Shown piece after piece: positions 1-64,000 of a DNA stretch of 64,000 nt; position 1 is the stretch's first letter, and every line of letters starts with the position of its first letter. A program made the position numbers and the translations under genes. The DNA is from Nitrosophilus alvini. Its GTDB lineage: Bacteria > Campylobacterota > Campylobacteria > Campylobacterales > Nitratiruptoraceae. The notes beneath the pieces are model-generated. The model saw nothing but the letters and a program-made list of their open reading frames with translations, was not told the origin of the DNA and did no database searches. Location of the stretch: contig NZ_AP022847.1 in the NCBI RefSeq assembly GCF_015100395.1, positions 1,118,501 to 1,182,500 of the forward strand, read 5' to 3'.

Positions 1-13
1 TTGCTATCAATTT

Positions 14-1225
14 CTACTTCTCCTCATAAAATCTATACCCCTGTTTTGTCAAAAGTTCTCTGATCTCCTCTTGATGCTCTTTTCCTTTTGTCTCAAGGGC
101 GATACTCACATTCGCATCACCGTAAGCCAGTGAGGCGGAAGTTCTATCGTATCCTATCTGTACAATATTTGCACTTACACTTGCCAAAATTTCAGTAAGT
201 TTCATCAGCGAGCCCGGTTTGTCAACAAGAGTAACTATCAATTTCATTTTTCTGTATGATTTTATAAGACCTTTTTCTATAATGACCGAAAGCATTGTCA
301 CATCGATATTGCCGCCGCTTAAAATTACTGCAACCCTGCTCTCAGGAGGTAAGTTCAGTTTTTGGTACAAAACAGCGGCGACGCCCGCCGCCCCCGCTCC
401 TTCAACAACCAATTTTCTTGTCTCAAGCAAAAAGAGTATCGCATCGGCAATCTCCTCATCATCCACTTCTACAATCTCATCTACACATTCAAGAAGAATA
501 TCAAGGGTAACAGATGATGTATCTCGTACAGCAATACCGTCCGCTATGGTTCTTACATCAATGCTGTCTATAGGTTTGCCTGCGTAAAAGGAGTTTTTCA
601 TTGCCGGTGCTCCCGCAGCAGTAACGCCTATGACTTTCGTCTTTGGATTCATCTGTTTTATAGCACTTCCTATACCGGCTATAAGCCCGCCACCGCCGAC
701 AGGGACAACTATAGCATCCAAACTCTCTATATCTTCAAATATCTCAAGAACTATAGTACCCTGACCGGCCATTACATCTTCATCAGCAAAAGGATGGATA
801 AAAGCCAGATTTTTCTCTTCTGCATATTTGCGTGCAAAAAGATAAGCCTCATCATAATTTGCCCCGCTTAAAATCACTTCCGCACCGTATGACTTGACTC
901 CGTTCACTTTAGTAAGCGGCGTATTTTCCGGCATAACTATAGTTGCAGGAATATTGAAATATTTTGCACTCAAAGCCACACCCTGAGCGTGATTGCCTGC
1001 ACTCGCAGCTACAACCCCTCTCTCTTTGGCTTCGTCACTTAATCTTGATATTTTGTAAAAAGCACCTCTGATTTTAAATGCTCCGGTAACCTGAAGATTT
1101 TCTTTTTTTAAAAATATTTCATAGCCGCTTTTTACGCTGAGCTGGGGAGCATATGCGAAAGGCGTTTTTACCGCAATTTTTGAAACTATATTTCTTGCAT
1201 CTTCAATCTTTTTCAAATCTATCAT
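14..1225 (-). CDS. ilvA: Threonine ammonia-lyase (threonine dehydratase)
   Basis: A PLP enzyme that deaminates threonine to 2-oxobutanoate, the first step of isoleucine synthesis, in the cytosol. The PLP lysine sits in GAFKIRG (about residue 51), and a glycine-rich phosphate-binding loop (VPVGGGGL) follows mid-protein. From about residue 327 there is one C-terminal ACT domain (KLIVTLVDKPGSL), the likely site of allosteric control. At 403 residues it is the single-ACT form, shorter than E. coli IlvA with its two regulatory repeats. I chose the ATG at 1225 because GAAAGG lies just upstream; an in-frame TTG six codons earlier overlaps the upstream gene and has no better site. It follows the CoA-binding gene by 10 bases, so the two are probably co-transcribed. 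Confidence 0.93.
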   Translation of the reverse strand: MIDLKKIEDARNIVSKIAVKTPFAYAPQLSVKSGYEIFLKKENLQVTGAFKIRGAFYKISRLSDEAKERGVVAASAGNHAQGVALSAKYFNIPATIVMPENTPLTKVNGVKSYGAEVILSGANYDEAYLFARKYAEEKNLAFIHPFADEDVMAGQGTIVLEIFEDIESLDAIVVPVGGGGLIAGIGSAIKQMNPKTKVIGVTAAGAPAMKNSFYAGKPIDSIDVRTIADGIAVRDTSSVTLDILLECVDEIVEVDDEEIADAILFLLETRKLVVEGAGAAGVAAVLYQKLNLPPESRVAVILSGGNIDVTMLSVIIEKGLIKSYRKMKLIVTLVDKPGSLMKLTEILASVSANIVQIGYDRTSASLAYGDANVSIALETKGKEHQEEIRELLTKQGYRFYEEK

Positions 1226-1235
1226 CAAAAACCTT

Positions 1236-1667
1236 TCAGGCAAAAAGAATTTTATGTTCTATCATGGCACACATATTCTGCACGGCTTCTATACCGGCAT
1301 TTTTAGCTTTTGCGGCAGCTTCATTGTTCACTATCTCTTTTTGCATCCAGACAACTTTTACATCACCTCTTTTGATTGCGCTTTCCACTATTGCCGTAAC
1401 GGCTTCGGATTTTCGGAAAATATCTATCATATCGATACGCTCTGGAATCTCTTCAAGAGATCGGTAAACTTTTTCTCCCAAAATCTCACCGCCTTTTGGA
1501 TATACGGGAATTATTTTATATCCTTGCTCCTGCAGGTATTTCGCAACTCTGTGGCTATCTTTTAGAGGATTTGGGGACAATCCTACAACAGCAATAGTTT
1601 CAACATCTTCAAATATCTTTTTGATAGTTTTTTTATCTGCATTTATACTCGGAATTTCACATTCCAT
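1236..1667 (-). CDS. CoA-binding domain protein (YccU-like)
   Basis: A small cytosolic Rossmann-fold protein of 143 residues of the CoA_binding_2/YccU type, related to the N-terminal CoA-binding domain of succinyl-CoA synthetase alpha. The nucleotide-binding turn is visible as TIAVVGLSPNPLKDSHRVA near the N-terminus, followed by alternating strands ending in VVWMQKEIVNNEAA. The family has no assigned reaction, so I give none. An ATG start at 1667 is supported by AGAAGGA about seven bases upstream; the TTG two codons earlier is less likely. It lies 10 bases ahead of ilvA on the same strand. Family assignment is solid, function is open. Confidence 0.85.
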   Translation of the reverse strand: MECEIPSINADKKTIKKIFEDVETIAVVGLSPNPLKDSHRVAKYLQEQGYKIIPVYPKGGEILGEKVYRSLEEIPERIDMIDIFRKSEAVTAIVESAIKRGDVKVVWMQKEIVNNEAAAKAKNAGIEAVQNMCAMIEHKILFA

Positions 1668-1764
1668 ATACAATCCTTCTTAAATGCTTTATATAAAATT
1701 GGGTAAGTATATCAAATATAGCGTAAAGAGCCAATTAAGGTAGAAAGGAATATAATATTTTATT

Positions 1765-3258
1765 ATGATTACTTATAACAGAAGAAGAGTCGAAAGTGAA
1801 ATAAAAGAGCTCTTCAAAAACAGATTCGCCATACTTATTATTCTGATAATTGCTATATTTTTTTTCATATACACTTTTATATACGGTATAAAAAAACAGG
1901 AAGTTGAACGTATTCTTTCAAAAGAACTGAGAAGCGAAAAAGAGAAAATCACACTTCAGATAAATACTCTGTATGCCAGTACACGAATGCTTTATGAGCT
2001 TATGCTGGACAAAGAAATAAAAAAAATACTTTCAAAAGCTGAAACGGATCCGGTAATCGCAAGAACTCTTCTATATAAAAAATTGTTGAAAAATTACAAA
2101 ATTTTAAAAAAATACGGTTTAAGACAACTCCATTTTCATACTCCGGACGGCAGATCTTTTTTGAGATTTCACAAACCTCAAAAATATGGAGACAATCTTT
2201 ATGATTTCAGATATTCTGTCAATTATGTAATGAAAAATAAAAAGCCTGTTTATGGATTTGAGATAGGAAGATATCATGGCGGATTTAGGAATATTTTTCC
2301 TATATTCTCGGAATCAAAAAAATATCTCGGAAATATGGAAATATCTTTTTCCTTTGAAATAATAAGAAAAAATCTGGAAAAACCGCTCAATTACTATTTT
2401 ATGATACTGGATAAAAACATTGTAATGCAAACGGTGCCAAAAAGCGAATTTTATCACTACAGAATATGCTACCTCAATCCCAATTTTCTGATAGAAGAGA
2501 CAAACAGCGAAAAATGCAAAATTATAAAAAAACTGGGGCTTAGACTGGAAAATCCGGATTATTTGGAAAAGGCCATCTATAAAGAAAAAAACGGCAAAGA
2601 CTATATTATCTCATTTATACCTATCGAATCGATAAGCGGTGCAAAAAACGGCTATATAGTAAATATAAAACTTGACAATAAAGAAATTATCAAAAATGAA
2701 GAAAATTTCAAAAGAACAACTTATCTGCTTATTCTTCTGACAACCATTACAATCCTGGTGCTTTTTATAGTAAAGAAACTTTTAAACGTACGCTCACAGG
2801 CACATATTGACGAATTGACACAGACTTTTAACAGAAGAGGCTGCCAAAATGAAATAAAAAAATTCATAAACAGCGGTAAAAACAGTCTGATACTCTTTGA
2901 CATAGACAACTTTAAAACAATCAATGACAGATTTGGCCATCAAACAGGTGATGAAGTATTGAAAAAAATAGCTGAAATCGTCAAAAGATATATTCGTAAA
3001 GATGACATACTATGCAGATTCGGAGGAGAAGAGTTTCTTGTTTTTCTCCCCGAAACCTCTTTTGAAGACAGTGTTGTCATAGCTGAAAAACTTAGAAGCG
3101 TTATAGAAAACAGCCATTTTGGAAAAGCGGGCAAAGTAACTGCCAGCTTTGGCATATCTGCTCAAAAAAATAAAGAGAGCCTGGAAAAACTCTTTATGGT
3201 TGCAGATAAAAAACTGTATGAAGCAAAAAAGGCGGGGAAAAACAGAGTTGTTTACTAA
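1765..3258 (+). CDS. Membrane diguanylate cyclase with periplasmic sensor domain
   Basis: Predicted to make c-di-GMP from two GTP. Order: short cytoplasmic tail, membrane segment about 21-40, a periplasmic sensor of some 270 residues, second membrane segment about 318-337, then a GGDEF domain to the end. The catalytic motif is intact (GGEEF, residues 420-424), and an inhibitory I-site RKDD lies five residues before it, implying product feedback. The sensor contains LHFHTPDGRSFLRFHKP and a later GFEIGRYHGGFRN stretch, which resembles double-Cache ligand-binding domains; this is pattern recognition, and the ligand is unknown. It is convergent with feoB, with a single base between the stops. Confidence 0.88.
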   Translation: MITYNRRRVESEIKELFKNRFAILIILIIAIFFFIYTFIYGIKKQEVERILSKELRSEKEKITLQINTLYASTRMLYELMLDKEIKKILSKAETDPVIARTLLYKKLLKNYKILKKYGLRQLHFHTPDGRSFLRFHKPQKYGDNLYDFRYSVNYVMKNKKPVYGFEIGRYHGGFRNIFPIFSESKKYLGNMEISFSFEIIRKNLEKPLNYYFMILDKNIVMQTVPKSEFYHYRICYLNPNFLIEETNSEKCKIIKKLGLRLENPDYLEKAIYKEKNGKDYIISFIPIESISGAKNGYIVNIKLDNKEIIKNEENFKRTTYLLILLTTITILVLFIVKKLLNVRSQAHIDELTQTFNRRGCQNEIKKFINSGKNSLILFDIDNFKTINDRFGHQTGDEVLKKIAEIVKRYIRKDDILCRFGGEEFLVFLPETSFEDSVVIAEKLRSVIENSHFGKAGKVTASFGISAQKNKESLEKLFMVADKKLYEAKKAGKNRVVY

Positions 3259-3259
3259 G

Positions 3260-5359
3260 TTACAACCCTGCCGCTTTTAAAATGTTATATACCGCAAACG
3301 CCATGAGCCATGCAAGGACATTTGGATATATCGTATAAAAACTTCTCCACGCCCATTGCGGTACTTCCGCATAAAACGTACTCATAGCCGCTACACACGG
3401 CGAATAGATCATTATGATGACTATAAGTGCAACCGCCGTTTTAATATCGATATTTTCTCTAAGCTTTGAGATGAGTGTAGAACTTGTCTCATCCGCTTCG
3501 CCTACGGCGTACAGAGTCGCAAGAGTGGATACAACTACCTCTTTTGCAGCTAGTCCGCTTATAGTGGCAACCGACATTCTCCAATCAAATCCGATAGGTT
3601 CGAAAACAGGCTCTATGGCTTTTCCGATTTGGCCCAAATAGCTGTTTTCCAGAAGCTTTGCTGCAAGTTCATTTTGTAACTGAACTTTTTGTTCTTCAGT
3701 ACCGGCATGTTCAATTTTTTCTTCATATTGATTTACTATAGTTTCATTTACAGGATAAGAGCTCAAAAACCAGATTATCATAGCTGCACCGGCTATAAAA
3801 GTACCTGCTTTTTTCAAAAATAGTTTGGTTTTGATCCATAACTCCATAGCCAGAGACTTTACAGAGGGAAATCTATACGGCGGCATCTCCATAACAAACG
3901 GTTCAGGTTCTCCCTTGAAAAGTACCATTCTTAGTATTTTGGCAACTATAAGGCCCAATATCGCTCCCCCTATATATATTGCAAAAAGTACGTTTCCGGC
4001 ATTTTGAGTAGGGAAAAAAGCCGCAATCAGCAGTACATAGACAGGAAGTCTCGCATTACAGTTCATAAATCCGAGAACAAGCATCGTTATGAGTCTGTCT
4101 TTAGGATTTTTGAGCGTCCTTGCCGCCATATATGCGGGAACGGTACATCCAAAGCCACTAACAAGAGGAATAAACGCTTTTCCTTGCAATCCGAACTTTT
4201 TCAAAAAACCGTCAAGCAAAAACGCTGCTCTTGCCATATAACCTGTTTGTTCAAGTAGATTTATACCCAAAAAAAGTATAAGAATATTGGGCAAAAACAT
4301 AATAACCGCACTTACTGCAGGTATTATCCCATCCGTAATGACGGAATTTAGAGCTCCCTGGGGCAATATACCTTTAAGCCAGAAAGCAAAATTGGTAAAC
4401 GCCTCGTCTATATATTCCATAGGAATCGAACCCACTTCGAAAGTTACCTGAAATAGTCCCCACATAAAAAAAAGAAATATCGGCAGTCCCAAAACCGGAT
4501 GGATGAGAAATTTATCTATCTTGTCGGTAATGCTCTCTTTAGAGACACTTTTAAGTACCTGCATAACGATACTCTTTGCAAGTGCGTTTCTCTCATACGC
4601 AAGTACATCCGCAACACTCTCTTCATCAAATTCGATTTTAAGTTTTTTGTAACTCTCTCCTAACGCTTCATGAAACTCTATGAAAATCGGAAGGTCGTGA
4701 ATTATTTTGTAAACATCTTCATCTTTCTCCAAAAGCCTTATGATATAAAATCTGGCTAAATCTTTGTCATTGAAGTGAGGAGATTTTAAAAGAATATGTG
4801 AAAGTTTTTCAATCTCTTCCTCGATTTTCTCATCATAGTATACTTTCGGTTTGAATCTAGATGTATTGTAAACTTCAATGATTTTGTCTACTATTTCATC
4901 AACCCCTCGTTGCTCTTTTGCAGAAGTTAGAATCACAGGAATACCCAAAAGCTTCGAAAGCTTCTCTGCATCAACACTTCCGCCTCTGCTTTCAATTTCG
5001 TCGATCATATTGACGACGAGTATAGTCTTTTTGCGCATATCCAGAAGTTGAAGAGTAAAAATCAGATTTCTTTGCAGAGTATTTGCATCAACTACATTTA
5101 TCAACAGATCATACTCTTCATTCATCAGATAGTTTTTCGTTACATGTTCCTCGGGAGTATAGGCATTCAAAGAGTAGATCCCAGGTAAATCGACAATATC
5201 TATATCATATTGATCTTTTTTTATGAAAACCTCTTTTTTTTCTACTGTAACGCCTGCAAAATTTCCAACATGAAGCCTTGCACCGCTTATAGAATTTATG
5301 ATAGACGATTTACCCACATTGGGCTGACCCACCATAGCTACTTTTATCTTTCGCATCAT
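3260..5359 (-). CDS. feoB: Ferrous iron transport protein B
   Basis: Inner-membrane Fe(II) importer with an N-terminal G-protein domain. G motifs are visible: GQPNVGKSS (residues 11-19), DLPG, NMID and SAKEQRG. A helical insert follows, then two Gate-type membrane regions in the C-terminal half, with the cysteine-containing YSPCVAAM near the end. At 699 residues it is close to usual FeoB length. The first ATG overlaps the feoA stop as ATGA, and a second ATG follows directly; either could be used behind GAGGAT. It is the last gene of the porin-feoA-feoB operon, whose leader carries a Fur-box-like site. Confidence 0.96.
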   Translation of the reverse strand: MMRKIKVAMVGQPNVGKSSIINSISGARLHVGNFAGVTVEKKEVFIKKDQYDIDIVDLPGIYSLNAYTPEEHVTKNYLMNEEYDLLINVVDANTLQRNLIFTLQLLDMRKKTILVVNMIDEIESRGGSVDAEKLSKLLGIPVILTSAKEQRGVDEIVDKIIEVYNTSRFKPKVYYDEKIEEEIEKLSHILLKSPHFNDKDLARFYIIRLLEKDEDVYKIIHDLPIFIEFHEALGESYKKLKIEFDEESVADVLAYERNALAKSIVMQVLKSVSKESITDKIDKFLIHPVLGLPIFLFFMWGLFQVTFEVGSIPMEYIDEAFTNFAFWLKGILPQGALNSVITDGIIPAVSAVIMFLPNILILFLGINLLEQTGYMARAAFLLDGFLKKFGLQGKAFIPLVSGFGCTVPAYMAARTLKNPKDRLITMLVLGFMNCNARLPVYVLLIAAFFPTQNAGNVLFAIYIGGAILGLIVAKILRMVLFKGEPEPFVMEMPPYRFPSVKSLAMELWIKTKLFLKKAGTFIAGAAMIIWFLSSYPVNETIVNQYEEKIEHAGTEEQKVQLQNELAAKLLENSYLGQIGKAIEPVFEPIGFDWRMSVATISGLAAKEVVVSTLATLYAVGEADETSSTLISKLRENIDIKTAVALIVIIMIYSPCVAAMSTFYAEVPQWAWRSFYTIYPNVLAWLMAFAVYNILKAAGL

Positions 5360-5583
5360 TTATCCTCTAATAATATGGAGTCAGCTTCCTCACGCCTCAA
5401 AGCTACTCGCGTATTGTCAACCTCTACTTCCCAAGTCTGTTTTTTTAATGTATGATCAAGAAGTTTTATCACATTGCCTTTTGCAATTCCCATAGCTATT
5501 AATCTACTTTTTACAGGTTCTAAAGCAGTAATTTTTTTTATAACAGCACTTTCTCCTATTTTCATTTCAGACACTTTTTTCAA
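5356..5583 (-). CDS. feoA: Ferrous iron transport protein A
   Basis: A 75-residue cytosolic SH3-like partner of FeoB that supports Fe(II) uptake. The family pattern is seen in IGESAVIKKI, the MGIAKGNVIKLL turn, and the final VALRREEADSILL strand that usually carries the residues conserved in FeoA. It starts 9 bases after the porin stop and overlaps feoB by four bases, so it should be translated from the same Fur-controlled message. Length and content are normal for the family. Confidence 0.93.
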   Translation of the reverse strand: MKKVSEMKIGESAVIKKITALEPVKSRLIAMGIAKGNVIKLLDHTLKKQTWEVEVDNTRVALRREEADSILLEDK

Positions 5584-5592
5584 TTTCCGCTC

Positions 5593-6810
5593 CTAAAATC
5601 TGTATTTTACTAACATTCTGAATTGATTATAATCCGTATCGCTTTGTGTTTTGTCGTCTACTGCTGCAAAAGCCGATTCTATTTCTATGTTTTCAGTCAG
5701 ATTCGCAACTATATATGCATCTGTTTCCGCAGTATGATATACTGAGTTATCGCCGGCCTTGAACTCTCCGCGATAAAATCCAACAGAAATATTATCATAA
5801 ACTTCATACTCTCCTCCAAAGGTATATGCTTCGGCATTTTCATCGGCGACCGCATCAATGGTTTGATCTTCCATGGAGGTGAAAAACGGACCGCCTCCAA
5901 AACTGAACATAGAAGAGGAAGAGCCAAACTCTCTGTTATAAGCAATACCGAGTCTCAGCCCTATGCTCTCAAATGATATTTCTGCCGCAGCACCCACTGT
6001 TTTGGTATCTATCTCTCCTGCCAGCCTCTCACCCGTTGAAAGTGCCCTGTCAAGTTGCATAGATATGGAGATATCGGTATCGTAAGCAATCATTTTGTTG
6101 TAAGTAGCTTCCATATATACTATATTCGCCACATTATCTATATTGTAAAACCAGATCTGCATAGGAAGATAGTAAAGGCCCGAATATTCGGCACCAAGTA
6201 TACTTATCGCCGTATTACCCTTTTCCACTCCCAAAACATCGGAAATTTTCACAAATCTTTTTGCATCCGTACCGTTTTCCCATCCTGCCATTTTGTCTAT
6301 ATATATCATAAAAATATCGAAATTCTCAAAAGAACTGTTTTTCAAAAGAGCCCCTTCGAAAAGATTTGGAACCATTCTGATATCGTCACTGTCAGCATGA
6401 GGCGTATCAATTATTTGTCTTCCTACTTTTAAAAACGTATTTTTTAATGTGTATTGAATATAAGCTTCACCTAACATCGCGAAAGATTTCTTGTTCGAAT
6501 CGAAGAAATCTCCGTTTTTGTTTTTCTCATTTAAACCGAAATCCTGAACGGTATAAAATGCAGCACCTGCCTGTAAACCGTTCAAAGCAAAAGTTTTTAT
6601 ATGCAGATGCCCGCCCAAAGCGAAAGCTTTTGAATCTATTTCATTTTTTGCATCAAAGTTTATGTATCCGGCTCTTATCTCGCCGTTTAGATGCTGCATT
6701 AAATCAACTTCAGAGAGCTTTTTTCTGACGCTTTCAAACTCTCCGAAAGAGAGCACGTCAGACCAAAGCATCGAAACTAAACAGAAAAATATGTAAAAAC
6801 CTTTTTTCAC
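5593..6810 (-). CDS. Outer-membrane porin, OprD-like, first gene of the feoAB operon
   Basis: A 405-residue beta-barrel protein with an N-terminal signal peptide (hydrophobic to about residue 20), alternating amphipathic strands with many aromatic and glycine residues, and the C-terminal phenylalanine (MLVKYRF) typical of outer-membrane proteins. It resembles the OprD/major porin family of Campylobacterota; the substrate cannot be read from sequence. Translation starts at GTG 6810 behind AAAGGAGAAG. The Fur-box-like palindrome at 6875-6889 lies 65 bases upstream, and feoA follows within 10 bases, so the porin is probably iron-repressed and may admit Fe(II) or an iron chelate to the periplasm for FeoB. 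That role is inference. Confidence 0.85.
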   Translation of the reverse strand: MKKGFYIFFCLVSMLWSDVLSFGEFESVRKKLSEVDLMQHLNGEIRAGYINFDAKNEIDSKAFALGGHLHIKTFALNGLQAGAAFYTVQDFGLNEKNKNGDFFDSNKKSFAMLGEAYIQYTLKNTFLKVGRQIIDTPHADSDDIRMVPNLFEGALLKNSSFENFDIFMIYIDKMAGWENGTDAKRFVKISDVLGVEKGNTAISILGAEYSGLYYLPMQIWFYNIDNVANIVYMEATYNKMIAYDTDISISMQLDRALSTGERLAGEIDTKTVGAAAEISFESIGLRLGIAYNREFGSSSSMFSFGGGPFFTSMEDQTIDAVADENAEAYTFGGEYEVYDNISVGFYRGEFKAGDNSVYHTAETDAYIVANLTENIEIESAFAAVDDKTQSDTDYNQFRMLVKYRF

Positions 6811-6874
6811 CGATCTTCTCCTTTATAAATCTTTTGAAATAATAACAGAGAAAAACTTACCAAATGCTTAATTA

Positions 6875-6889
6875 TGATAATCATTCTCA
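6875..6889 (-). promoter_or_regulatory. Fur-box-like operator upstream of porin-feoA-feoB
   Basis: The site reads TGATAAT-C-ATTCTCA on the plus strand, a 7-1-7 inverted repeat differing from the classical Fur repeat TGATAAT-N-ATTATCA at one position. It lies 65 bases before the porin start. A possible -10 (TATTAT, 6839-6844, minus strand) lies between, but I cannot place a convincing -35, so the exact geometry is open. Confidence 0.7.
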
Positions 6890-7008
6890 TTTTTATTTAT
6901 CTCTTTCCTTTCGTTTTTAATAAAGAAATGAAAATAAGAGTAATGTAAGAACATTTATTGTAATTTTCGTTTGTCGTTATATATCTAAATTCTGCATAGG
7001 GGGATAGA

Positions 7009-7518
7009 ATGAGATTTTTTATTGCTTTTGCAATGTTTATATCTCTTTTGTTTGCAGAAGAGAATGTCTATTATGAGGATGATATAACTCCTAAAGAGGC
7101 ATATTTCATGCAGCAAAACGGAGCAATCCTCATTGATGTCAGGACTCCTGCCGAATTTCTTTACGGCGGGCATGCCCCTGGCAGCATAAATATACCGATT
7201 TTTTTCTACCACATCAAACCAAAAGATATAAAATACAGAATAAAATTTTCTCAAATGGAATTAAAGAAAAACAGCGTTTTTGATGCACATAAAATGTATG
7301 ACATAAATCCTGTTGAAAATGAAAATTTTGCCCAAAATGTTAAAGCTGTAGTAAAAAAATATCCTGGTAAAGCTCTTTTGATTATTTGCAGAAGCGGACA
7401 AAGAAGCGCATATGCTGCAAATCTTCTTGCAAAAAAGGGCTACGACGAAGTCTATAACGTATCGGAAGGATTTACCTTCGGGTGGAAAAAAGCCGGACTT
7501 CCTTGGGGAGCCGAGTAA
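7009..7518 (+). CDS. Periplasmic rhodanese-like sulfurtransferase
   Basis: A 169-residue single-domain rhodanese with an N-terminal signal peptide (cleavage likely after LLFA, about residue 16). The family features are LIDVRTPAEF (about 41-50), HAPGSINIP, and the active loop CRSGQRS with the nucleophile at Cys127. It would carry persulfide sulfur in the periplasm, which suits sulfur-metabolising Campylobacterota, but the substrate is unknown. Between the two halves is an insert of about 30 residues (YRIKFSQMELKKN region) longer than in minimal rhodaneses. The ATG follows a strong AGGGGGAT. It is convergent with trmA, two bases apart. Confidence 0.88.
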   Translation: MRFFIAFAMFISLLFAEENVYYEDDITPKEAYFMQQNGAILIDVRTPAEFLYGGHAPGSINIPIFFYHIKPKDIKYRIKFSQMELKKNSVFDAHKMYDINPVENENFAQNVKAVVKKYPGKALLIICRSGQRSAYAANLLAKKGYDEVYNVSEGFTFGWKKAGLPWGAE

Positions 7519-7520
7519 TC

Positions 7521-8630
7521 TTAGTCTTTTCTTTTCATAAATACTCCGCACTCAAGATGAGGAGTGTACGGAAACTGGTCAAAAAATGCAAATCTTCTTA
7601 TTTCATGACTTTTTGACAAAATATCCAAATCTCTTCTCAAAGTTTCTGGATTGCATGAAATATAGACGATATTTTCAAAATTTTTCACAAGCTCTCTCGT
7701 AACTTCATCAAGTCCTGCTCTTGGAGGATCTACAAATACCGTTTTTATGTCAAATTCTGAAAGCTTTATATCTTTAAGACGCCTGAACTCTCTCTTTCCT
7801 TCAAAAGCTTCACTTATCTCTTCACTGCTCATTCTTACAAACGTTATGTTTTCTATGCCGTTTAGATAACAGTTTTCGCGTGCGGCTTTTATTGAGGTTT
7901 TGGAAATTTCCGTAGCAAGAACTTTTTCAAAATACTTCGACATCGGTAATGTAAAGTTCCCTGCTCCGCAATAGAGTTCCAAAAGATCATTCCCTATATC
8001 TTTTATATTTTCCACAACCCACTCTATCATCTTTATATTTACATATCCGTTTGGCTGTGTAAAAGCGTTCTCATACTGTCTGTATACAAACTCTTTTCCA
8101 AATATTTCAAATCTCTCGGTTACATACTCATTTCCCAAAACGATTTTTTGTTTTCTACTTCTTCCGATAAGGCTTACAGATGCAAGTGTTCTTAGTTTCT
8201 CAGCTTCTTTAGTCCACTCATCATCAAGTTTTTTATGATATATGAGCGTAACAAGCAGATCATCTGAGAGAGTGGATAAAAACTCCGCTGCAAAAAGTCT
8301 CTCTTTTAAAACTTTTGAGTTTTCTATAAAATCCCTGATCAATGGCATAGCATCGTAAATCCTTTTGTTTACGATCTGACAGGACTCTATAGGAACCGGC
8401 CTTTTGTCAAATCCAGTCATGGCGTAAAAGAGTCTTTCGCCATCTTTATAGATCCTGAATTCCGCACGATTTCTGAAATGTGACTCGGGCGATCTGAAAA
8501 TATCAATTTTTTTATCATATAAAGGTTTGAAAAGCTCTGTATATTTTTTCACTTTTTCTTCAAGCTGCCCTTCATAACCCTTGTCATATATTTTGCAGCT
8601 TCCGCATAATCCGAAATATTTACACTCCAT
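7521..8630 (-). CDS. trmA: tRNA (uracil-5-)-methyltransferase
   Basis: SAM-dependent enzyme that makes m5U54 in the tRNA T-loop. It follows E. coli TrmA closely through FRNRAEFRIYKDG, LIYHKKLDDEW, YRQYENAFTQPNG, the SAM motif LLELYCGAGNF, VFVDPPRAGLD, the catalytic cysteine in ISCNPETL, and the general-base glutamate in HLECGVF near the end. An N-terminal CKYFGLCGSC cluster is added; E. coli TrmA lacks it, and it may hold a metal. I place the start at ATG 8630 (AGGAT six bases upstream, 369 residues); the 63 codons open further upstream overlap glmU and match nothing in the family. Confidence 0.93.
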   Translation of the reverse strand: MECKYFGLCGSCKIYDKGYEGQLEEKVKKYTELFKPLYDKKIDIFRSPESHFRNRAEFRIYKDGERLFYAMTGFDKRPVPIESCQIVNKRIYDAMPLIRDFIENSKVLKERLFAAEFLSTLSDDLLVTLIYHKKLDDEWTKEAEKLRTLASVSLIGRSRKQKIVLGNEYVTERFEIFGKEFVYRQYENAFTQPNGYVNIKMIEWVVENIKDIGNDLLELYCGAGNFTLPMSKYFEKVLATEISKTSIKAARENCYLNGIENITFVRMSSEEISEAFEGKREFRRLKDIKLSEFDIKTVFVDPPRAGLDEVTRELVKNFENIVYISCNPETLRRDLDILSKSHEIRRFAFFDQFPYTPHLECGVFMKRKD

Positions 8631-8730
8631 ACTAATCCTACTTTTATAAGCAATTTGATAGAATTGTACCAAATTAACAGGAAAAGAGGCCTGAACGGCC
8701 GGGGATCTGAAATCTATAAAAAGGTTTTTG

Positions 8731-10026
8731 ATGAACGTTTCGATAGCGATTCTGGCAGCAGGAAAGGGAACCAGGATGAAATCTCCGCTCCCGAAAGTGC
8801 TGCACAAAATCAGCGGCAAACCGATGATATATCATATTATCAAAGAAGCAAAAAAGATAACAGACGACATAACCCTCATCCTTTATCATGAAGCCGAAAA
8901 AGTAAGAGAGAGTATAGAGAAATATTTTGAAAACATCAATTTTGTCATACAAGACCTGGAAAACTATCCGGGAACAGGAGGAGCTCTAAGAGACATAGAG
9001 TTCCGACATAATCGTATCCTCGTTCTCAACGGCGATATGCCTCTTATAACAAAAGAGGAGATGGAAAAGTTCTTTGAAACCGATGCAGATATAGTAATGA
9101 GTGTGATAAAGCTTCAAAATCCTTCAGGATACGGAAGAGTCGTTATAAGGGACGGCGAAGTCGAAAAAATCGTTGAAGAGAAAGATGCCAATAAAGATAC
9201 AAAAAGGATAAAAGAGGTAAACGCGGGAGTATATCTTTTTAAAAAGGATATTTTAAAAAAATTTCTGCCAAAAATCTCCAATGACAATGCCCAGAAAGAG
9301 TACTATCTAACAGACATCATTTCACTTGCAAAAGATGAAGGGTACTCTATCAAACCTCTCTTTGTGAAAGAGGAGGATTTCAAAGGGGTAAATTCCAAAG
9401 CAGACCTCTCCCATGCCGAAGAGATAATGCAGGAGAGGATAAAAACCCGCTGGATGAAAGAAGGCGTAATTATGCACCTTCCCAAAACCATTTTCATCGA
9501 AGAGGGAGTAAAATTTGAAGGAGAGTGTGAAATAGAGAGCGGTGTGGTAATAAAAGGAGACACTCACATCTGCAAAAGCATCGTTTTTGCAAATTCGGTC
9601 ATAGAAGATTCCAAAATCAAATACTCAACTATAGGTCCGATGGCCCGTATCAGACCGGGAAGTGACATAGAAGATTCACACATAGGAAATTTTGTCGAAG
9701 TAAAAAAATCGGTCCTCAAAGGCGTTAAAGCAGGGCATCTAAGCTATCTTGGAGACAGCGAAATAGATGAAGGTTCAAACATAGGAGCAGGAACGATAAC
9801 GTGCAACTACGACGGAAAAGCAAAATACAAAACTATCATCGGCAAAAATGTTTTTGTGGGCAGTGATACACAGCTGATTGCACCGGTAAAGATAGAAGAT
9901 GACGTTATCATAGCGGCAGGGTCGACTGTAACAAAAGATGTCAAAAAAGGCTCTCTAGCTATAAGCAGGACACCCTTGAAAACAGTAGAAAACTTTTTTT
10001 ACAAATTTTTCGGCAAAGGGAAGTAG
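8731..10026 (+). CDS. glmU: Bifunctional UDP-GlcNAc pyrophosphorylase / GlcN-1-P acetyltransferase
   Basis: Makes UDP-GlcNAc for peptidoglycan and lipopolysaccharide in two steps. The N-terminal uridylyltransferase shows [13 protein letters not shown] and VLNGDMPL. The C-terminal half is a left-handed beta helix of hexapeptide repeats, with the acetyltransferase signature around [17 protein letters not shown] and [12 protein letters not shown]. Its 431 residues are slightly short of E. coli GlmU (456). The ATG at 8731 has AAAAAGG seven bases upstream; a TTG one codon earlier is possible. It heads a run glmU-coaBC-uppS-peptidase-permease-truA with overlaps or short gaps. Confidence 0.95.
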
Positions 10027-11306
10027 TGGATATTAAAAATATGCCAAAAATTCTGGAAGACAAAAAGATACTTGTAGGTGTAACCGGGAGTATTTCGGTT
10101 TACAAATCACTCGAGCTTATAAGACTTTTCGTAAAAGCCGGAGCCGAAGTAAAGACTATACTTTCGCCCTCTGCACAAAAATTCGTATCAGCCCTTACAT
10201 TTGAAACTCTGTGCGGTAACAGAGTACTCAATGAAGAGAATGAGGACTGGACAAACAGAAACAACCATATTCATGTGGCGGAAGACTATGACATATTGGT
10301 TATTGCCCCGGCCACGGCAAACACTATCAACAAACTCTCAAACGGCATAGCGGACAACCTTCTTCTGCAAACCGCACTGGCGTTTGACAAACCAAAAATC
10401 ATAGCCCCGGCCGCAAATACTAAAATGATAAAAAACCCCATCACCGAAGCATCCATAAAAATGCTTAAACTAAACGGTTACGAGTTTGTAAACCCTGTAA
10501 CAAAAGAGCTGGCATGCAAAATCGTAGGAGAAGGAGCTCTGGCAGAACCTATCGATATCTTCTGGGCGGCAGCGAGAGAACTTCTAAAAGATGAGTTCTG
10601 GGAATACAGACGGGTTGTAGTTACAGGAGGAGGTACTATCGAAAAGATAGACGAAGTAAGATATATAAGCAACTTCTCGAGCGGAAAACAGGCTGCAGCG
10701 CTCGCAACGGCACTCTACCTCAAAGGAGCCGATGTCTGCTTGATAACCACAAAAGAGCATCACAACATCCCTCCGGTACATATCATAGAAGTAGAAAGTG
10801 CAAAAGAGTTGAAAAAGTATCTTGAAGAGTCTTTAAAAACAGCAAAAAAAGGAGTGCTTACAAAAGCTACACTGCTTGATGACTCACAGATAAAACTGAT
10901 ACAAAAAACACCTTATCTCTTTATGGCTGCCGCCGTTAGTGACTACAGACCAAAATTTCCTCAGCAGGGCAAACTCAAAAAAGAGACGCTTGGGGAGGAA
11001 TGGGACCTTAAACTTATTAAAAATGAAGATATATTGAAAAGTATAGATAAAACAGGTATTTGTACTATAGGATTTAAAGCTGAAACCGATAAAGAGAGTG
11101 CATTTGAGAATGCCAGAAAGATGCTTTTCGAAAAAGAGCTTGACGCGGTCTGCCTGAATATTCTCAAAAGTTCCGAAGATTTTGGAAGCGATACGAATGA
11201 AATCATTTTCATCACTGAAACAAAAGAGACAAAAATCCCCCGCGGTGACAAACTTTCCGTCTCTTTGCAGATAACCGAACTCTCTAAAGAGGTCGAAGAG
11301 AAGTGA
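10026..11306 (+). CDS. coaBC: Bifunctional phosphopantothenoylcysteine decarboxylase / phosphopantothenate-cysteine ligase
   Basis: Two consecutive steps of coenzyme A synthesis in one cytosolic flavoprotein. The CoaC half shows GVTGSISVYKSLELIRLF, the active-site histidine in NNHIHVAEDYD, PATANTINKLSNGIADNL and APAANTKM. The CoaB half begins near RRVVVTGGGTIEKIDEVRYI and continues through NFSSGKQAA. The probable start is GTG at 10026, overlapping the glmU stop by one base, behind AAAGGGA; an in-frame ATG at 10041 is the alternative. It overlaps uppS by four bases (GTGA). At 426 residues it is normal for the family. Confidence 0.94.
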   Translation: MDIKNMPKILEDKKILVGVTGSISVYKSLELIRLFVKAGAEVKTILSPSAQKFVSALTFETLCGNRVLNEENEDWTNRNNHIHVAEDYDILVIAPATANTINKLSNGIADNLLLQTALAFDKPKIIAPAANTKMIKNPITEASIKMLKLNGYEFVNPVTKELACKIVGEGALAEPIDIFWAAARELLKDEFWEYRRVVVTGGGTIEKIDEVRYISNFSSGKQAAALATALYLKGADVCLITTKEHHNIPPVHIIEVESAKELKKYLEESLKTAKKGVLTKATLLDDSQIKLIQKTPYLFMAAAVSDYRPKFPQQGKLKKETLGEEWDLKLIKNEDILKSIDKTGICTIGFKAETDKESAFENARKMLFEKELDAVCLNILKSSEDFGSDTNEIIFITETKETKIPRGDKLSVSLQITELSKEVEEK

Positions 11307-11989
11307 AAAAAAATATTCCTGCCCATATAGCCATCATTATGGATGGAAATGGAAGATGGGCAAAAAAAAGAGGACTTCCCAGAATAAAAGGACATGAACA
11401 GGGTGCAGAAACGGTCAGAGAGATAACAACTTTTTGCGCAAACCACCCGGAAATAAAAGTTTTGACACTGTACGCATTCAGTACCGAAAATTGGAAAAGA
11501 CCCAAACCTGAAGTGGAGTTTTTGACAAGGCTGCTTGAGAGATATCTCAAAAACGAGCTTCCGGTGTATATGAAAGAAGGTGTCAGATTTGAAACGATAG
11601 GAGATTTGAAGCCTTTTGGAGAAAAACTTAAAAAAAGAATCAATGAGACAAAAGAGGCTACCAAAAACAATAAAAAACTGATTCAGGTTCTGGCACTCAA
11701 TTACGGTGGTCGAGATGAAATAGTAAGAGCCGCAAACAAAGCCTGCCAAAGAGGAGTTGAACTGAAAGAGTCAAATTTTGACGATTTTTTGGATGTTCCT
11801 GGGCTAGGAGACGTAGATATACTTGTGAGAACCGGTGGCGAAATGAGGCTTTCGAATTTTCTTTTATGGCGTTCTGCCTATGCGGAACTCTTCTTTACAA
11901 ACACACTCTGGCCCGATTTTTCGCCAAAGGAGATGGAAGAGATCATATATGAGTTTTACAAAAGGGAGAGACGCTTTGGCGGAATATAG
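11303..11989 (+). CDS. uppS: Undecaprenyl diphosphate synthase
   Basis: Cis-prenyltransferase that builds the C55 lipid carrier used for peptidoglycan and, in this window, probably also by the polyprenyl-linked sugar operon at 15.5-21.6 kb. The signature AIIMDGNGRWAKKRG holds the catalytic Asp14; the C-terminal family motif appears as RTGGEMRLSNFLLWRSAYAE, and LWPDF closes the site. 228 residues, normal. It starts with GTG inside the coaBC stop (GTGA overlap), so it is translationally coupled. Confidence 0.95.
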   Translation: MKKNIPAHIAIIMDGNGRWAKKRGLPRIKGHEQGAETVREITTFCANHPEIKVLTLYAFSTENWKRPKPEVEFLTRLLERYLKNELPVYMKEGVRFETIGDLKPFGEKLKKRINETKEATKNNKKLIQVLALNYGGRDEIVRAANKACQRGVELKESNFDDFLDVPGLGDVDILVRTGGEMRLSNFLLWRSAYAELFFTNTLWPDFSPKEMEEIIYEFYKRERRFGGI

Positions 11990-12004
11990 AAAAAGGGCCA
12001 ATAG

Positions 12005-12820
12005 ATGATCTATCTTTTAATATGGCTGCTGGGGCTAGCGTTTGGCTCGTTTTTGAACGTACTTATAACAAGAATTCCCGAAGGTGAAAACATTGCATAT
12101 CCACCCAGCAGATGCCCAAAATGCAAAAGCAGACTAAAGTGGTGGCACAATATACCTGTTTTATCATGGATAATTCTCGGAGGAAAATGCTACTACTGCA
12201 AATCAAAAATTTCCCTGCAATATCCACTCATAGAAATCCTCACATCATTTATTTTCCTGCTCGTTTTTGTAAAGGCGGGAATTTCCTATCATACATTGTT
12301 GCTCAGCATCGCTTTTTCTTTGCTGCTAGCGCTTTCGATTATCGATTTTTACTACAAAGCCGTCCCGGATTCGCTAAATTTGGGGGCATTTGTTATCGCA
12401 CTCGCAGCATCACGCAATATTTTGGAAAGCCTGCAAAGCGCACTGCTTCTTGCCGGAGCTTTTACAATGCTAAGATTTTTCGTCAGTTACGCACTCAGTC
12501 TCTCATATGAAGGAGAAATCAAAAAAAATATAAAAAATGCTCCTTGGCTTAAAAACTTCTATCCGAAGTTTGTTCAGATTGAGGCGATGGGAGAAGGCGA
12601 TATCATAATAGCCGCAACTATGGGAGCCATATTGGGGCTTAAGCTTGCACTTATAGCAATTTTTCTTTCGGCTTTTCTTGCCCTGCCCGCCTCGCTTTTT
12701 TTTAAATATGCAAGAAAAGAGGCACAACTGCCCTATATCCCTTTTCTAGCACTTGCACTTTGGATAGTTTATATGTTTGATGACAAATTCAAAATATTTT
12801 TGGAATGGTTAAATGGTTAG
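12005..12820 (+). CDS. Prepilin peptidase (type IV leader peptidase)
   Basis: An inner-membrane aspartyl protease that cleaves, and usually N-methylates, type IV prepilin-like proteins. The N-terminal zinc-type motif is complete (Cys37, Cys40, Cys62, Cys65). The two catalytic aspartates are in SIIDFYYKAVPD (Asp114) and GEGD (Asp199), with several hydrophobic membrane segments around them. 271 residues, usual for PilD/GspO. No pilin or secretion gene lies in the window, so the substrate must be elsewhere. It starts 15 bases after uppS and overlaps the next gene by eight bases. Confidence 0.93.
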   Translation: MIYLLIWLLGLAFGSFLNVLITRIPEGENIAYPPSRCPKCKSRLKWWHNIPVLSWIILGGKCYYCKSKISLQYPLIEILTSFIFLLVFVKAGISYHTLLLSIAFSLLLALSIIDFYYKAVPDSLNLGAFVIALAASRNILESLQSALLLAGAFTMLRFFVSYALSLSYEGEIKKNIKNAPWLKNFYPKFVQIEAMGEGDIIIAATMGAILGLKLALIAIFLSAFLALPASLFFKYARKEAQLPYIPFLALALWIVYMFDDKFKIFLEWLNG

Positions 12821-13835
12821 GCTTGAAAATTATATAAACAGGAATTTTTCGGCGCTTTTCTTTTCTATCTTTGTACCTCTTTACGGTATAGCATCACTTG
12901 TTTTTTTCATAAAGACGGTATCCATAACATCTATCATAAAAGTCACTTTTCTGGAACTTTTGGAAATTTACCTCTTCGTATTGCCGCAAATACTCTTTTA
13001 TACTATTCCGATCGCTTTTTTTGCCGGCGCTGTAATGACACTCGTCAAACTCTCTTTCGATTATGAACTAATAGTTCTTTTCAGCCTTGGAGTAAAACCC
13101 TCAAAAATTGCAAGGATTTTTGCAAAACCCGCACTTTTGACTACCATTGTTCTGCTTGTTTTATCCCTGGGTCTCATTCCCCAGGCAAAGCAGCTTTATA
13201 AAGGTTTTATCTCATACAAAAAATCACAGGCCACACTAAATATCAAAGCTAGTGAATTCGGCCAGAAATTCGGGACCTGGCTTGTTTTCATCGGCAAAGA
13301 GAAAGGCAAAAACAGCTTTGAAGATATCGTTATGTTCAACCAAAAGGCTATCGCTTCGGAAAACTTCATAATAGCTAAAAAAGCAAAAATAGATACCTCA
13401 GACAATATGCTTAAGTTTGTACTTAGCGTTGGCAAGGGTTATACATACAAAGAAGGCAAACTCACTGAGATAGAGTTTGATAAGATGATCATCAATGACC
13501 TGAGCTCTTTTACATCAGACAAATATAAAAATGTGGCCGAATACTGGATGGAAGCGAAAAAAAACAGAACAAGAGCTTTTGATTTTTCCATTTTTACGGT
13601 AGTTTCTGTTTTTCCATTAATTTCTATCTTTATTATTATGGCAATAGGAATTATAAATCCCAGATATGAGAAACAAAACACCTATATGTACATGATTATC
13701 GCAATGACACTCTTTTATGTTATCGGCTTCATTCTGGCAAAATCGATAACATTTTATGCTATAGGCATTATACCTCTTATTTGGATTGTTACAGGATATC
13801 TGATATATATTAAAACGGTCAAAAAGAGATACTGA
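12813..13835 (+). CDS. LptF/LptG family permease (YjgP/YjgQ)
   Basis: A 340-residue inner-membrane component of the lipopolysaccharide export ABC transporter. Two groups of three membrane segments (residues about 15-125 and about 250-335) flank a periplasmic beta-rich domain, as in LptF and LptG. Family hallmarks include the N-terminal LENYINRNF helix and the conserved loop FDYELIVLFSLGVKPSKI. I cannot separate LptF from LptG. It is coupled to the peptidase gene before it and to truA after it by short overlaps. Confidence 0.88.
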   Translation: MVRLENYINRNFSALFFSIFVPLYGIASLVFFIKTVSITSIIKVTFLELLEIYLFVLPQILFYTIPIAFFAGAVMTLVKLSFDYELIVLFSLGVKPSKIARIFAKPALLTTIVLLVLSLGLIPQAKQLYKGFISYKKSQATLNIKASEFGQKFGTWLVFIGKEKGKNSFEDIVMFNQKAIASENFIIAKKAKIDTSDNMLKFVLSVGKGYTYKEGKLTEIEFDKMIINDLSSFTSDKYKNVAEYWMEAKKNRTRAFDFSIFTVVSVFPLISIFIIMAIGIINPRYEKQNTYMYMIIAMTLFYVIGFILAKSITFYAIGIIPLIWIVTGYLIYIKTVKKRY

Positions 13836-14560
13836 TGAGGGCAAAAGCCATTATATCCTATGACGGAAGCAGATTTCATGGTTTTCAGTCACAAAAGCAT
13901 ACATCAAAAACCGTTATCGGCACTCTGCAAAAGGCTTTGAAAAAGACCGGAATCGAAACCAAGATAACAGGCAGCGGAAGAACAGACAGAGGTGTACACG
14001 CAACAGGTCAGGTAATTCATTTTGATTTACCGCCATTTTGGAATGATACCCAAAAACTTCAAAGCTACCTCAACAGATATCTTTTTCCTTCAATACTTTT
14101 CAAAAAAATTGAAATAGTAAGCGATGATTTCCACGCAAGATACAGTGCAAAAAGAAGAGCCTACAGATATATCTTCTCAATGGATACACCAAACCCTTTT
14201 TCTGCACAATACATAACTTTTTTGGAAAATTTCGATTACGAGAAGTGCAAAAATGCAGTAAAACTGTTCGAGGGAAGACACAACTTCGAATATTTCAAAA
14301 AAGAGGGAAGTGGGGTAACAAACTTCGAAAGAACAATATACAAAGCCTGCATATACAGATATAAAAATTATTATATCCTCTATTTCGAAGCGGACGGTTT
14401 TTTAAGAAGCCAGGTACGAATGATGGCCGATTTTCTTTTTAAAATAGGTAGAGGCGATCTTACTTTAAAAGAGCTTGCAGAGCAACTCTCATGCAAACAT
14501 CAGTACTCCTCCACTCTAGCCCCACCATACGGGCTCTATCTATGCAGAGTCTTTTACTGA
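13835..14560 (+). CDS. truA: tRNA pseudouridine(38-40) synthase
   Basis: Converts uridines 38-40 of the anticodon arm to pseudouridine. The catalytic aspartate is Asp51 in SGRTDRGVHATGQVIHFD. HARYSAKRRAYRYI, EGRHNFEYF and the C-terminal FLRSQVRMMADFL are also family motifs. 241 residues. ATG overlaps the preceding stop (TGATG), ending the coupled glmU-truA run. Immediately after the stop begins a (CACYNA) hexamer repeat separating it from the convergent MEMO gene. Confidence 0.95.
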   Translation: MRAKAIISYDGSRFHGFQSQKHTSKTVIGTLQKALKKTGIETKITGSGRTDRGVHATGQVIHFDLPPFWNDTQKLQSYLNRYLFPSILFKKIEIVSDDFHARYSAKRRAYRYIFSMDTPNPFSAQYITFLENFDYEKCKNAVKLFEGRHNFEYFKKEGSGVTNFERTIYKACIYRYKNYYILYFEADGFLRSQVRMMADFLFKIGRGDLTLKELAEQLSCKHQYSSTLAPPYGLYLCRVFY

Positions 14561-14590
14561 CACTGACACCCACACCCACACTAACACCAA
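14555..14590. repeat. Hexamer minisatellite, CACTGA/CACCCA type
   Basis: Six-base units CACTGA, CACCCA, CACCCA, CACTAA, CACCAA run in register from 14561 to 14590, preceded by a partial TTACTGA. The array overlaps the truA stop and fills the whole gap to the MEMO-family stop. On the minus strand it reads as TGGGTG/TTAGTG units, the same family as the repeats at 20679 and 53637. No heptamer part is present here. Confidence 0.75.
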
Positions 14591-15385
14591 CTACACAAAC
14601 GCAGCACTCATATATCCAACTACAGCGCTCTCATCTCCGCTTGCATCCGCACTTGTTCTATAATCTAGAAGAACAGGACTTAGACCTTTTGCTTTTGCCG
14701 CAAGGATTATAGCTTCCACTCCTATTTTTCCACATGCTTCGCAACCTTGATGGAGCAAACCTGTATCAAGATCACGAACCGCCTTTATACACTGCATATC
14801 AAGTATTTCCGCTTTTTTTAGTGGATAATAGTGACTCAGGTCAGTACTGATAACTATAGCATTGTTTCTGTCGCTTAAAATAGCTTCACATATTTTCGCA
14901 ACATATGCAGGATTAATCTCACCGTAGACCATCTCAACCACTTTTGTCTCAGGCAGATAATGTTTTATAAAAGGCATCTGAACTTCCGTACTATGCTCGA
15001 AATGGGCCTCTTCTACAAAACTTATATCGAAAAGATCCGAAAGATGGGTCAAATACTCTTTATCTATATCCAGCTCCCCGCATGGTGTCTGGAATGTATC
15101 AAAAAAACTTCCGCTTATACCGTTTAGATATACCCTGTGGCTTGGCCCTATAACAACAACCCTTTTTGGTTTTGCATTTGCCAAAACCCTGTGGGCAATG
15201 TTTGCTGTAAATCCACTGTAAACATATCCTGCATGCGGAGCGATAACGGCTCTGGGAACTGTGGACAGTATATCTTTTTCATGGAGCGCATTTTCCAAAA
15301 TTGAGTTGAAGTGATCTATCATCTCTTCCGTTTCTTTACAAGAAGCCGGATAAAAGGCCCCTGCCACGCTTGCTGTTCTTTCCAT
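14591..15385 (-). CDS. MEMO1 family protein (AmmeMemoRadiSam system protein B)
   Basis: A 264-residue protein of the MEMO family, structurally related to extradiol dioxygenases. Likely metal ligands and family motifs are seen in SVAGAFYPAS, APHAGYVYSG, GPSHRVYLNG, EHSTEVQMPF and STDLSHYYP. In many genomes it sits with an AMMECR1 protein and a radical SAM protein; neither is in this window. The reaction is unknown. The ATG at 15385 has a full AAGGAGGT seven bases upstream, so the 18 codons open before it are not used. A small inverted repeat lies just 5' of this ribosome site. Confidence 0.88.
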   Translation of the reverse strand: MERTASVAGAFYPASCKETEEMIDHFNSILENALHEKDILSTVPRAVIAPHAGYVYSGFTANIAHRVLANAKPKRVVVIGPSHRVYLNGISGSFFDTFQTPCGELDIDKEYLTHLSDLFDISFVEEAHFEHSTEVQMPFIKHYLPETKVVEMVYGEINPAYVAKICEAILSDRNNAIVISTDLSHYYPLKKAEILDMQCIKAVRDLDTGLLHQGCEACGKIGVEAIILAAKAKGLSPVLLDYRTSADASGDESAVVGYMSAAFV

Positions 15386-15402
15386 TTTCAACCTCCTTGC
15401 CA

Positions 15403-15419
15403 ATTGCCTTAGTGGCAAT
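15403..15419 (-). promoter_or_regulatory. Hairpin directly upstream of the MEMO-family ribosome site
   Basis: ATTGCC-(5)-GGCAAT is a perfect six-base inverted repeat ending five bases before the AAGGAGGT site at 15391-15398. On the mRNA strand a second GGCAA lies between it and the ribosome site, so TTGCC could pair with either copy. This might tune translation; there is no direct proof. Confidence 0.35.
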
Positions 15420-15503
15420 AAAAGTTCAATATTTATCAAGTCTATTATAAGTATAATACAAATCTGTATTTATACAAAATAACCAGTAATTTCAAGGACG
15501 TGG

Positions 15504-16958
15504 ATGACTGAAAAAAGATATTCTCTTTCCACACTTTTTTTCTTTATTATGCTGATCACTTTTTATAGATTTGCCGTTTTATATTTTTCAGATGCAAATC
15601 TATATGCTGACGAAGCCTACTACTGGGGCTGGTCGCAGAGTTTTGAGTTCGGATACTACTCGAAGCCGCCTATGATAGCGTGGATAATAGCCGTTTTTAC
15701 CTCTATTTGCGGTGACAGTGAGATATGTATAAAACTTCCCTCTTTGTTTATATATCCGCTGACAACCATCATCATATATAAAATAGCCGAAGAGCTTTTT
15801 GATAAAAAAACGGCATTTTTTTCGGGCCTTGTTTTCATAACGATTCCCGCCGTTTCAATGTCTTCGCTTATAATTTCCACAGACGTGGTTTTGCTATTTT
15901 TCTGGTCTTTGACACTATACCTTTTTATAAAAGCTCTTAAAACGGAAAGAAAACTCTTTTGGATTTTGGCTGGAGTGAGTGCCGGTTTTGGACTGCTAAG
16001 CAAATATACGATGATCATTTTTGTGATCTCGGTTTTTGTCTATCTTGCAATGTCAAAAGAGCATAGAAAATTTTTAAAAAGTATAGAACTCTATATCACT
16101 ATGGCTCTTGCCGCGATAATCTATCTTCCAAACCTCTACTGGAACTATAAACACCATTTTGTCAGTTTCGTTCATACCAAAGAGATAAGCGAAATAGACA
16201 GGCAGCTTTTCCATTTCGACAAAATGTTTGAATTTTTGGGAGCCCAGTTTGCGGTATTTGGCCCTGTTCTTTTTGCTGTTCTTCTTTATCTTCTGTTCAG
16301 ACCTTTTATAAAAGATGACAGATACAGACTTTTGTACTCTTTTACCGTTCCGTTTCTTGCGATAATCACTTTGCAAAGTTTTTTGAGCCGTGCATTTGCA
16401 AACTGGGCCGCTCCCACATATATAGCGGCAACGCTGCTGGTGAGCGCATATCTAGTATATAAAAACAGAGACACTCTTTTAAAAACGGCCATAGCTGTAA
16501 ATATCATACTTGCCCTTGCTTTTTATCACTACCACGCCATCACTTCGCTGCTCGGAATAGAACTTACTTCAAAAACCGACCCTTACAAAAGGGTTTTGGG
16601 CTGGAAAGAGCTAGGTGAGGAGGTCTCAAAAATACTCAAAGAGTATCCGGACGCAAAACTTCTGTGTGATGATAGAAAAACGATGGCAGAGCTTATATAC
16701 TACGTAAGACCCCATCCGTTCGATGCAGTTATATGGAACCCAAAAGGCAAAATGAAAAACCATTACGATCTTACCACCGATATGCAAAAACATATAGGCG
16801 AAAATTTCATATTTGTAACCAAAAGAAGATCCATCGGCGATGTGGCTTCGAGATTTGAAAAAGCAAAAAAGATAGGCAGTGTAAAGATAAGACTCTATAA
16901 AGATTTCAGCAGAGTCTATCATATATATTATCTGCAGGGATTCAAGGGATACAGGTGA
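15504..16958 (+). CDS. Glycosyltransferase family 39 (PMT_2/ArnT-like), first copy
   Basis: A 484-residue polytopic inner-membrane transferase of the type that uses a polyprenyl-phosphate sugar as donor on the periplasmic face. The first periplasmic loop holds the family motif DANLYADEAYYWGWSQ with its acidic catalytic pair, followed by GYYSKPPMIAWI. Many hydrophobic helices follow, and a soluble C-terminal domain from about residue 360. The acceptor is unknown; lipid A or another envelope lipid is the obvious guess. It heads a run of genes joined by four-base overlaps through 19724, with a flippase-like gene after them. Confidence 0.87.
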   Translation: MTEKRYSLSTLFFFIMLITFYRFAVLYFSDANLYADEAYYWGWSQSFEFGYYSKPPMIAWIIAVFTSICGDSEICIKLPSLFIYPLTTIIIYKIAEELFDKKTAFFSGLVFITIPAVSMSSLIISTDVVLLFFWSLTLYLFIKALKTERKLFWILAGVSAGFGLLSKYTMIIFVISVFVYLAMSKEHRKFLKSIELYITMALAAIIYLPNLYWNYKHHFVSFVHTKEISEIDRQLFHFDKMFEFLGAQFAVFGPVLFAVLLYLLFRPFIKDDRYRLLYSFTVPFLAIITLQSFLSRAFANWAAPTYIAATLLVSAYLVYKNRDTLLKTAIAVNIILALAFYHYHAITSLLGIELTSKTDPYKRVLGWKELGEEVSKILKEYPDAKLLCDDRKTMAELIYYVRPHPFDAVIWNPKGKMKNHYDLTTDMQKHIGENFIFVTKRRSIGDVASRFEKAKKIGSVKIRLYKDFSRVYHIYYLQGFKGYR

Positions 16959-17617
16959 AAAAAAGTGATATTGTCATTTTTATACTTTTTTGTTTTAGCG
17001 TAGCACTTTTCCTCTATTTTGCCAAAATCGATCTTTATATAAGCGATTTTTTTTATAAAGAAGGAACCGGTTTTTATCTAGCGAACACCCTTTTTGCAAA
17101 AATAATATATAAAGCGACAATAATTGTCGTAGCAGTTTTTACAATTGCCGTCCTTGGGCTGTTGATATTGGATTTGATACTTAAAAAAGAGCTATTTTCT
17201 ATTCGAAAAAAAGTTCTTGTCTACCTTATTTTATCCCTTTTGCTTGGTCCAGGCCTTGTGGTGAATCTGATATTTAAAGACAACTGGGGGCGGGCAAGAC
17301 CCATACATATAGAGCAGTTCGGAGGAGATAAAAAATTTACCCCCGCTTTCGTAAAAACCGATCAATGCGAAAAAAACTGCTCATTTTCAAGCGGACATGC
17401 TGCAGCGGCTTTCTATTTTCTATCGCTCGTTCCTCTTTTCAGAGACCCTAAAAAGAGATTTTTCGTAGCTGCTGCGGCTCTTGCGTGGGGGTTTGCCGTT
17501 GGAACGGTAAGAGTTTTACAAGGCGGCCATTTTTTAAGCGATGTGGTATTTAGTGCATTTTTCGTATATTTTACAGCAAGAATTTTGTACTATTTTATGT
17601 TTGAGAGAGGCTTATGA
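16955..17617 (+). CDS. PAP2 family lipid phosphatase, first copy
   Basis: A 220-residue membrane phosphatase with the three PAP2 motifs: KDNWGRARP, SFSSGHAAA and the final RVLQGGHFLSD. The catalytic histidines are in the SGH and GGH segments. Relatives include LpxE/LpxF lipid A phosphatases, undecaprenyl-diphosphate phosphatases and phosphatidylglycerophosphatases. The extended loop between motifs 1 and 2 (EQFGGDKKFTPAFVKTDQCEKNC) is seen in LpxE-like proteins, but I would not choose on that alone. GTG start overlaps the previous stop. Confidence 0.85.
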   Translation: MKKSDIVIFILFCFSVALFLYFAKIDLYISDFFYKEGTGFYLANTLFAKIIYKATIIVVAVFTIAVLGLLILDLILKKELFSIRKKVLVYLILSLLLGPGLVVNLIFKDNWGRARPIHIEQFGGDKKFTPAFVKTDQCEKNCSFSSGHAAAAFYFLSLVPLFRDPKKRFFVAAAALAWGFAVGTVRVLQGGHFLSDVVFSAFFVYFTARILYYFMFERGL

Positions 17618-18195
17618 AAAGAATCGTTCCTGTAACAGCAGCTTTGTTATTTATAATCCTCTCATATCTCTTTTTCGATAAGAGGGCAGTTCTTTATTTT
17701 CATGAAACAAAGCTTTTGAGAGATTTTTTCGAAGCGGTGACACAACTTGGAAGAGCCGAGATATACCTGATACCGTCTTTCCTCATATATCTCTTATACA
17801 GAAAAAAACAAAAAATCGTTAAAAAATACGCACTTTTGGTATTCTGGTCGGTGGCTATCTCGGGGATAGCGGTAAATATCCTCAAAATCATCTTTGCAAG
17901 ATATAGACCGAAAATGCTTTTTAGCGAAGGGCTTTACGGTTTTGACTGGTTTCATTTAGGGCACTCTTTCGCCTCTTTCCCTTCAGGCCACTCTACAACT
18001 GCCTTCAGTGCGTTCGTGGCTTTCTCTTTCATCTGGCCAAGATACAGATATCTCTTCTTTGCAGCGGCAACTCTTATAGCTGTAAGCCGCGTCGGTGTTA
18101 CAGCCCACTATCCCAGCGACATAGTTGCGGGGGCACTTCTGGGAAGTGTTACCGCCATAATGGTACATAAAAAACTTTTTCAAGGAAAGAGATGA
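17614..18195 (+). CDS. PAP2 family lipid phosphatase, second copy
   Basis: A 193-residue membrane protein with complete PAP2 motifs KIIFARYRP, SFPSGHSTTA and RVGVTAHYPSDIVAG. It differs from its neighbour in the loop between motifs 1 and 2 (FGFDWFHL-like segment instead of a charged insert), so the two probably act on different phosphates or lipids. Having two PAP2 enzymes between two ArnT-like transferases suggests dephosphorylation of an envelope lipid before or after sugar transfer, or recycling of the polyprenyl carrier; both are inference. Coupled by ATGA overlaps on both sides. Confidence 0.85.
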   Translation: MKRIVPVTAALLFIILSYLFFDKRAVLYFHETKLLRDFFEAVTQLGRAEIYLIPSFLIYLLYRKKQKIVKKYALLVFWSVAISGIAVNILKIIFARYRPKMLFSEGLYGFDWFHLGHSFASFPSGHSTTAFSAFVAFSFIWPRYRYLFFAAATLIAVSRVGVTAHYPSDIVAGALLGSVTAIMVHKKLFQGKR

Positions 18196-19727
18196 ACAAA
18201 ACTCTTATAAGATATTCCGACTGGATCCTAGCGGCGGCTATATTTCTAAGCTTTTTTGCCAGCCTCTCCATGGCCCCGCTTTTCGATCTGGACGAAGGAG
18301 CTTTCAGCGAAGCAACAAGAGAGATGCTTCAAAGCGGCAACTATCTTACCACATATCTGAACGGTGAACTGAGATTTGATAAACCTATACTCATCTACTG
18401 GCTTCAGGCTCTAAGCGTCAAAATATTCGGTATGAGTGAATTCTCCTTCCGGTTCCCCTCCGCCCTTGCGGCAACTTTCTGGTCTTTGGGAATCTACTGG
18501 TTTGCAAGAAGGTATTTTGATGAGATCACGGCGTTTGCAGCCACTTTTTTTATGGTTACCTCCCTACAAATCACCATCATAGCCAAAGCAGCCATTGCGG
18601 ACGCTCTTTTGAATATGTTCATAGCCTACTCTATGTTTTTTGTCTATATCTATCTGGATAAAAACGAGAAAAAGTATCTATATTTTGCCTTCGGAGCCAT
18701 CGGCTTCGGTGCACTTACAAAAGGACCTGTCGCTATTCTCATACCTCTAGCGGTTACTTTTATCTATCTTCTGATCAAAAAAGAATTAAAACTCTTTTTC
18801 AAGACCGTTTTCAATCCCATCGGACTGCTGATATTTTCGCTCATTGCGCTTCCATGGTATATACTGGAATATATGGACCAGGGAATGCGTTTTATAGAAG
18901 GTTTTTTTCTTAAACATAACATTTCCAGATTCAAAACATCTTTCGAGGGGCATAGCGGATCGCTTTTTTACTACATTCCCGTAGTGCTTATAGGCCTTCT
19001 GCCGTATACTTCACTCTTTTTAAAAGCTATTACAAAGATAAAATCCTGGTTTAAAAACGATCTTTATCTCTTTTTCTCTATCTGGTTTATATTTGTATTT
19101 CTCTTTTTCTCTTTTTCAGGCACAAAACTCCCCCATTACGTGATATATGGATATACGCCTCTCTTTTTTATCATGGCTATGTATCTAAAAGAGATAAAAA
19201 ATGATTTTCTGCTATTTTTACCTGTGATTTTACTGTTTACGGTTCTGCTTTTCCTGCCCGAAATTGCTCTGCTTTTCAAAGAGAGCGTAAAAGACGAATT
19301 TGCCAGAGCGGTGATTGTTTCGGCACCTTCTTATTTCACATTTCCTTACAGGATATTTTTTATTTTTGCCATTACTCTTCTTTTGATTCTAAGCTTTAAT
19401 AAACATTTTGATAAAATCACAAAAACGGTGATTTTGGGCTTCTTATCGGTAATAGCGGTAAACTTTTTCGTTATTCCCATATATGGCAAAATAGCTCAAG
19501 AACCCATAAAAGAGGCTGCACTTATTTCAAAAAAGTACGGTTTCGATGTGGTTATGTACAGACTCAATACACCTAGTTTTATCGTTTACAGCGAAAAATT
19601 CGTTGAAAAAAGAGCGCCAATACCGGGTGATATTGTGCTCACCAAGGTGACGGCCCTAAAAGAGTTAAAAAATTACAAAATCATCTATCAAAAAAACGGT
19701 ATCCTGCTTGTAAAGGTTGAAAAATGA
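18192..19727 (+). CDS. Glycosyltransferase family 39 (ArnT-like), second copy
   Basis: A 511-residue polytopic membrane transferase. The canonical ArnT/PMT first-loop motif is seen in PLFDLDEGAFSEATREML, then RFDKPILIYWLQ and SEFSFRFPSA. About a dozen hydrophobic helices follow, and a short soluble tail from about residue 440. It is closer to ArnT in its DEG motif than the first GT39 copy in the operon (DEAYYWGWSQ), so the two are distant paralogues. The donor is probably made by the GT2 enzyme encoded directly downstream, with a four-base overlap. Confidence 0.87.
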   Translation: MNKTLIRYSDWILAAAIFLSFFASLSMAPLFDLDEGAFSEATREMLQSGNYLTTYLNGELRFDKPILIYWLQALSVKIFGMSEFSFRFPSALAATFWSLGIYWFARRYFDEITAFAATFFMVTSLQITIIAKAAIADALLNMFIAYSMFFVYIYLDKNEKKYLYFAFGAIGFGALTKGPVAILIPLAVTFIYLLIKKELKLFFKTVFNPIGLLIFSLIALPWYILEYMDQGMRFIEGFFLKHNISRFKTSFEGHSGSLFYYIPVVLIGLLPYTSLFLKAITKIKSWFKNDLYLFFSIWFIFVFLFFSFSGTKLPHYVIYGYTPLFFIMAMYLKEIKNDFLLFLPVILLFTVLLFLPEIALLFKESVKDEFARAVIVSAPSYFTFPYRIFFIFAITLLLILSFNKHFDKITKTVILGFLSVIAVNFFVIPIYGKIAQEPIKEAALISKKYGFDVVMYRLNTPSFIVYSEKFVEKRAPIPGDIVLTKVTALKELKNYKIIYQKNGILLVKVEK

Positions 19728-20665
19728 AAAAACTCTCTGTTGTAGTTCCGGTAATGAACGAGGAAGAGAACATAAAACCTCTTTTTCACGCTATTAGAGA
19801 GGCTTTAAATGATATTGACTATGAACTTATTCTTGTAGACGACGGCTCTACCGACAGAACGGTCGACAGGATAAAAGAGGAGGCAGATGAGAGAACGAAA
19901 CTGATAGTATTTAACAGAAACTACGGCCAGACTACCGCAATGGCTGCAGGTATCGACGCAGCCGAAGGCGAACTTATCGTAACCATAGACGGTGACTTGC
20001 AAAACGACCCGAAAGACATACCGTTGATGATGGAAAAACTGGAACGTGAAGGTTGGGATGTGGTTGCCGGCAGACGTGCAAAAAGACAGGACGGCTTTTT
20101 GCTAAGAAAAATTCCCAGCAAAATTGCCAACTGGATTATCAGAAAAAGTACGGGAGTTTACATCAGCGACTACGGCTGTACACTGAAACTTTTCAAAAAA
20201 GATGTAGCCAAAAACCTGGGACTTTACGGTGAACTACACCGATTTATCCCGGTTTTGGCAAAACTCTACGGTGCAAAGATGACCGAAATGGACGTCAGAC
20301 ACCATCCAAGAATACACGGTGTGAGCAAATACGGTATAGGCAGAACATTCAAAGTCATCAGCGACCTTATGCTTATGCTCTTTTTCCAAAAATACGGTAC
20401 TAAACCGATGCATCTTTTCGGTACTTTGGGATTTGGAATGTTTGGCATAGGAATTTTGATCGATTTTTACCTTTTTATACTGAAACTTTTCGGCCAGGAT
20501 ATCGGCGGCAGACCCCTTCTGCTACTTGGAGTTATGCTAACTCTCGGCGGTATACAGCTGATAACTACAGGCTTCCTGGCTGAAATCATGATGAGAACCT
20601 ATTATGAATCGCAAAATAAAAAGCCTTATGTGATCAAGGAGATTTTTGTAGGGAAAAAAGGTTGA
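19724..20665 (+). CDS. Polyprenyl-phosphate glycosyltransferase (GT2, DPM1/ArnC-like)
   Basis: A 313-residue GT2 enzyme expected to transfer a sugar from a nucleotide to undecaprenyl phosphate on the cytoplasmic side. Motifs: VVPVMNEEENI, the nucleotide-binding LVDDGSTDRT, the metal-binding DGDLQNDP, and HPRIHGVSKYG. Two C-terminal membrane helices (about 228-250 and 263-290) anchor it, as in ArnC and related enzymes. It supplies the likely donor for the two GT39 transferases encoded before it. The sugar is not identifiable; no amino-arabinose pathway genes are nearby. Confidence 0.9.
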   Translation: MKKLSVVVPVMNEEENIKPLFHAIREALNDIDYELILVDDGSTDRTVDRIKEEADERTKLIVFNRNYGQTTAMAAGIDAAEGELIVTIDGDLQNDPKDIPLMMEKLEREGWDVVAGRRAKRQDGFLLRKIPSKIANWIIRKSTGVYISDYGCTLKLFKKDVAKNLGLYGELHRFIPVLAKLYGAKMTEMDVRHHPRIHGVSKYGIGRTFKVISDLMLMLFFQKYGTKPMHLFGTLGFGMFGIGILIDFYLFILKLFGQDIGGRPLLLLGVMLTLGGIQLITTGFLAEIMMRTYYESQNKKPYVIKEIFVGKKG

Positions 20666-20678
20666 TACGAATTATATG

Positions 20679-20723
20679 TTAGTGTGAGTGTGAGTGTGGG
20701 TGTGAGACAAATCACGAATTACG
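20679..20723. repeat. Composite repeat: hexamers then a heptamer segment
   Basis: TTAGTG, TGAGTG, TGAGTG, TGGGTG, TGAG run from about 20679 to 20706 and are followed by AATCACGAATTACGG, which carries the heptamer unit CGAATYA. The same order and polarity recurs, on the opposite strand, at 53585-53657. It fills the gap between the GT2 gene and the TTG start of the flippase-like gene. Confidence 0.65.
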
Positions 20724-20732
20724 GAAAATAGA

Positions 20733-21587
20733 TTGAAAAAAAAGATTAAAACAGCTATAAAGATCATTTTTTCTATAGGATTGCTCTTTTTCGTTCTGTC
20801 TAAAATCGATACGGACAGGCTTTTTGCGATCCTCAAAGAGACCGATCCTATCTGGCTCTTTTGGGCCTTTGTAGCTTTCAATCTCTCAAAAATAGTAAGT
20901 TCGGTCAGACTCAACTACTATTTCAAAGATATAGGCATAAATCTATCCGAAAAAGCCAATCTCATACTCTACTACGTAGGAATGTATCTGAACCTCTTTC
21001 TTCCGGGAGGTATAGGAGGAGACGGGTATAAGATATATCTGCTTGCAAAGAGATATAACACAAAAGTCTCCTCTTTGATAAATGCTACTCTTCTGGACCG
21101 CATAAGCGGTCTGGCGGCTCTGGTATTTTTGGCAGCGATACTTTTTGCTTTCAGCTCATACACAGATATCTATCCCGGGTTAGGTATACTCTCCATCATC
21201 GGGGCGGCTCTGGTCTATCCTGTTTTTCTCTATCTTCATAAAAAGCTTTTCAAAAACTTCTCCACCTATATAAAAGAGACCACACTTCTCGGCCTTGCCG
21301 TGCAGCTTTTGCAGCTGTCAAGCGCATATTTCATCATACTGTCGCTGCCAAACGACGTAAACAATATAGATTTTCTGACTCTTTTTCTCATCTCTTCCGT
21401 TGTAGCCGTTCTGCCGCTTACCATAGGCGGAGTCGGAGCAAGAGAACTGACTTTTCTATACGGTTTGAAACTTATAGGAGAGGATCCGGCAACAGGTATC
21501 GCTTTTTCATTTATATTTTTTCTGATCACCCTCGTATCATCTGCAATAGGACTGCTTTTTGTGCACAGGCCTTTGAGAGAAGTTTAG
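20733..21587 (+). CDS. Flippase-like integral membrane protein (LPG synthase TM / AglD family)
   Basis: A 284-residue polytopic protein of the UPF0104/YbhN family, related to the membrane half of lysylphosphatidylglycerol synthase. Typical features are FLPGGIGGDGYKIYLL in the first third and VLPLTIGGVGARELTFLYG in the last, between hydrophobic helices. Family members are proposed lipid or lipid-linked sugar translocators. The only plausible start is TTG at 20733, with GGAAAA about eight bases upstream; the next ATG is some 80 codons in. It follows the GT2 gene on the same strand but is separated by the composite repeat. Confidence 0.8.
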   Translation: MKKKIKTAIKIIFSIGLLFFVLSKIDTDRLFAILKETDPIWLFWAFVAFNLSKIVSSVRLNYYFKDIGINLSEKANLILYYVGMYLNLFLPGGIGGDGYKIYLLAKRYNTKVSSLINATLLDRISGLAALVFLAAILFAFSSYTDIYPGLGILSIIGAALVYPVFLYLHKKLFKNFSTYIKETTLLGLAVQLLQLSSAYFIILSLPNDVNNIDFLTLFLISSVVAVLPLTIGGVGARELTFLYGLKLIGEDPATGIAFSFIFFLITLVSSAIGLLFVHRPLREV

Positions 21588-22669
21588 GAAGATACCATTT
21601 TTCCATTTTCCCAGACAGACTCAAAAGATTTATGAAGCTCTTTTCCCAGTTCGGTATTTAGATTCAAGACGCTGAACGGAGCTTTTGTGAGTCTTTTCGC
21701 TCTTCCGTTTTCATCCAAAGTGATAGGAGAATAAACAACTGCATCATCAACGATAAAAGATGTTACTGTTCGATGAATATTATAAATTCTAATATGATTT
21801 TCCGGATCTAGTCCAACATTTTCCAGCACTTCTTTCGCTCTTTTAATACAGATTTCAATCTGACTTTTCAGATCGTCATCCTGATGTGCGGCTCTCAGTA
21901 TATGTAAAGGAGCATTTGGATTTAAAAAAAGAACTCTAAAATCAAAACCGTTATCAACACGCTCTTTCAGAGTCTTAAAAAAATCACGATGTTCCTTGTC
22001 GAAAAGTTTTCTGTTTTTTCTACCAAATATAAGCAATCTGTTTTGAACTACATTGGTCAAAACCGTATATAAAGAGTGACTTTCAAACCCACTTGAAAAA
22101 TAGACCTGACTTCCTATGAGAGGCTCCGGTAGTCCATGTCGAGCAAACGAATTTATAACTCGCGAGATCTGATCATTAGATCCTGCTATTTCTATTTTCG
22201 ATATCTCTGAAATCTTTTCCTCAAATTCAGGCCAAAAAGCTTCAAACGCCTCTTCAAGATATGGTGTTTTCCATTCACCAAGCTCAGCATCTAAAGTTTT
22301 AACAAGTTTGAAAACATCCTCTTTAGTCAAAACGGTAGCCTGAAATTCTCGCAAAGGACCATCAAGTTCTGAAGGAGAAATCCCCAGAAGCAGTGGGCAC
22401 ACTTTCGAACTTCCGACCGCCTTGGAGAGAGCGCCTGCTTCAAAAAGAAGCCAGGGAGCCTTGTAGTTCTCTGGAGTTACACAAATTATACCTATATTGT
22501 GACTATTTAGATTTTCTCCTATTTCAATAAACCATCGCTGACCTTTTTCTATATCGCTGTCTGACATCCATGGTTTTGCCTTTTGGATAACTTTTCTCAG
22601 CCACACATACAAAAAACTCGCCATCTCCCTACTTCTCTTACCCGACCAACTCAGAAAAATATTTGCCAT
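21584..22669 (-). CDS. TIR-domain protein with uncharacterised C-terminal domain
   Basis: Residues 1-145 form a bacterial TIR domain of the TIR_2 type: IFLSWSGKRSREMA, KPWMSDSDIEKGQRW, GIICVTPENYKAPWLLFEAG. Glu77 in FEAGALSK matches the catalytic glutamate of NAD-cleaving TIR domains, so NADase activity is likely. Residues about 180-361 are a separate domain with VLFLNPNAP, then RIYNIHRTVTSFIVDDAVVY, which faintly recalls PLD-like folds without the HKD residues; I do not recognise it firmly. It may be the sensor. The gene is convergent with the flippase-like gene (four-base overlap) and has no partner on its strand. Anti-phage defence is the best guess. Confidence 0.8.
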   Translation of the reverse strand: MANIFLSWSGKRSREMASFLYVWLRKVIQKAKPWMSDSDIEKGQRWFIEIGENLNSHNIGIICVTPENYKAPWLLFEAGALSKAVGSSKVCPLLLGISPSELDGPLREFQATVLTKEDVFKLVKTLDAELGEWKTPYLEEAFEAFWPEFEEKISEISKIEIAGSNDQISRVINSFARHGLPEPLIGSQVYFSSGFESHSLYTVLTNVVQNRLLIFGRKNRKLFDKEHRDFFKTLKERVDNGFDFRVLFLNPNAPLHILRAAHQDDDLKSQIEICIKRAKEVLENVGLDPENHIRIYNIHRTVTSFIVDDAVVYSPITLDENGRAKRLTKAPFSVLNLNTELGKELHKSFESVWENGKMVSS

Positions 22670-23045
22670 TTATTCACTCTTTTTTTATTGCTTTATAAAT
22701 ATCATATTTTTTTATTTTTTATCCCTATTTGTTTCAAATCAAATTATGAAAAAATGGACTAGTATATACTTGCATTTTGTCCTAATTGTTGTTTTTTTAA
22801 TAGTTATTTACTTTTCTATTTGTTAAGTATTGCTTATTAGATAAAAAACAACTCTTATACATATCAAAAAGCATTTCAAAAATCATTTATATTTTAAATA
22901 GAGCTCCAAATTATTTTTTTCTTCGATATTTAATTAGTTTTATTTTTTACGAATTTCTAATTTTTATTATTCATCTTATTATAATGTATCATCTGAAAAT
23001 TAAAAATAAAAGACCAAACACCTTACAATTATTTTTAGAGGTTCA
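22670..23045. other. Very AT-rich gap without a clear gene
   Basis: About 400 bases before the pyrC-like stop hold long T and A runs and no ORF over 30 codons that I can support. It contains the TIR gene promoter region, a 26-codon hydrophobic ORF at 22746-22826 and a TATAAT at 22980-22985 that could serve the short ORF at 23046. I see no inverted repeats or target duplications that would mark an insertion sequence. Confidence 0.7.
22746..22826 (+). CDS. Possible 26-residue hydrophobic peptide
   Basis: ATG to TAA encodes a peptide with a basic start (MKKW), then an uninterrupted hydrophobic stretch (YLHFVLIVVFLIVIYFSI) and a final cysteine, the shape of a single-span membrane peptide. It diverges from the TIR gene, 76 bases from its start. 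No Shine-Dalgarno sequence is visible, and T-rich DNA yields hydrophobic ORFs by chance, so confidence is low. Small type I toxins and small membrane effectors have this form. Confidence 0.2.
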   Translation: MKKWTSIYLHFVLIVVFLIVIYFSIC

Positions 23046-23105
23046 ATGAAAAATTTATTATTTCTTTTGTATTTCTCAATCAAAATATCCGTCTGCCCTC
23101 TTTGA
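23046..23105 (+). pseudogene. Possible 19-residue peptide or truncated secreted-protein start
   Basis: ATG 23046 follows TTTAGAGGTTCA, a good ribosome site, and a TATAAT at 22980-22985. The peptide (MKNLLFLLYFSI then KISVCPL) looks like the start of a signal peptide but stops after entering the 3' end of the convergent pyrC-like gene by 26 bases. It may be a remnant of a secreted-protein gene cut by a deletion, or a real micropeptide; neither is proved. Confidence 0.2.
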
Positions 23106-24300
23106 AAGTGGCTGTAACCTCTCCAAAAAGCTCTTCTTTATAGTACAAAGACTCTTCGTTTTCCACAACTCTTTTTTTATCGGGATCGAAGATGACGATA
23201 TCTGCGCTGCACCCCTCTTCTATAGTTCCGTGGTTCAGTCCAAGGACTTTCGCCGGATTTTTGCAAAGAAGTTTTGTCAAATCACTCATATTCAAAATAC
23301 CGCTTTTTACAAGATATGTATATGCTATCGGCAGATAAAGAGATATGGCATCCACGCCGTAGGCCGCTTCATCAAATGCTATATCTTTTTGAACCATCGA
23401 TTTTGGAGAGTGAAGAGATGTAAGAAAATCGATTTGTCCGTTCTTGAGCATCTGCAAAAGTAACTCTCTGTTCTCTCTATCTCTGAGCGGAGGGTCTATT
23501 TTGGCACAGGTATTGTAGCCTCTGCACGCTTCGTCGCTTTTTACAAGATGGTGGATAGAAACTTCGGCATAAGCTTTGAACCCTCTTTTTTTTGCTTCGT
23601 TTACAAGTTCTACAGACCTGGCAGACGAAAGGCTTTTAAATACCGTCTCTATTCTGTAGCGATTTAGAAACTCTACGATTTTGGCAACTTCTATATTCTC
23701 TTCAAGTTCCGGAATCCCTCCCAGGCCAAGCTCGGATGAGACTTCCCCCTCATGCATCACACCACCGGCTCTCAAAGAACAGTTCTGCGCCCTGCAGTGA
23801 AGAGGAATCTCATACATAACGGCATACTCGAAAACTCTCCTCATCAAAGAAGAATCTATATCTGAACTGGTATAAATTGCAGCAGCACCTTTTTTCAAAA
23901 GTATGGCTATTTCACTGAGCTGCTCGTTTTCTTCGCCTTTTATGGCTGTTATCATCGGTTTTATATCGGATTTACTGTTAAGTTCGTTTTGGGATTTTAC
24001 AAACTCCAAAATTATTTCATCATCTATTTTAGGATTTAAGTGAGGATTTAAAAGTACGGTAGTAACTCCTCCTTTTGCACTGTTTTTCGCAAGTTTGGCC
24101 AAAGAGTCGACGCTTACTCTATCATCGCAGGTTTTGGCATTTAGTTCTACTATACCTGGCAAAACAGAGCATCCTTTTGCATCGTATATCTCATCTGAAC
24201 TAAGATCTGTGCCTATCTTTGCAATTTTGCCGTCTTTTATCTCTATATCTGCTTCTCTTTCGCCTTTTGAATCAACTATAAGAGCATTTTTTATAACCAT
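23080..24300 (-). CDS. Dihydroorotase-like protein, probably catalytically inactive (PyrC-prime/PyrX type)
   Basis: A 406-residue amidohydrolase-fold protein with the dihydroorotase layout: N-terminal beta sandwich, barrel, C-terminal NPAKVLGL and GCSADIVIFDPD. The metal site is broken: the usual PGxxDxHxH reads PGIVELNAK (Asn54 and Lys56 for the two histidines), and the usual catalytic aspartate of the TDHAPH motif is replaced in TSLHSPKS. IHHL and KIDPPLR remain. Inactive dihydroorotase homologues are known to scaffold aspartate transcarbamoylase in other bacteria, so a structural role in pyrimidine synthesis fits. No pyrB is in the window. It is divergent from a cytochrome c gene. Confidence 0.83.
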   Translation of the reverse strand: MVIKNALIVDSKGEREADIEIKDGKIAKIGTDLSSDEIYDAKGCSVLPGIVELNAKTCDDRVSVDSLAKLAKNSAKGGVTTVLLNPHLNPKIDDEIILEFVKSQNELNSKSDIKPMITAIKGEENEQLSEIAILLKKGAAAIYTSSDIDSSLMRRVFEYAVMYEIPLHCRAQNCSLRAGGVMHEGEVSSELGLGGIPELEENIEVAKIVEFLNRYRIETVFKSLSSARSVELVNEAKKRGFKAYAEVSIHHLVKSDEACRGYNTCAKIDPPLRDRENRELLLQMLKNGQIDFLTSLHSPKSMVQKDIAFDEAAYGVDAISLYLPIAYTYLVKSGILNMSDLTKLLCKNPAKVLGLNHGTIEEGCSADIVIFDPDKKRVVENEESLYYKEELFGEVTATFKEGRRIF

Positions 24301-24375
24301 ATCTGACCTTGTTTCAATTTGATATAATTGTACAAACTTCTAAAATTGTACAAAAAGTTGACTAAAAGGGTGATA

Positions 24376-24729
24376 ATGAGACATCTGTTTCTGTTTTTTT
24401 CTCTTTTTGCGCTTGCAATTGCTACAGACAATGGAGAGGCACTCTATTCGAAATACGGCTGCTACGGCTGTCACGGAGCAAAAGGAGAAGGAAGTTCTTC
24501 GTATCCTAAACTAGCCGGCAAATCAAAAATGTATCTGATAGATAAGCTCAAAGCCTACCGTGCACAGAAGATAAAATCAAAAAGAGCCGATATCATGGTC
24601 TCTTACGCAAAGCCTTTGAGCGATGAGGAGATAAAAGCGATAGCCCGGTTTTTGAAAAATATCAAAAAAGATGAAAATGAAGAGAGATATCAGCTCGATT
24701 TCGTACAGTGGGGTGACGACGGGTCGTAA
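24376..24729 (+). CDS. Periplasmic monoheme cytochrome c
   Basis: A 117-residue class I c-type cytochrome with a signal peptide (MRHLFLFFSLFALAIA) and one heme site CYGCH near residue 31. The distal methionine is probably in DIMVSYAKPLSDEE, where spacing to the C-terminal helix IKAIARFLKNI is normal for the fold. It would shuttle electrons in the periplasm. The ATG at 24376 follows AAAAGGGTGATA; the 16 codons open before it would spoil the signal peptide. A short acidic tail follows the last helix. It stands alone on its strand. Confidence 0.9.
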   Translation: MRHLFLFFSLFALAIATDNGEALYSKYGCYGCHGAKGEGSSSYPKLAGKSKMYLIDKLKAYRAQKIKSKRADIMVSYAKPLSDEEIKAIARFLKNIKKDENEERYQLDFVQWGDDGS

Positions 24730-24747
24730 ATCTAACGGTTTATAGTT

Positions 24748-25149
24748 TTATTTGTATTTCTCGTTCAGTTTTTTATATACCTGCAGTTTGTGTATAAAGG
24801 CTTTTGCCGGAGCGGCTCCTACAAGTTGTCGGCCTATCTTTTCGCCTTTGCTGTTGAAAAAATAAAATGTAGGCGTTCCAAATACTTTGAAACCGGCAGC
24901 TTTTGCTTTTTTCATTTCCATTTTAACCGGTATAAAGAAATTTTCCACAAACTCTGCCACATTGTCCGTCTCAAAAACCACTTCATCCATATATTCGCAA
25001 GCTTCACAACCTTTTTGGTCTATCATAAGCATTATAGGCTTTCCGGTTTTTTTGGCCATCTCTTTCGCTTTATCCAAAGATTCCACCCAGTCAAAATCAG
25101 CAGCAAAAAGAACAATCGATAAAAACAGAATCGAAACAAGTTTTTTCAT
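24748..25149 (-). CDS. Exported thioredoxin-like protein
   Basis: A 133-residue periplasmic thioredoxin-fold protein: signal peptide KKLVSILFLSIVLFAADF, active site GCEAC (CxxC) about residue 50, and the cis-proline loop FGTPTFYFF. It belongs with the thioredoxin_7/SoxW-like group that receives electrons from DsbD rather than oxidising substrates. It lies 46 bases downstream of dsbD on the same strand, so a reductant chain DsbD to this protein is likely. The ATG at 25149 has AAAGG at the right spacing; an ATG two codons earlier sits too near it. Confidence 0.88.
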   Translation of the reverse strand: MKKLVSILFLSIVLFAADFDWVESLDKAKEMAKKTGKPIMLMIDQKGCEACEYMDEVVFETDNVAEFVENFFIPVKMEMKKAKAAGFKVFGTPTFYFFNSKGEKIGRQLVGAAPAKAFIHKLQVYKKLNEKYK

Positions 25150-25195
25150 GACCATCCTTTATAAGTATCTGAATAAAAATAGACTATTGCCATAC

Positions 25196-26950
25196 TCATT
25201 TACCGTTTACTTTCCTAAGTATATCCAAAAACTCTTCAGGCCCTTTGTATCCTATTACTCTATGGCCCTTGACCTCTTTTCCATTCTCAAAAAAGAGTAT
25301 CGCAGGAGGACCGAAGAGATTGAAATATTTTAACAATTTTTTGTCTTCTTCGCTGTTTTTGGTCACATCAACCTGCAGTGTTATGAAATTTTCAAGTTCT
25401 TTTCTGACTCTTTCGTCACTGAATGTATTGTGTTCAAGCTCTTTGCAGCTTACGCACCAGTCCGCATAAAAATCCACCATAACCGGTTTATCTGAATTTT
25501 TTACGATATTCATAAGCTCTTCAAGAGTGGATACTTTTTTAAACATTTCGGTTTTAGAGGCTTTTGAGACAGCAGCTTTTGCCGCCGGTTTGAATGATTT
25601 TAAAGGATCAAGCGGATTGTTTGCTCCGGTAAAGGAGCCGATAAAAAGGAAAACACCGTATATGAACATAATGATTCCAGCCGCTTTTTTGAATGTATGA
25701 AACCAGTGCCCGTCCTGTGGCAATGCTTCAAAAGAACGCATATATACAGCACTTCCTATAAAGAGTACTGCCCAAAGCAGAAGAGTTATCCAATCCGGAA
25801 CTATTCTTGAGAGCATCCATACGGCCACTCCCAGCATAACAACACCGAAGACTTTCGTTACTGCCGTCATCCATGGACCCGGTTTTGGCATAAACTTACC
25901 TGCGCCTGTCCCTATAAGAATAAGCGGCAACCCCATACCGATACTTAGCATGAAAAGAGCAGCGCCTCCAAGGACGGCATCTCCCGTTTGTCCGATGTAT
26001 ATTAGAGCTCCAGCCAAAGGAGGAGCGACACAAGGTCCTACTATTAGAGCCGACAAAAAACCCATTATCGCTACACCGATTACTCCGTGTCCACCCGCCT
26101 CTTCACTCTTTTTTGCAAGTTTAGTCTGCAATGAAGCGGGCAATTGAATCTCATAAAAACCGAACATGGAAAATGCAAGAGCGACAAAAACAAGAGAAAA
26201 TACAACTATTATGATAGGATCCTGAAAAGCGGTTTGAAGATTGCTTCCAAAAAGCCCTGCCAAAACGCCTGCAACTGTGTATGTAACGGACATAGCGAGA
26301 ACATAAACAACAGATAGGAAAAAAGCTTTTTTTGCAGTAATGTTTTTTGTACCCACAATTATGGAAGATAGTATCGGTATCATAGGAAACAGACAGGGAG
26401 TAAGCGCAAGTAGAAGGCCAAACCCGAAAAAAGTGGCCAAAATCACTAAAACGCTTTCGTTTCTCAGGGTATCGGCGATTTTATCCTGCTCGGAAGTTGA
26501 AGAAACGGTATTTTTCTCGTTTTGAGGCTTACTTTTGGCTTCTGCCTGTTTAAATGACAGCTCAAACTCTTTGCTCATGGGAGTATAGCAAAGACCGGCT
26601 TCGGAGCATCCCTGAAAAGAGACTTTAAGGGTGAAACTGTCATATCCTATTTCGGATTTGGGTATCTCAAATCTGAGCTCTTTGAAATAGACTTTATCGC
26701 CGTGAATCTCTTCGGGAGCCGGCAAAGATATTTTGAGCTCTTTTTTTTCAGGTTTTACTATTTGGGCTTTTATCTGGTCCTGATAAAGATAGATTTTTTC
26801 ACCAAGTTTTATATTGACCACAACTTTGTCATTTATCACTGTTGCAGAGGGTTTGAAAGCTTCCTCAGGCTCCAGAATCTTCTGTTCCAAGTCAAAAGCA
26901 TATACAAAAGAGAGTGTAAGTATAAAAAGAAGGCCATACAATTTTTTCAT
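25196..26950 (-). CDS. dsbD: Thiol:disulfide interchange protein DsbD
   Basis: Moves electrons from cytosolic thioredoxin across the inner membrane to periplasmic thiols. Order: signal peptide, N-terminal immunoglobulin-like domain with GCSEAGLCYTPM (its redox cysteine pair), eight membrane segments from about residue 165 to 450 with ALTPCLFPM and VGPCVAPPL carrying the membrane cysteines, and a C-terminal thioredoxin domain with YADWCVSCKELE (about 498-502). All three cysteine pairs are present. 584 residues, normal. The ATG follows GAGGAT. It probably feeds the exported thioredoxin encoded just downstream, and could supply c-type cytochrome maturation. Confidence 0.95.
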   Translation of the reverse strand: MKKLYGLLFILTLSFVYAFDLEQKILEPEEAFKPSATVINDKVVVNIKLGEKIYLYQDQIKAQIVKPEKKELKISLPAPEEIHGDKVYFKELRFEIPKSEIGYDSFTLKVSFQGCSEAGLCYTPMSKEFELSFKQAEAKSKPQNEKNTVSSTSEQDKIADTLRNESVLVILATFFGFGLLLALTPCLFPMIPILSSIIVGTKNITAKKAFFLSVVYVLAMSVTYTVAGVLAGLFGSNLQTAFQDPIIIVVFSLVFVALAFSMFGFYEIQLPASLQTKLAKKSEEAGGHGVIGVAIMGFLSALIVGPCVAPPLAGALIYIGQTGDAVLGGAALFMLSIGMGLPLILIGTGAGKFMPKPGPWMTAVTKVFGVVMLGVAVWMLSRIVPDWITLLLWAVLFIGSAVYMRSFEALPQDGHWFHTFKKAAGIIMFIYGVFLFIGSFTGANNPLDPLKSFKPAAKAAVSKASKTEMFKKVSTLEELMNIVKNSDKPVMVDFYADWCVSCKELEHNTFSDERVRKELENFITLQVDVTKNSEEDKKLLKYFNLFGPPAILFFENGKEVKGHRVIGYKGPEEFLDILRKVNGK

Positions 26951-27130
26951 TATTTTATATCCTCGTTTAAAAATATATTTTATAATTTCAGCGGTTATGT
27001 GTCACGATTTTATCATAGCAAAATAAATTTTTTTTATACCTGTGAAACTTTTTTATCGGTTTTGATTAATTTTGATTTAACGAAATATCATTATAGTATA
27101 AAAAAATCATAAAAAAAATATCAAGGGAAA

Positions 27131-29068
27131 ATGATGCCAAACAGACTTGTAAATGAGGATTCGCCGTATCTGAAACAGCATGCCGACAACCCTGTGGACT
27201 GGTGGCCATGGTGTGAGGAGGCTTTCGAAAAAGCTTTAAAAGAAAAAAAACCTATATTCTTGTCCATAGGATACAGCAGCTGCCACTGGTGCCATGTTAT
27301 GGAAAAAGAGGTTTTTGAAAATGCCGAAATTGCAAAGTTTTTGAACGAACATTTCATATCTGTAAAAGTGGATAAAGAAGAGCGTCCGGATATTGACAAA
27401 TACTATCAGGAGGTCTATCAACTCCTGAACCAGCGGCCTGGCGGATGGCCCACCTCTATATTCCTGACTCACGACAAAAAACCGTTCTTTGCAGGTACTT
27501 ATATACCGCCGGAACCAAAATACAATATGATGGGATTTATGCAGCTCATAGAAAAAATCGCTTCTATGTATAAAGAGGATCCAAAAGAGTTGATAAAGCA
27601 TGCCCGGGAGATAGAGAGATTCATCAAAGGCGGAGCCGAACCTGTAAAAGCCGTAAAATTTGACGCAACGATTACAAAAAAGTTCATTGAAGCTGCAAAA
27701 AAGCATTTTGACAAAAAATATGGAGGTTTTTCCCCACCACCAAAATTTCCCCAAACTTCACTTATTAATATGCTCTTGAATATCTATAGACTCGAAAACG
27801 ACAAAGATGCCCTCGAAATGGCTGAGTTTACTCTCAAAAATATGGCCAAAGGCGGGATTAGAGACCTTGTGGACGGCGGATTTTGCAGATACAGCGTAGA
27901 TGATAAATGGCTTGTGCCCCACTTTGAGAAAATGACTTACGACAACGCTCTTTTGGCCGAAACCTATCTTAAGGCATATTTCACCACAAAAGACGATTTT
28001 TATAAAAATGTTGCATTTGAGACTTTGGATTTTATGCTGGAAAAGATGAGCGAAAAAAATCTCTTTTTTTCCTCAAGCGATGCGGATAGTGATAACGAAG
28101 AGGGGAAATATTATGTATATAAGTACGATGAAATAATAAAGGCTTTCAAAAACGCCGGATTTAACGATAAAGAGATAAAAGAGGTATGCGAAAAACTCTC
28201 TATTACAAAAAATGGAAATTTTGAGGGCAAAATAATCATCAGAAACGAATCTTTGCAAGATTTTTCGTGGCTTGAGGGAGTACTTACAGTTTTAAAAGAA
28301 CTCAGGAAAAACAAAGATTATCCGCAGATCGATAAAAAAGTGATAACTTCTTGGAATGCGATGATGATAAAAACTCTATTTATAGCATCACGAACAGACC
28401 TGAAGTATTTCGAGCCGGCCCAAGAAGCTATAAATGCTCTTTTGAAAAAGATGTATATTGACAACCACCTATACCACAGTGCATTGATAGACGGCGAACC
28501 AAAAATAAAAGCCTTTTTGGAGGATTACGCATATCTTGCAGATGCTCTTTTGGAAGCTTATAAAACGACTCTGAACGAGAGCTATCTTCTTTTAGCCCAA
28601 AAATTGACAAACGAAGCGCTGATAGAGTATTTCGATGAGGGAAGATGGTATTTCAGCAAAGGAGAGTTTACCATATATGCCGAAGAGAGCGATACTACAT
28701 ATCCGAGCAGCGGGGCAAAAATAGTATCGGTTATGCTCTCTCTTGGCAGCCTTATCGATGAAAAATACAGGCACTTTTCATTCAAATCTCTTGAATATTA
28801 CTCTGGAAAAATTATGAAACACCTTCTTTATGCAGGGCTTTTCGCAGAAGATATAGTACGACTGATATATGAAGACAAAATAATAAAATCAAACAGAGAT
28901 AATCTTTTCAAATGTACCGAAAAGATAGACTATGTTCCATACCCTTTTACGCTTTTGAAAGCTGATGAAGAGGCAAAAGGGTATATGCTCTGCGGAATTA
29001 GAAACTGCTATGCAAGCGAAAATGATTGCAAAAAGATAATCGAACATATCAAGGAACAACATGACTAA
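27131..29068 (+). CDS. DUF255 thioredoxin-domain protein, cytosolic copy
   Basis: A 645-residue protein of the YyaL/SSP411 family: N-terminal DUF255 thioredoxin-like domain ([15 protein letters not shown]-like start, [11 protein letters not shown] with Cxx[19 protein letters not shown]) followed by an (alpha/alpha)6 barrel resembling AGE or glycosidase folds (from about residue 190; [29 protein letters not shown]). There is no signal peptide, unlike the paralogue at 39.1-41.1 kb. Function is unknown; the fold suggests a redox-coupled sugar or thiol enzyme. msrA overlaps its last eight bases, linking it to methionine sulfoxide repair. Confidence 0.85.
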
Positions 29069-29588
29069 AAAAAGTGCAGTAATCGGCGGCGGATGTTTTT
29101 GGTGCATGGAGGCGGTATACAGGAGAGTCAAAGGGGTAACAGATGTTGTGTGCGGCTATGCAGGAGGTGATGATCCGTGCCCTACATACGAAAAGCTCTG
29201 CAGCGGTCTAAGCGGACACGCCGAAGTTGTAAAAGTGGAGTTCGACCCGGATAAAATATCATACGAAGAGATTTTAAAGATTTTTTTTGCCATTCATGAC
29301 CCAACGACTCTTAACAGACAGGGTGCCGATATAGGAACGCAATACAGGTCTATTATCCTATATGCAGATGAAGAGCAAAAAGAGACAGCAAAACGGATTA
29401 TAAAAGAGCTAAATCCATATTTTGAAAACAGGATTGTAACGGAATTGAAAAAACTGGAGCTTTTCTGTCCCGCCGAAGATTACCACCAAAACTATTATGA
29501 AAGAAATCCTTACCAGGGATACTGTATGGCCGTTATAGCCCCTAAAATAGAGAAATTTATGAAAAACTTCAAAGAGTATGCCGTATGA
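29061..29588 (+). CDS. msrA: Peptide-methionine (S)-S-oxide reductase
   Basis: Reduces methionine-S-sulfoxide in proteins using thioredoxin. The catalytic cysteine is in [15 protein letters not shown] near the N-terminus; [49 protein letters not shown] and [16 protein letters not shown] are all family motifs. 175 residues. No cysteine is obvious as C-terminal resolver, though Cys154-type positions (GYCMAV) could serve. It is translationally coupled to the DUF255 gene upstream. MsrB is not encoded here. Confidence 0.95.
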
Positions 29589-29615
29589 CAAAAGCTATTA
29601 TGCTCACAAACTGAG

Positions 29616-30338
29616 TCATTCCAAAAATTTCACTATTTTTTCATAAAGCTCTTCACAAGCCTCACCGGCCTTTTTTTGTATAAACTCGGTAAAATACTCA
29701 TCAATATTACGCTCGTGAGAGCCAAAAACAGTGATATACTCCTCTCTTTTAGGATTTACAAGTATAGAGTTTCCAAACTCCTTTGCAAGCGAGACGATAT
29801 CTATTACGCGGCCGCTGGTGCCTATGGCTACAAAAAGCCGGCTGTCATTTACTGCTCTGTATATGTTGCGGTACGCCGGAGCCGGTTCTCCAAACATCAC
29901 CACATTGTGCCTGACGCTATCACTTTCGCATTTGGGGCAAACTTCATCCTCTCTTTGAGCACGATATCCTATATCCCACACAAAACCGCAATTTTCACAC
30001 CTAAGATCCTTTAGCGTACCGTGCATGTGGATGATATTTTTACAGCCTGCCCTTTCAAGCAGGTCGTCTACATTTTGAGTCAGATGCCAGATACGGTCCG
30101 GAAAATTCTGTTCCAGTTTTGCCAGCATATAGTGGGCAGGATTTGGCTCTTTGTTTTTTAGTTCTTCTCTTCTTTCGTTAAAAAACTTTGTAACCAGCAG
30201 GCGATTTTTCCGCCACCCTTCCGCAGAGCAAATATCCATCACATCATACTCTTCCCAAAGCCCGTTATTGTCCCGGAAGGTTTTTATACCGCTCTCCTGG
30301 CTGAGTCCGGCCCCGCTTAAAATCATAACCTTTTTCAT
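29616..30338 (-). CDS. Sir2-family NAD-dependent protein deacylase
   Basis: A 240-residue cytosolic sirtuin. NAD-binding motifs are GAGLSQESGIKTFRD and TQNVDDLLERAG, the catalytic histidine is in HMHGTL, and four zinc cysteines appear as CENC and CPKC. It lacks the Tyr/Arg pair typical of CobB-type class III desuccinylases in the usual place (here LWEEYD), so acyl preference is uncertain. It is last in a coupled operon hemerythrin-glycosylase-sirtuin, overlapping the glycosylase gene by four bases. Start ATG 30338. Sirtuins also occur in anti-phage systems, but here the context is repair and oxygen response. Confidence 0.9.
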   Translation of the reverse strand: MKKVMILSGAGLSQESGIKTFRDNNGLWEEYDVMDICSAEGWRKNRLLVTKFFNERREELKNKEPNPAHYMLAKLEQNFPDRIWHLTQNVDDLLERAGCKNIIHMHGTLKDLRCENCGFVWDIGYRAQREDEVCPKCESDSVRHNVVMFGEPAPAYRNIYRAVNDSRLFVAIGTSGRVIDIVSLAKEFGNSILVNPKREEYITVFGSHERNIDEYFTEFIQKKAGEACEELYEKIVKFLE

Positions 30339-30823
30339 GACAGATACTTTTTGAGCTCTCTTTTCCAGATTTTCAGTTTTTCTTCGTAACTCATTTTTAC
30401 ATATGCCGGCGAAGGCGAAGGGAGATAGACTGCAGGGATAGATAGATGTGAAAAATGTTTTTTGTAAAGATTATACGCCTTTTTTCCGGTAAAGAAAAGG
30501 GCTTTAATACCCCGGTATTTTTTCAGCAGTGCTTCTATATCGTTTACCTCTACATCCTTCAGGCTGCTGTCAAGTGAGTTTTGACGACTGCATACTTTAA
30601 CCATATCCCAAAGAGCAATATGATGTTTTTTTAGAAACTCTGTTTTTTCCTCGATCGTTTTGGGCTCATTTTCTTCAAAAATGTTCGACAATATTTTCCA
30701 AAACTGATTTCTTTTATGTCCGTAATAAAAAGAGTTTTTAAATGAATCTATACTGGGAAAGGACCCCAGTATCAAAATTTCAGAGTTTTTGTCTATTACA
30801 GGCTTGAAAGGATGACAAATCAT
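30335..30823 (-). CDS. DNA glycosylase of the MUG/deoxyinosine family
   Basis: A 162-residue uracil-DNA-glycosylase-fold protein matching the hypoxanthine (deoxyinosine) glycosylase group. Family motifs are ILGSFPSIDSF, FYYGHKRNQFWKIL, ALWDMVKVC, and the C-terminal LPSPSPAYV. It would remove deaminated bases such as hypoxanthine from DNA. The ATG at 30823 overlaps the hemerythrin stop as ATGA, which marks the true start and translational coupling; 23 open codons further upstream belong to the overlapping hemerythrin gene. The sirtuin gene follows with another four-base overlap. Confidence 0.85.
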   Translation of the reverse strand: MICHPFKPVIDKNSEILILGSFPSIDSFKNSFYYGHKRNQFWKILSNIFEENEPKTIEEKTEFLKKHHIALWDMVKVCSRQNSLDSSLKDVEVNDIEALLKKYRGIKALFFTGKKAYNLYKKHFSHLSIPAVYLPSPSPAYVKMSYEEKLKIWKRELKKYLS

Positions 30824-31230
30824 TTTTCTAAAGTGTTCATCACAAAAGGAACGTATTTTATATCCTCTTTTTTTATGTGTTCTAACCACCATGATCTTAA
30901 AAAACTAAGCAGATTTTTAGGCTCGTTTGTTGTAAGTGCTTCGGCTCTTATTTTTTGCATTTTCTTGAAAAACTCTTTATGCATCAACAGATGTTTTTCA
31001 CAGCCTGGGAAAAGGGCTTTTTTAATAAGGGCTTCTTCGGTTTTAAAATGTACTTTTATATATTTGTCCAACAGATCTATAATATGCAGCAGTTCATCTT
31101 CTCCATCGCCGTTTTGCATAAAGAAGTAAAGAGAGTTTATGATAGAAACGATACCTTTATGCTGCTCGTCAATTATCGGTATTCCCAGATCATTCTCATC
31201 ATTCCATATGATATATAGCACATTTTTCAT
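30820..31230 (-). CDS. Bacteriohemerythrin
   Basis: A 136-residue single-domain hemerythrin with all seven diiron ligands: His24, His61 and Glu65 (HFKTE), His80 and His84 (HLLMH), His118 and Asp123 (HIKKED). It binds O2, and homologues bind or respond to NO. No signal peptide and no fused signalling domain. It heads the operon with the DNA glycosylase and sirtuin, all coupled by ATGA overlaps, and diverges from nth across 174 AT-rich bases, so a shared response to oxidative or nitrosative DNA damage is a reasonable inference. Confidence 0.93.
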   Translation of the reverse strand: MKNVLYIIWNDENDLGIPIIDEQHKGIVSIINSLYFFMQNGDGEDELLHIIDLLDKYIKVHFKTEEALIKKALFPGCEKHLLMHKEFFKKMQKIRAEALTTNEPKNLLSFLRSWWLEHIKKEDIKYVPFVMNTLEK

Positions 31231-31404
31231 AATATCAATCTTTTAACCATTTTTTATAAATATATCCAAAATCAGGATAAAAAACAAATGATCTTCTAAA
31301 TAGTTTTTCTAAAAACCGGATATTTATAAAAAGGGTTTTAGTAAAATATTATCCTTTTATCTTTCAAAAGAGTTAAAAAATTTTATTTTTGGTATTATTT
31401 CTTT

Positions 31405-32052
31405 ATGAAAACAGAGAAATTTTTAAATATCATAGAGATTTTGAAAGAAGAGTATCACAAATGGGATGCCCCGGCAAAAAAACTCTCAGAATCCTACGGT
31501 TACAAAAGAACTCCCTACACCATACTTATATCAACACTGCTTAGTTTCAGAACAAAAGATGAAGTGACAGTTGCTGCAGCACACAGACTTTTCGACTTTG
31601 CCGACACACCTGAAAAAATGATAAAACTTCCAAAAGAAGAGATAGCAAAACTGATATATCCGGTAGGTTTTTATAACCAAAAAGCACAAAGCGTATTGGA
31701 AGTATCAAAGTATCTTTTAAAAAACTGCGGCGGCAAAGTGCCTGATACTCTTGAAGATCTCACCAAAATCAAAGGTGTAGGACCCAAAACGGCTAAAATA
31801 GTTCTTGAAAACGCCTATGGCAAAAACTATACGGCAGTTGATACCCATGTACACAGGATATTGAATCTATGGGGATTTGTTCATACAAAAAACCCTGAAC
31901 AGACTGATAAAGCCATAGAAGAGAAACTGGAGCCGAAGTATAGAAAAGGCCTGAACAGACTTCTGGTCTCTTTCGGTCAGATTATATGCAAGCCCGTAGG
32001 ACCTAAGTGTGAAATATGCCCTGTATCGGACCACTGCCCTGCAAGAGTTTAG
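31405..32052 (+). CDS. nth: Endonuclease III
   Basis: Bifunctional DNA glycosylase/AP lyase that removes oxidised pyrimidines. Catalytic Lys128 lies in the helix-hairpin-helix KIKGVGPKTAKIVL and Asp146 in AVDTHVHRI. A [4Fe-4S] cluster is held by Cys195, Cys202, Cys205 and Cys211 (C-x6-C-x2-C-x5-C). 215 residues, normal. It is divergent from the hemerythrin-glycosylase-sirtuin operon and convergent, with a four-base overlap, with the YqiA-like esterase. A TTATTTTTGGTATTAT stretch just upstream may hold the -10. Confidence 0.95.
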   Translation: MKTEKFLNIIEILKEEYHKWDAPAKKLSESYGYKRTPYTILISTLLSFRTKDEVTVAAAHRLFDFADTPEKMIKLPKEEIAKLIYPVGFYNQKAQSVLEVSKYLLKNCGGKVPDTLEDLTKIKGVGPKTAKIVLENAYGKNYTAVDTHVHRILNLWGFVHTKNPEQTDKAIEEKLEPKYRKGLNRLLVSFGQIICKPVGPKCEICPVSDHCPARV

Positions 32053-32606
32053 ATATCTTCAAAAAAACGCTCTATCGTGGATAGATGATTCTCAAATCCC
32101 TCAAACTGATGGCTGCCTCCCTCTTCGAGTATCAAATCGGCTTCGGGCAGTTTTCTCAAAGCGACTCTGAAATCCAGCAGTTCATCTCCTTTTTGAAGCA
32201 TGAGCATATATCTGCTCTGGTCATTTATATATTTGACATCATATTTTTTGAGCATTTCGATATGTTTTTCGTTCCATTCGAATCTCGAGTTATCATAAAA
32301 ATTCTGTGCAAAACCTGTCCATTTTGAGAGTGTCTCATAAGGTTTTACGGATGGATTTATAAGTACAGTTTTGAGATTGTATGTTTCAGCAAGATAGATA
32401 GAATAGTATCCTCCCAGCGATGAGCCTATCAGATATATATCTTCATATTTCAAAAACTTCTTTATAATATCTTCAAGTGTTGAAATCGCAAGGTCTGGCA
32501 CATAAGACAAAGAAGGGGTTAAAATACGTTCCTTGAAATAGTTTCGTGCGATTCTGGCTTTGTTTCCTTCGCCGCTTCCGCCAAAACCATGAATGTAGAT
32601 TATCAT
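32049..32606 (-). CDS. YqiA-like alpha/beta-hydrolase esterase
   Basis: A 185-residue serine esterase of the YqiA/UPF0227 type. N-terminal oxyanion loop YIHGFGGSGEGNKA, nucleophile elbow GSSLGGYYS, INPSVKPYETL, and catalytic histidine in EGGSHQFEGF. Substrate unknown; E. coli YqiA hydrolyses short acyl esters in vitro. It stands between the dnaK terminator and the convergent nth gene, with no clear operon partner. Confidence 0.83.
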   Translation of the reverse strand: MIIYIHGFGGSGEGNKARIARNYFKERILTPSLSYVPDLAISTLEDIIKKFLKYEDIYLIGSSLGGYYSIYLAETYNLKTVLINPSVKPYETLSKWTGFAQNFYDNSRFEWNEKHIEMLKKYDVKYINDQSRYMLMLQKGDELLDFRVALRKLPEADLILEEGGSHQFEGFENHLSTIERFFEDI

Positions 32607-32640
32607 AGTTTGCCTTCTTGTTTTTTGATAGATATAGCAG

Positions 32641-32665
32641 AAAAAAGAAGCGGGCAGATGCCCGC
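32641..32665 (-). terminator. Rho-independent terminator after dnaK
   Basis: GCGGGC-(4)-GCCCGC at 32650-32665, then TTCTTTTTT on the minus strand, only 10 bases after the dnaK stop. A stable GC-rich stem with a T-rich tail; clear end of the hrcA-grpE-dnaK message. Confidence 0.9.
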
Positions 32666-32675
32666 TTTGGAGAGA

Positions 32676-34568
32676 TTATTCTACTTCAGCGTCTATAACG
32701 TCGTCTTCTCCGCCTTTTTTGGCTTCACCGCCTTGTGCGGCTCCGCCAGCCTTGCCTTCCTGCTCTTTTTTATACATTGCTTCGGCAAGCTTATGACTCA
32801 CTTCTGTCAATTTTTTAACTTTCTCTTCTATCTGCTCTTTTGTAGCGTTTTCGTTTTTCAAAGTCTCTCTTAGTTCGCTCAATGCTTTTTCGACGGCCTC
32901 TTTATCTGCATCAGCAAGCTTGTCACCTACCTCTTTTAGACTCTTTTCAGTCTGATACGCTAGGGCATCAGCCTGGTTTCTTGTCTCGATGAGTTCTTTT
33001 CTCTTTCTATCTTCTTCTTTGTGAGCTTCTGCATCTTTTATCATTTTTTCGATCTCTTCTTCACTAAGGCCAGAGCTTCCTGTAATCTTGATCTCCTGAG
33101 CTTTACCTGTCGCTTTGTCTTTGGCACTGACAGTGAGGATACCGTTTGCATCGATATCAAATGTAACTTCTATCTGAGGTACGCCTCTTGGAGCAGGAGG
33201 AATACCTGTAAGTTCAAACATACCCAAAGATTTGTTGTCTTTGGCCAATTCTCTTTCACCTTGCAATACATGGATAGTAACTGCAGGCTGATTATCTTCG
33301 GCTGTTGAGAAAATCTGTGTCTTTTTAACAGGTATGGTTGTACCTTTTTCTATAATTTTTGTCATTACTCCGCCAAGTGTCTCAATACCAAGGCTTAGAG
33401 GAGTAACGTCAAGCAGCAATACATCTTTTACATCACCTTTTAAAACTGCACCTTGTATTGCAGCGCCTATTGCAACAACTTCATCAGGGTTTACAGACTT
33501 GTTCAGCTCTTTTCCGAAAAATTCTTTTACTCTTTTTTGAACAAGCGGTATTCTTGTAGAACCGCCCACCATTACTACTTCATTTATATCCGATTTGCTT
33601 AAACCAGAGTCTTTTAGAACCTCTTCGCATTTTTCGATAGTCTCTTCTACAAGATCTTCTATCATGCTTTCAAATTTGGCTCTTGTCAGTTTTTTAACAA
33701 GGTGTTTAGGTCCTGTCTGATCAGCTGTGATAAACGGAAGGTTTATCTCAGTCTCCTGAGCCGAGCTTAACTCTTTTTTGGCATTTTCAGCTGCTTCTTT
33801 AAGTCTTTGAAGAGCCATAACATCCTGTTTAAGATCAATTCCATTTTCAGCTTTGAACTCTTCTACTAGCCAGTCAATTATCCTGTTGTCAAAGTCATCA
33901 CCACCAAGAAATGCGTTACCTCCCGTTGCAAGAACTTCAACAACGTTGTCGCCTGTCTCAAGGATAGTAACGTCAAATGTACCGCCCCCAAGGTCATATA
34001 CAACTATCTTTTCGGCCTCTTTTTTATCAAGACCGTACGCAAGGGCTGCCGCAGTCGGCTCGTTTATAATCCTGAGAACATTAAGTCCGGCAATAGTACC
34101 CGCCTCTTTTGTTGCTTTTCTCTGGGCATCGTTAAAATAGGCAGGAACCGTAATAACTGCCTCGGTAACCTCTTCGCCGAGATAACTCTCTGCATCTTCT
34201 TTAAGTTTCATCAAAATCTTCGCACTTATCTCTTGCGGAGTATATATTTTCCCGTCAATTTCTACGGCACACGCGCCGTTTCTATCAACTATATCATAAG
34301 GAAGTCTTTTCTTGGCCTCTTTTGCTTTGTCTTCACTACACATAAGGCCCATAATTCTTTTAATAGAGTATATTGTCTTTTTTGGATTTGTAATAGCCTG
34401 CCTTTTTGCAGGATCACCCACAAGAACCTCTCCTTTGTCGGTAAACGCAACGACAGAAGGAGTAGTGTTTTTACCCTCTTTGTTGGCTATTACTTTGGCT
34501 TCGCCGCCTTCATATATAGCCATACATGAGTTTGTAGTTCCCAAATCTATTCCCAATACTTTTCCCAT
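32676..34568 (-). CDS. dnaK: Molecular chaperone DnaK
   Basis: Hsp70 chaperone, 630 residues. The ATPase domain opens with [15 protein letters not shown] and contains [13 protein letters not shown] and [13 protein letters not shown]. The linker region reads [18 protein letters not shown], followed by the substrate-binding domain and a helical lid, ending in the conserved [18 protein letters not shown] precedes the ATG. Last gene of hrcA-grpE-dnaK; dnaJ is not adjacent. Expression should follow HrcA through the CIRCE-like site at 35959-35985. Confidence 0.98.
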
Positions 34569-34603
34569 TTTTATCTCCTTTATTATTTTCTCTCACTCAT
34601 TTT

Positions 34604-35146
34604 TTATTCGCTTTTTTTACCTTTGGCAATACTCACTTTTGTAGGACGCAAAACGCGTTCTTTATATTTGTACCCTTTCTGAAGTACCTGTACTATTTCG
34701 CCCTCCTCATGGTCAGGGCTCTCCACGTGTAAAATCGCTTCATGCAGATGAGGATTGAATCCCTCACCTATCTCTATCATTTCTATTCCGTGCTTACCGA
34801 AAGCTTTCGCAAACTGCTCTATTGTAAGTTCGATTCCTTCTTTTAATTTCTCTACCGCCTCTTCAGCTTTAAGATTTTCGCTGCTGACAGTAGCCAGAGC
34901 CATATCAAGACTGTCAAGAGCAGGCAACAGATCCCTTGCAAACTGTTCATATGCGTATTCGAGTGCCTGGTACTTCTCCCTTTCCAGTCTCTTTTTTGTA
35001 TTTTCAAAGTCGGCAAAGACTCTAAGATATTTTTCTTCGCACTCTTCAAGTTTCTTTTTCAGTTCTTCAATTTCGTTTTTTTCGTTCTTTTCCGTTTTCG
35101 TCTCTTTCTCCTGCTCGATCTCTTCCTCTCTTTTTTTCTCAGCCAT
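34604..35146 (-). CDS. grpE: Nucleotide exchange factor GrpE
   Basis: DnaK exchange factor of 180 residues. Residues 1-60 are almost entirely charged and predicted coiled coil, the following helix holds the family [14 protein letters not shown], and the C-terminal beta domain carries the GrpE signature (FNPHLHEAI through [18 protein letters not shown]). The ATG lies three bases from the hrcA stop behind AAGGAG. Standard heat-shock operon position. Confidence 0.95.
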
Positions 35147-35148
35147 AA

Positions 35149-35946
35149 TTACTCCTTCTGCATTTGTTGTAGGAAACTTTCAAAGTCACGTGACAAATGC
35201 CCGATACAGAGCATCTTTGCCTCTTTATCCTCAATCTGGGCATCACTTTTTAAAGCGAGATATCCCTCAGGAACGATATGTTTAAAATGAACGCCCTTTT
35301 CAACTTTATCAAAATAGTTACCTTCCATAATATCTTTTAAAAATCCGCTACCCCATTTACTATTGTTCGATATTATAGAAATCAGTTCTTCAAAACCTTC
35401 TCTTATTATACCTTCATTTGACAAAATAGAAAGTTTCTTTGAAAGAGCCGTAAGGCCAAGCTGTTCACACACTCTTATCAAATCAGAAAAATCTGTACCT
35501 TTGAATTCATTGAAAAATCTATATAAAACATCTGTATAGGGAGTGACAAACTCTTTTCTTTCAAAAACTAGAAGTAGAAATTTATTATCAATGTTATTAA
35601 CTTCTAAAAGTTTATCGGATTCAAAAAACTTGAATTCACAAAAAATTCTATAATTTTTTACAGCATCTTTTATATTCTCTTTTTTGGAAATTTTAACCGG
35701 ACCAATATTTAAAAGTTTTTTGGTCCAATATTTTTTCAATGTACTAACAGTAGGTACACGACCACTGCTGATATGTTTTTGTTCAAGTTTTCCCTCTTCC
35801 ACCATTTTTTTGAAATAGTTTCTTATTGTGGCGGAAGAAAGTTTGATTTCTAACTTGGTCTGAAGCTGTTTTGAACTTACCGGTGCCGGATTTTTTATAT
35901 ACTCTTTTATGATTGTTTCTAATATCAATACTTTTTTATCTATCAT
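35149..35946 (-). CDS. hrcA: Heat-shock repressor HrcA
   Basis: Represses the heat-shock operon by binding CIRCE. N-terminal winged helix ([46 protein letters not shown]) and a C-terminal GAF-like dimerisation region ending in [19 protein letters not shown]. At 265 residues it is shorter than Bacillus HrcA (343), as is usual in Campylobacterota. GGAAAACT precedes the ATG. It is autoregulated if the CIRCE-like site at 35959-35985, 13 bases upstream, is functional. Confidence 0.93.
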
Positions 35947-35958
35947 AGTTTTCCAGTT

Positions 35959-35985
35959 TTAGCACTTGGTTTGCTTGATTGCTGA
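35959..35985 (-). promoter_or_regulatory. CIRCE-like HrcA operator
   Basis: TTAGCACTT-(9)-GATTGCTGA matches the CIRCE consensus TTAGCACTC-N9-GAGTGCTAA at 15 of 18 positions, with the exact nine-base spacer. It covers the start point expected from the -10 at 35990-35995 and ends 13 bases before hrcA, the classical layout. The right half is weaker than the left. Confidence 0.85.
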
Positions 35986-35989
35986 TGTT

Positions 35990-36019
35990 ATTATACAACA
36001 TTGAGTTTATTATTGTCAA
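35990..36019 (-). promoter_or_regulatory. Near-perfect sigma-70 promoter of hrcA-grpE-dnaK
   Basis: On the minus strand TTGACA (36014-36019) and TATAAT (35990-35995) are separated by 18 bases. Both hexamers are exact E. coli consensus; a full -35 is unusual in Campylobacterota, where -35 elements are poorly conserved. Transcription would start inside the CIRCE-like operator. Confidence 0.85.
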
Positions 36020-36173
36020 GTTATTTTAGTAATTTTTCTGAAACAAATAATTATCCTCATTTATGTTTATATTATAGAGTATCTAAGTATTAGGTAATTA
36101 AAGGGAGTATTGCAAAAGAAGAAAAAAAGGAATAGTTATACTTATGGTATTATTTAACAGCTATAGAGAAAAT

Positions 36174-36201
36174 GGGAAGAGGAAATTATCCTCTTATTCC
36201 C
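36174..36201 (-). terminator. Probable terminator overlapping the rpsO stop
   Basis: GGGAATAAGAGGA and TCCTCTTCCC on the minus strand pair as AGAGGA/TCCTCT plus GGGA/TCCC with a small bulge, followed by ATTTTCTC. The left arm includes the last codons of rpsO. The T tail is short, so it may be weak. Confidence 0.5.
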
Positions 36202-36455
36202 AGTTCGGAGATTACCTGAGTATATCTGTCGTAATCTTTTTTCTTCAAGTATCTAAGAAGTCTTTTTCTCTGTCCTACCAGTTTTAAAAGTCCCAGTCTT
36301 GAAGAGTGATCTTTTTTGTGCTCTTTTAGGTGATCAGTCAGATACTTTATTCTCTCAGTCAATAGTGCAATTTGCACTGCGGGAGATCCTGTATCGCTCT
36401 CACCCTGAGCAAATTTAGCGATGATTTCTTGCTTTTTCGCCGAATCCAAAGCCAT
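36186..36455 (-). CDS. rpsO: 30S ribosomal protein S15
   Basis: Primary 16S rRNA-binding protein, 89 residues. Family sequence throughout: [68 protein letters not shown] lies six bases before the ATG. It stands alone on its message, with its own promoter at 36507-36535 and a small leader hairpin just before the ribosome site, a place where S15 autoregulates in other bacteria. Confidence 0.98.
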
Positions 36456-36475
36456 GTCAGCCTCCTGATTGGTAT

Positions 36476-36489
36476 ATGCCCAAGGGCAT
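36476..36489 (-). promoter_or_regulatory. Leader hairpin of rpsO, candidate S15 autoregulatory element
   Basis: ATGCCCTTGGGCAT is a perfect palindrome; as RNA it can form five pairs closed by a CUUG tetraloop, one of the stable tetraloops. It lies nine bases before the CAGGAGG site in a leader of about 45 bases. S15 represses its own mRNA through leader structures in several phyla; whether this one does is inference. Confidence 0.4.
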
Positions 36490-36506
36490 TTTAGTTTTGG
36501 AGCCGT

Positions 36507-36535
36507 ATTATATCTAAAAAATCTTATTTTGCAAA
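36507..36535 (-). promoter_or_regulatory. Promoter of rpsO
   Basis: TATAAT (36507-36512, minus strand) with TTTGCA (36530-36535) 17 bases upstream. The start would fall near 36500, giving a leader of about 45 bases. Confidence 0.65.
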
Positions 36536-36560
36536 CAGTGTAAAAATAGGATAAATTTTG

Positions 36561-36566
36561 TATAAT
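36561..36566 (+). promoter_or_regulatory. Probable -10 of the Rrf2 gene
   Basis: TATAAT, with TGTAAA 16 bases upstream. Downstream, GATTATAT occurs twice in tandem (about 36582-36597), a possible repressor site before the ATG. The -35 is poor, as is common in this group. Confidence 0.45.
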
Positions 36567-36630
36567 TATATTACAGAATGGATTATATGATTATATCAGC
36601 CATTTAAAAATCAAAAAAACAGGGAGGGCT

Positions 36631-37032
36631 ATGCTTTTTACCAGAGCGAGCGAATATGCTCTTTTGTCATTGGTGCTTATAGCCAGAAAAAACGAACCGA
36701 TGGGAACAGATACATTATCTAAACAGCTGGGAATCTCAAAAAGTTTTTTGGCCAAAATTTTGCAAAATCTTGCAAGAAAGAATATACTCAAATCTTTCAA
36801 GGGCGCAAGCGGAGGTTTTATACTGGCAAAAAAACCGGATAAAATCTCAATAAGAGAGATTGCGGAAGCAGCTGAAGGAAAACAGATTAGCGTTTTTGAC
36901 TGCTCTACAGATTTGGGATGCTGTCCAAGTAACAAAGGTCAGTTTTGTCTACTGTGGCCATTTCTTAACAAATTGCAGAACAAAATCGATACTTTTTTAG
37001 AAGACCTGACTCTCAAAGACATTATGGAATAA
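36631..37032 (+). CDS. Rrf2-family transcriptional regulator
   Basis: A 133-residue winged-helix regulator: SEYALLSLVLIARK, the recognition region LSKQLGISKSFLAKILQNLARKN, and KSFKGASGGFIL. Four cysteines in the distal part (Cys91, 97, 98 and 106) could bind an Fe-S cluster as in IscR, NsrR or RirA, but the spacing does not match any of them exactly, so the ligand and targets are open. AGGGAGG precedes the ATG. It is followed after about 30 bases by the DHH phosphoesterase. Confidence 0.87.
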   Translation: MLFTRASEYALLSLVLIARKNEPMGTDTLSKQLGISKSFLAKILQNLARKNILKSFKGASGGFILAKKPDKISIREIAEAAEGKQISVFDCSTDLGCCPSNKGQFCLLWPFLNKLQNKIDTFLEDLTLKDIME

Positions 37033-37063
37033 CTTCCTTCTCCCTGTCATATAAAGGAAATAG

Positions 37064-38107
37064 ATGAAAATATATCATCTTTCGCATACAGATCTTGACG
37101 GCTATTGCTGTCAACTTTTGACAAAAGAAATTTTTAATAACATAGAGTTTTTAAATGCTAACTACGGTGAAGAAGTAGGCATACGACTTGAATATATAAT
37201 AAAAAATATCAAAGAGTCGTCTACAAAAACAAAAATTCTTATTACTGACCTTAATTTAACTTTGGAGGAAGCAGAGTTTTTACACAAAGAGGTGGAAAAT
37301 CTAAATTCCAGCGGCAAAGAGGTAAAACTTCAACTGCTCGATCATCATGCCACAGGACTTGATTCTGCCGAAAATTTCAATTGGTACCATCTCGATGTCA
37401 CAAAATCGGCCACACTTATAACATATAAATATCTTATAGAAAATTATGCCGCCAAAAATTTGACAAAATATTTACAACTTGTAGAAGCCGTTAATGCTGT
37501 CGATCTATGGCTTCAAAAACATGAACTGTTTGAATTCGGAAAAGTCTGTATGAGGCTTGTAGACGAGGCAAAAGAGATAAACAGAAATCTTTTTCCTTCA
37601 GAAAATGCCGAATACAAACACTATGTGATCAAAACTGCTGCAGATTATATAGGTAAAGAAGAAGCCCACATAAAACTAGATGATAACCTCTATAAGATAA
37701 AAAAGAGTTTTTTTAGAAAAGATAAAAACGACACTCTCGATAATATGGTCACAGCATATATCGTTTCGCTTCTAAATACCAAAAAAGATGAGATGACCAT
37801 ATATTACAAAAATAACAAAGGGATTCTTACATACTCCATCGGAAACACCTCCATCATAGGAAATGAGTTTTTAACGCAAAATCCGGATTATAGCTTTTTT
37901 ATGAATGTATCGGCTAGAGGATCTTTCAGTCTCAGAGCAAATAATAAAATGGATGTTTCAAAAATGGCTGAAGAACTTGCAGGAGGAGGTGGACATCCAA
38001 ATGCAAGCGGAGGACGGATCAAAGGTTTTAAAGAGCAATTTATTTACAGTGAGCTAAAATCAAATATAGAAGAACTTTTGAAGGAAAAAGAGAATGAGAC
38101 AAAATGA
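37064..38107 (+). CDS. DHH/DHHA1 family phosphoesterase
   Basis: A 347-residue cytosolic phosphoesterase with both domains: HTDLDGYC (residues 8-15) and LLDHHATG in the DHH part, and GGGGHPNASGGRIKG in the DHHA1 part. These are the metal- and nucleotide-binding motifs of nanoRNase/pAp phosphatases and c-di-AMP phosphodiesterases. Its shorter first motif lacks the IDHN-type extras that would assign it to NrnA. It overlaps the next small gene by 14 bases and follows the Rrf2 gene closely. Confidence 0.85.
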   Translation: MKIYHLSHTDLDGYCCQLLTKEIFNNIEFLNANYGEEVGIRLEYIIKNIKESSTKTKILITDLNLTLEEAEFLHKEVENLNSSGKEVKLQLLDHHATGLDSAENFNWYHLDVTKSATLITYKYLIENYAAKNLTKYLQLVEAVNAVDLWLQKHELFEFGKVCMRLVDEAKEINRNLFPSENAEYKHYVIKTAADYIGKEEAHIKLDDNLYKIKKSFFRKDKNDTLDNMVTAYIVSLLNTKKDEMTIYYKNNKGILTYSIGNTSIIGNEFLTQNPDYSFFMNVSARGSFSLRANNKMDVSKMAEELAGGGGHPNASGGRIKGFKEQFIYSELKSNIEELLKEKENETK

Positions 38108-38348
38108 AAAAAAAGAGTTGGAAAGGGCTGAAATAGAGATAGAAGAGCTAGCTATGCAGTTGGCGGATATGCTGGGAGCAGCACTCTTTTTTGCCGGAGT
38201 AAAAAAAGAGAAGATACCTGAAGCTGTTGATGCCTATCTAAAAGGTATTGACGAAGTTTTCGGCGACGAGGAAGGAGAAATGGGTTTTGAAGAGATCGTT
38301 AAAGTAATAGAGCATATCAAAAAAACAAGACCTCATCTATTTAGCTGA
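38094..38348 (+). CDS. Small unknown acidic protein
   Basis: An 84-residue soluble protein I do not recognise. It is helical and acidic, with KKELERAEIEIEELAMQLADML (read as two short pieces around residues 5-26), a hydrophobic turn GAALFFAGV, and DEVFGDEEGEM. No cysteines and no membrane segment. It overlaps the DHH gene by 14 bases, so it should be made with it and could be a partner. Its use of coding sequence without stops and a clear ATG make it probably real. Confidence 0.65.
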   Translation: MRQNEKKELERAEIEIEELAMQLADMLGAALFFAGVKKEKIPEAVDAYLKGIDEVFGDEEGEMGFEEIVKVIEHIKKTRPHLFS

Positions 38349-38361
38349 CCTATTTCTCCTT

Positions 38362-39075
38362 TTACTTTCTGGCAAAAAAAGTGGCAAAATTGGCCCATCT
38401 GAAAATCGTCTCAAAATATCTAAACCCCGCTGACTTTATCATATGACGGTTCTCTTCCTCACTGAAAGGAACAAGGACATTTTCCAAAGCTTCTCTTTTC
38501 TGCATTATCTCAAATTCGCTGTAACCCTGTCTTTTTTTAAACTCATAATATTTATCTATAAGCTGTTTATTCAGTTTTTTATCTTCACTTATCACCTTTT
38601 CACTGAAAATAAAGATACCTTCATCTTCTAATGATTCGTATATTTTTTTAACAAGCTCAGTTCTTTTGAGAGGCCTTACAAACTGGAGAGTATAGTTTGA
38701 AAGAAAAACTTTCGATTTTTTATAGTCATATTTTAGGATATCTTCGACCACAAACTCAATATCCGCTCCGTATGCCGCCGCCTTTTTCCTTGCTCTTTCA
38801 ATCATCGGTACGGAATTATCTATACCTACAAGTGTAAGAGTGTGCGGCGTTTTTCTGTTAATCTCGAGCAGTGTATTTCCGGTTGAACATCCAAGATCGT
38901 AAACAACATCGCCGCTTTCACTGTTTTTTACGGCAAGGTCTGATACAAGATCCAAGACATCTTTGTAAAAAGGTACGGAACGGCTTATCATATCGTCAAA
39001 TACCGAGGCTACCTCTTCGTCAAATTCAAACTGCTTTTTTATCGGTTTGCTGAAAACTCTATCTTTATCGCTCAT
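38362..39075 (-). CDS. cmoA: Carboxy-S-adenosyl-L-methionine synthase
   Basis: Makes carboxy-SAM from SAM and prephenate for cmo5U in the tRNA wobble position. 237 residues: [31 protein letters not shown], given here in outline, is the CmoA N-terminus; the SAM motif is [13 protein letters not shown], then [28 protein letters not shown] and SEKVI. An ATG start at 39075 (AGAGAA upstream) sits inside the 3' end of the DUF255 gene. CmoB is not in the window. Confidence 0.93.
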
Positions 39076-41065
39076 TTTCAATTCTCTTTTTTATTTTTTC
39101 AAAATCTTTTTCATAAGCAAAACAGGTATTTGTCCTGCAGGCAAGATAACCTTCCTCTTTTACAGGTTTTAGCAAAAGATAGGGATATTTTATCTCATCT
39201 GATTCCTTTTTGTATCTTAGAAGATTTTCTGCCCGGGATTTGAGTATGATATCGCCTCTGTTCTCTCTTATAACAGCTCTTGCAGCTTCTGGATAATATG
39301 AAGGGTTTGTGTCAATCATTACAGAATATTTCGCTAATATCTTTTTTGCATCTTCAAGATATTTCAAATCTTCACTCAAAGAAGACAGTGAGAGAAAATT
39401 GTGTATCATTATAGATAAAGGAGCGGTATAGTAGCTATCGTTTATATCTGCCACTGTTTTAAAATCCCCTGCGCTTAGATACCACTTCTCCCCTGTATAA
39501 AATTTGCTTTTTGCATCATCTGCCAGTTTTTTAGCCAGTTTCAGATATTTCTCTTCAAAACTGTTTTCATAGGCTTCAATAAGTGCTGAAATCAGATACG
39601 CATAATCTTCCAAAAGGCCCTCTTTTGATGGCTCATGCGGAAATCTAAACTGATGGTATAAAGTGCCGTTTTTATACATTTTCTTTAAAAGTCTCTCCAA
39701 AGAACCGAACGCCTGAAGTGCATATCTCTTATCTATATAGGATGCTTTCAGTTTCGCCCTTATCCACATGGCATTCCATGCGGTAATGACTTTTTTGTCT
39801 ATAAAGGGATAGTTTCTCTCAAATCTTAGCTCTTTTAAAAGACGTTTTGCTCGCTTTTTCGTTTTTTCATCTATTTTTATATTCTCGTTTATGTGAGGGT
39901 TTGAGTATTCCGAGTCGATGTTTCCGTCTTCAACTATACCGAAATATGCAAGAACTTTCTGGGCATTCTCTTTTTTAAATCCTCTCTTTTGGAAATACTT
40001 TAGCGTATCTTGAAAACTGTATATGAAATATCCGCCCTCTATCCCGTCAGTATCGGCATCGCTCGCACTGTAATAAAGAGAGTTGTTTTCAAATCTCCTC
40101 TCTATTTCGGCAATTGTTTCAATCACAACTTTTTTATAAAGAGGCTTTTTGGTAAGTATATACATTTTTGTATATAGCTCTATAAGTTCGGCGTTCGTGT
40201 AGAGCATCTTCTCAAAATGCGGTATCTGCCATCTTCTGTCCGTCGTATATCTGAAAAACGCTCCTTCTATCTGGTCGTAAATGCCCCCTTTTGCCATTGC
40301 GCTCAAAGTCTCATCCGCCATTTTAAAAGCTTTCTCGTTCCCGGTAGCAAGATATATATCTATAAGCAGTCGTATTCTCGAACTCTCCGGAAACTTTATT
40401 CTTTTCGAAAAACCTTTATATATATTGTCATAATACCCCTCTATCTCTTTGACGGCTTTTTCTGCAACACCCAAATCAAGCAAGACAGTTTTTGTCTGCA
40501 TATTTTCTACACTTTTCATCAATGATACTATTGCATTTGCAGTTATCTCTATCTTTTTTCTGTTGTTTTTATACTCTTTGGCCAAAAGGGGAAGTATAGT
40601 TTTCATCCCTTTTACACCGTATCCGTCTTCAGGCGGTATGTACGTAGCTGCAAAAAAAGGTTTCATGTCCTCTGTAAGTATGATAGTCAAAGGCCAGCCG
40701 CCTCCGCGCTCATGGAGAAGCTGATAGACTTTCTGATAGTATTTGTCCAGATGCGGCATCTCCTCTTTATCGACTTTTATAGCTATGTAGTATCTGTTGA
40801 GTAATTCGGCTATCTCTTCGTTTTCAAATGACTCCTTTTCCATAACATGACACCAGTGGCAGGTACTGTATCCTATTGATAAAAATATGGGCTTATGTTC
40901 TCTTTTCGCTTTTTCAAAAGCCTCTTCGCCCCAGGGATACCAGTTTACAGGATTGTGTGCATGCTGCTGAAGATAAGGAGACTCTTCATAAATCAAAGCG
41001 TTGGTATGTTTTTCCTCTGCAAATGAAAACAGAAGAGTTAAAAATATTATTATCACTTTTTTCAT
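39065..41065 (-). CDS. DUF255 thioredoxin-domain protein, exported copy
   Basis: A 666-residue paralogue of the protein at 27.1-29.1 kb, but with a signal peptide ([17 protein letters not shown]) and therefore periplasmic. The DUF255 start [18 protein letters not shown], the active site [24 protein letters not shown] and [10 protein letters not shown] are conserved, as are the barrel motifs [16 protein letters not shown] and [16 protein letters not shown] 41065 has AAGG nearby. It lies between ribF and cmoA, which are neighbours in Campylobacter as I recall, so it is an insertion into an old operon. Function unknown. Confidence 0.85.
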
Positions 41066-41094
41066 CAATCAGCCTTATGTTAGTAACCCGACAC

Positions 41095-41937
41095 TTATAT
41101 TATATGCTCTTTGACAACCTCTCTTGCCTCTTCGATATCTTCTTCTATTGACTTTTTCAACTCTTCAAGATTTTTAAATTTTCGGTTTTGACGAAGGTAT
41201 TTGAGAAAAACTATCTGGGCTTCTTGAGGCGTGGTTTTTAAATCATGGTCTAAGATGTGTGTCTCAACTGCTGTTTTTCCGTCGGTTGTCTCTCTTTTGC
41301 CAATAAAAGTGACCGATGGATAAAACCTCCCCTCTATTTCTGTCAGAGTTGCATAAACACCCTCTTTGGGCAGAAGAAATTGGTCAATATCCAGATTAAG
41401 CGTAGCAACAAGCTTTTTTTTACCCAACCCCTGCCCTTTTACAATCTTTCCTTCTATTTTGTAACTGTGTCCCAAAAGCTTGTTAGCCTCTTCTATATCT
41501 CCTTTTTTCAAAAGCTCTCTTATAATTTTCGAATGAACAGATACTCCGTCGATTTTTACCTCATCAACAACTTCTACCTCACCATCAAACATCTTTTTCA
41601 AATCATCCGCTGTATATCTCCTTCCTTTTCCGAAAGCAAAGTCATACCCTACGACAATTTTTTTCAGATTGGGAAACTCTTTTTTTAGTTTTTCTATAAA
41701 CTCCTCTGCTTCCATATTTTTTATCTCATCAAAATTACAAAAAAAACATGGATATTCAACATATTCGCATCTATATCTTCCGGGAGTAAGATCCGCTTTT
41801 TTTGACTCTATAACGAGTATACCTCCTTTTGTTCCGAGACGTTTGAAAAGCTCTTTGTGCCCTCTGTGCATTCCGTTGAATGCTCCTATGGCAAGAGATT
41901 CTATTTCATTTTTCGAAAAGGTAGAACCATTCGACAT
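41095..41937 (-). CDS. ribF: Bifunctional riboflavin kinase / FAD synthetase
   Basis: Makes FMN and then FAD. The N-terminal adenylyltransferase shows IGAFNGMHRGHKELF (canonical GxFDGxHxGH with Asn for Asp), VVGYDFAFGKGRRYTADDL and a later SVHSKIIRELL. The C-terminal kinase shows VKGQGLGKKKLVATLNL and GVYATLT, then VETHILD. 280 residues, shorter than E. coli RibF (313), as in relatives. AGAGGGAA precedes the ATG, which lies 32 bases inside the 3' end of tlyA. Part of the coupled ligA-EAL-tlyA-ribF run. Confidence 0.93.
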   Translation of the reverse strand: MSNGSTFSKNEIESLAIGAFNGMHRGHKELFKRLGTKGGILVIESKKADLTPGRYRCEYVEYPCFFCNFDEIKNMEAEEFIEKLKKEFPNLKKIVVGYDFAFGKGRRYTADDLKKMFDGEVEVVDEVKIDGVSVHSKIIRELLKKGDIEEANKLLGHSYKIEGKIVKGQGLGKKKLVATLNLDIDQFLLPKEGVYATLTEIEGRFYPSVTFIGKRETTDGKTAVETHILDHDLKTTPQEAQIVFLKYLRQNRKFKNLEELKKSIEEDIEEAREVVKEHII

Positions 41938-42613
41938 TTCCCTCTTTCCCCTTTAGTTTCGATCTGTTTTTTCCAATCAGTCTCCAGCCCAGTTTTTCGG
42001 CTGCCTTTTCAACTCTTTGCATTGCTGCGTTTATCGCATCTTCATCAATAACTACGCCCGCTTTGTCTCTTTTTGCCTCACGTCCTACTTCAAATTGCGG
42101 TTTGAACAAAATTATGATTTTATCTTTGGCAAATCTGTCTATATCTTTTATGATATTAATGACACTGATAAACGATACGTCGCAGGTAATAATATCAAAA
42201 ACTCTGTCACACTCAAAGCCTCTTATATCACACTTTTCGAAATTTTTAACCTTTTCATTACTTTTAAGATTATTACTTAGCTGATTTGAACCCACATCTA
42301 TACAATAGACTTCAGCAGCTCCGTTTTCAAGCAGTATTTCGGTAAATCCGCCAGTACTCGCTCCAATATCCATACAGCTTTTATGTTCTATATCCAAAGG
42401 AAACTCTTCTAAAAATCCTTTTAGCTTCAAAGCAGCCCTGCTTACATACTGTCTGTATGAATCGATATCGATAATGTCATTGTCTGACACTTCAAGAGAA
42501 GGCTTTTTGACCCTTTTGCCTCCTACTTTGACTCTGCCATCTTTTATAAGCTCTATAGCTTTGTTTCTGCTTTGTGCAAGACCTCTTATGCAGAGATATT
42601 TATCAAGTCTCAA
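41906..42613 (-). CDS. tlyA: TlyA family rRNA 2'-O-methyltransferase
   Basis: A 235-residue protein with an N-terminal S4 RNA-binding domain (RLDKYLCIRGLAQSRNKAIE) and an FtsJ-type methyltransferase domain (CMDIGASTGGFTEIL, VYCIDVGSNQL, DIITCDVSFIS, LFKPQFEVG with the catalytic lysine). In Campylobacter and mycobacteria TlyA methylates rRNA ribose and affects capreomycin sensitivity. It starts with TTG at 42613 behind GGAGATAA, overlapping the EAL gene's stop by 11 bases, and overlaps ribF at its end. Confidence 0.92.
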   Translation of the reverse strand: MRLDKYLCIRGLAQSRNKAIELIKDGRVKVGGKRVKKPSLEVSDNDIIDIDSYRQYVSRAALKLKGFLEEFPLDIEHKSCMDIGASTGGFTEILLENGAAEVYCIDVGSNQLSNNLKSNEKVKNFEKCDIRGFECDRVFDIITCDVSFISVINIIKDIDRFAKDKIIILFKPQFEVGREAKRDKAGVVIDEDAINAAMQRVEKAAEKLGWRLIGKNRSKLKGKEGNVEWFYLFEK

Positions 42614-44735
42614 TTATCTCCTTTGCCATCTTCATATTTTCATTATCATAAGAGAAAGAATCCAAATCTGAAGGTTTTGAAAACAAAAATCCCTGACAGT
42701 AATCGCAACGGCTTTTTTTCAAAAACTTTAACTGTTCTGCTGTTTCAACTCCTTCTGCAACCACTTTCAAACCAAAATGTTTGGAAATATCTATAATTGC
42801 TTCAACTATTTTTGCATTATCTTCATCAATATTGATCTCATTTATAAAAGATTTGTCAATTTTAATATAATCTATAGGCAGTTTTTTCAAATATGTCAGA
42901 GATGAAAAACCTGTACCGAAATCATCGATAGAAAATTTGATACCCATTTTTTTGAACTTCAAAATTTTGTCAATGATGTTTTGATAGTTATTTATAAAAA
43001 CACTTTCTGTAAGTTCAAAATTTAGCATTGAAGGGTTTATACACTTCTGTTGAAGAATTTTTGTTATCTTGTTTTCAAATTCTTCTATTTTGAAAAGGTT
43101 GGTACTAAGGTTTATAGATATACTTTTCAAATCGGGAAACAGTTTAAAAATTTTTCCGTTTTTCAGATCTTTACATACCTCTTTTATAACAAACTCGCTA
43201 ATCTCAAGAATTAAAGAACTCTCTTCGGCAATGGGAATAAACTCGGAAGGATGGAACACTTCATTATTTGGTTCCCATCTTATAAGTGCTTCAAGTCCTA
43301 TTGTCCGACCTGACTTTATCTCTACAATTGGCTGATAAAATACATCGAATTCTCGTTTTTTCAGGGCATTTCTCATGCCTATATCCATTTTAAGTCTTCT
43401 TTGAGCTTTTTTATTCAGTTCTTCATCAAAAAATCTTATCGTTCCTTTTCCCTCACTTTTTGCATGATACATTGCAGTATCTGCACGTTTCAATACCTCC
43501 ACCGGTGTACAGCACTCCAGCTTGTTGATAACAGGAAATAAAGCGATTCCTATACTTGAACTTGTATGTAGTGTTTGATTGTTTATTTTAAAGGCTCTTT
43601 TCAGGCTGTTCATTATTTTATTTGCCACATAAAGAGCATATTCATCTGCGCGATTAATATCTAAACCGGTAAGAAGTATAACAAACTCATCACCGCCTAG
43701 TCTTGCTACTGTATCTTCCGACCTTACACACTTTTTAAGCCTTGAAGCGACTCTTTTTAAAAGCATATCCCCTATTTTATGTCCGAGAGAATCATTTATA
43801 TGTTTAAAATTGTCAAGATCTATGAAAATGAGTGCATTTGATTCCCTGCTTCTTTTTGCATGATACAGAGCCTGTTTTATTCTGTCAAAAAGAAGTGTTC
43901 TGTTGGGCAATCCCGTCAAAACGTCATGAAAAGCCATAAATTTAATCTTCTTTTCCGTCTTTTTTCGGTCACTGATATTCTGATGTGTTCCGCACATAAG
44001 CAAAGGCTCACCGCTCTCATGCGAGTACTCCACAACACCGCCCGAAGACTGAATCCATACCCATGAGCCGTTTTTATGTCTCATACGAAATTCACCCACA
44101 AAAATCGTTCCGTTTTTTATATGCTCTTCAACTATCGGTAGAATCTTTTTCTTATCATCAGGATGAAGTCTATCGGACCAGTCGGTAATATCGTTTTTTA
44201 TATCTTCTCTGGAGAGACCCAGCATATCAAGCCAGATATCATTGACTTCATGATGACCTGTTTTTACATTCCATACCCAATATCCAAGATTGGCTCCTTC
44301 TATAACCTGTTCTAGCTGTCTTTTATATAGCTCCTGTTCATGTACATCCATAATATACCCATGGAAAAAAAGAGGGTTTTGTCTGCTGTCCCTCTCTATA
44401 AATGAATATGTTCGCATATATCTTATTTCACCGTTTTTTTTAATAAGCCTGTAATTGGTATTTAAATTGTTTATCTCTTTATTTTCAAAAGATAAAAAGA
44501 TCCGTTTTGTAAATCGGGAATAATCATCTGGATGTATAATATCTTTCAATGAAACTTTGCCGTTGATTACATCCTCCGGCATATAACCCAAATGCGTATA
44601 TAAATTTGGCGTAGCAAAAGTTACAACTGGATTATTGGGATTTCTTATATCGATACTAAATAGCAATACCGGACCTTGTTCGAAAAGTTTATTTCTATCC
44701 AGTCTACCCTCTCTCTCTTTTTTAGGCTGTTTCAT
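42603..44735 (-). CDS. PAS-GGDEF-EAL protein (c-di-GMP turnover)
   Basis: A 710-residue soluble protein with two PAS domains (about 15-130 and 140-255; the second ends HKNGSWVWIQSSGG), a GGDEF domain with intact GGDEF (347-351) and I-site RSED before it, and an EAL domain (EAL at 482-484) with its metal-binding residues in ELTES, DDFGTGFSSL, KIDKSFI and AEGVET. Both activities could be live; the I-site may instead sense product. No membrane segment. It lies between ligA and tlyA, eight bases after ligA and overlapping tlyA, an insertion relative to the Campylobacter order that I recall. Confidence 0.93.
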   Translation of the reverse strand: MKQPKKEREGRLDRNKLFEQGPVLLFSIDIRNPNNPVVTFATPNLYTHLGYMPEDVINGKVSLKDIIHPDDYSRFTKRIFLSFENKEINNLNTNYRLIKKNGEIRYMRTYSFIERDSRQNPLFFHGYIMDVHEQELYKRQLEQVIEGANLGYWVWNVKTGHHEVNDIWLDMLGLSREDIKNDITDWSDRLHPDDKKKILPIVEEHIKNGTIFVGEFRMRHKNGSWVWIQSSGGVVEYSHESGEPLLMCGTHQNISDRKKTEKKIKFMAFHDVLTGLPNRTLLFDRIKQALYHAKRSRESNALIFIDLDNFKHINDSLGHKIGDMLLKRVASRLKKCVRSEDTVARLGGDEFVILLTGLDINRADEYALYVANKIMNSLKRAFKINNQTLHTSSSIGIALFPVINKLECCTPVEVLKRADTAMYHAKSEGKGTIRFFDEELNKKAQRRLKMDIGMRNALKKREFDVFYQPIVEIKSGRTIGLEALIRWEPNNEVFHPSEFIPIAEESSLILEISEFVIKEVCKDLKNGKIFKLFPDLKSISINLSTNLFKIEEFENKITKILQQKCINPSMLNFELTESVFINNYQNIIDKILKFKKMGIKFSIDDFGTGFSSLTYLKKLPIDYIKIDKSFINEINIDEDNAKIVEAIIDISKHFGLKVVAEGVETAEQLKFLKKSRCDYCQGFLFSKPSDLDSFSYDNENMKMAKEIIET

Positions 44736-44743
44736 TTAATTCC

Positions 44744-47170
<2,427 letters not shown>

Positions 47171-47174
<4 letters not shown>

Positions 47175-48157
47175 ATCTCAATGACCTCCCCGATTGCCGG
47201 CATCAGTGTCTCGGCGTGTATGCCGGGATGATTTTTCAGATTTTTAAACCATTGGATCAGTTCATCGACACTTTCAACTGTAAGTTTGAATGCACCGTAA
47301 TGCATAGGTATAATATAGTCGGGATTAAGATCTTTTATGGCTTTAATTGTCTCACTGTGAGTCATATGCGACCCTTCCATTACATAAGGCGGATTAATCG
47401 GCATTATTGCATAGTCTATTTTGCCAAAAATTTCCGCAATTTCTTTAAAGTGTTTATTATACCCGCTGTCACCTGCGAAAAAAATTGTTTTATCACTGTT
47501 TCTGATAACAAAGCTGCCCCATAAAACTTTGTTATAATCAAACGGGTTTCTTCTGTGCCAGTGGTGAGCGGGAAGAAAGTAAATCTCTACCTCTTTTTTC
47601 GTATTATACTGCTGGTACCATCCAGCTTCCTGAACCTTTATATGCCTGTTTGCTCTTTTTATCAGCCTACCCATTTTAAGAGGCACCAGAGCCTCTTTTA
47701 TCTGGTTTCCCGCATATCTGATAGTTTTTATATCCAGATGATCATGGTGTCCGTGAGAAATGAGCATATAATCTATACTGCCCAGCTCTTTAATATGCAA
47801 AGGAGCAGGCATAAGTCTCTTTTTAAATGGAATAGAAGAGAAACAAGGATCAGTTATAATCCTTATTCCGCTTATCTGCATAAGAAAAGTAGCATGACCC
47901 AGCCATACGATAAAATCCTCTTTTTTTTCCAAAAAACCTTTATCTTCAATAACAGGAAGAAGAGTTTCCTCTATATTTTTCTCTTTTTTTATAGTTCTTT
48001 CTATAAACCTGACTATACTTTTCGATTTTGTTGTGATTTTTTTACTTCTAGCTTCATACTCTCCGGCAAAACGTCCTCTTTTATAAGGAACACCTTTAAA
48101 TCCGGGCTTTATACTTTTAAGATTTTCATTTTTAAGATATTTTAGTTTTTGAAACAA
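47171..48157 (-). CDS. Metallo-beta-lactamase fold hydrolase (NAPE-PLD/UlaG-like)
   Basis: A 328-residue cytosolic metallo-hydrolase. The zinc motif is SHGHHDHLD; WLGHATFLMQISG and TDPCFSSIPFKKRLMPAP are typical of the group that includes N-acyl-phosphatidylethanolamine phospholipase D and UlaG. More ligands are in FLPAHHWHRRNPFD, FAGDSGYNKHF and PMHYGAF. The substrate is uncertain: a lipid phosphodiester or a lactone. It is divergent from the DUF2238 gene and coupled to the unknown gene downstream. It belongs to a cassette inserted between folP and ligA relative to Campylobacter. Confidence 0.87.
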
Positions 48158-48256
48158 TTTAACCTCATTAGAGAATTTCAGCTTATTAAAGATATTTTAA
48201 AATTATACCAAATAGAATGTAAGCAATAAAACACTATTATCTCAACAAGGTACTTT

Positions 48257-48850
48257 ATGAAAAAAGCTGTGACTTTCTTATTTATACTTTTCTGGATCAT
48301 TATGGCTTTCTCGCCGCACGACAGAATTGTATGGCTTGCGGAGAATATTATCTTTCTTTTTGCGTTTCCACTTGTAATATATCTGGATAAAAAATACAGA
48401 TTCAGTAATACTACTTTTTTAATGCTGTTTATATTTGGTATTTTCCATATTATAGGTTCATATTTTACCTATAACGACGTACCTTTTTTTACATTTGAAA
48501 TATTTGGAGAAAAAAGAAACTATTATGACAGATTTGTACATTTTCTTTTCGGTCTTCTTGTATATCCGGCTTTTTTTGAAATTTACTATCATCAAAAGTT
48601 CACAAAAAAGACAAGTTTTCTGATAGCTTTTCTGTTTATAATGACAATTTCCTCATTTTATGAGATAGCCGAATGGCTGCTCATAGAAATTACCCATTCA
48701 AACGGACAGGGAAGTTATCTTATAACTCAGGGAGATGAATGGGATTCCCAAAAAGATATGATATGTGCAGCGACAGGGGCACTTTTATCGTATCTTGTCG
48801 TTTCGGCCGTACTTCAAAACAACACCTCTGAAACTAACCGTTTCTCTTGA
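48257..48850 (+). CDS. DUF2238 (YjdF-like) membrane protein
   Basis: A 197-residue inner-membrane protein with about six hydrophobic segments. The DUF2238 hallmark is DRFVHFLFGLLVYPAFFEIYY, followed by SFYEIAEWLL and TQGDEWDSQKDMICAATGAL, with conserved histidine, glutamate and aspartate facing the membrane. Function unknown. It is the only plus-strand gene within a run of minus-strand genes (folP to cmoA), and its last 17 bases overlap the rlmI 3' end in convergent orientation. Confidence 0.83.
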   Translation: MKKAVTFLFILFWIIMAFSPHDRIVWLAENIIFLFAFPLVIYLDKKYRFSNTTFLMLFIFGIFHIIGSYFTYNDVPFFTFEIFGEKRNYYDRFVHFLFGLLVYPAFFEIYYHQKFTKKTSFLIAFLFIMTISSFYEIAEWLLIEITHSNGQGSYLITQGDEWDSQKDMICAATGALLSYLVVSAVLQNNTSETNRFS

Positions 48851-50000
48851 AAAGAATTCCTTTCAGATACAATGAATGGGGAATATTCAATATATAAGGA
48901 TGGTCCGTATCCTGATAGAGGTGTTCCATAACTTCAAGTCTTATGCCTGTATCTTTTGAAGCTTTGAGAGCTATATCTTTAAGATCATCCATATCTATAT
49001 AATGCGAGCATGAAAAAATGCAAATCATTCCGTCTTTGTCAACCAATTTAAGACCGTTTACGAAAAGATCTTTAAAACCTCTGAGTGCACTTCTTTTCTT
49101 ATCTTTCGATTTTGCAAACGACGGCGGGTCCAGCAATACAACATCATATTTGACTTTTTTATTCCTGAGTTCTCTTAGATAATCAAAAGCGTTTGCCTCT
49201 ACTGCATCTCTCAAAGGCGCACCGTTAAGAGAGAAATTTCTTTTGGCAAGTAATAGAGCCTCTGATGAGATATCGACAATGGTAACTTCCGCCTCTTTTT
49301 TTGCAGCCGCATAAAGTCCGAATCCGCCGGCATGCGAAAAAACATCAAGAACTCTGTCTCTTTTTTTGATATATTTTGTGACAATCTCTCTGTTACGTCT
49401 CTGATCAAGATAAAATCCGGTCTTCTGTCCGCCGGTAATATCGATACAAAATTTTACATCGTTTTCTTCTATGATTATCTCATCCGGTATTTCACCTAAA
49501 ACTGTCGTTTCAAAATCCGCAACCCCCTCTTTTTTCAAAGAGTAGAAATCAGCATTGACATATATGCCTTTGGGAGTGAAAATCTCTGATAAAAGCTTTA
49601 GTATTGTATCTTTTAAACGCAAGATTCCCGCTGTATTAAACTGACATGAGAGATAATCGCCATATTTGTCTACGATGAGTCCCGGTAGCATATCCGCTTC
49701 TGAGTGTATGAGTCTGTAAGCGTCACTGTTTATATTCTCTCTTTTCAAGGAAGCATCTAAAATCTTCTCTTTAAGAAACTCTTCATCTATATCTTTTACT
49801 TTAAAATCAAAGACTCTTACAGATATTATGCTATTTGTATTTATGTATCCTACAGCATATGACTTTCCAAGTTCATCTCTTACAATGACAATCTCACCTT
49901 TTTCATAATCTTCATCGGATAAAATCTCATTTTTGTAGACCCACGGGAAAAATTTTTCAAGCTTTAGAGCACTAGAACGCGATACAACAACCTCTTTCAC
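48834..50000 (-). CDS. rlmI: Class I rRNA m5C methyltransferase (RlmI family)
   Basis: A 388-residue enzyme with the layout of RlmI (m5C1962 of 23S rRNA): PUA domain (residues 1-75, PWVYKNEILSDEDYEKGE), a middle EEHL-like region (RREN-rich; INVDKYGDYLS-type GLIVDKYGD), and a Rossmann domain with DVFSHAGGFGLYAA, VDISSEALLLAKRN, VLLDPPSFAKSK and the catalytic cysteine in FSCSHY. GGATAAATG-type context starts it. It is downstream of folP on the same strand, eight bases away, and ends in overlap with DUF2238. Confidence 0.9.
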   Translation of the reverse strand: MKEVVVSRSSALKLEKFFPWVYKNEILSDEDYEKGEIVIVRDELGKSYAVGYINTNSIISVRVFDFKVKDIDEEFLKEKILDASLKRENINSDAYRLIHSEADMLPGLIVDKYGDYLSCQFNTAGILRLKDTILKLLSEIFTPKGIYVNADFYSLKKEGVADFETTVLGEIPDEIIIEENDVKFCIDITGGQKTGFYLDQRRNREIVTKYIKKRDRVLDVFSHAGGFGLYAAAKKEAEVTIVDISSEALLLAKRNFSLNGAPLRDAVEANAFDYLRELRNKKVKYDVVLLDPPSFAKSKDKKRSALRGFKDLFVNGLKLVDKDGMICIFSCSHYIDMDDLKDIALKASKDTGIRLEVMEHLYQDTDHPYILNIPHSLYLKGILFKRNG

Positions 50001-50008
50001 ATTTATCC

Positions 50009-51151
50009 TTATATATTTTCAACTGCTTTTAATACTTCCAATGCCTGAAAGTGCTCTTTCACATCATGACATCTTATGATAGAAGCACCGTTTTGGTATG
50101 CTTTCATATGAAGAGCCAAAGAGCCCGGCAGCCTCTCTTCAACAGATGATGAAACTATCATATCTATCATAGATTTCCTGCTGGCTCCTACAAGTATCTC
50201 ACATCCAAATCTTTTAAATTCTGACAAATCTCTTATTATCTCAAGATTATGCTGAAGCTTTTTGCCAAAACCGATTCCGGGGTCTAGTATGATATTTTCT
50301 CTTTTTATGCCGAAAAACTCTGCTTTTTCTAATCTTTTTTCAAAAAAATCGGATATTTCGATAACCACATCTTCATATTCAGGATTTTTCTGCATGGTTT
50401 TGGGCTCGCCTTTCATATGCATTATAACAGCTTTGGCATCATGTTTTGCGACAATTTTTGCAACTTCCTCATCTTTTAACCCAGTAATATCATTTGCGAT
50501 TTTAAAGCCTCTTTGAAGTGCATACTCTATGACTTTCGGCCTGAAACTGTCTATACTAAATAGCGCTTTTTCGTATAGTTTTGAAGAATATATCACATCA
50601 ATAACAGGTTTTACCCTTTGAAGCTCATCTTCTTCGTTTACCGGTTCACTTCCCGGCCTGCTTGAGACTCCGCCTATATCTATGATATCCGCGCCCTCTT
50701 CTATCATCCTCTCGACGGCTTTTATAGCATTTGCCTCTTTAAATCTGCTTCCTGGATAAAAACTGTCCTCGTTTGCATTTATAACGCCCATAATTTTTAG
50801 TGGATACTCTTTTTCGCGCAGATACTGCTGCAGTCTTTTTGCCAACTCTTTAAGTCCGAAAGGCTGTGCAAGCTCTTTTCTTGAAAGCTGCTCTATCTCT
50901 CTTTTTGTCCCTATGAGAAGTGCATCCACTCTTTTGTCCGAACAGATAATCGTACCACGGGGTACAGCAAGATCTGCACCCAAAGAAAGGGCATCCTGTT
51001 TTAGAATATTCGCCGCTCCCACATGCATACCCTTAATAAAAAAAAGAGATAGGGTACTTTTTTTGGACATTATTTTTATTCCTGGCTTTTCTACATCCAG
51101 TTTTTTCAAAAAGAGACCGATATCTTTGATATCAATTTTCTTTATTTTCAT
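50009..51151 (-). CDS. folP: Dihydropteroate synthase
   Basis: Joins p-aminobenzoate to dihydropterin pyrophosphate in folate synthesis; the sulfonamide target. Barrel motifs: IMGVINANEDSFYPGSR, IDIGGVSSRPGS, SIDSFRPKVIEYAL, NDITGLKDEEV, HMKGEPKTMQ, LDPGIGFGKK and the final RCHDVKEHFQAL. At 380 residues it has about 110 extra N-terminal residues (including STLSLFFIKGMHVGAANILKQDA), as Campylobacter and Helicobacter FolP do. One base after the holB stop; start ATG 51151. Third in lysC-hobA-holB-folP. Confidence 0.94.
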   Translation of the reverse strand: MKIKKIDIKDIGLFLKKLDVEKPGIKIMSKKSTLSLFFIKGMHVGAANILKQDALSLGADLAVPRGTIICSDKRVDALLIGTKREIEQLSRKELAQPFGLKELAKRLQQYLREKEYPLKIMGVINANEDSFYPGSRFKEANAIKAVERMIEEGADIIDIGGVSSRPGSEPVNEEDELQRVKPVIDVIYSSKLYEKALFSIDSFRPKVIEYALQRGFKIANDITGLKDEEVAKIVAKHDAKAVIMHMKGEPKTMQKNPEYEDVVIEISDFFEKRLEKAEFFGIKRENIILDPGIGFGKKLQHNLEIIRDLSEFKRFGCEILVGASRKSMIDMIVSSSVEERLPGSLALHMKAYQNGASIIRCHDVKEHFQALEVLKAVENI

Positions 51152-51152
51152 A

Positions 51153-51779
51153 TTACTTCTTTCTCTTTTTTGCTTTCAGAAGCATCAGAAGTACAGCTGT
51201 AAGGACGTTCTTGATACTGGCATTTAGTTCAAGAAGCCTGTATGCTTTTGAAAAGAATTCCAGCTCTTTTTCATTCAGCACAATATTGTTTTCAACACTT
51301 TTTTTAATAAGCAATTCTATAATTTTTTTTGCATCTTTTCTCTCAAGACGCTGATTTTCCTTTACAAATGAATAGATCTGGGCAAGATCGAGTCTGTCAA
51401 TATCCAACGGAAGCTCAAAATCATCTTTTCTGCTTTTAAGAGACTTTAGAGGAAGTCTGGAACGAATCGTGGGCAAAAGGGAGGATTTTGATTTTGCCAT
51501 CATTATAAAAATTATGTTTTTAGGGGGTTCTTCAAGAATTTTAAGAAGAGTATTCTGTGAGTAAATATTGTATTTTTCTGCGGCAAGGATGATGTATTTC
51601 AAAGATTCACTCGCTATATAAGCCTCTTTGATAACATCTTTCGCATCATCTATTTTAAACTCGTCTCGCCTAAAAATATGCAAAAAAGCAGGCTTTATAT
51701 TATCTTTGAAAAACTCTTCGATTTTCTCAAAATCTTCAGTGATTATTATCTGGCTTTTGAGTTCAATTTTATCTGCCAA
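51153..51779 (-). CDS. holB: DNA polymerase III delta-prime subunit (short form)
   Basis: Clamp-loader subunit. The AAA+ core is much reduced: about 208 residues, no Walker A, but KDVIKEAYIASES, YIILAAEKYNIYSQNTLLKILEEPPKNI (outlined) with sensor-1-like residues, and LLPTIRSRL with the SRC-like arginine position. This short delta-prime is normal for Campylobacterota. Both possible starts are TTG; I prefer 51779 since AAGG is seven bases upstream, while 51785 is too near. It follows hobA by nine bases. Identity rests partly on gene order. Confidence 0.87.
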   Translation of the reverse strand: MADKIELKSQIIITEDFEKIEEFFKDNIKPAFLHIFRRDEFKIDDAKDVIKEAYIASESLKYIILAAEKYNIYSQNTLLKILEEPPKNIIFIMMAKSKSSLLPTIRSRLPLKSLKSRKDDFELPLDIDRLDLAQIYSFVKENQRLERKDAKKIIELLIKKSVENNIVLNEKELEFFSKAYRLLELNASIKNVLTAVLLMLLKAKKRKK

Positions 51780-51788
51780 CTGCAAGCC

Positions 51789-52337
51789 TTATAGTTTTAT
51801 TTCCACTTCTCCGAACATTGCCGCATCTATACTTTTGTCAAAAAGCCTAAAAAGCTGGAAAAGTTTTAGATCTAGCAGATCATCAAAAGATTTGAGATAG
51901 AAGCTGTTTTGCATCTCCTCATCCATTATCCACAAAAAACTGTCATCTTTTCTTTTTGCAATCTGACATCTAGGGCTTTCGCTTTTGCCGATATACCAGA
52001 AAAAATAATCATCTTTGAAAGAGAGTGAAAGCATATCATATAAAATATCTACATCTTCGGCTTTTTTGATTCTGTCTATATAGGGATAAAGATCTTTTAG
52101 CCGATAGAAAGGCAGTAAAGGCCTGTTTTTATGAGGTCTGTTTATAGATGAGAGTATATAATCTCCAAACCATTCTCTTTCTTCATCTGTTACAATTATT
52201 ACACTCTGGCCGCTTAAAAGCTTTTCAAGTGCACTTACTGCAAGAGGCATCCAGTCGTAACGCCTCTCTTCAAGCCAACTCATTAAAGCATCGTCATATC
52301 TGATGGTGTTAAGCGTCCACCTGTCAAACTCTTGCAT
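51789..52337 (-). CDS. hobA: DnaA-binding replication initiation factor HobA
   Basis: HobA tetramers bind DnaA domain I and organise it at oriC; it replaces DiaA in Campylobacterota. The 182 residues agree with H. pylori HobA in the middle and end: YILSSINRPH with RPLLPFYR, MLSLSFKDDYFFWYIGK, DSFLWIMDEEM, and LLDLKLFQLFRLFDKSID. SIS-like fold, no catalytic site. AAGGAAAATT precedes the ATG. Placement between lysC and holB is the same as in H. pylori. Together these make the identification firm and place the organism. Confidence 0.93.
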   Translation of the reverse strand: MQEFDRWTLNTIRYDDALMSWLEERRYDWMPLAVSALEKLLSGQSVIIVTDEEREWFGDYILSSINRPHKNRPLLPFYRLKDLYPYIDRIKKAEDVDILYDMLSLSFKDDYFFWYIGKSESPRCQIAKRKDDSFLWIMDEEMQNSFYLKSFDDLLDLKLFQLFRLFDKSIDAAMFGEVEIKL

Positions 52338-52361
52338 AATTTTCCTTGCTTTTCAAATGGG

Positions 52362-53567
52362 CTATTTGTCCAACTCATAAGCCCTATGCAATGCTCTTAC
52401 CGCCAATTCACTGTATTTTTCATCGATAATCATGGAGATTTTTATCTCACTTGTGCTGATCATCATTATATTGATATTTTCCTGAGCCAAAGTCTCAAAT
52501 GCTTTTGAAGCTACTCCGCTGTGAGATTTCATACCTACGCCTACAATTGATACTTTAGCTATATTGCTGTCATAATCAACAGACTCATAATCCTCTTTAA
52601 ACTGTTCCATTACCTGTTTTGCGCGTTCTAATTCACTTTGGGGCACAGTAAAATCAAGGTTTGTCTTTCCATCATGCCCTATGGTTTGAACTATCATGTC
52701 TACATTTATATTTTCGCCTGCAAGAGCTTTAAACAGCTCCGCAGCAATACCAGGCCTGTCTTTTACACCTCTAAGACTCACACGTGCCTGATTTTTATCG
52801 AGTGCAATTCCGCTGACAAGTGGCTTTTCCATAATATCCTCTTCCTTTGTTATTATAGTTCCCGGATTCTCGTTGAAACTGCTTTTGGCTTCTATGATAA
52901 CACCTAGTTTTTTTGCAAGTTCTACTGACCGGTTTTGTAAAACTTTGGCACCGAGACTGGCAAGCTCTAACATTTCGTCATAACTGATTTTTTCAAGCTT
53001 TTTTGCTCTGGGCTCGATTCTTGGGTCTGTAGTATAGACGCCGTCAACATCGGAATATATTTCACATCTGCCCGCTCCAAGCGCTCCGGCTATAGCAACA
53101 GCGGTGAGGTCGCTTCCTCCGCGCCCCAGCGTAGTAACTTTTCCATCTTTTGTAATCCCTTGAAAACCGGCAACTACTACGATTTTGCCTTCTTTTACGG
53201 CATTTTCTATAGGTTTTGGATCAATTTTTTCTATCCTTGCGGTCGTATGCGCCTCATCCGTGACGATTCCCGCCTGTCTGCCGGTCATTGCAACAGTAGG
53301 ATACCCCATCTCATTCAAAGCGATAGAAAGCAGAGCGGATGTAACTCTCTCTCCGGAACTGAGCAGCAGATCCATATCTCTTCTGCTCGGAGTCGGGCTG
53401 AAATGTTTCGCATATTCTATAAGTTTGTTTGTTTCCCCGCTCATTGCTGATACTACGACAACCACATCGTTGCCCTGGGCTCTTGTTTTGGCAACCCTTT
53501 TTGCTACGTTCTCTATCCTTTCAAGGGTTCCTACGCTTGTTCCTCCGTATTTTTGAACGATAAGCAT
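52362..53567 (-). CDS. lysC: Aspartate kinase
   Basis: First step of lysine, threonine and methionine synthesis. The kinase begins [18 protein letters not shown] and contains [22 protein letters not shown] and [13 protein letters not shown]. Two C-terminal ACT domains ([18 protein letters not shown] and [19 protein letters not shown]) imply feedback by lysine or threonine. 401 residues. The start is the ATG at 53567 with GGAGAAGGT directly upstream; the reading frame stays open another 24 codons through a heptamer repeat, which I do not regard as coding. Confidence 0.96.
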
Positions 53568-53584
53568 ACCTTCTCCGTTTTTGG

Positions 53585-53657
53585 TAATTCGTAATTCGTG
53601 ATTCGTAATTGGTGATTGGTGATTCGTGATCGGTTTCACTCACACTCATTCACTCAA
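53585..53657. repeat. Composite heptamer/hexamer repeat upstream of lysC
   Basis: Seven consecutive seven-base units fill 53585-53633: TAATTCG, TAATTCG, TGATTCG, TAATTGG, TGATTGG, TGATTCG, TGATCGG. They are followed by a hexamer-like CACTCACACTCATTCACTCA at 53637-53656 that runs into the nudH 3' end. Read on the minus strand the order is hexamers then heptamers, the same polarity as at 20679-20723. Confidence 0.85.
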
Positions 53658-54124
53658 ATATATCCTTCTTTTCTGAAATATTCAAGAACTTTTTTGTATA
53701 TCGGTCTTTTAAAATATGTTATATAGCGAAAAATTTTATGATATGGCACAAATTTGTATTCGATAAATTCGGGCTCTTTCGTCTTGAGGTTTATTTTTGC
53801 ACCCGGTTTGAGTCTGACTAAAAAATATTTCTGTTTCTGCCCGTCATACGGATACATCTTCTTGGCTATCATTTTTGGAAAGTCGTAGCTGACCCAGCCG
53901 GGATATTCGGCAATTATCTCTATTTCATCCGTGCCGATCTCTTCTTTGAGTTCCCTGAAAAGTGCTTCTCTTGGACTCTCCCCTTCATCTATACCACCCT
54001 GAGGAAACTGCCAGGCACCGGCTACATCGTTTCTTGACGCAATAAAAAATTCCACTTTTTCCGGATATTTTGCTGACAATATTATCGCTGCGACGTTGGG
54101 CCGATACCTTTTTTCCTCGCTCAT
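53654..54124 (-). CDS. rppH: RNA pyrophosphohydrolase (Nudix)
   Basis: Removes pyrophosphate from 5' triphosphorylated RNA and hydrolyses dinucleoside polyphosphates; also called NudH. The Nudix box is complete: GGIDEGESPREALFRELKEE then IG. The family N-terminus YRPNVAAIILSA, WQFPQGG and YEFVPYHK-like ending (EYKFVPYHKIF) agree. 156 residues. ATG 54124 has AGAGGGG upstream; nine codons before it are open but lie outside the family. It is the neighbour of lysC in relatives, and its 3' end abuts the composite repeat. Confidence 0.92.
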   Translation of the reverse strand: MSEEKRYRPNVAAIILSAKYPEKVEFFIASRNDVAGAWQFPQGGIDEGESPREALFRELKEEIGTDEIEIIAEYPGWVSYDFPKMIAKKMYPYDGQKQKYFLVRLKPGAKINLKTKEPEFIEYKFVPYHKIFRYITYFKRPIYKKVLEYFRKEGYI

Positions 54125-54151
54125 TTCCCCTCTTTCCGGGGCAGATTGCAA

Positions 54152-54189
54152 GAGGTGAGAAGTGAGTACGAAAACTCAATTCTCATCTC
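54152..54189. repeat. Imperfect inverted repeat between rppH and hemW
   Basis: Two 16-base arms (GAGGTGAGAAGTGAGT and ACTCAATTCTCATCTC) pair at 14 of 16 positions around ACGAAA. The arms also contain GTGAG/GAGAAT steps like those of the repeats elsewhere in the window. It lies between divergent promoters, so it could act as an operator or as a hairpin in the hemW leader. Confidence 0.5.
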
Positions 54190-54219
54190 CTGTCATACCC
54201 CACTCTTTTCAATGAGTGA

Positions 54220-54225
54220 TATAAT
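54220..54225 (+). promoter_or_regulatory. Probable -10 of hemW
   Basis: TATAAT at 54220-54225, about 30 bases before the TTG start; no convincing -35 is visible. Confidence 0.5.
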
Positions 54226-54256
54226 ATCCCAAATCTATTTAAAAAAGGATAAATGG

Positions 54257-55312
54257 TTGCTTTTATACTTGCATATACCTTTTTGCGACAGTAAGTGCCA
54301 CTACTGCAGTTTTAACTCGTATGTGGAAAAAACTTATCTAAAAAAGGAATATTTTGAAGCTGTAAAAAAACAGCTTATATACGAGATAGAAAGATTTAAT
54401 GTGAAAAAAAATTCCATTGAAACAGTTTTTATCGGGGGAGGAACCCCATCTACCGTGGAAGTTTCATTTTACGAAAAGTTTTTTGAAACACTCTTGCCAT
54501 ATCTAAAAAAAGATATAGAGATTACAATTGAAGCAAATCCAAACAGTGCCAAACAAGAGTGGCTAAAAGGGATACGCTCTTTGGGAGTAAACAGGATAAG
54601 TTTCGGTGTACAGAGCTTTAATGACAAAAAACTGAAGTTTTTGGGAAGAACACACAGTTCAAAACAGGCGGTCAACGCTATCTATAATGCAAAAGAAGCA
54701 GGATTTTACAATATATCTTTAGATCTGATCTACGCAACTGCAATGGACAGTAAAGAGCTGTTGCAAAAAGATATAGAGATTGCATTTTCTCTTCCTATAA
54801 ACCATCTTAGTGCATATTCACTTACAATAGAGGAAGGGACACCTTTTTCAAAAACTCCGCAGGTGCAAAAAGATGAAGAAAATATTGCATTCTGGTTTGC
54901 GGATGAGATAAAAAAAAGAGGATTTGAGCAGTATGAGATTTCAAACTTCGGAAAATACAGATCCAAGCATAACCTTGGCTACTGGAGATACAAAGATTAT
55001 ATCGGTATAGGAAGCGGTGCGGTCGGTTTTTTGAAAAACAGAAGATTTTATCCTTCAAAAAGTCCGGAAGAATATATAAAAAATCCTCTGAAAACAGATA
55101 CAGAAATATTAACGGAACAAGATATCATTACGGAAAAAATTTTTCTTGGATTAAGAAGCATAGTCGGCGTAAACAGAAAAGTTTTGAAAAAAGAGCAGAT
55201 TGAAAAGTTTGAAATTCTTGTAAAAAACGGAAAAATTTTTGAAAAAAACGGGATATATTACAACAACAACTATTTTTTGGCTGATGAGATTTCACTTTTT
55301 GTATTGAATTAG
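54257..55312 (+). CDS. hemW: Radical SAM heme chaperone HemW
   Basis: A HemN-related radical SAM protein thought to deliver heme. The cluster motif CDSKCHYC sits at the very N-terminus after LYLHIPF, as in HemW rather than true HemN; GGGTPS, EANPNS, NRISFGVQSFND and LGRTHS follow, and a C-terminal HemN_C domain ends it. No ATG suits the family N-terminus; I choose TTG 54257 with AAAGGA eight bases upstream (351 residues). The in-frame region upstream to 54146 crosses the inverted repeat and matches nothing. Confidence 0.88.
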   Translation: MLLYLHIPFCDSKCHYCSFNSYVEKTYLKKEYFEAVKKQLIYEIERFNVKKNSIETVFIGGGTPSTVEVSFYEKFFETLLPYLKKDIEITIEANPNSAKQEWLKGIRSLGVNRISFGVQSFNDKKLKFLGRTHSSKQAVNAIYNAKEAGFYNISLDLIYATAMDSKELLQKDIEIAFSLPINHLSAYSLTIEEGTPFSKTPQVQKDEENIAFWFADEIKKRGFEQYEISNFGKYRSKHNLGYWRYKDYIGIGSGAVGFLKNRRFYPSKSPEEYIKNPLKTDTEILTEQDIITEKIFLGLRSIVGVNRKVLKKEQIEKFEILVKNGKIFEKNGIYYNNNYFLADEISLFVLN

Positions 55313-55348
55313 TGCATAATTCGGGTTTAATATCTTTTAGTGTAAAAT

Positions 55349-55386
55349 TTGAGTCCGTTTATCAAGATTGTATGAACCGGATTCAA
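55349..55386 (+). promoter_or_regulatory. Inverted repeat in the hemW-tatB gap
   Basis: TTGAGTCCG and CGGATTCAA (eight of nine pairs, 20-base loop) lie between hemW and tatB, followed by AAGAAAAAC. It has no T run, so a leader hairpin or regulator site is more likely than a terminator. Confidence 0.35.
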
Positions 55387-55448
55387 GAAAAACTGCCCAA
55401 AAAAGTTTTTCGACTTAAACTCACCGATATTTTTTTAAAAGGTTGGCT

Positions 55449-55826
55449 ATGTTTGGAATGGGCTTTACCGAAATCCTTATGATTGCAATTATTGCCATTG
55501 TCTTTTTGGGGCCTGAAAAACTGCCCAATTTTCTCATAGATATGGCCAAGTTTTTCAAAAGTGTAAAAAGAGCAATAAACGATGCCAAATCTTCACTAGA
55601 AGAAGAGATAAAGATATCAGAGCTCAAAGAAGAAGCGTCCCAGTATAAGAAAAAACTGACAAGTGCCACTCAAGAGATAGAAGAACTGAAAGCTCTGAGT
55701 GAATTAAAAGAAATCAAAGATGAAGTAAAAGAGATTCAAAAGGGTCTTGAAGATAAAGAGATTGAAAGAGAAGTTGTAGATTTTAAAAAAACAGACCTTG
55801 ATGATAAGGATAAAGTAAATGTTTGA
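55449..55826 (+). CDS. tatB: Sec-independent translocase protein TatB
   Basis: Twin-arginine translocation subunit, 125 residues. The N-terminal helix MFGMGFTEILMIAIIAIVFL and the glycine-proline hinge GPEKLPNF are typical, then an amphipathic helix (MAKFFKSVKRAINDAKSS) and a long charged coil (EEEIKISELKEEASQYKKK onward). Start ATG 55449 with AAAAGG upstream; a TTG two codons earlier is too close to that site. Overlaps tatC by eight bases. Confidence 0.93.
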   Translation: MFGMGFTEILMIAIIAIVFLGPEKLPNFLIDMAKFFKSVKRAINDAKSSLEEEIKISELKEEASQYKKKLTSATQEIEELKALSELKEIKDEVKEIQKGLEDKEIEREVVDFKKTDLDDKDKVNV

Positions 55827-56577
55827 AGAGTTAAAACCGCATCTGGCCGAACTTAGAAAAAGACTACTCATTTCCATTTTAACCGTTCTTGTAATGTTTT
55901 TTGTATGTTTTGGTTTTTGGGAACAGATTCTTGACTGGATGATAACACCTTTGAAAGATGTTTTACCGGCGGGCAGCAATGTTATTTTCACAAAAGTGGG
56001 AGAAGCATTTTTTACTGCACTCAAAGTATCTTTTTTTGCTGCACTGATTTTATCTTTACCTGTAATTTTCTGGCAACTTTGGCTTTTTATAGCTCCCGGA
56101 CTATATGAACACGAAAAAAAATTTGTTCTTCCATTTGTAATATCTGCAACAATCATGTTCATTTCCGGAGCACTTTTTGCATACTACATAGTCTTTCCGT
56201 TTGGTTTCGGTTATCTGATCAACTTCGGAAGCCAACTTTTTACCGCACTTCCAAGCATCGGGGAATATGTTGGCTTTTTTACAAAGCTAATGTTCGGTTT
56301 CGGTCTGTCGTTTGAGCTTCCCGTTATAACTTTTTTCCTGGCACTTCTTGGACTCGTAACTGACGAAAGTCTAAAATCATTTTTTAAATATGCAATTTTA
56401 ATCATTTTCGTTATCGCAGCTCTTTTGACCCCTCCTGATGTACTTTCCCAGCTTTTAATGGCAGGGCCGTTGATACTTCTTTACGGTGTTTCCATCCTTA
56501 TTGCAAAAATCGTAAACCCTGCTAAAGAAGAGGAAGAGGAGGAAGAAGAAAAAGAGCAGAAAGCCGCTGATGCTTGA
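55819..56577 (+). CDS. tatC: Sec-independent translocase protein TatC
   Basis: Six-span receptor for folded Tat substrates. The N-terminus PHLAELRKRLLISILTVL, FTKVGEAFFTALKVS, LPVIFWQLWLFIAPGLYEHEKK and PDVLSQLLMAGPL are family signatures. 252 residues with an acidic tail of glutamates before the stop. ATG in overlap with tatB; queA overlaps its end. Confidence 0.97.
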   Translation: MFEELKPHLAELRKRLLISILTVLVMFFVCFGFWEQILDWMITPLKDVLPAGSNVIFTKVGEAFFTALKVSFFAALILSLPVIFWQLWLFIAPGLYEHEKKFVLPFVISATIMFISGALFAYYIVFPFGFGYLINFGSQLFTALPSIGEYVGFFTKLMFGFGLSFELPVITFFLALLGLVTDESLKSFFKYAILIIFVIAALLTPPDVLSQLLMAGPLILLYGVSILIAKIVNPAKEEEEEEEEKEQKAADA

Positions 56578-57592
56578 TCCTCTCAGAGTAGAAAGCTATG
56601 ACTATAAGCTCCCTTCAGAACTTATAGCAAAACATCCTGTCCATCCTGCCGACAGGGCTAAACTTCTTGTTTATGAGAGAAAAACAGACAGAGTCACACA
56701 CGCTCTTTTTAAAGATATTGTCGAATTTCTGCCCAAAGATACTCATTTTATTTTTAACAACACAAAAGTGATTAAAGCCAGAATTTTCGGAAAAAAAGAG
56801 ACAGGCGGCAAGATAGAGCTTCTTTTGAACAGACCTTTGAAAGATAATCTCTTTTCCGTTTTTATAAAAGGAAAAGTAAAACCCGGAACAAAACTGATTT
56901 TTGATGAGAAGCTTATCGCAGATGTGGTATCTTTGGAAAAAGATGGCAGCAGAATTGTAAAGTTTTATAAAAATTTATCGGAATTAGACTTCTCCTCCTT
57001 AGTGCATATTCTTGAAAAAATAGGACATATCCCGCTACCGCCATACATAGACAGAGCCGATATGAAAGAGGATGAAAAAAACTATCAGCCAGTATTTGCC
57101 AAAACAGAAGGAGCGGTAGCAGCTCCTACCGCATCGCTTCATTTCACAAAAGCGCTTTTTCAAAGAATAAAAAAAGAGTTCAATATACATTTTGTAACGC
57201 TTCATGTAGGAGCCGGAACATTCAAGCCTGTAGAAACTGAATTTATAACAGAGCATAAAATGCATTCGGAATATTATGAAATACCCGCCGATACACAAAA
57301 AATTATAGATTCAAACGCTAAAATACTGGCTGTGGGAACTACGGTGACAAGGACAGTAGAATACTACGCAAGGACAAAAAACCCGTTTGGAGAGTGCGAT
57401 CTCTTTTTGCATCCTCTAAACCCTCCTATAAGGGTAAATCATCTTCTTACAAATTTTCACCTGCCCAAATCTACTCTTATCATGCTCGTAGCCGCTTTTA
57501 TAGGAGTTGAAAAAACTCTGCAACTTTACAGACTTGCTATTGAAAAAAAATATAGATTTTACAGTTACGGTGATGCAATGTTGGTTATATAA
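56570..57592 (+). CDS. queA: S-adenosylmethionine:tRNA ribosyltransferase-isomerase
   Basis: Makes epoxyqueuosine in tRNA from SAM. Motifs: YDYKLPSELIAKHPVHPADRAK, DTHFIFNNTKVIKARIFG, LPPYI, AVAAPTASLHFT, FVTLHVGAGTFKPV, HSEYYEIP, VNHLLTNFHLPKSTLIMLV. 340 residues, normal. Overlaps tatC by eight bases. Ends the conserved run hemW-tatB-tatC-queA. Confidence 0.97.
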   Translation: MLDPLRVESYDYKLPSELIAKHPVHPADRAKLLVYERKTDRVTHALFKDIVEFLPKDTHFIFNNTKVIKARIFGKKETGGKIELLLNRPLKDNLFSVFIKGKVKPGTKLIFDEKLIADVVSLEKDGSRIVKFYKNLSELDFSSLVHILEKIGHIPLPPYIDRADMKEDEKNYQPVFAKTEGAVAAPTASLHFTKALFQRIKKEFNIHFVTLHVGAGTFKPVETEFITEHKMHSEYYEIPADTQKIIDSNAKILAVGTTVTRTVEYYARTKNPFGECDLFLHPLNPPIRVNHLLTNFHLPKSTLIMLVAAFIGVEKTLQLYRLAIEKKYRFYSYGDAMLVI

Positions 57593-57615
57593 CTTTTTGA
57601 ATTTTAAAAATTTTA

Positions 57616-57644
57616 TTTACAAAATTATGCTTTACCTGTATAAT
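57616..57644 (+). promoter_or_regulatory. Sigma-70 promoter upstream of the 57676 operon
   Basis: TTTACA (57616-57621), 17 bases, TATAAT (57639-57644). Start near 57651, giving a short leader for the exported protein and the coupled genes behind it. Confidence 0.75.
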
Positions 57645-57675
57645 TCATAATAAAAATTTTTTAAAGGCTGATATA

Positions 57676-58683
57676 GTGAAAAGTTTAAAATTTGTCACAT
57701 TTATTACTGTTATACTGTTTTCTACAATACTCTGTTCTGCAGATACCAATGTATGGAGAAAGGCGACGCATATATTTGGAAAAAACGCCAACCATTATCT
57801 ATACCTTGCACTTCCTATCAAAACAGACAACAACAGTTCTCTCTATCCTTTGATATATGACGGGAAAAAATACTATATCAAAAAAGCTTCATATACAATA
57901 GATGTTAGAAACGGTATTCGAAAAAAGAGATTTGGTATAGATTTTTCAGTAGACAGGAAAAAGGTAGAGTTCAAGGGTATAAAAAATGGAAAAGTCGTAA
58001 ATTTAGGTAATCATGAAGTTATCGACATCACTTATACCATAAAAAAGACTAAAGGGTTTATAGAATATCACAGCTATTTTAAAACTCTGCCAAACAATTT
58101 TTCTATAACACTTTTCCCGGGTTATATCGGCTCAAATCTTTTTGGAAGAACCGAACCTAGACAGACAAGTCTCTCTTCAAAATTTGCAGGTATATTTGTA
58201 AAACATAACAATGAGACCTATGTGTGGACAAACCCCTCTGCATTTACAAATATAGACGCACAACCTTTTATTACGGGAGATAAAAAATTTTTTGCCAAAA
58301 AAACTCTTCTTGACTATGCAGCACAACAGTGGTATCTTATAGCAGGTCTGGAGATATGGAATCTTTTCAATTACGGAATAGATAAAGAAAGAGATGAAAA
58401 ATTTAGAGGTATTTTAAAAATGCACTTCTATTCAAAACCTCTTGAAGAAGAGAGATTTGGAGATTTTACACTACCTTTTTCAAAAGTCGGATTTGAATTG
58501 AAATACAGAAAAAACCCGGGATTTGACAAAGCGGAACTTATCGTATCGCAACTCTCTTTTATTCCAAAAAAGAGCCATTTTATCATAAACAAAAAAGTAG
58601 AAGATAAAAAGATAGATATGGAGATAAAGATAGAGATAAAAAATATAGAGTTCGAAGAGATCAAACCGGGAAAAGAGATATGA
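57676..58683 (+). CDS. Unknown exported protein
   Basis: A 335-residue protein with a clear signal peptide (KFVTFITVILFSTILCSA) and no membrane span after it, so periplasmic or surface-exposed. I do not recognise the family. The mature part is beta-rich and basic, with repeated YK/YI strands and a charged tail alternating lysine, glutamate and isoleucine over its last 35 residues. Start GTG 57676, AAAGG upstream. It is followed by sixA with a four-base ATGA overlap, then the 64-residue protein, xth and the ClC channel, so it may be part of an envelope stress or metal-linked message. Confidence 0.75.
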   Translation: MKSLKFVTFITVILFSTILCSADTNVWRKATHIFGKNANHYLYLALPIKTDNNSSLYPLIYDGKKYYIKKASYTIDVRNGIRKKRFGIDFSVDRKKVEFKGIKNGKVVNLGNHEVIDITYTIKKTKGFIEYHSYFKTLPNNFSITLFPGYIGSNLFGRTEPRQTSLSSKFAGIFVKHNNETYVWTNPSAFTNIDAQPFITGDKKFFAKKTLLDYAAQQWYLIAGLEIWNLFNYGIDKERDEKFRGILKMHFYSKPLEEERFGDFTLPFSKVGFELKYRKNPGFDKAELIVSQLSFIPKKSHFIINKKVEDKKIDMEIKIEIKNIEFEEIKPGKEI

Positions 58684-59159
58684 GACTTCTTTTCATAAGG
58701 CATGCAAAAGCTCTTGAAAGATTTGAGTGGCACAAAGATGATCTTTTAAGACCTTTAAGTGAAAAGGGGGCAAAAAAAGCGGAAGAGTTTTTCAAAAAAC
58801 TGCCAAAAATTTATGATGTAGAAGTGATAATAACATCAAAAGCGACAAGAGCGCTTCAAACTGCAGATATTTTATATGAACAGTTTCCAAACGCAAAATT
58901 TATAACAAACTCTCTTTTAAACCCTGGATCCGATATTCTGGATCTTCAGCTTGCTATTAAAAACTATCTTGAATTCGACACTATTGCTGTTATCGGACAT
59001 GAACCGGATTTTTCCGAAATGATCGGTACACTAACAAAATGTAGAAATCTTAATATAAGAGTAAAAAAAGCTTCCGTTATAGAATTATCAGGAAGTTTTC
59101 CGGAAAATATGGAACTTTGTGCATCAATCTATCCTAAACTTTTGGAACATTTTAAATAA
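58680..59159 (+). CDS. sixA: SixA-like phosphohistidine phosphatase
   Basis: A 159-residue histidine phosphatase of the SixA type. The catalytic RHA appears in LLFIRHAKALERFEWHKDD, followed by RPLSEKGAKKAEEF, ITSKATRALQTADIL and VIGHEPDFSEMIGTL with the second catalytic histidine. E. coli SixA removes phosphate from histidine-containing phosphocarriers. It overlaps the gene before it by four bases. Confidence 0.87.
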   Translation: MRLLFIRHAKALERFEWHKDDLLRPLSEKGAKKAEEFFKKLPKIYDVEVIITSKATRALQTADILYEQFPNAKFITNSLLNPGSDILDLQLAIKNYLEFDTIAVIGHEPDFSEMIGTLTKCRNLNIRVKKASVIELSGSFPENMELCASIYPKLLEHFK

Positions 59160-59173
59160 AGGGAACCTCTAAA

Positions 59174-59368
59174 ATGAGTCTGGATACCGTTTCAAGAATC
59201 TCAGTTATTGCTGCTGTAATAATACTCGTTTTCGGAGGACTCTATCTGGAGTTTAAAAAACCCAAAAAGAAAAAAGAGGAGTTCACTGCTGACGATGCAG
59301 AATTCAACAGAGTTATTATAGAATCTTTGAAAAATAATGAGAATAAAAATGAAAATAGCCACATTTAA
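59174..59368 (+). CDS. Small single-span membrane protein
   Basis: A 64-residue protein with one membrane helix (ISVIAAVIILVFGGLYLEF) and a basic KKPKKKKEE stop-transfer end; the C-terminal part is charged and probably cytosolic. Function unknown. AGGGAACCT precedes the ATG. It overlaps the xth start by 20-32 bases, depending on the xth start, and is probably translated with sixA. Confidence 0.65.
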   Translation: MSLDTVSRISVIAAVIILVFGGLYLEFKKPKKKKEEFTADDAEFNRVIIESLKNNENKNENSHI

Positions 59369-60131
59369 CGTCAACTCAATAAAAGCGAGAAAAGAGCTTA
59401 TCATCAGATGGCTTAACGAAAAAGTATCGATTGATGTTCTTTGCTTTCAGGAACTTAAATGCACAGATGAAAACTTTCCGTACGAAGATTTTGAAAATCT
59501 AGGATACAAATGCGAAGTATTCGGTCAAAAAGCCTACAACGGTGTAGCAATATGCTCAAAATTCCCTTTTGAAGAGGTACAAAAAGGTTTTGGCGATGAA
59601 AAGATGGACAGAGAAAAAAGATTTATAAGAGCCAAAATAAACGGTATCAATATATTAAATATATATGCTCCCCACGGTGAAATCGAAGGAGTAAAACACG
59701 AATACAAACTAAGATTTTTCGAATATCTGGGAAACTATATAAAAAATAACTTTTCACTGGAAAAAGATATGGTCTGCGTTGCAGGCGATATGAATGTGGC
59801 AAGAGATGATATTGACGTTTGGGAACCGGAACTTTTAAGAGGTACCATCGGATTTATGGATGATGAGAGAGAAGCTTTTGAGAAATTTTTATCCATCGGT
59901 CTTGTAGATCTGTATAGAAAATTTCATCCCAACTCTCACGGTTTTACCTGGTGGGATTACCGAAATGCAGCAGTTTGGAGAGATGAAGGGATGAGAATAG
60001 ACTATATACTTGCATCTCCTCCGTTATCGAAACTTTGCAAAAAAATCGAAGTGGATATGTGGACAAGAAGAAGGCGAAGCCCTACGCCCAGCGACCATGC
60101 ACCGGTAATTGTGCATTTTGAAACAGAATGA
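59349..60131 (+). CDS. xth: Exodeoxyribonuclease III (AP endonuclease)
   Basis: Cleaves at abasic sites. Family order: KIATFNVNSIKARKELI, LCFQELKCTDENFP, GYKCEVFGQKAYNGVAI, NIYAPHGE, VCVAGDMNVARDDIDVW, FTWWDYRNAAVW and PTPSDHAPVIV, with the catalytic Asp-His at the end. About 260 residues. I give ATG 59349 (a weak GAGAAT lies before it); the in-frame ATG at 59337 is equally possible. It overlaps both neighbours. Acts downstream of the glycosylases at 30.3 and 31.4 kb. Confidence 0.94.
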   Translation: MKIATFNVNSIKARKELIIRWLNEKVSIDVLCFQELKCTDENFPYEDFENLGYKCEVFGQKAYNGVAICSKFPFEEVQKGFGDEKMDREKRFIRAKINGINILNIYAPHGEIEGVKHEYKLRFFEYLGNYIKNNFSLEKDMVCVAGDMNVARDDIDVWEPELLRGTIGFMDDEREAFEKFLSIGLVDLYRKFHPNSHGFTWWDYRNAAVWRDEGMRIDYILASPPLSKLCKKIEVDMWTRRRRSPTPSDHAPVIVHFETE

Positions 60132-61453
60132 AAAAAGAGTGGTTAAAACTTAAAAACAAATTTTTTGACAAAGCAATAGAAAATTCCCGTATTTTCTACA
60201 AAACATCTTCAGATATAGTCAAATGGAGTTTCTTATCTGTTTTTATAGGTCTTTTGGTTGGTTTTGGTGTAGGCTCAGCTCTGATACTACTAGAACTTGC
60301 AATAGACTTTGCAAATATAAACAATCCTTTTAACTTCAATCTTTATATACTCCTGCCATTTATAATGGGACTCTCATCACTGATAATCCACAAAACTTTT
60401 AAAGAGGCAGCGGGAGACGGAACAGAAGAGATGGTTCGTTCAGCTGTATATAACGATAAAAAGCTCAATATTTTCTCTTTTTTTATAAAACAATTGGCTA
60501 CTTATTTAACTATAACTTTTGGCGGTTCTGCCGGTAAAGAGGCTCCGGCAGCACAGATGGGAGCATTTTTTTCGCTCATTGTGGCAAAAATTATGCATGT
60601 AGGACATGCAGAAAGAATTGTTATCATAATTGCAGGAGTAAGTGCAGGTTTTGCTGTCGTTTTCGGTGCTCCGATAGCAGCAGGTTTTTTTGCACTTGAA
60701 GCGCTTTTTGCCGGCAAAATACTATACAGAGTGCTTGTACCCTCTTTTGTATCAAGTTTCGTTGCATATTGGAGTATGCATATTCTGAATGTGGAATATA
60801 TCTATCATCCGATTTTTATAGGTCTTGTACCTGATCTTTGGGAACTGTTAAATCTTATAAAAGCAGTTTTAGCAGGTCTTTTTTTCGGTATCGTATCATA
60901 TGTTGTAATTGCCGCAATGAATTTAACTAACATTTTTGCGAAAAAAAATATAGCAAATCCATTTTTTAAAGGAGTAATTGGCGGGATTATTTTAATTTTC
61001 ATGATACTTCTTTTTGGAGAAAAATATCTGGGTCTTGGACTTGAAAGTATAAATGCCGCTTTTTCGGCTTCAAGTACTTTTCATTGGTACGATCCTCTTT
61101 TGAAAACTCTATTTACATCTATTACACTGGGATTTGGCGGCAGCGGAGGATTTGTAACTCCCATCTTTTTTATTGGAGCGACTGCCGGAAATTTTTTCGC
61201 CCATTTTACTGATGCAAATATACCTCTTTATGCTGCTTTGGGTTTTGTTTCCATACTCGCCGGTTCCACAAACTCTCCTATTGCAGCCATAATACTTGCG
61301 GCAGAACTTTTCGGAATAGAAGCGGCACATTTTGCTGCGGTTACAGCAACTATATCTTATCTGACATCAAGTAAAAAATCAGTATTCGCACCTGAAATTA
61401 TTGAAACCATAGAGGTTAAATTTAAAAAACATATCGAAAGCAAAGGAAAATAA
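60128..61453 (+). CDS. ClC-family chloride channel/exchanger
   Basis: A 441-residue membrane ClC protein. Selectivity and gating motifs are seen: GGSAGKEAPAAQMGA (about 131-145, with the gating glutamate position), GAPIAAGFFALEALFAG and GGSGGFVTPIFFIGATAG. The proton glutamate of antiporters (E203 in EcClC) is unclear here, so channel or exchanger is open. There is no C-terminal CBS pair. Overlaps xth by four bases (ATGA). Confidence 0.9.
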   Translation: MKKEWLKLKNKFFDKAIENSRIFYKTSSDIVKWSFLSVFIGLLVGFGVGSALILLELAIDFANINNPFNFNLYILLPFIMGLSSLIIHKTFKEAAGDGTEEMVRSAVYNDKKLNIFSFFIKQLATYLTITFGGSAGKEAPAAQMGAFFSLIVAKIMHVGHAERIVIIIAGVSAGFAVVFGAPIAAGFFALEALFAGKILYRVLVPSFVSSFVAYWSMHILNVEYIYHPIFIGLVPDLWELLNLIKAVLAGLFFGIVSYVVIAAMNLTNIFAKKNIANPFFKGVIGGIILIFMILLFGEKYLGLGLESINAAFSASSTFHWYDPLLKTLFTSITLGFGGSGGFVTPIFFIGATAGNFFAHFTDANIPLYAALGFVSILAGSTNSPIAAIILAAELFGIEAAHFAAVTATISYLTSSKKSVFAPEIIETIEVKFKKHIESKGK

Positions 61454-61458
61454 TTTTC

Positions 61459-61482
61459 TTATAAGAATTATTATGTAATAAT
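61459..61482 (+). promoter_or_regulatory. Candidate PerR-like operator of desulforubrerythrin
   Basis: Two overlapping palindromes: TTATAAG-A-ATTATTA (61459-61473), two changes from the Campylobacter PerR repeat TTATAAT-N-ATTATAA as I recall it, and ATTATTA-TG-TAATAAT (61467-61482), a perfect inverted repeat. They lie 60-85 bases before the start codon, close to a likely promoter. Confidence 0.4.
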
Positions 61483-61544
61483 CATTTGATAAAATCTGAT
61501 AAGCATAAATTTTGCTAAATCAGAAATACTTTTAAAGGAACAGT

Positions 61545-62204
61545 ATGAGACAATATGAAACTTACAGATGCAACAAATGCGGCAATGAAGTGGAAGTACA
61601 AAAGGTAGGCGGCGGTACATTGGTATGTTGTGGAGAGGAAATGGAATGCATTACCGAAAATCTTACAGCGGTAAATTTAATGAAAGCGTTTGCGGGTGAA
61701 TCACAGGCTAGAAACAAATATGAGTTTTTTGCAGAAGTTGCTAGGAATGAAGGTCTTCACAAAATTGCAAGATTTTTCCAAGAAGCTGCTGATAACGAAA
61801 AATATCACGCAATGGCTGAATTTAAAGCTTACAATAAACTTGTGCACGATATTGAACTCGATACAACAAGAAAAAATCTTCAATACGCTGCAGACGGTGA
61901 AAGATATGAACATGAAGAGATGTATCCAAATTTTGCATCTATTGCAAAAGATGAGAATTTCAAAGATATAGCAAGGCTTTTTACGGCAATCGGTAAAGTT
62001 GAAGTGGAGCATGAAGCGGAATATCTTGCCCTAAAAGCCGCACTTGAAGCAGAAGGATTTTTTGAAAGTGATGACGAAGAAGAGTGGGTCTGCGAAGTTT
62101 GCGGCCATGTCCACAGAGGCAAAAAAGCTCCAAACAAATGCCCTTTATGTAAAGCAGACAAAGAGTACTTCAAAAAAAGATGCAAAGATGTAACAGCGGG
62201 ATAG
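61545..62204 (+). CDS. Desulforubrerythrin
   Basis: A peroxide reductase of 219 residues with three parts: an N-terminal desulforedoxin-like site (Cys9, Cys12, Cys28, Cys29), a rubrerythrin diiron four-helix bundle ([45 protein letters not shown]), and a C-terminal rubredoxin site (Cys183, Cys186, Cys199, Cys202). This three-part form is known from Campylobacter jejuni. AAAGGAACAGT precedes the ATG. The PerR-like palindromes upstream suit an oxidative stress gene. Confidence 0.95.
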
Positions 62205-62221
62205 ATTACAAAACGGTCCGT

Positions 62222-62240
62222 CCACAGCATCTTGCTGTGG
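62222..62240. terminator. Hairpin between desulforubrerythrin and the RND pump
   Basis: CCACAGCA-(3)-TGCTGTGG, a perfect eight-base stem in the 48-base gap between two convergent genes. On the minus strand it is followed by ACGGACCGTTTTG, so it may terminate the pump gene; on the plus strand there is no T run. Confidence 0.6.
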
Positions 62241-62252
62241 CGGATCAAAGAG

Positions 62253-64000
62253 TTATCTATTTAAACCTTTCACAAATCTCATATAAAGAATAGGTAAGAT
62301 AAGAAGTGTCAACGTAGTAGAACTTCCAAGACCATTTATAACAACTATCGCCAAAGGCCTTTGTATCTCAGAACCAGGACCTGTTGAAAACAGAAGCGGC
62401 AAAAGTCCAAAAGCTGCTATGAGTGCTGTCATTAAAACAGGTCTTAGCCTTCTCATTGCTCCGGTTATGACAGCCTCTTTAATCTCCATTCCGTTCAAAA
62501 CAAGCTGGTTGAAATAGTTTACCATTACAACACCGTTAAGTATCGCTATACCCAAAAGCGCTATAAATCCGACTGATGCAGGTACCGATAGATATTCCCC
62601 ACTAAAGTAGAGCCCTGCAACTCCTCCCACAAGCGCCAGAGGAATGTTTACAAGCACTAAAAGTGCCTGTGTTATGGATTTGAATGACATAAACAGCAAA
62701 ATAAATATCATAAAAACGGATATAGGAACTATCAGCATCAATCTTTTTGCCGCTCTTTGCTGATTTTCAAACTCTCCGCCATACTCTATATAGTATCCGG
62801 CCGGAAGTTTTATCTCATTTTCCACAGCTTTTTTGATATCATCAACAAATCCAACAAGATCTCTGCCTTCCACATTACTTTGAACCACCGTCTTTCTAAG
62901 ACCGTTTTCATGCTCTATCTGCACCGGTCCGCTGGTCTGCCTGAACTCTACCAGTTGGGACAAAGGAATGGTGTTGCCGTTTGGTAATGTATAGTTCAGT
63001 TTTTTAAGTGCAGAAATTGAACGCTGAACGGAGTTTTCTCCTTTTATAACAAGATCTATCCTTCTCATACCCTCCTGAATTATACCTATTTTTATACCGT
63101 CAACAAGAGTTTTCAGATATGCTGCAATTTCTGTTTCTGTTATATTATACAAGCCAAGCATTTTTTGATTAAATGTAAGCTCAAGATATTCTACACCTTC
63201 GTTTGCCTTTTTGTAAATATCCGTACTTCCAGGTATCTTTTCAAGGAGAGTTTTGATCTTTTTTCCTATCTCTTCAAGTTTGTCTTGATCACTGCCGTAA
63301 ATATTTATGGCAACATCTCCTCTGACTCCGGTAAGCATCTCCGATACTCTCATCTCAATAGGCTGAGTAAAGCTATACTCAATTCCCGGAAACTCTTCAA
63401 GAACTTTTCTAAGCTCATGAATCAACCACTCTTTATCCTGTTTTCTCCACTCCTCTTTCGGCTTCAGAACCAAAAAAGTATCAGTATCATTGAGCCCCAT
63501 AGGGTCAAGACCCAGTTCATCACTTCCGGTTCTTGCTACTATGGATACAACTTCAGGAACTCTTTGGAGTATCTTTTGCTGGATTTTCAGATCCATCTCC
63601 TTGCTCTCATCAAGACTTACCGAAGGAATTTTTTCGATTCCTATGATTATACTTCCCTCATCCATGGTAGGCATAAATGTCTTTCCGACATTTGCTGCCA
63701 TATAAACCGCTCCTGCCATCAACATAACGGCAGATACAAAAACAATCCACTGATGCCTGATAGCACCTGTCAAAACAGGTCTGTAGAGTTTCAAAAGCAC
63801 TCTCATCACAAAAGACTCTTTATCCGGTCTGATTTTTAATATCAGATAACTTATGACCGGTATCAGGGTCAAAGCCAGTACAAGCGAACTGAAAAGTGCA
63901 AATACAATACTTAATGCAACAGGTTTGAAAAGTTTTCCTTCAAGACCTTCAAGTGTCAAAAGAGGCATAAAGACTATGATGATTATCAAAACCCCCGTTA
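62253..64000 (-). CDS. Heavy-metal RND efflux pump (CusA/CzcA family), C-terminal part
   Basis: The C-terminal half of an HME-type RND transporter whose start lies beyond the right edge. Visible: the membrane segment IIIIVFMPLLTLEGLEGKLFK, the porter region opening FMPTMDEGSIIIGIEKIPS, ARTGSDELGLDPMG, SEMLTGVRGDVAINIYG, and the last membrane bundle ending LLILPILYMRFVKGL. FMPTMDEG and DPMG suggest divalent metals (Zn, Co, Cd or Ni) more than Cu/Ag, but the proton-relay residues are in the missing half. Reading stays open to base 64000. Confidence 0.92.
   Translation of the reverse strand, partial: TGVLIIIIVFMPLLTLEGLEGKLFKPVALSIVFALFSSLVLALTLIPVISYLILKIRPDKESFVMRVLLKLYRPVLTGAIRHQWIVFVSAVMLMAGAVYMAANVGKTFMPTMDEGSIIIGIEKIPSVSLDESKEMDLKIQQKILQRVPEVVSIVARTGSDELGLDPMGLNDTDTFLVLKPKEEWRKQDKEWLIHELRKVLEEFPGIEYSFTQPIEMRVSEMLTGVRGDVAINIYGSDQDKLEEIGKKIKTLLEKIPGSTDIYKKANEGVEYLELTFNQKMLGLYNITETEIAAYLKTLVDGIKIGIIQEGMRRIDLVIKGENSVQRSISALKKLNYTLPNGNTIPLSQLVEFRQTSGPVQIEHENGLRKTVVQSNVEGRDLVGFVDDIKKAVENEIKLPAGYYIEYGGEFENQQRAAKRLMLIVPISVFMIFILLFMSFKSITQALLVLVNIPLALVGGVAGLYFSGEYLSVPASVGFIALLGIAILNGVVMVNYFNQLVLNGMEIKEAVITGAMRRLRPVLMTALIAAFGLLPLLFSTGPGSEIQRPLAIVVINGLGSSTTLTLLILPILYMRFVKGLNR

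Follow-up and report, generated by a model that had tools for sequence, protein, structure and literature searches.

The TIR-pPLD gene of Nitrosophilus alvini, found in a 64,000-nucleotide stretch of the genome (hereafter the window), is likely a defence gene. Our best explanation is that it is a horizontally acquired, self-contained anti-phage gene in which a TIR domain would act as the NAD-cleaving effector and an inactive PLD domain as the sensor, leading to abortive infection; we consider this explanation fairly probable as a whole. The product carries an N-terminal TIR domain followed by a C-terminal part of ~195 residues. Full-length relatives were found in a Desulfobacteraceae MAG (L001, 65% identity), a Holophagales MAG (L002, 46%), and an IMG/VR contig (L006, 49%). 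The two-domain ORF did not arise by chance, since four unrelated settings each contain both halves, with identities of 42-69% per half. The features are listed in Table 1.

Table 1. Features of the TIR-pPLD locus in the window and of the integron carrying its homologue in L001.
Feature	Position	Strand	Remarks
TIR + PLD-like gene (TIR-pPLD)	22669..21584	minus	intact ORF, 361 aa; L001, L002, and L006 align over full length
TIR domain + conserved extension, residues 3-159	22193..22663	minus	PF13676, PDLC03016, phrog_13899; WxxxE = residues 73-77
PLD-fold C-terminal domain (predicted), residues 165-361, without HxKx4D	21587..22177	minus	AlphaFold2 (pLDDT 82), Foldseek, motif check
Convergent lysylphosphatidylglycerol-synthase-like membrane protein gene	20733-21587	+	stop codon overlaps TIR-pPLD stop
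Amidohydrolase (dihydroorotase-like) gene	23080-24300	-	ends 410 bp from TIR-pPLD start
AT-rich upstream region	22670..23079		410 bp, 18.5% GC vs 37.3% in the window
Hydrophobic ORF, 26 aa, MKKWTSIYLHFVLIVVFLIVIYFSIC	22747-22827	+	readable from sequence; divergent from TIR-pPLD
1.5-kb insert between two conserved convergent genes	21588..23079		slot lengths in 15 relatives
L001 integrase (tyrosine recombinase, long internal insert as in integron integrases)	1292-2308	-	typed by eye
L001 core sites, first cassette	2424 and 3556		GTTCGAC (2424) pairs with GTCGAAC (3556)
L001 first attC-like hairpin, 71 bases	3556-3626		ends in GTTGGGC (3620)
L001 second attC	5838-5917		begins with GCCCAAC (5838), pairing with GTTGGGC (3620)

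The preliminary description of this DNA had claimed an intact TIR domain with a catalytic-type glutamate (Glu77), and this was confirmed. TIR_2 (PF13676) matched residues 4-115 (6.7e-7, 30.3 bits vs the gathering score of 28), a score that the L002 and L006 homologues likewise pass. Glu77 lies within W73-LLF-E77, of which W73 and E77 are invariant in the alignment of the four full-length members. The full-length structure model was weak across the TIR part (pLDDT 35-60). From the TIR domain and its glutamate we infer that TIR-pPLD is a probable NADase.

The TIR half was matched by phrog_13899 in PHROGs (4.4e-59) and by TIR-TM PDLC03016 in PADLOC (2e-59, residues 3-163, profile positions 2-164 of 293). 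TIR-TM is one of three PADLOC models, with 2TM-TIR and 1TM-TIR, for a 2TM-1TM-TIR defence system reportedly from the work of Rousset et al. in 2022. Its TIR subfamily is the closest one for the TIR half of TIR-pPLD and is phage-borne: in Escherichia phage P2_AC1, genes for 2TM-TIR (6.9e-58) and 1TM-TIR (2.7e-75) precede the TIR gene and complete the three-gene set. Phage mEp390 and three IMG/VR contigs (L007, L008, and L009, with three different C-termini) carry the TIR half with other C-termini, which indicates that the subfamily moves with phages and exchanges its C-termini. TIR-pPLD differs from the 2TM-1TM-TIR system in that it has a soluble PLD-like fold instead of the membrane part, the profile match ending before that part is reached, and in that it is a single gene without a 1TM or 2TM partner. 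The PDLC03016 match and the complete set in P2_AC1 could also fit a divergent variant of the system, with a PLD-like domain in place of the membrane part and membrane partners encoded elsewhere. Such a variant is highly improbable: the C-terminal part is not a membrane domain, the neighbourhoods of the relatives hold no such genes, and no 2TM-TIR homologue was found in the genome in a search with the 2TM-TIR model.

The C-terminal domain had been left unassigned, and residues 165-361 indeed gave no match at threshold in Pfam, NCBIfam, or PHROGs; a profile search of PDB sequences also gave no match. Structure prediction and fold search now assign it a fold. The AlphaFold2 model of the domain alone (four input sequences) reached a pLDDT of 81.7 and a pTM of 0.82. 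In the Foldseek search against the PDB, practically all of the 50 matches listed belong to the PLD superfamily (best E 4.4e-5, probability 0.99-1.0, with moderate TM-scores of 0.4-0.5), including TrmBL2, PLD3, phosphatidylserine synthase (PssA), FAM83, MITD1, Zucchini, poxvirus F13, and NucT. The full-length model gave the PLD superfamily too, and the same trend was seen against a viral structure library. We concluded that, by its predicted fold, the C-terminal domain is a member of the PLD superfamily. The assignment rests on structure and not on sequence, since comparing its profile with that of the NucT-like PLD protein of this genome produced no real alignment.

TIR-pPLD shares the fold with TrmBL2, FAM83 DUF1669, NucT, and PLD3 at a Foldseek E of ~1e-4, but differs from them in the catalytic motif and has ~10-15% identity to them. 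None of the four full-length members has HxKx4D, and HxK occurs in none of the five sequences checked. The strand at the expected HKD position reads RTVTSFIVDD, RTMVCMIVDD, RTMNLIIIDD, and RSVTSIVVDD across members; the NucT-like protein of the host genome keeps the motif as HMKLAIID (H-M-K-L-A-I-I-D). Judged by the hairpin and the closing helix, this strand would correspond to the HKD strand. The missing motif suggests a sensor or binding module, not an active phospholipase. Non-catalytic PLD-fold domains serve as regulators or binding modules in the TrmB family and FAM83 (the PLD assignment of TrmB comes from the Foldseek search here). Kept in all full-length relatives, and with a PLD fold that lacks the catalytic motif, the domain is, on structural grounds, a better supported candidate for the sensor role proposed for it earlier.

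Four charged stretches of the domain are invariant (FGRKNRK, FDKEH, AHxDDD, and HxR), with the invariant residues R217, K218, R220, K221, D224, K225, E226, H227, H262, D264-D266, H292, R294, Y296, and R300. These residues likely mark a binding site and would offer a concrete place to seek a ligand. Invariant charged residues in such unusual number, including FGRKNRK-FDKEH and AHxDDD, might instead belong to an enzyme with a rewired PLD site (H227, H262, D264-D266, H292, and R294), the TIR domain being a regulator or a second activity. We regard an enzyme of this kind as distinctly unlikely: HxK and HxKx4D are missing in all members, the TIR domain retains its catalytic-type glutamate, and PLD folds without catalysis have the regulatory and binding roles cited above.

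The best Pfam match of the C-terminal domain was DUF5919 (PF19319), at 0.067 and 13.4 bits, below the gathering score of 23.5; a remote relative, L075, matched DUF5919 at 9.8e-4 and 19.4 bits. DUF5919 is of unknown function and is found mostly alongside helix-turn-helix domains. In L075 (1426-2545) the DUF5919-like domain follows, in a different frame, an ORF that matches nucleoside deoxyribosyltransferase (1.7e-4) and, weakly, CAP12/Pycsar TIR. Either a frame break or an overlap of two genes may explain this arrangement, which hints that the C-terminal domain is a module common to several nucleotide-cleaving effectors. Tentatively, a PLD fold devoid of catalysis may have been turned into an infection sensor and shuffled among NAD- or nucleotide-cleaving effectors (TIR; the deoxyribosyltransferase/TIR-like ORF of L075), with integrons and phages as the vehicles of the resulting one-gene defence. 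Such a new sensor class is possible, but falls short of probable.

TIR-pPLD looks mobile between unrelated bacteria and phages. The L001 homologue forms the first cassette in an integron, of which the integrase gene, the matching core sites, and attC are all present. The second cassette carries a PARIS-like gene pair, whose products are an AriA-like ATPase (1.8e-37) and a protein weakly similar to AriB (0.0011). That integron cassettes serve as a reservoir of small defence systems is well established (PMC12409362). In L006 the gene has no companion and runs opposite to the large ORFs on either side, which are tail-gene-like by eye; the viral label of this contig rests on IMG/VR, since the neighbours had no significant Pfam match and one weak PHROGs match of unknown function. 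The defence context depends on two of the only four full-length members found (those in the L001 integron and the L006 viral contig). A profile search of viral contigs and three phylum samples gave no further full-length relative, only the remote L075 and L014 (the latter, a weak match containing stops, was left out), and the plasmid and phage collections held the TIR half only, with no C-terminal domain. The L001 integron spans 1292-5917 for its first two cassettes; a Fic protein and a PDC-S01 candidate gene lie further on.

No neighbour gene is shared among the four loci, beyond TIR-pPLD itself and antisense shadows. In the window the genes flanking TIR-pPLD are housekeeping genes, their slot is occupied by TIR-pPLD only, and no other defence genes were found. 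A defence island in the window is not supported; the PARIS-like cassette adjoins the L001 homologue. The defence reading made in the preliminary description was supported for the TIR effector and the candidate C-terminal sensor, and found no support for a hydrophobic partner ORF.

The AT-rich region upstream of TIR-pPLD is the sole inter-ORF gap >300 bp in the window, as had been claimed and was confirmed, and it contains the window's lowest-GC 400-bp stretch. Rfam gave no match for a structured RNA in the gap, the frequency of promoter-like sites did not exceed that in shuffles, and a scan for terminator-like sites gave none. Most simply, the gap combines the TIR-pPLD promoter region with the transcript end of the upstream gene. 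The 26-aa ORF within it is probably the divergent hydrophobic ORF that had been put forward as a second component. The existence of this ORF and the AT-rich gap could be taken to indicate a toxin-antitoxin-like pair, which is extremely improbable: no counterpart was found 5' of any full-length relative (the divergent gene in L001 is the integrase, and the upstream gene in L002 is co-directional and phosphoglycerate-mutase-like), and hydrophobic frames arise readily from T-rich DNA. The ORF was rejected as a partner since it is not conserved beside the relatives. The pairing of TIR with this C-terminal domain does recur elsewhere; the short divergent ORF expected with it does not.

The phage cues that trigger TIR proteins are known for few systems, and no description of a TIR + PLD-like defence protein was found in the open-access literature. 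Bacterial TIR NADases are active after self-association (PMC12847820). SpbK of ICEBs1, a single protein encoded on a mobile element, combines a TIR NADase with a fused sensor; by docking on a phage portal, the sensor brings the TIR domains together (PMC12847820). TIR-pPLD, a predicted NADase, has the same one-protein design, but the SpbK sensor is an N-terminal 4-helix bundle, whereas the candidate sensor of TIR-pPLD is C-terminal and PLD-like. By analogy, we propose the SpbK logic for TIR-pPLD, with a PLD-fold sensor devoid of catalysis. The C-terminal domain would bind either a component of the phage or a ligand linked to infection via its invariant charged residues, and in this bound state the TIR domains would gather into an active assembly; the clustered TIR domains would deplete NAD+, and the NAD+ loss would halt the infected cell before phage release. 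We infer both the ligand sensing by the C-terminal domain and the abortive infection as probable parts of this mechanism. If this is true, a compact one-gene TIR protein with a catalytically dead PLD fold adds a sensor type, and shows defence genes exchanging sensors around a constant killer domain.

The TIR domain could also be a signal producer, making a messenger of the cyclic ADP-ribose type (like ThsB) that activates an effector encoded elsewhere in the genome; several bacterial TIR domains do produce messengers (PMC12847820). This is unlikely for TIR-pPLD: the four unrelated loci have no conserved neighbour, and the occurrence of the gene as a one-gene cassette and in isolation in a viral contig implies self-sufficiency. 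Thoeris ThsB likewise has a bacterial TIR domain in phage defence, but a search of the N. alvini genome for the STALD domain of a ThsA-type partner found none. The lack of both a STALD domain and a 2TM-TIR homologue in the genome speaks against both of the readings with a partner encoded elsewhere.

Horizontal acquisition is consistent with the variation at this site in the host family. The genes flanking TIR-pPLD remain paired in 15 family members, and the slot between them (loci L059-L073) is empty in three, where the flanking 3' ends overlap by 17-18 bp. A ~4.1 kb TelA-like/SPFH-like/zinc-ribbon operon (names by eye) fills it in 7/15; in the other five it measures 1.9 kb (two members) or 0.2-0.7 kb (three members). 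Small ORFs also occur among the slot contents of the family. Since the contents vary among the 15 relatives and are sometimes missing, TIR-pPLD and its upstream region constitute a 1.5-kb insert in a variable slot, at which no recombinase or repeats were seen. A search of 99 further genomes from the family and order found no TIR-pPLD homologue, and the C-terminal domain had no other convincing match in 397 Campylobacterota genomes. As a side observation, the slot of one relative (G001, L063:1279-1983) carries a hydrophobic 117-aa protein together with a divergently encoded one of 87 aa.
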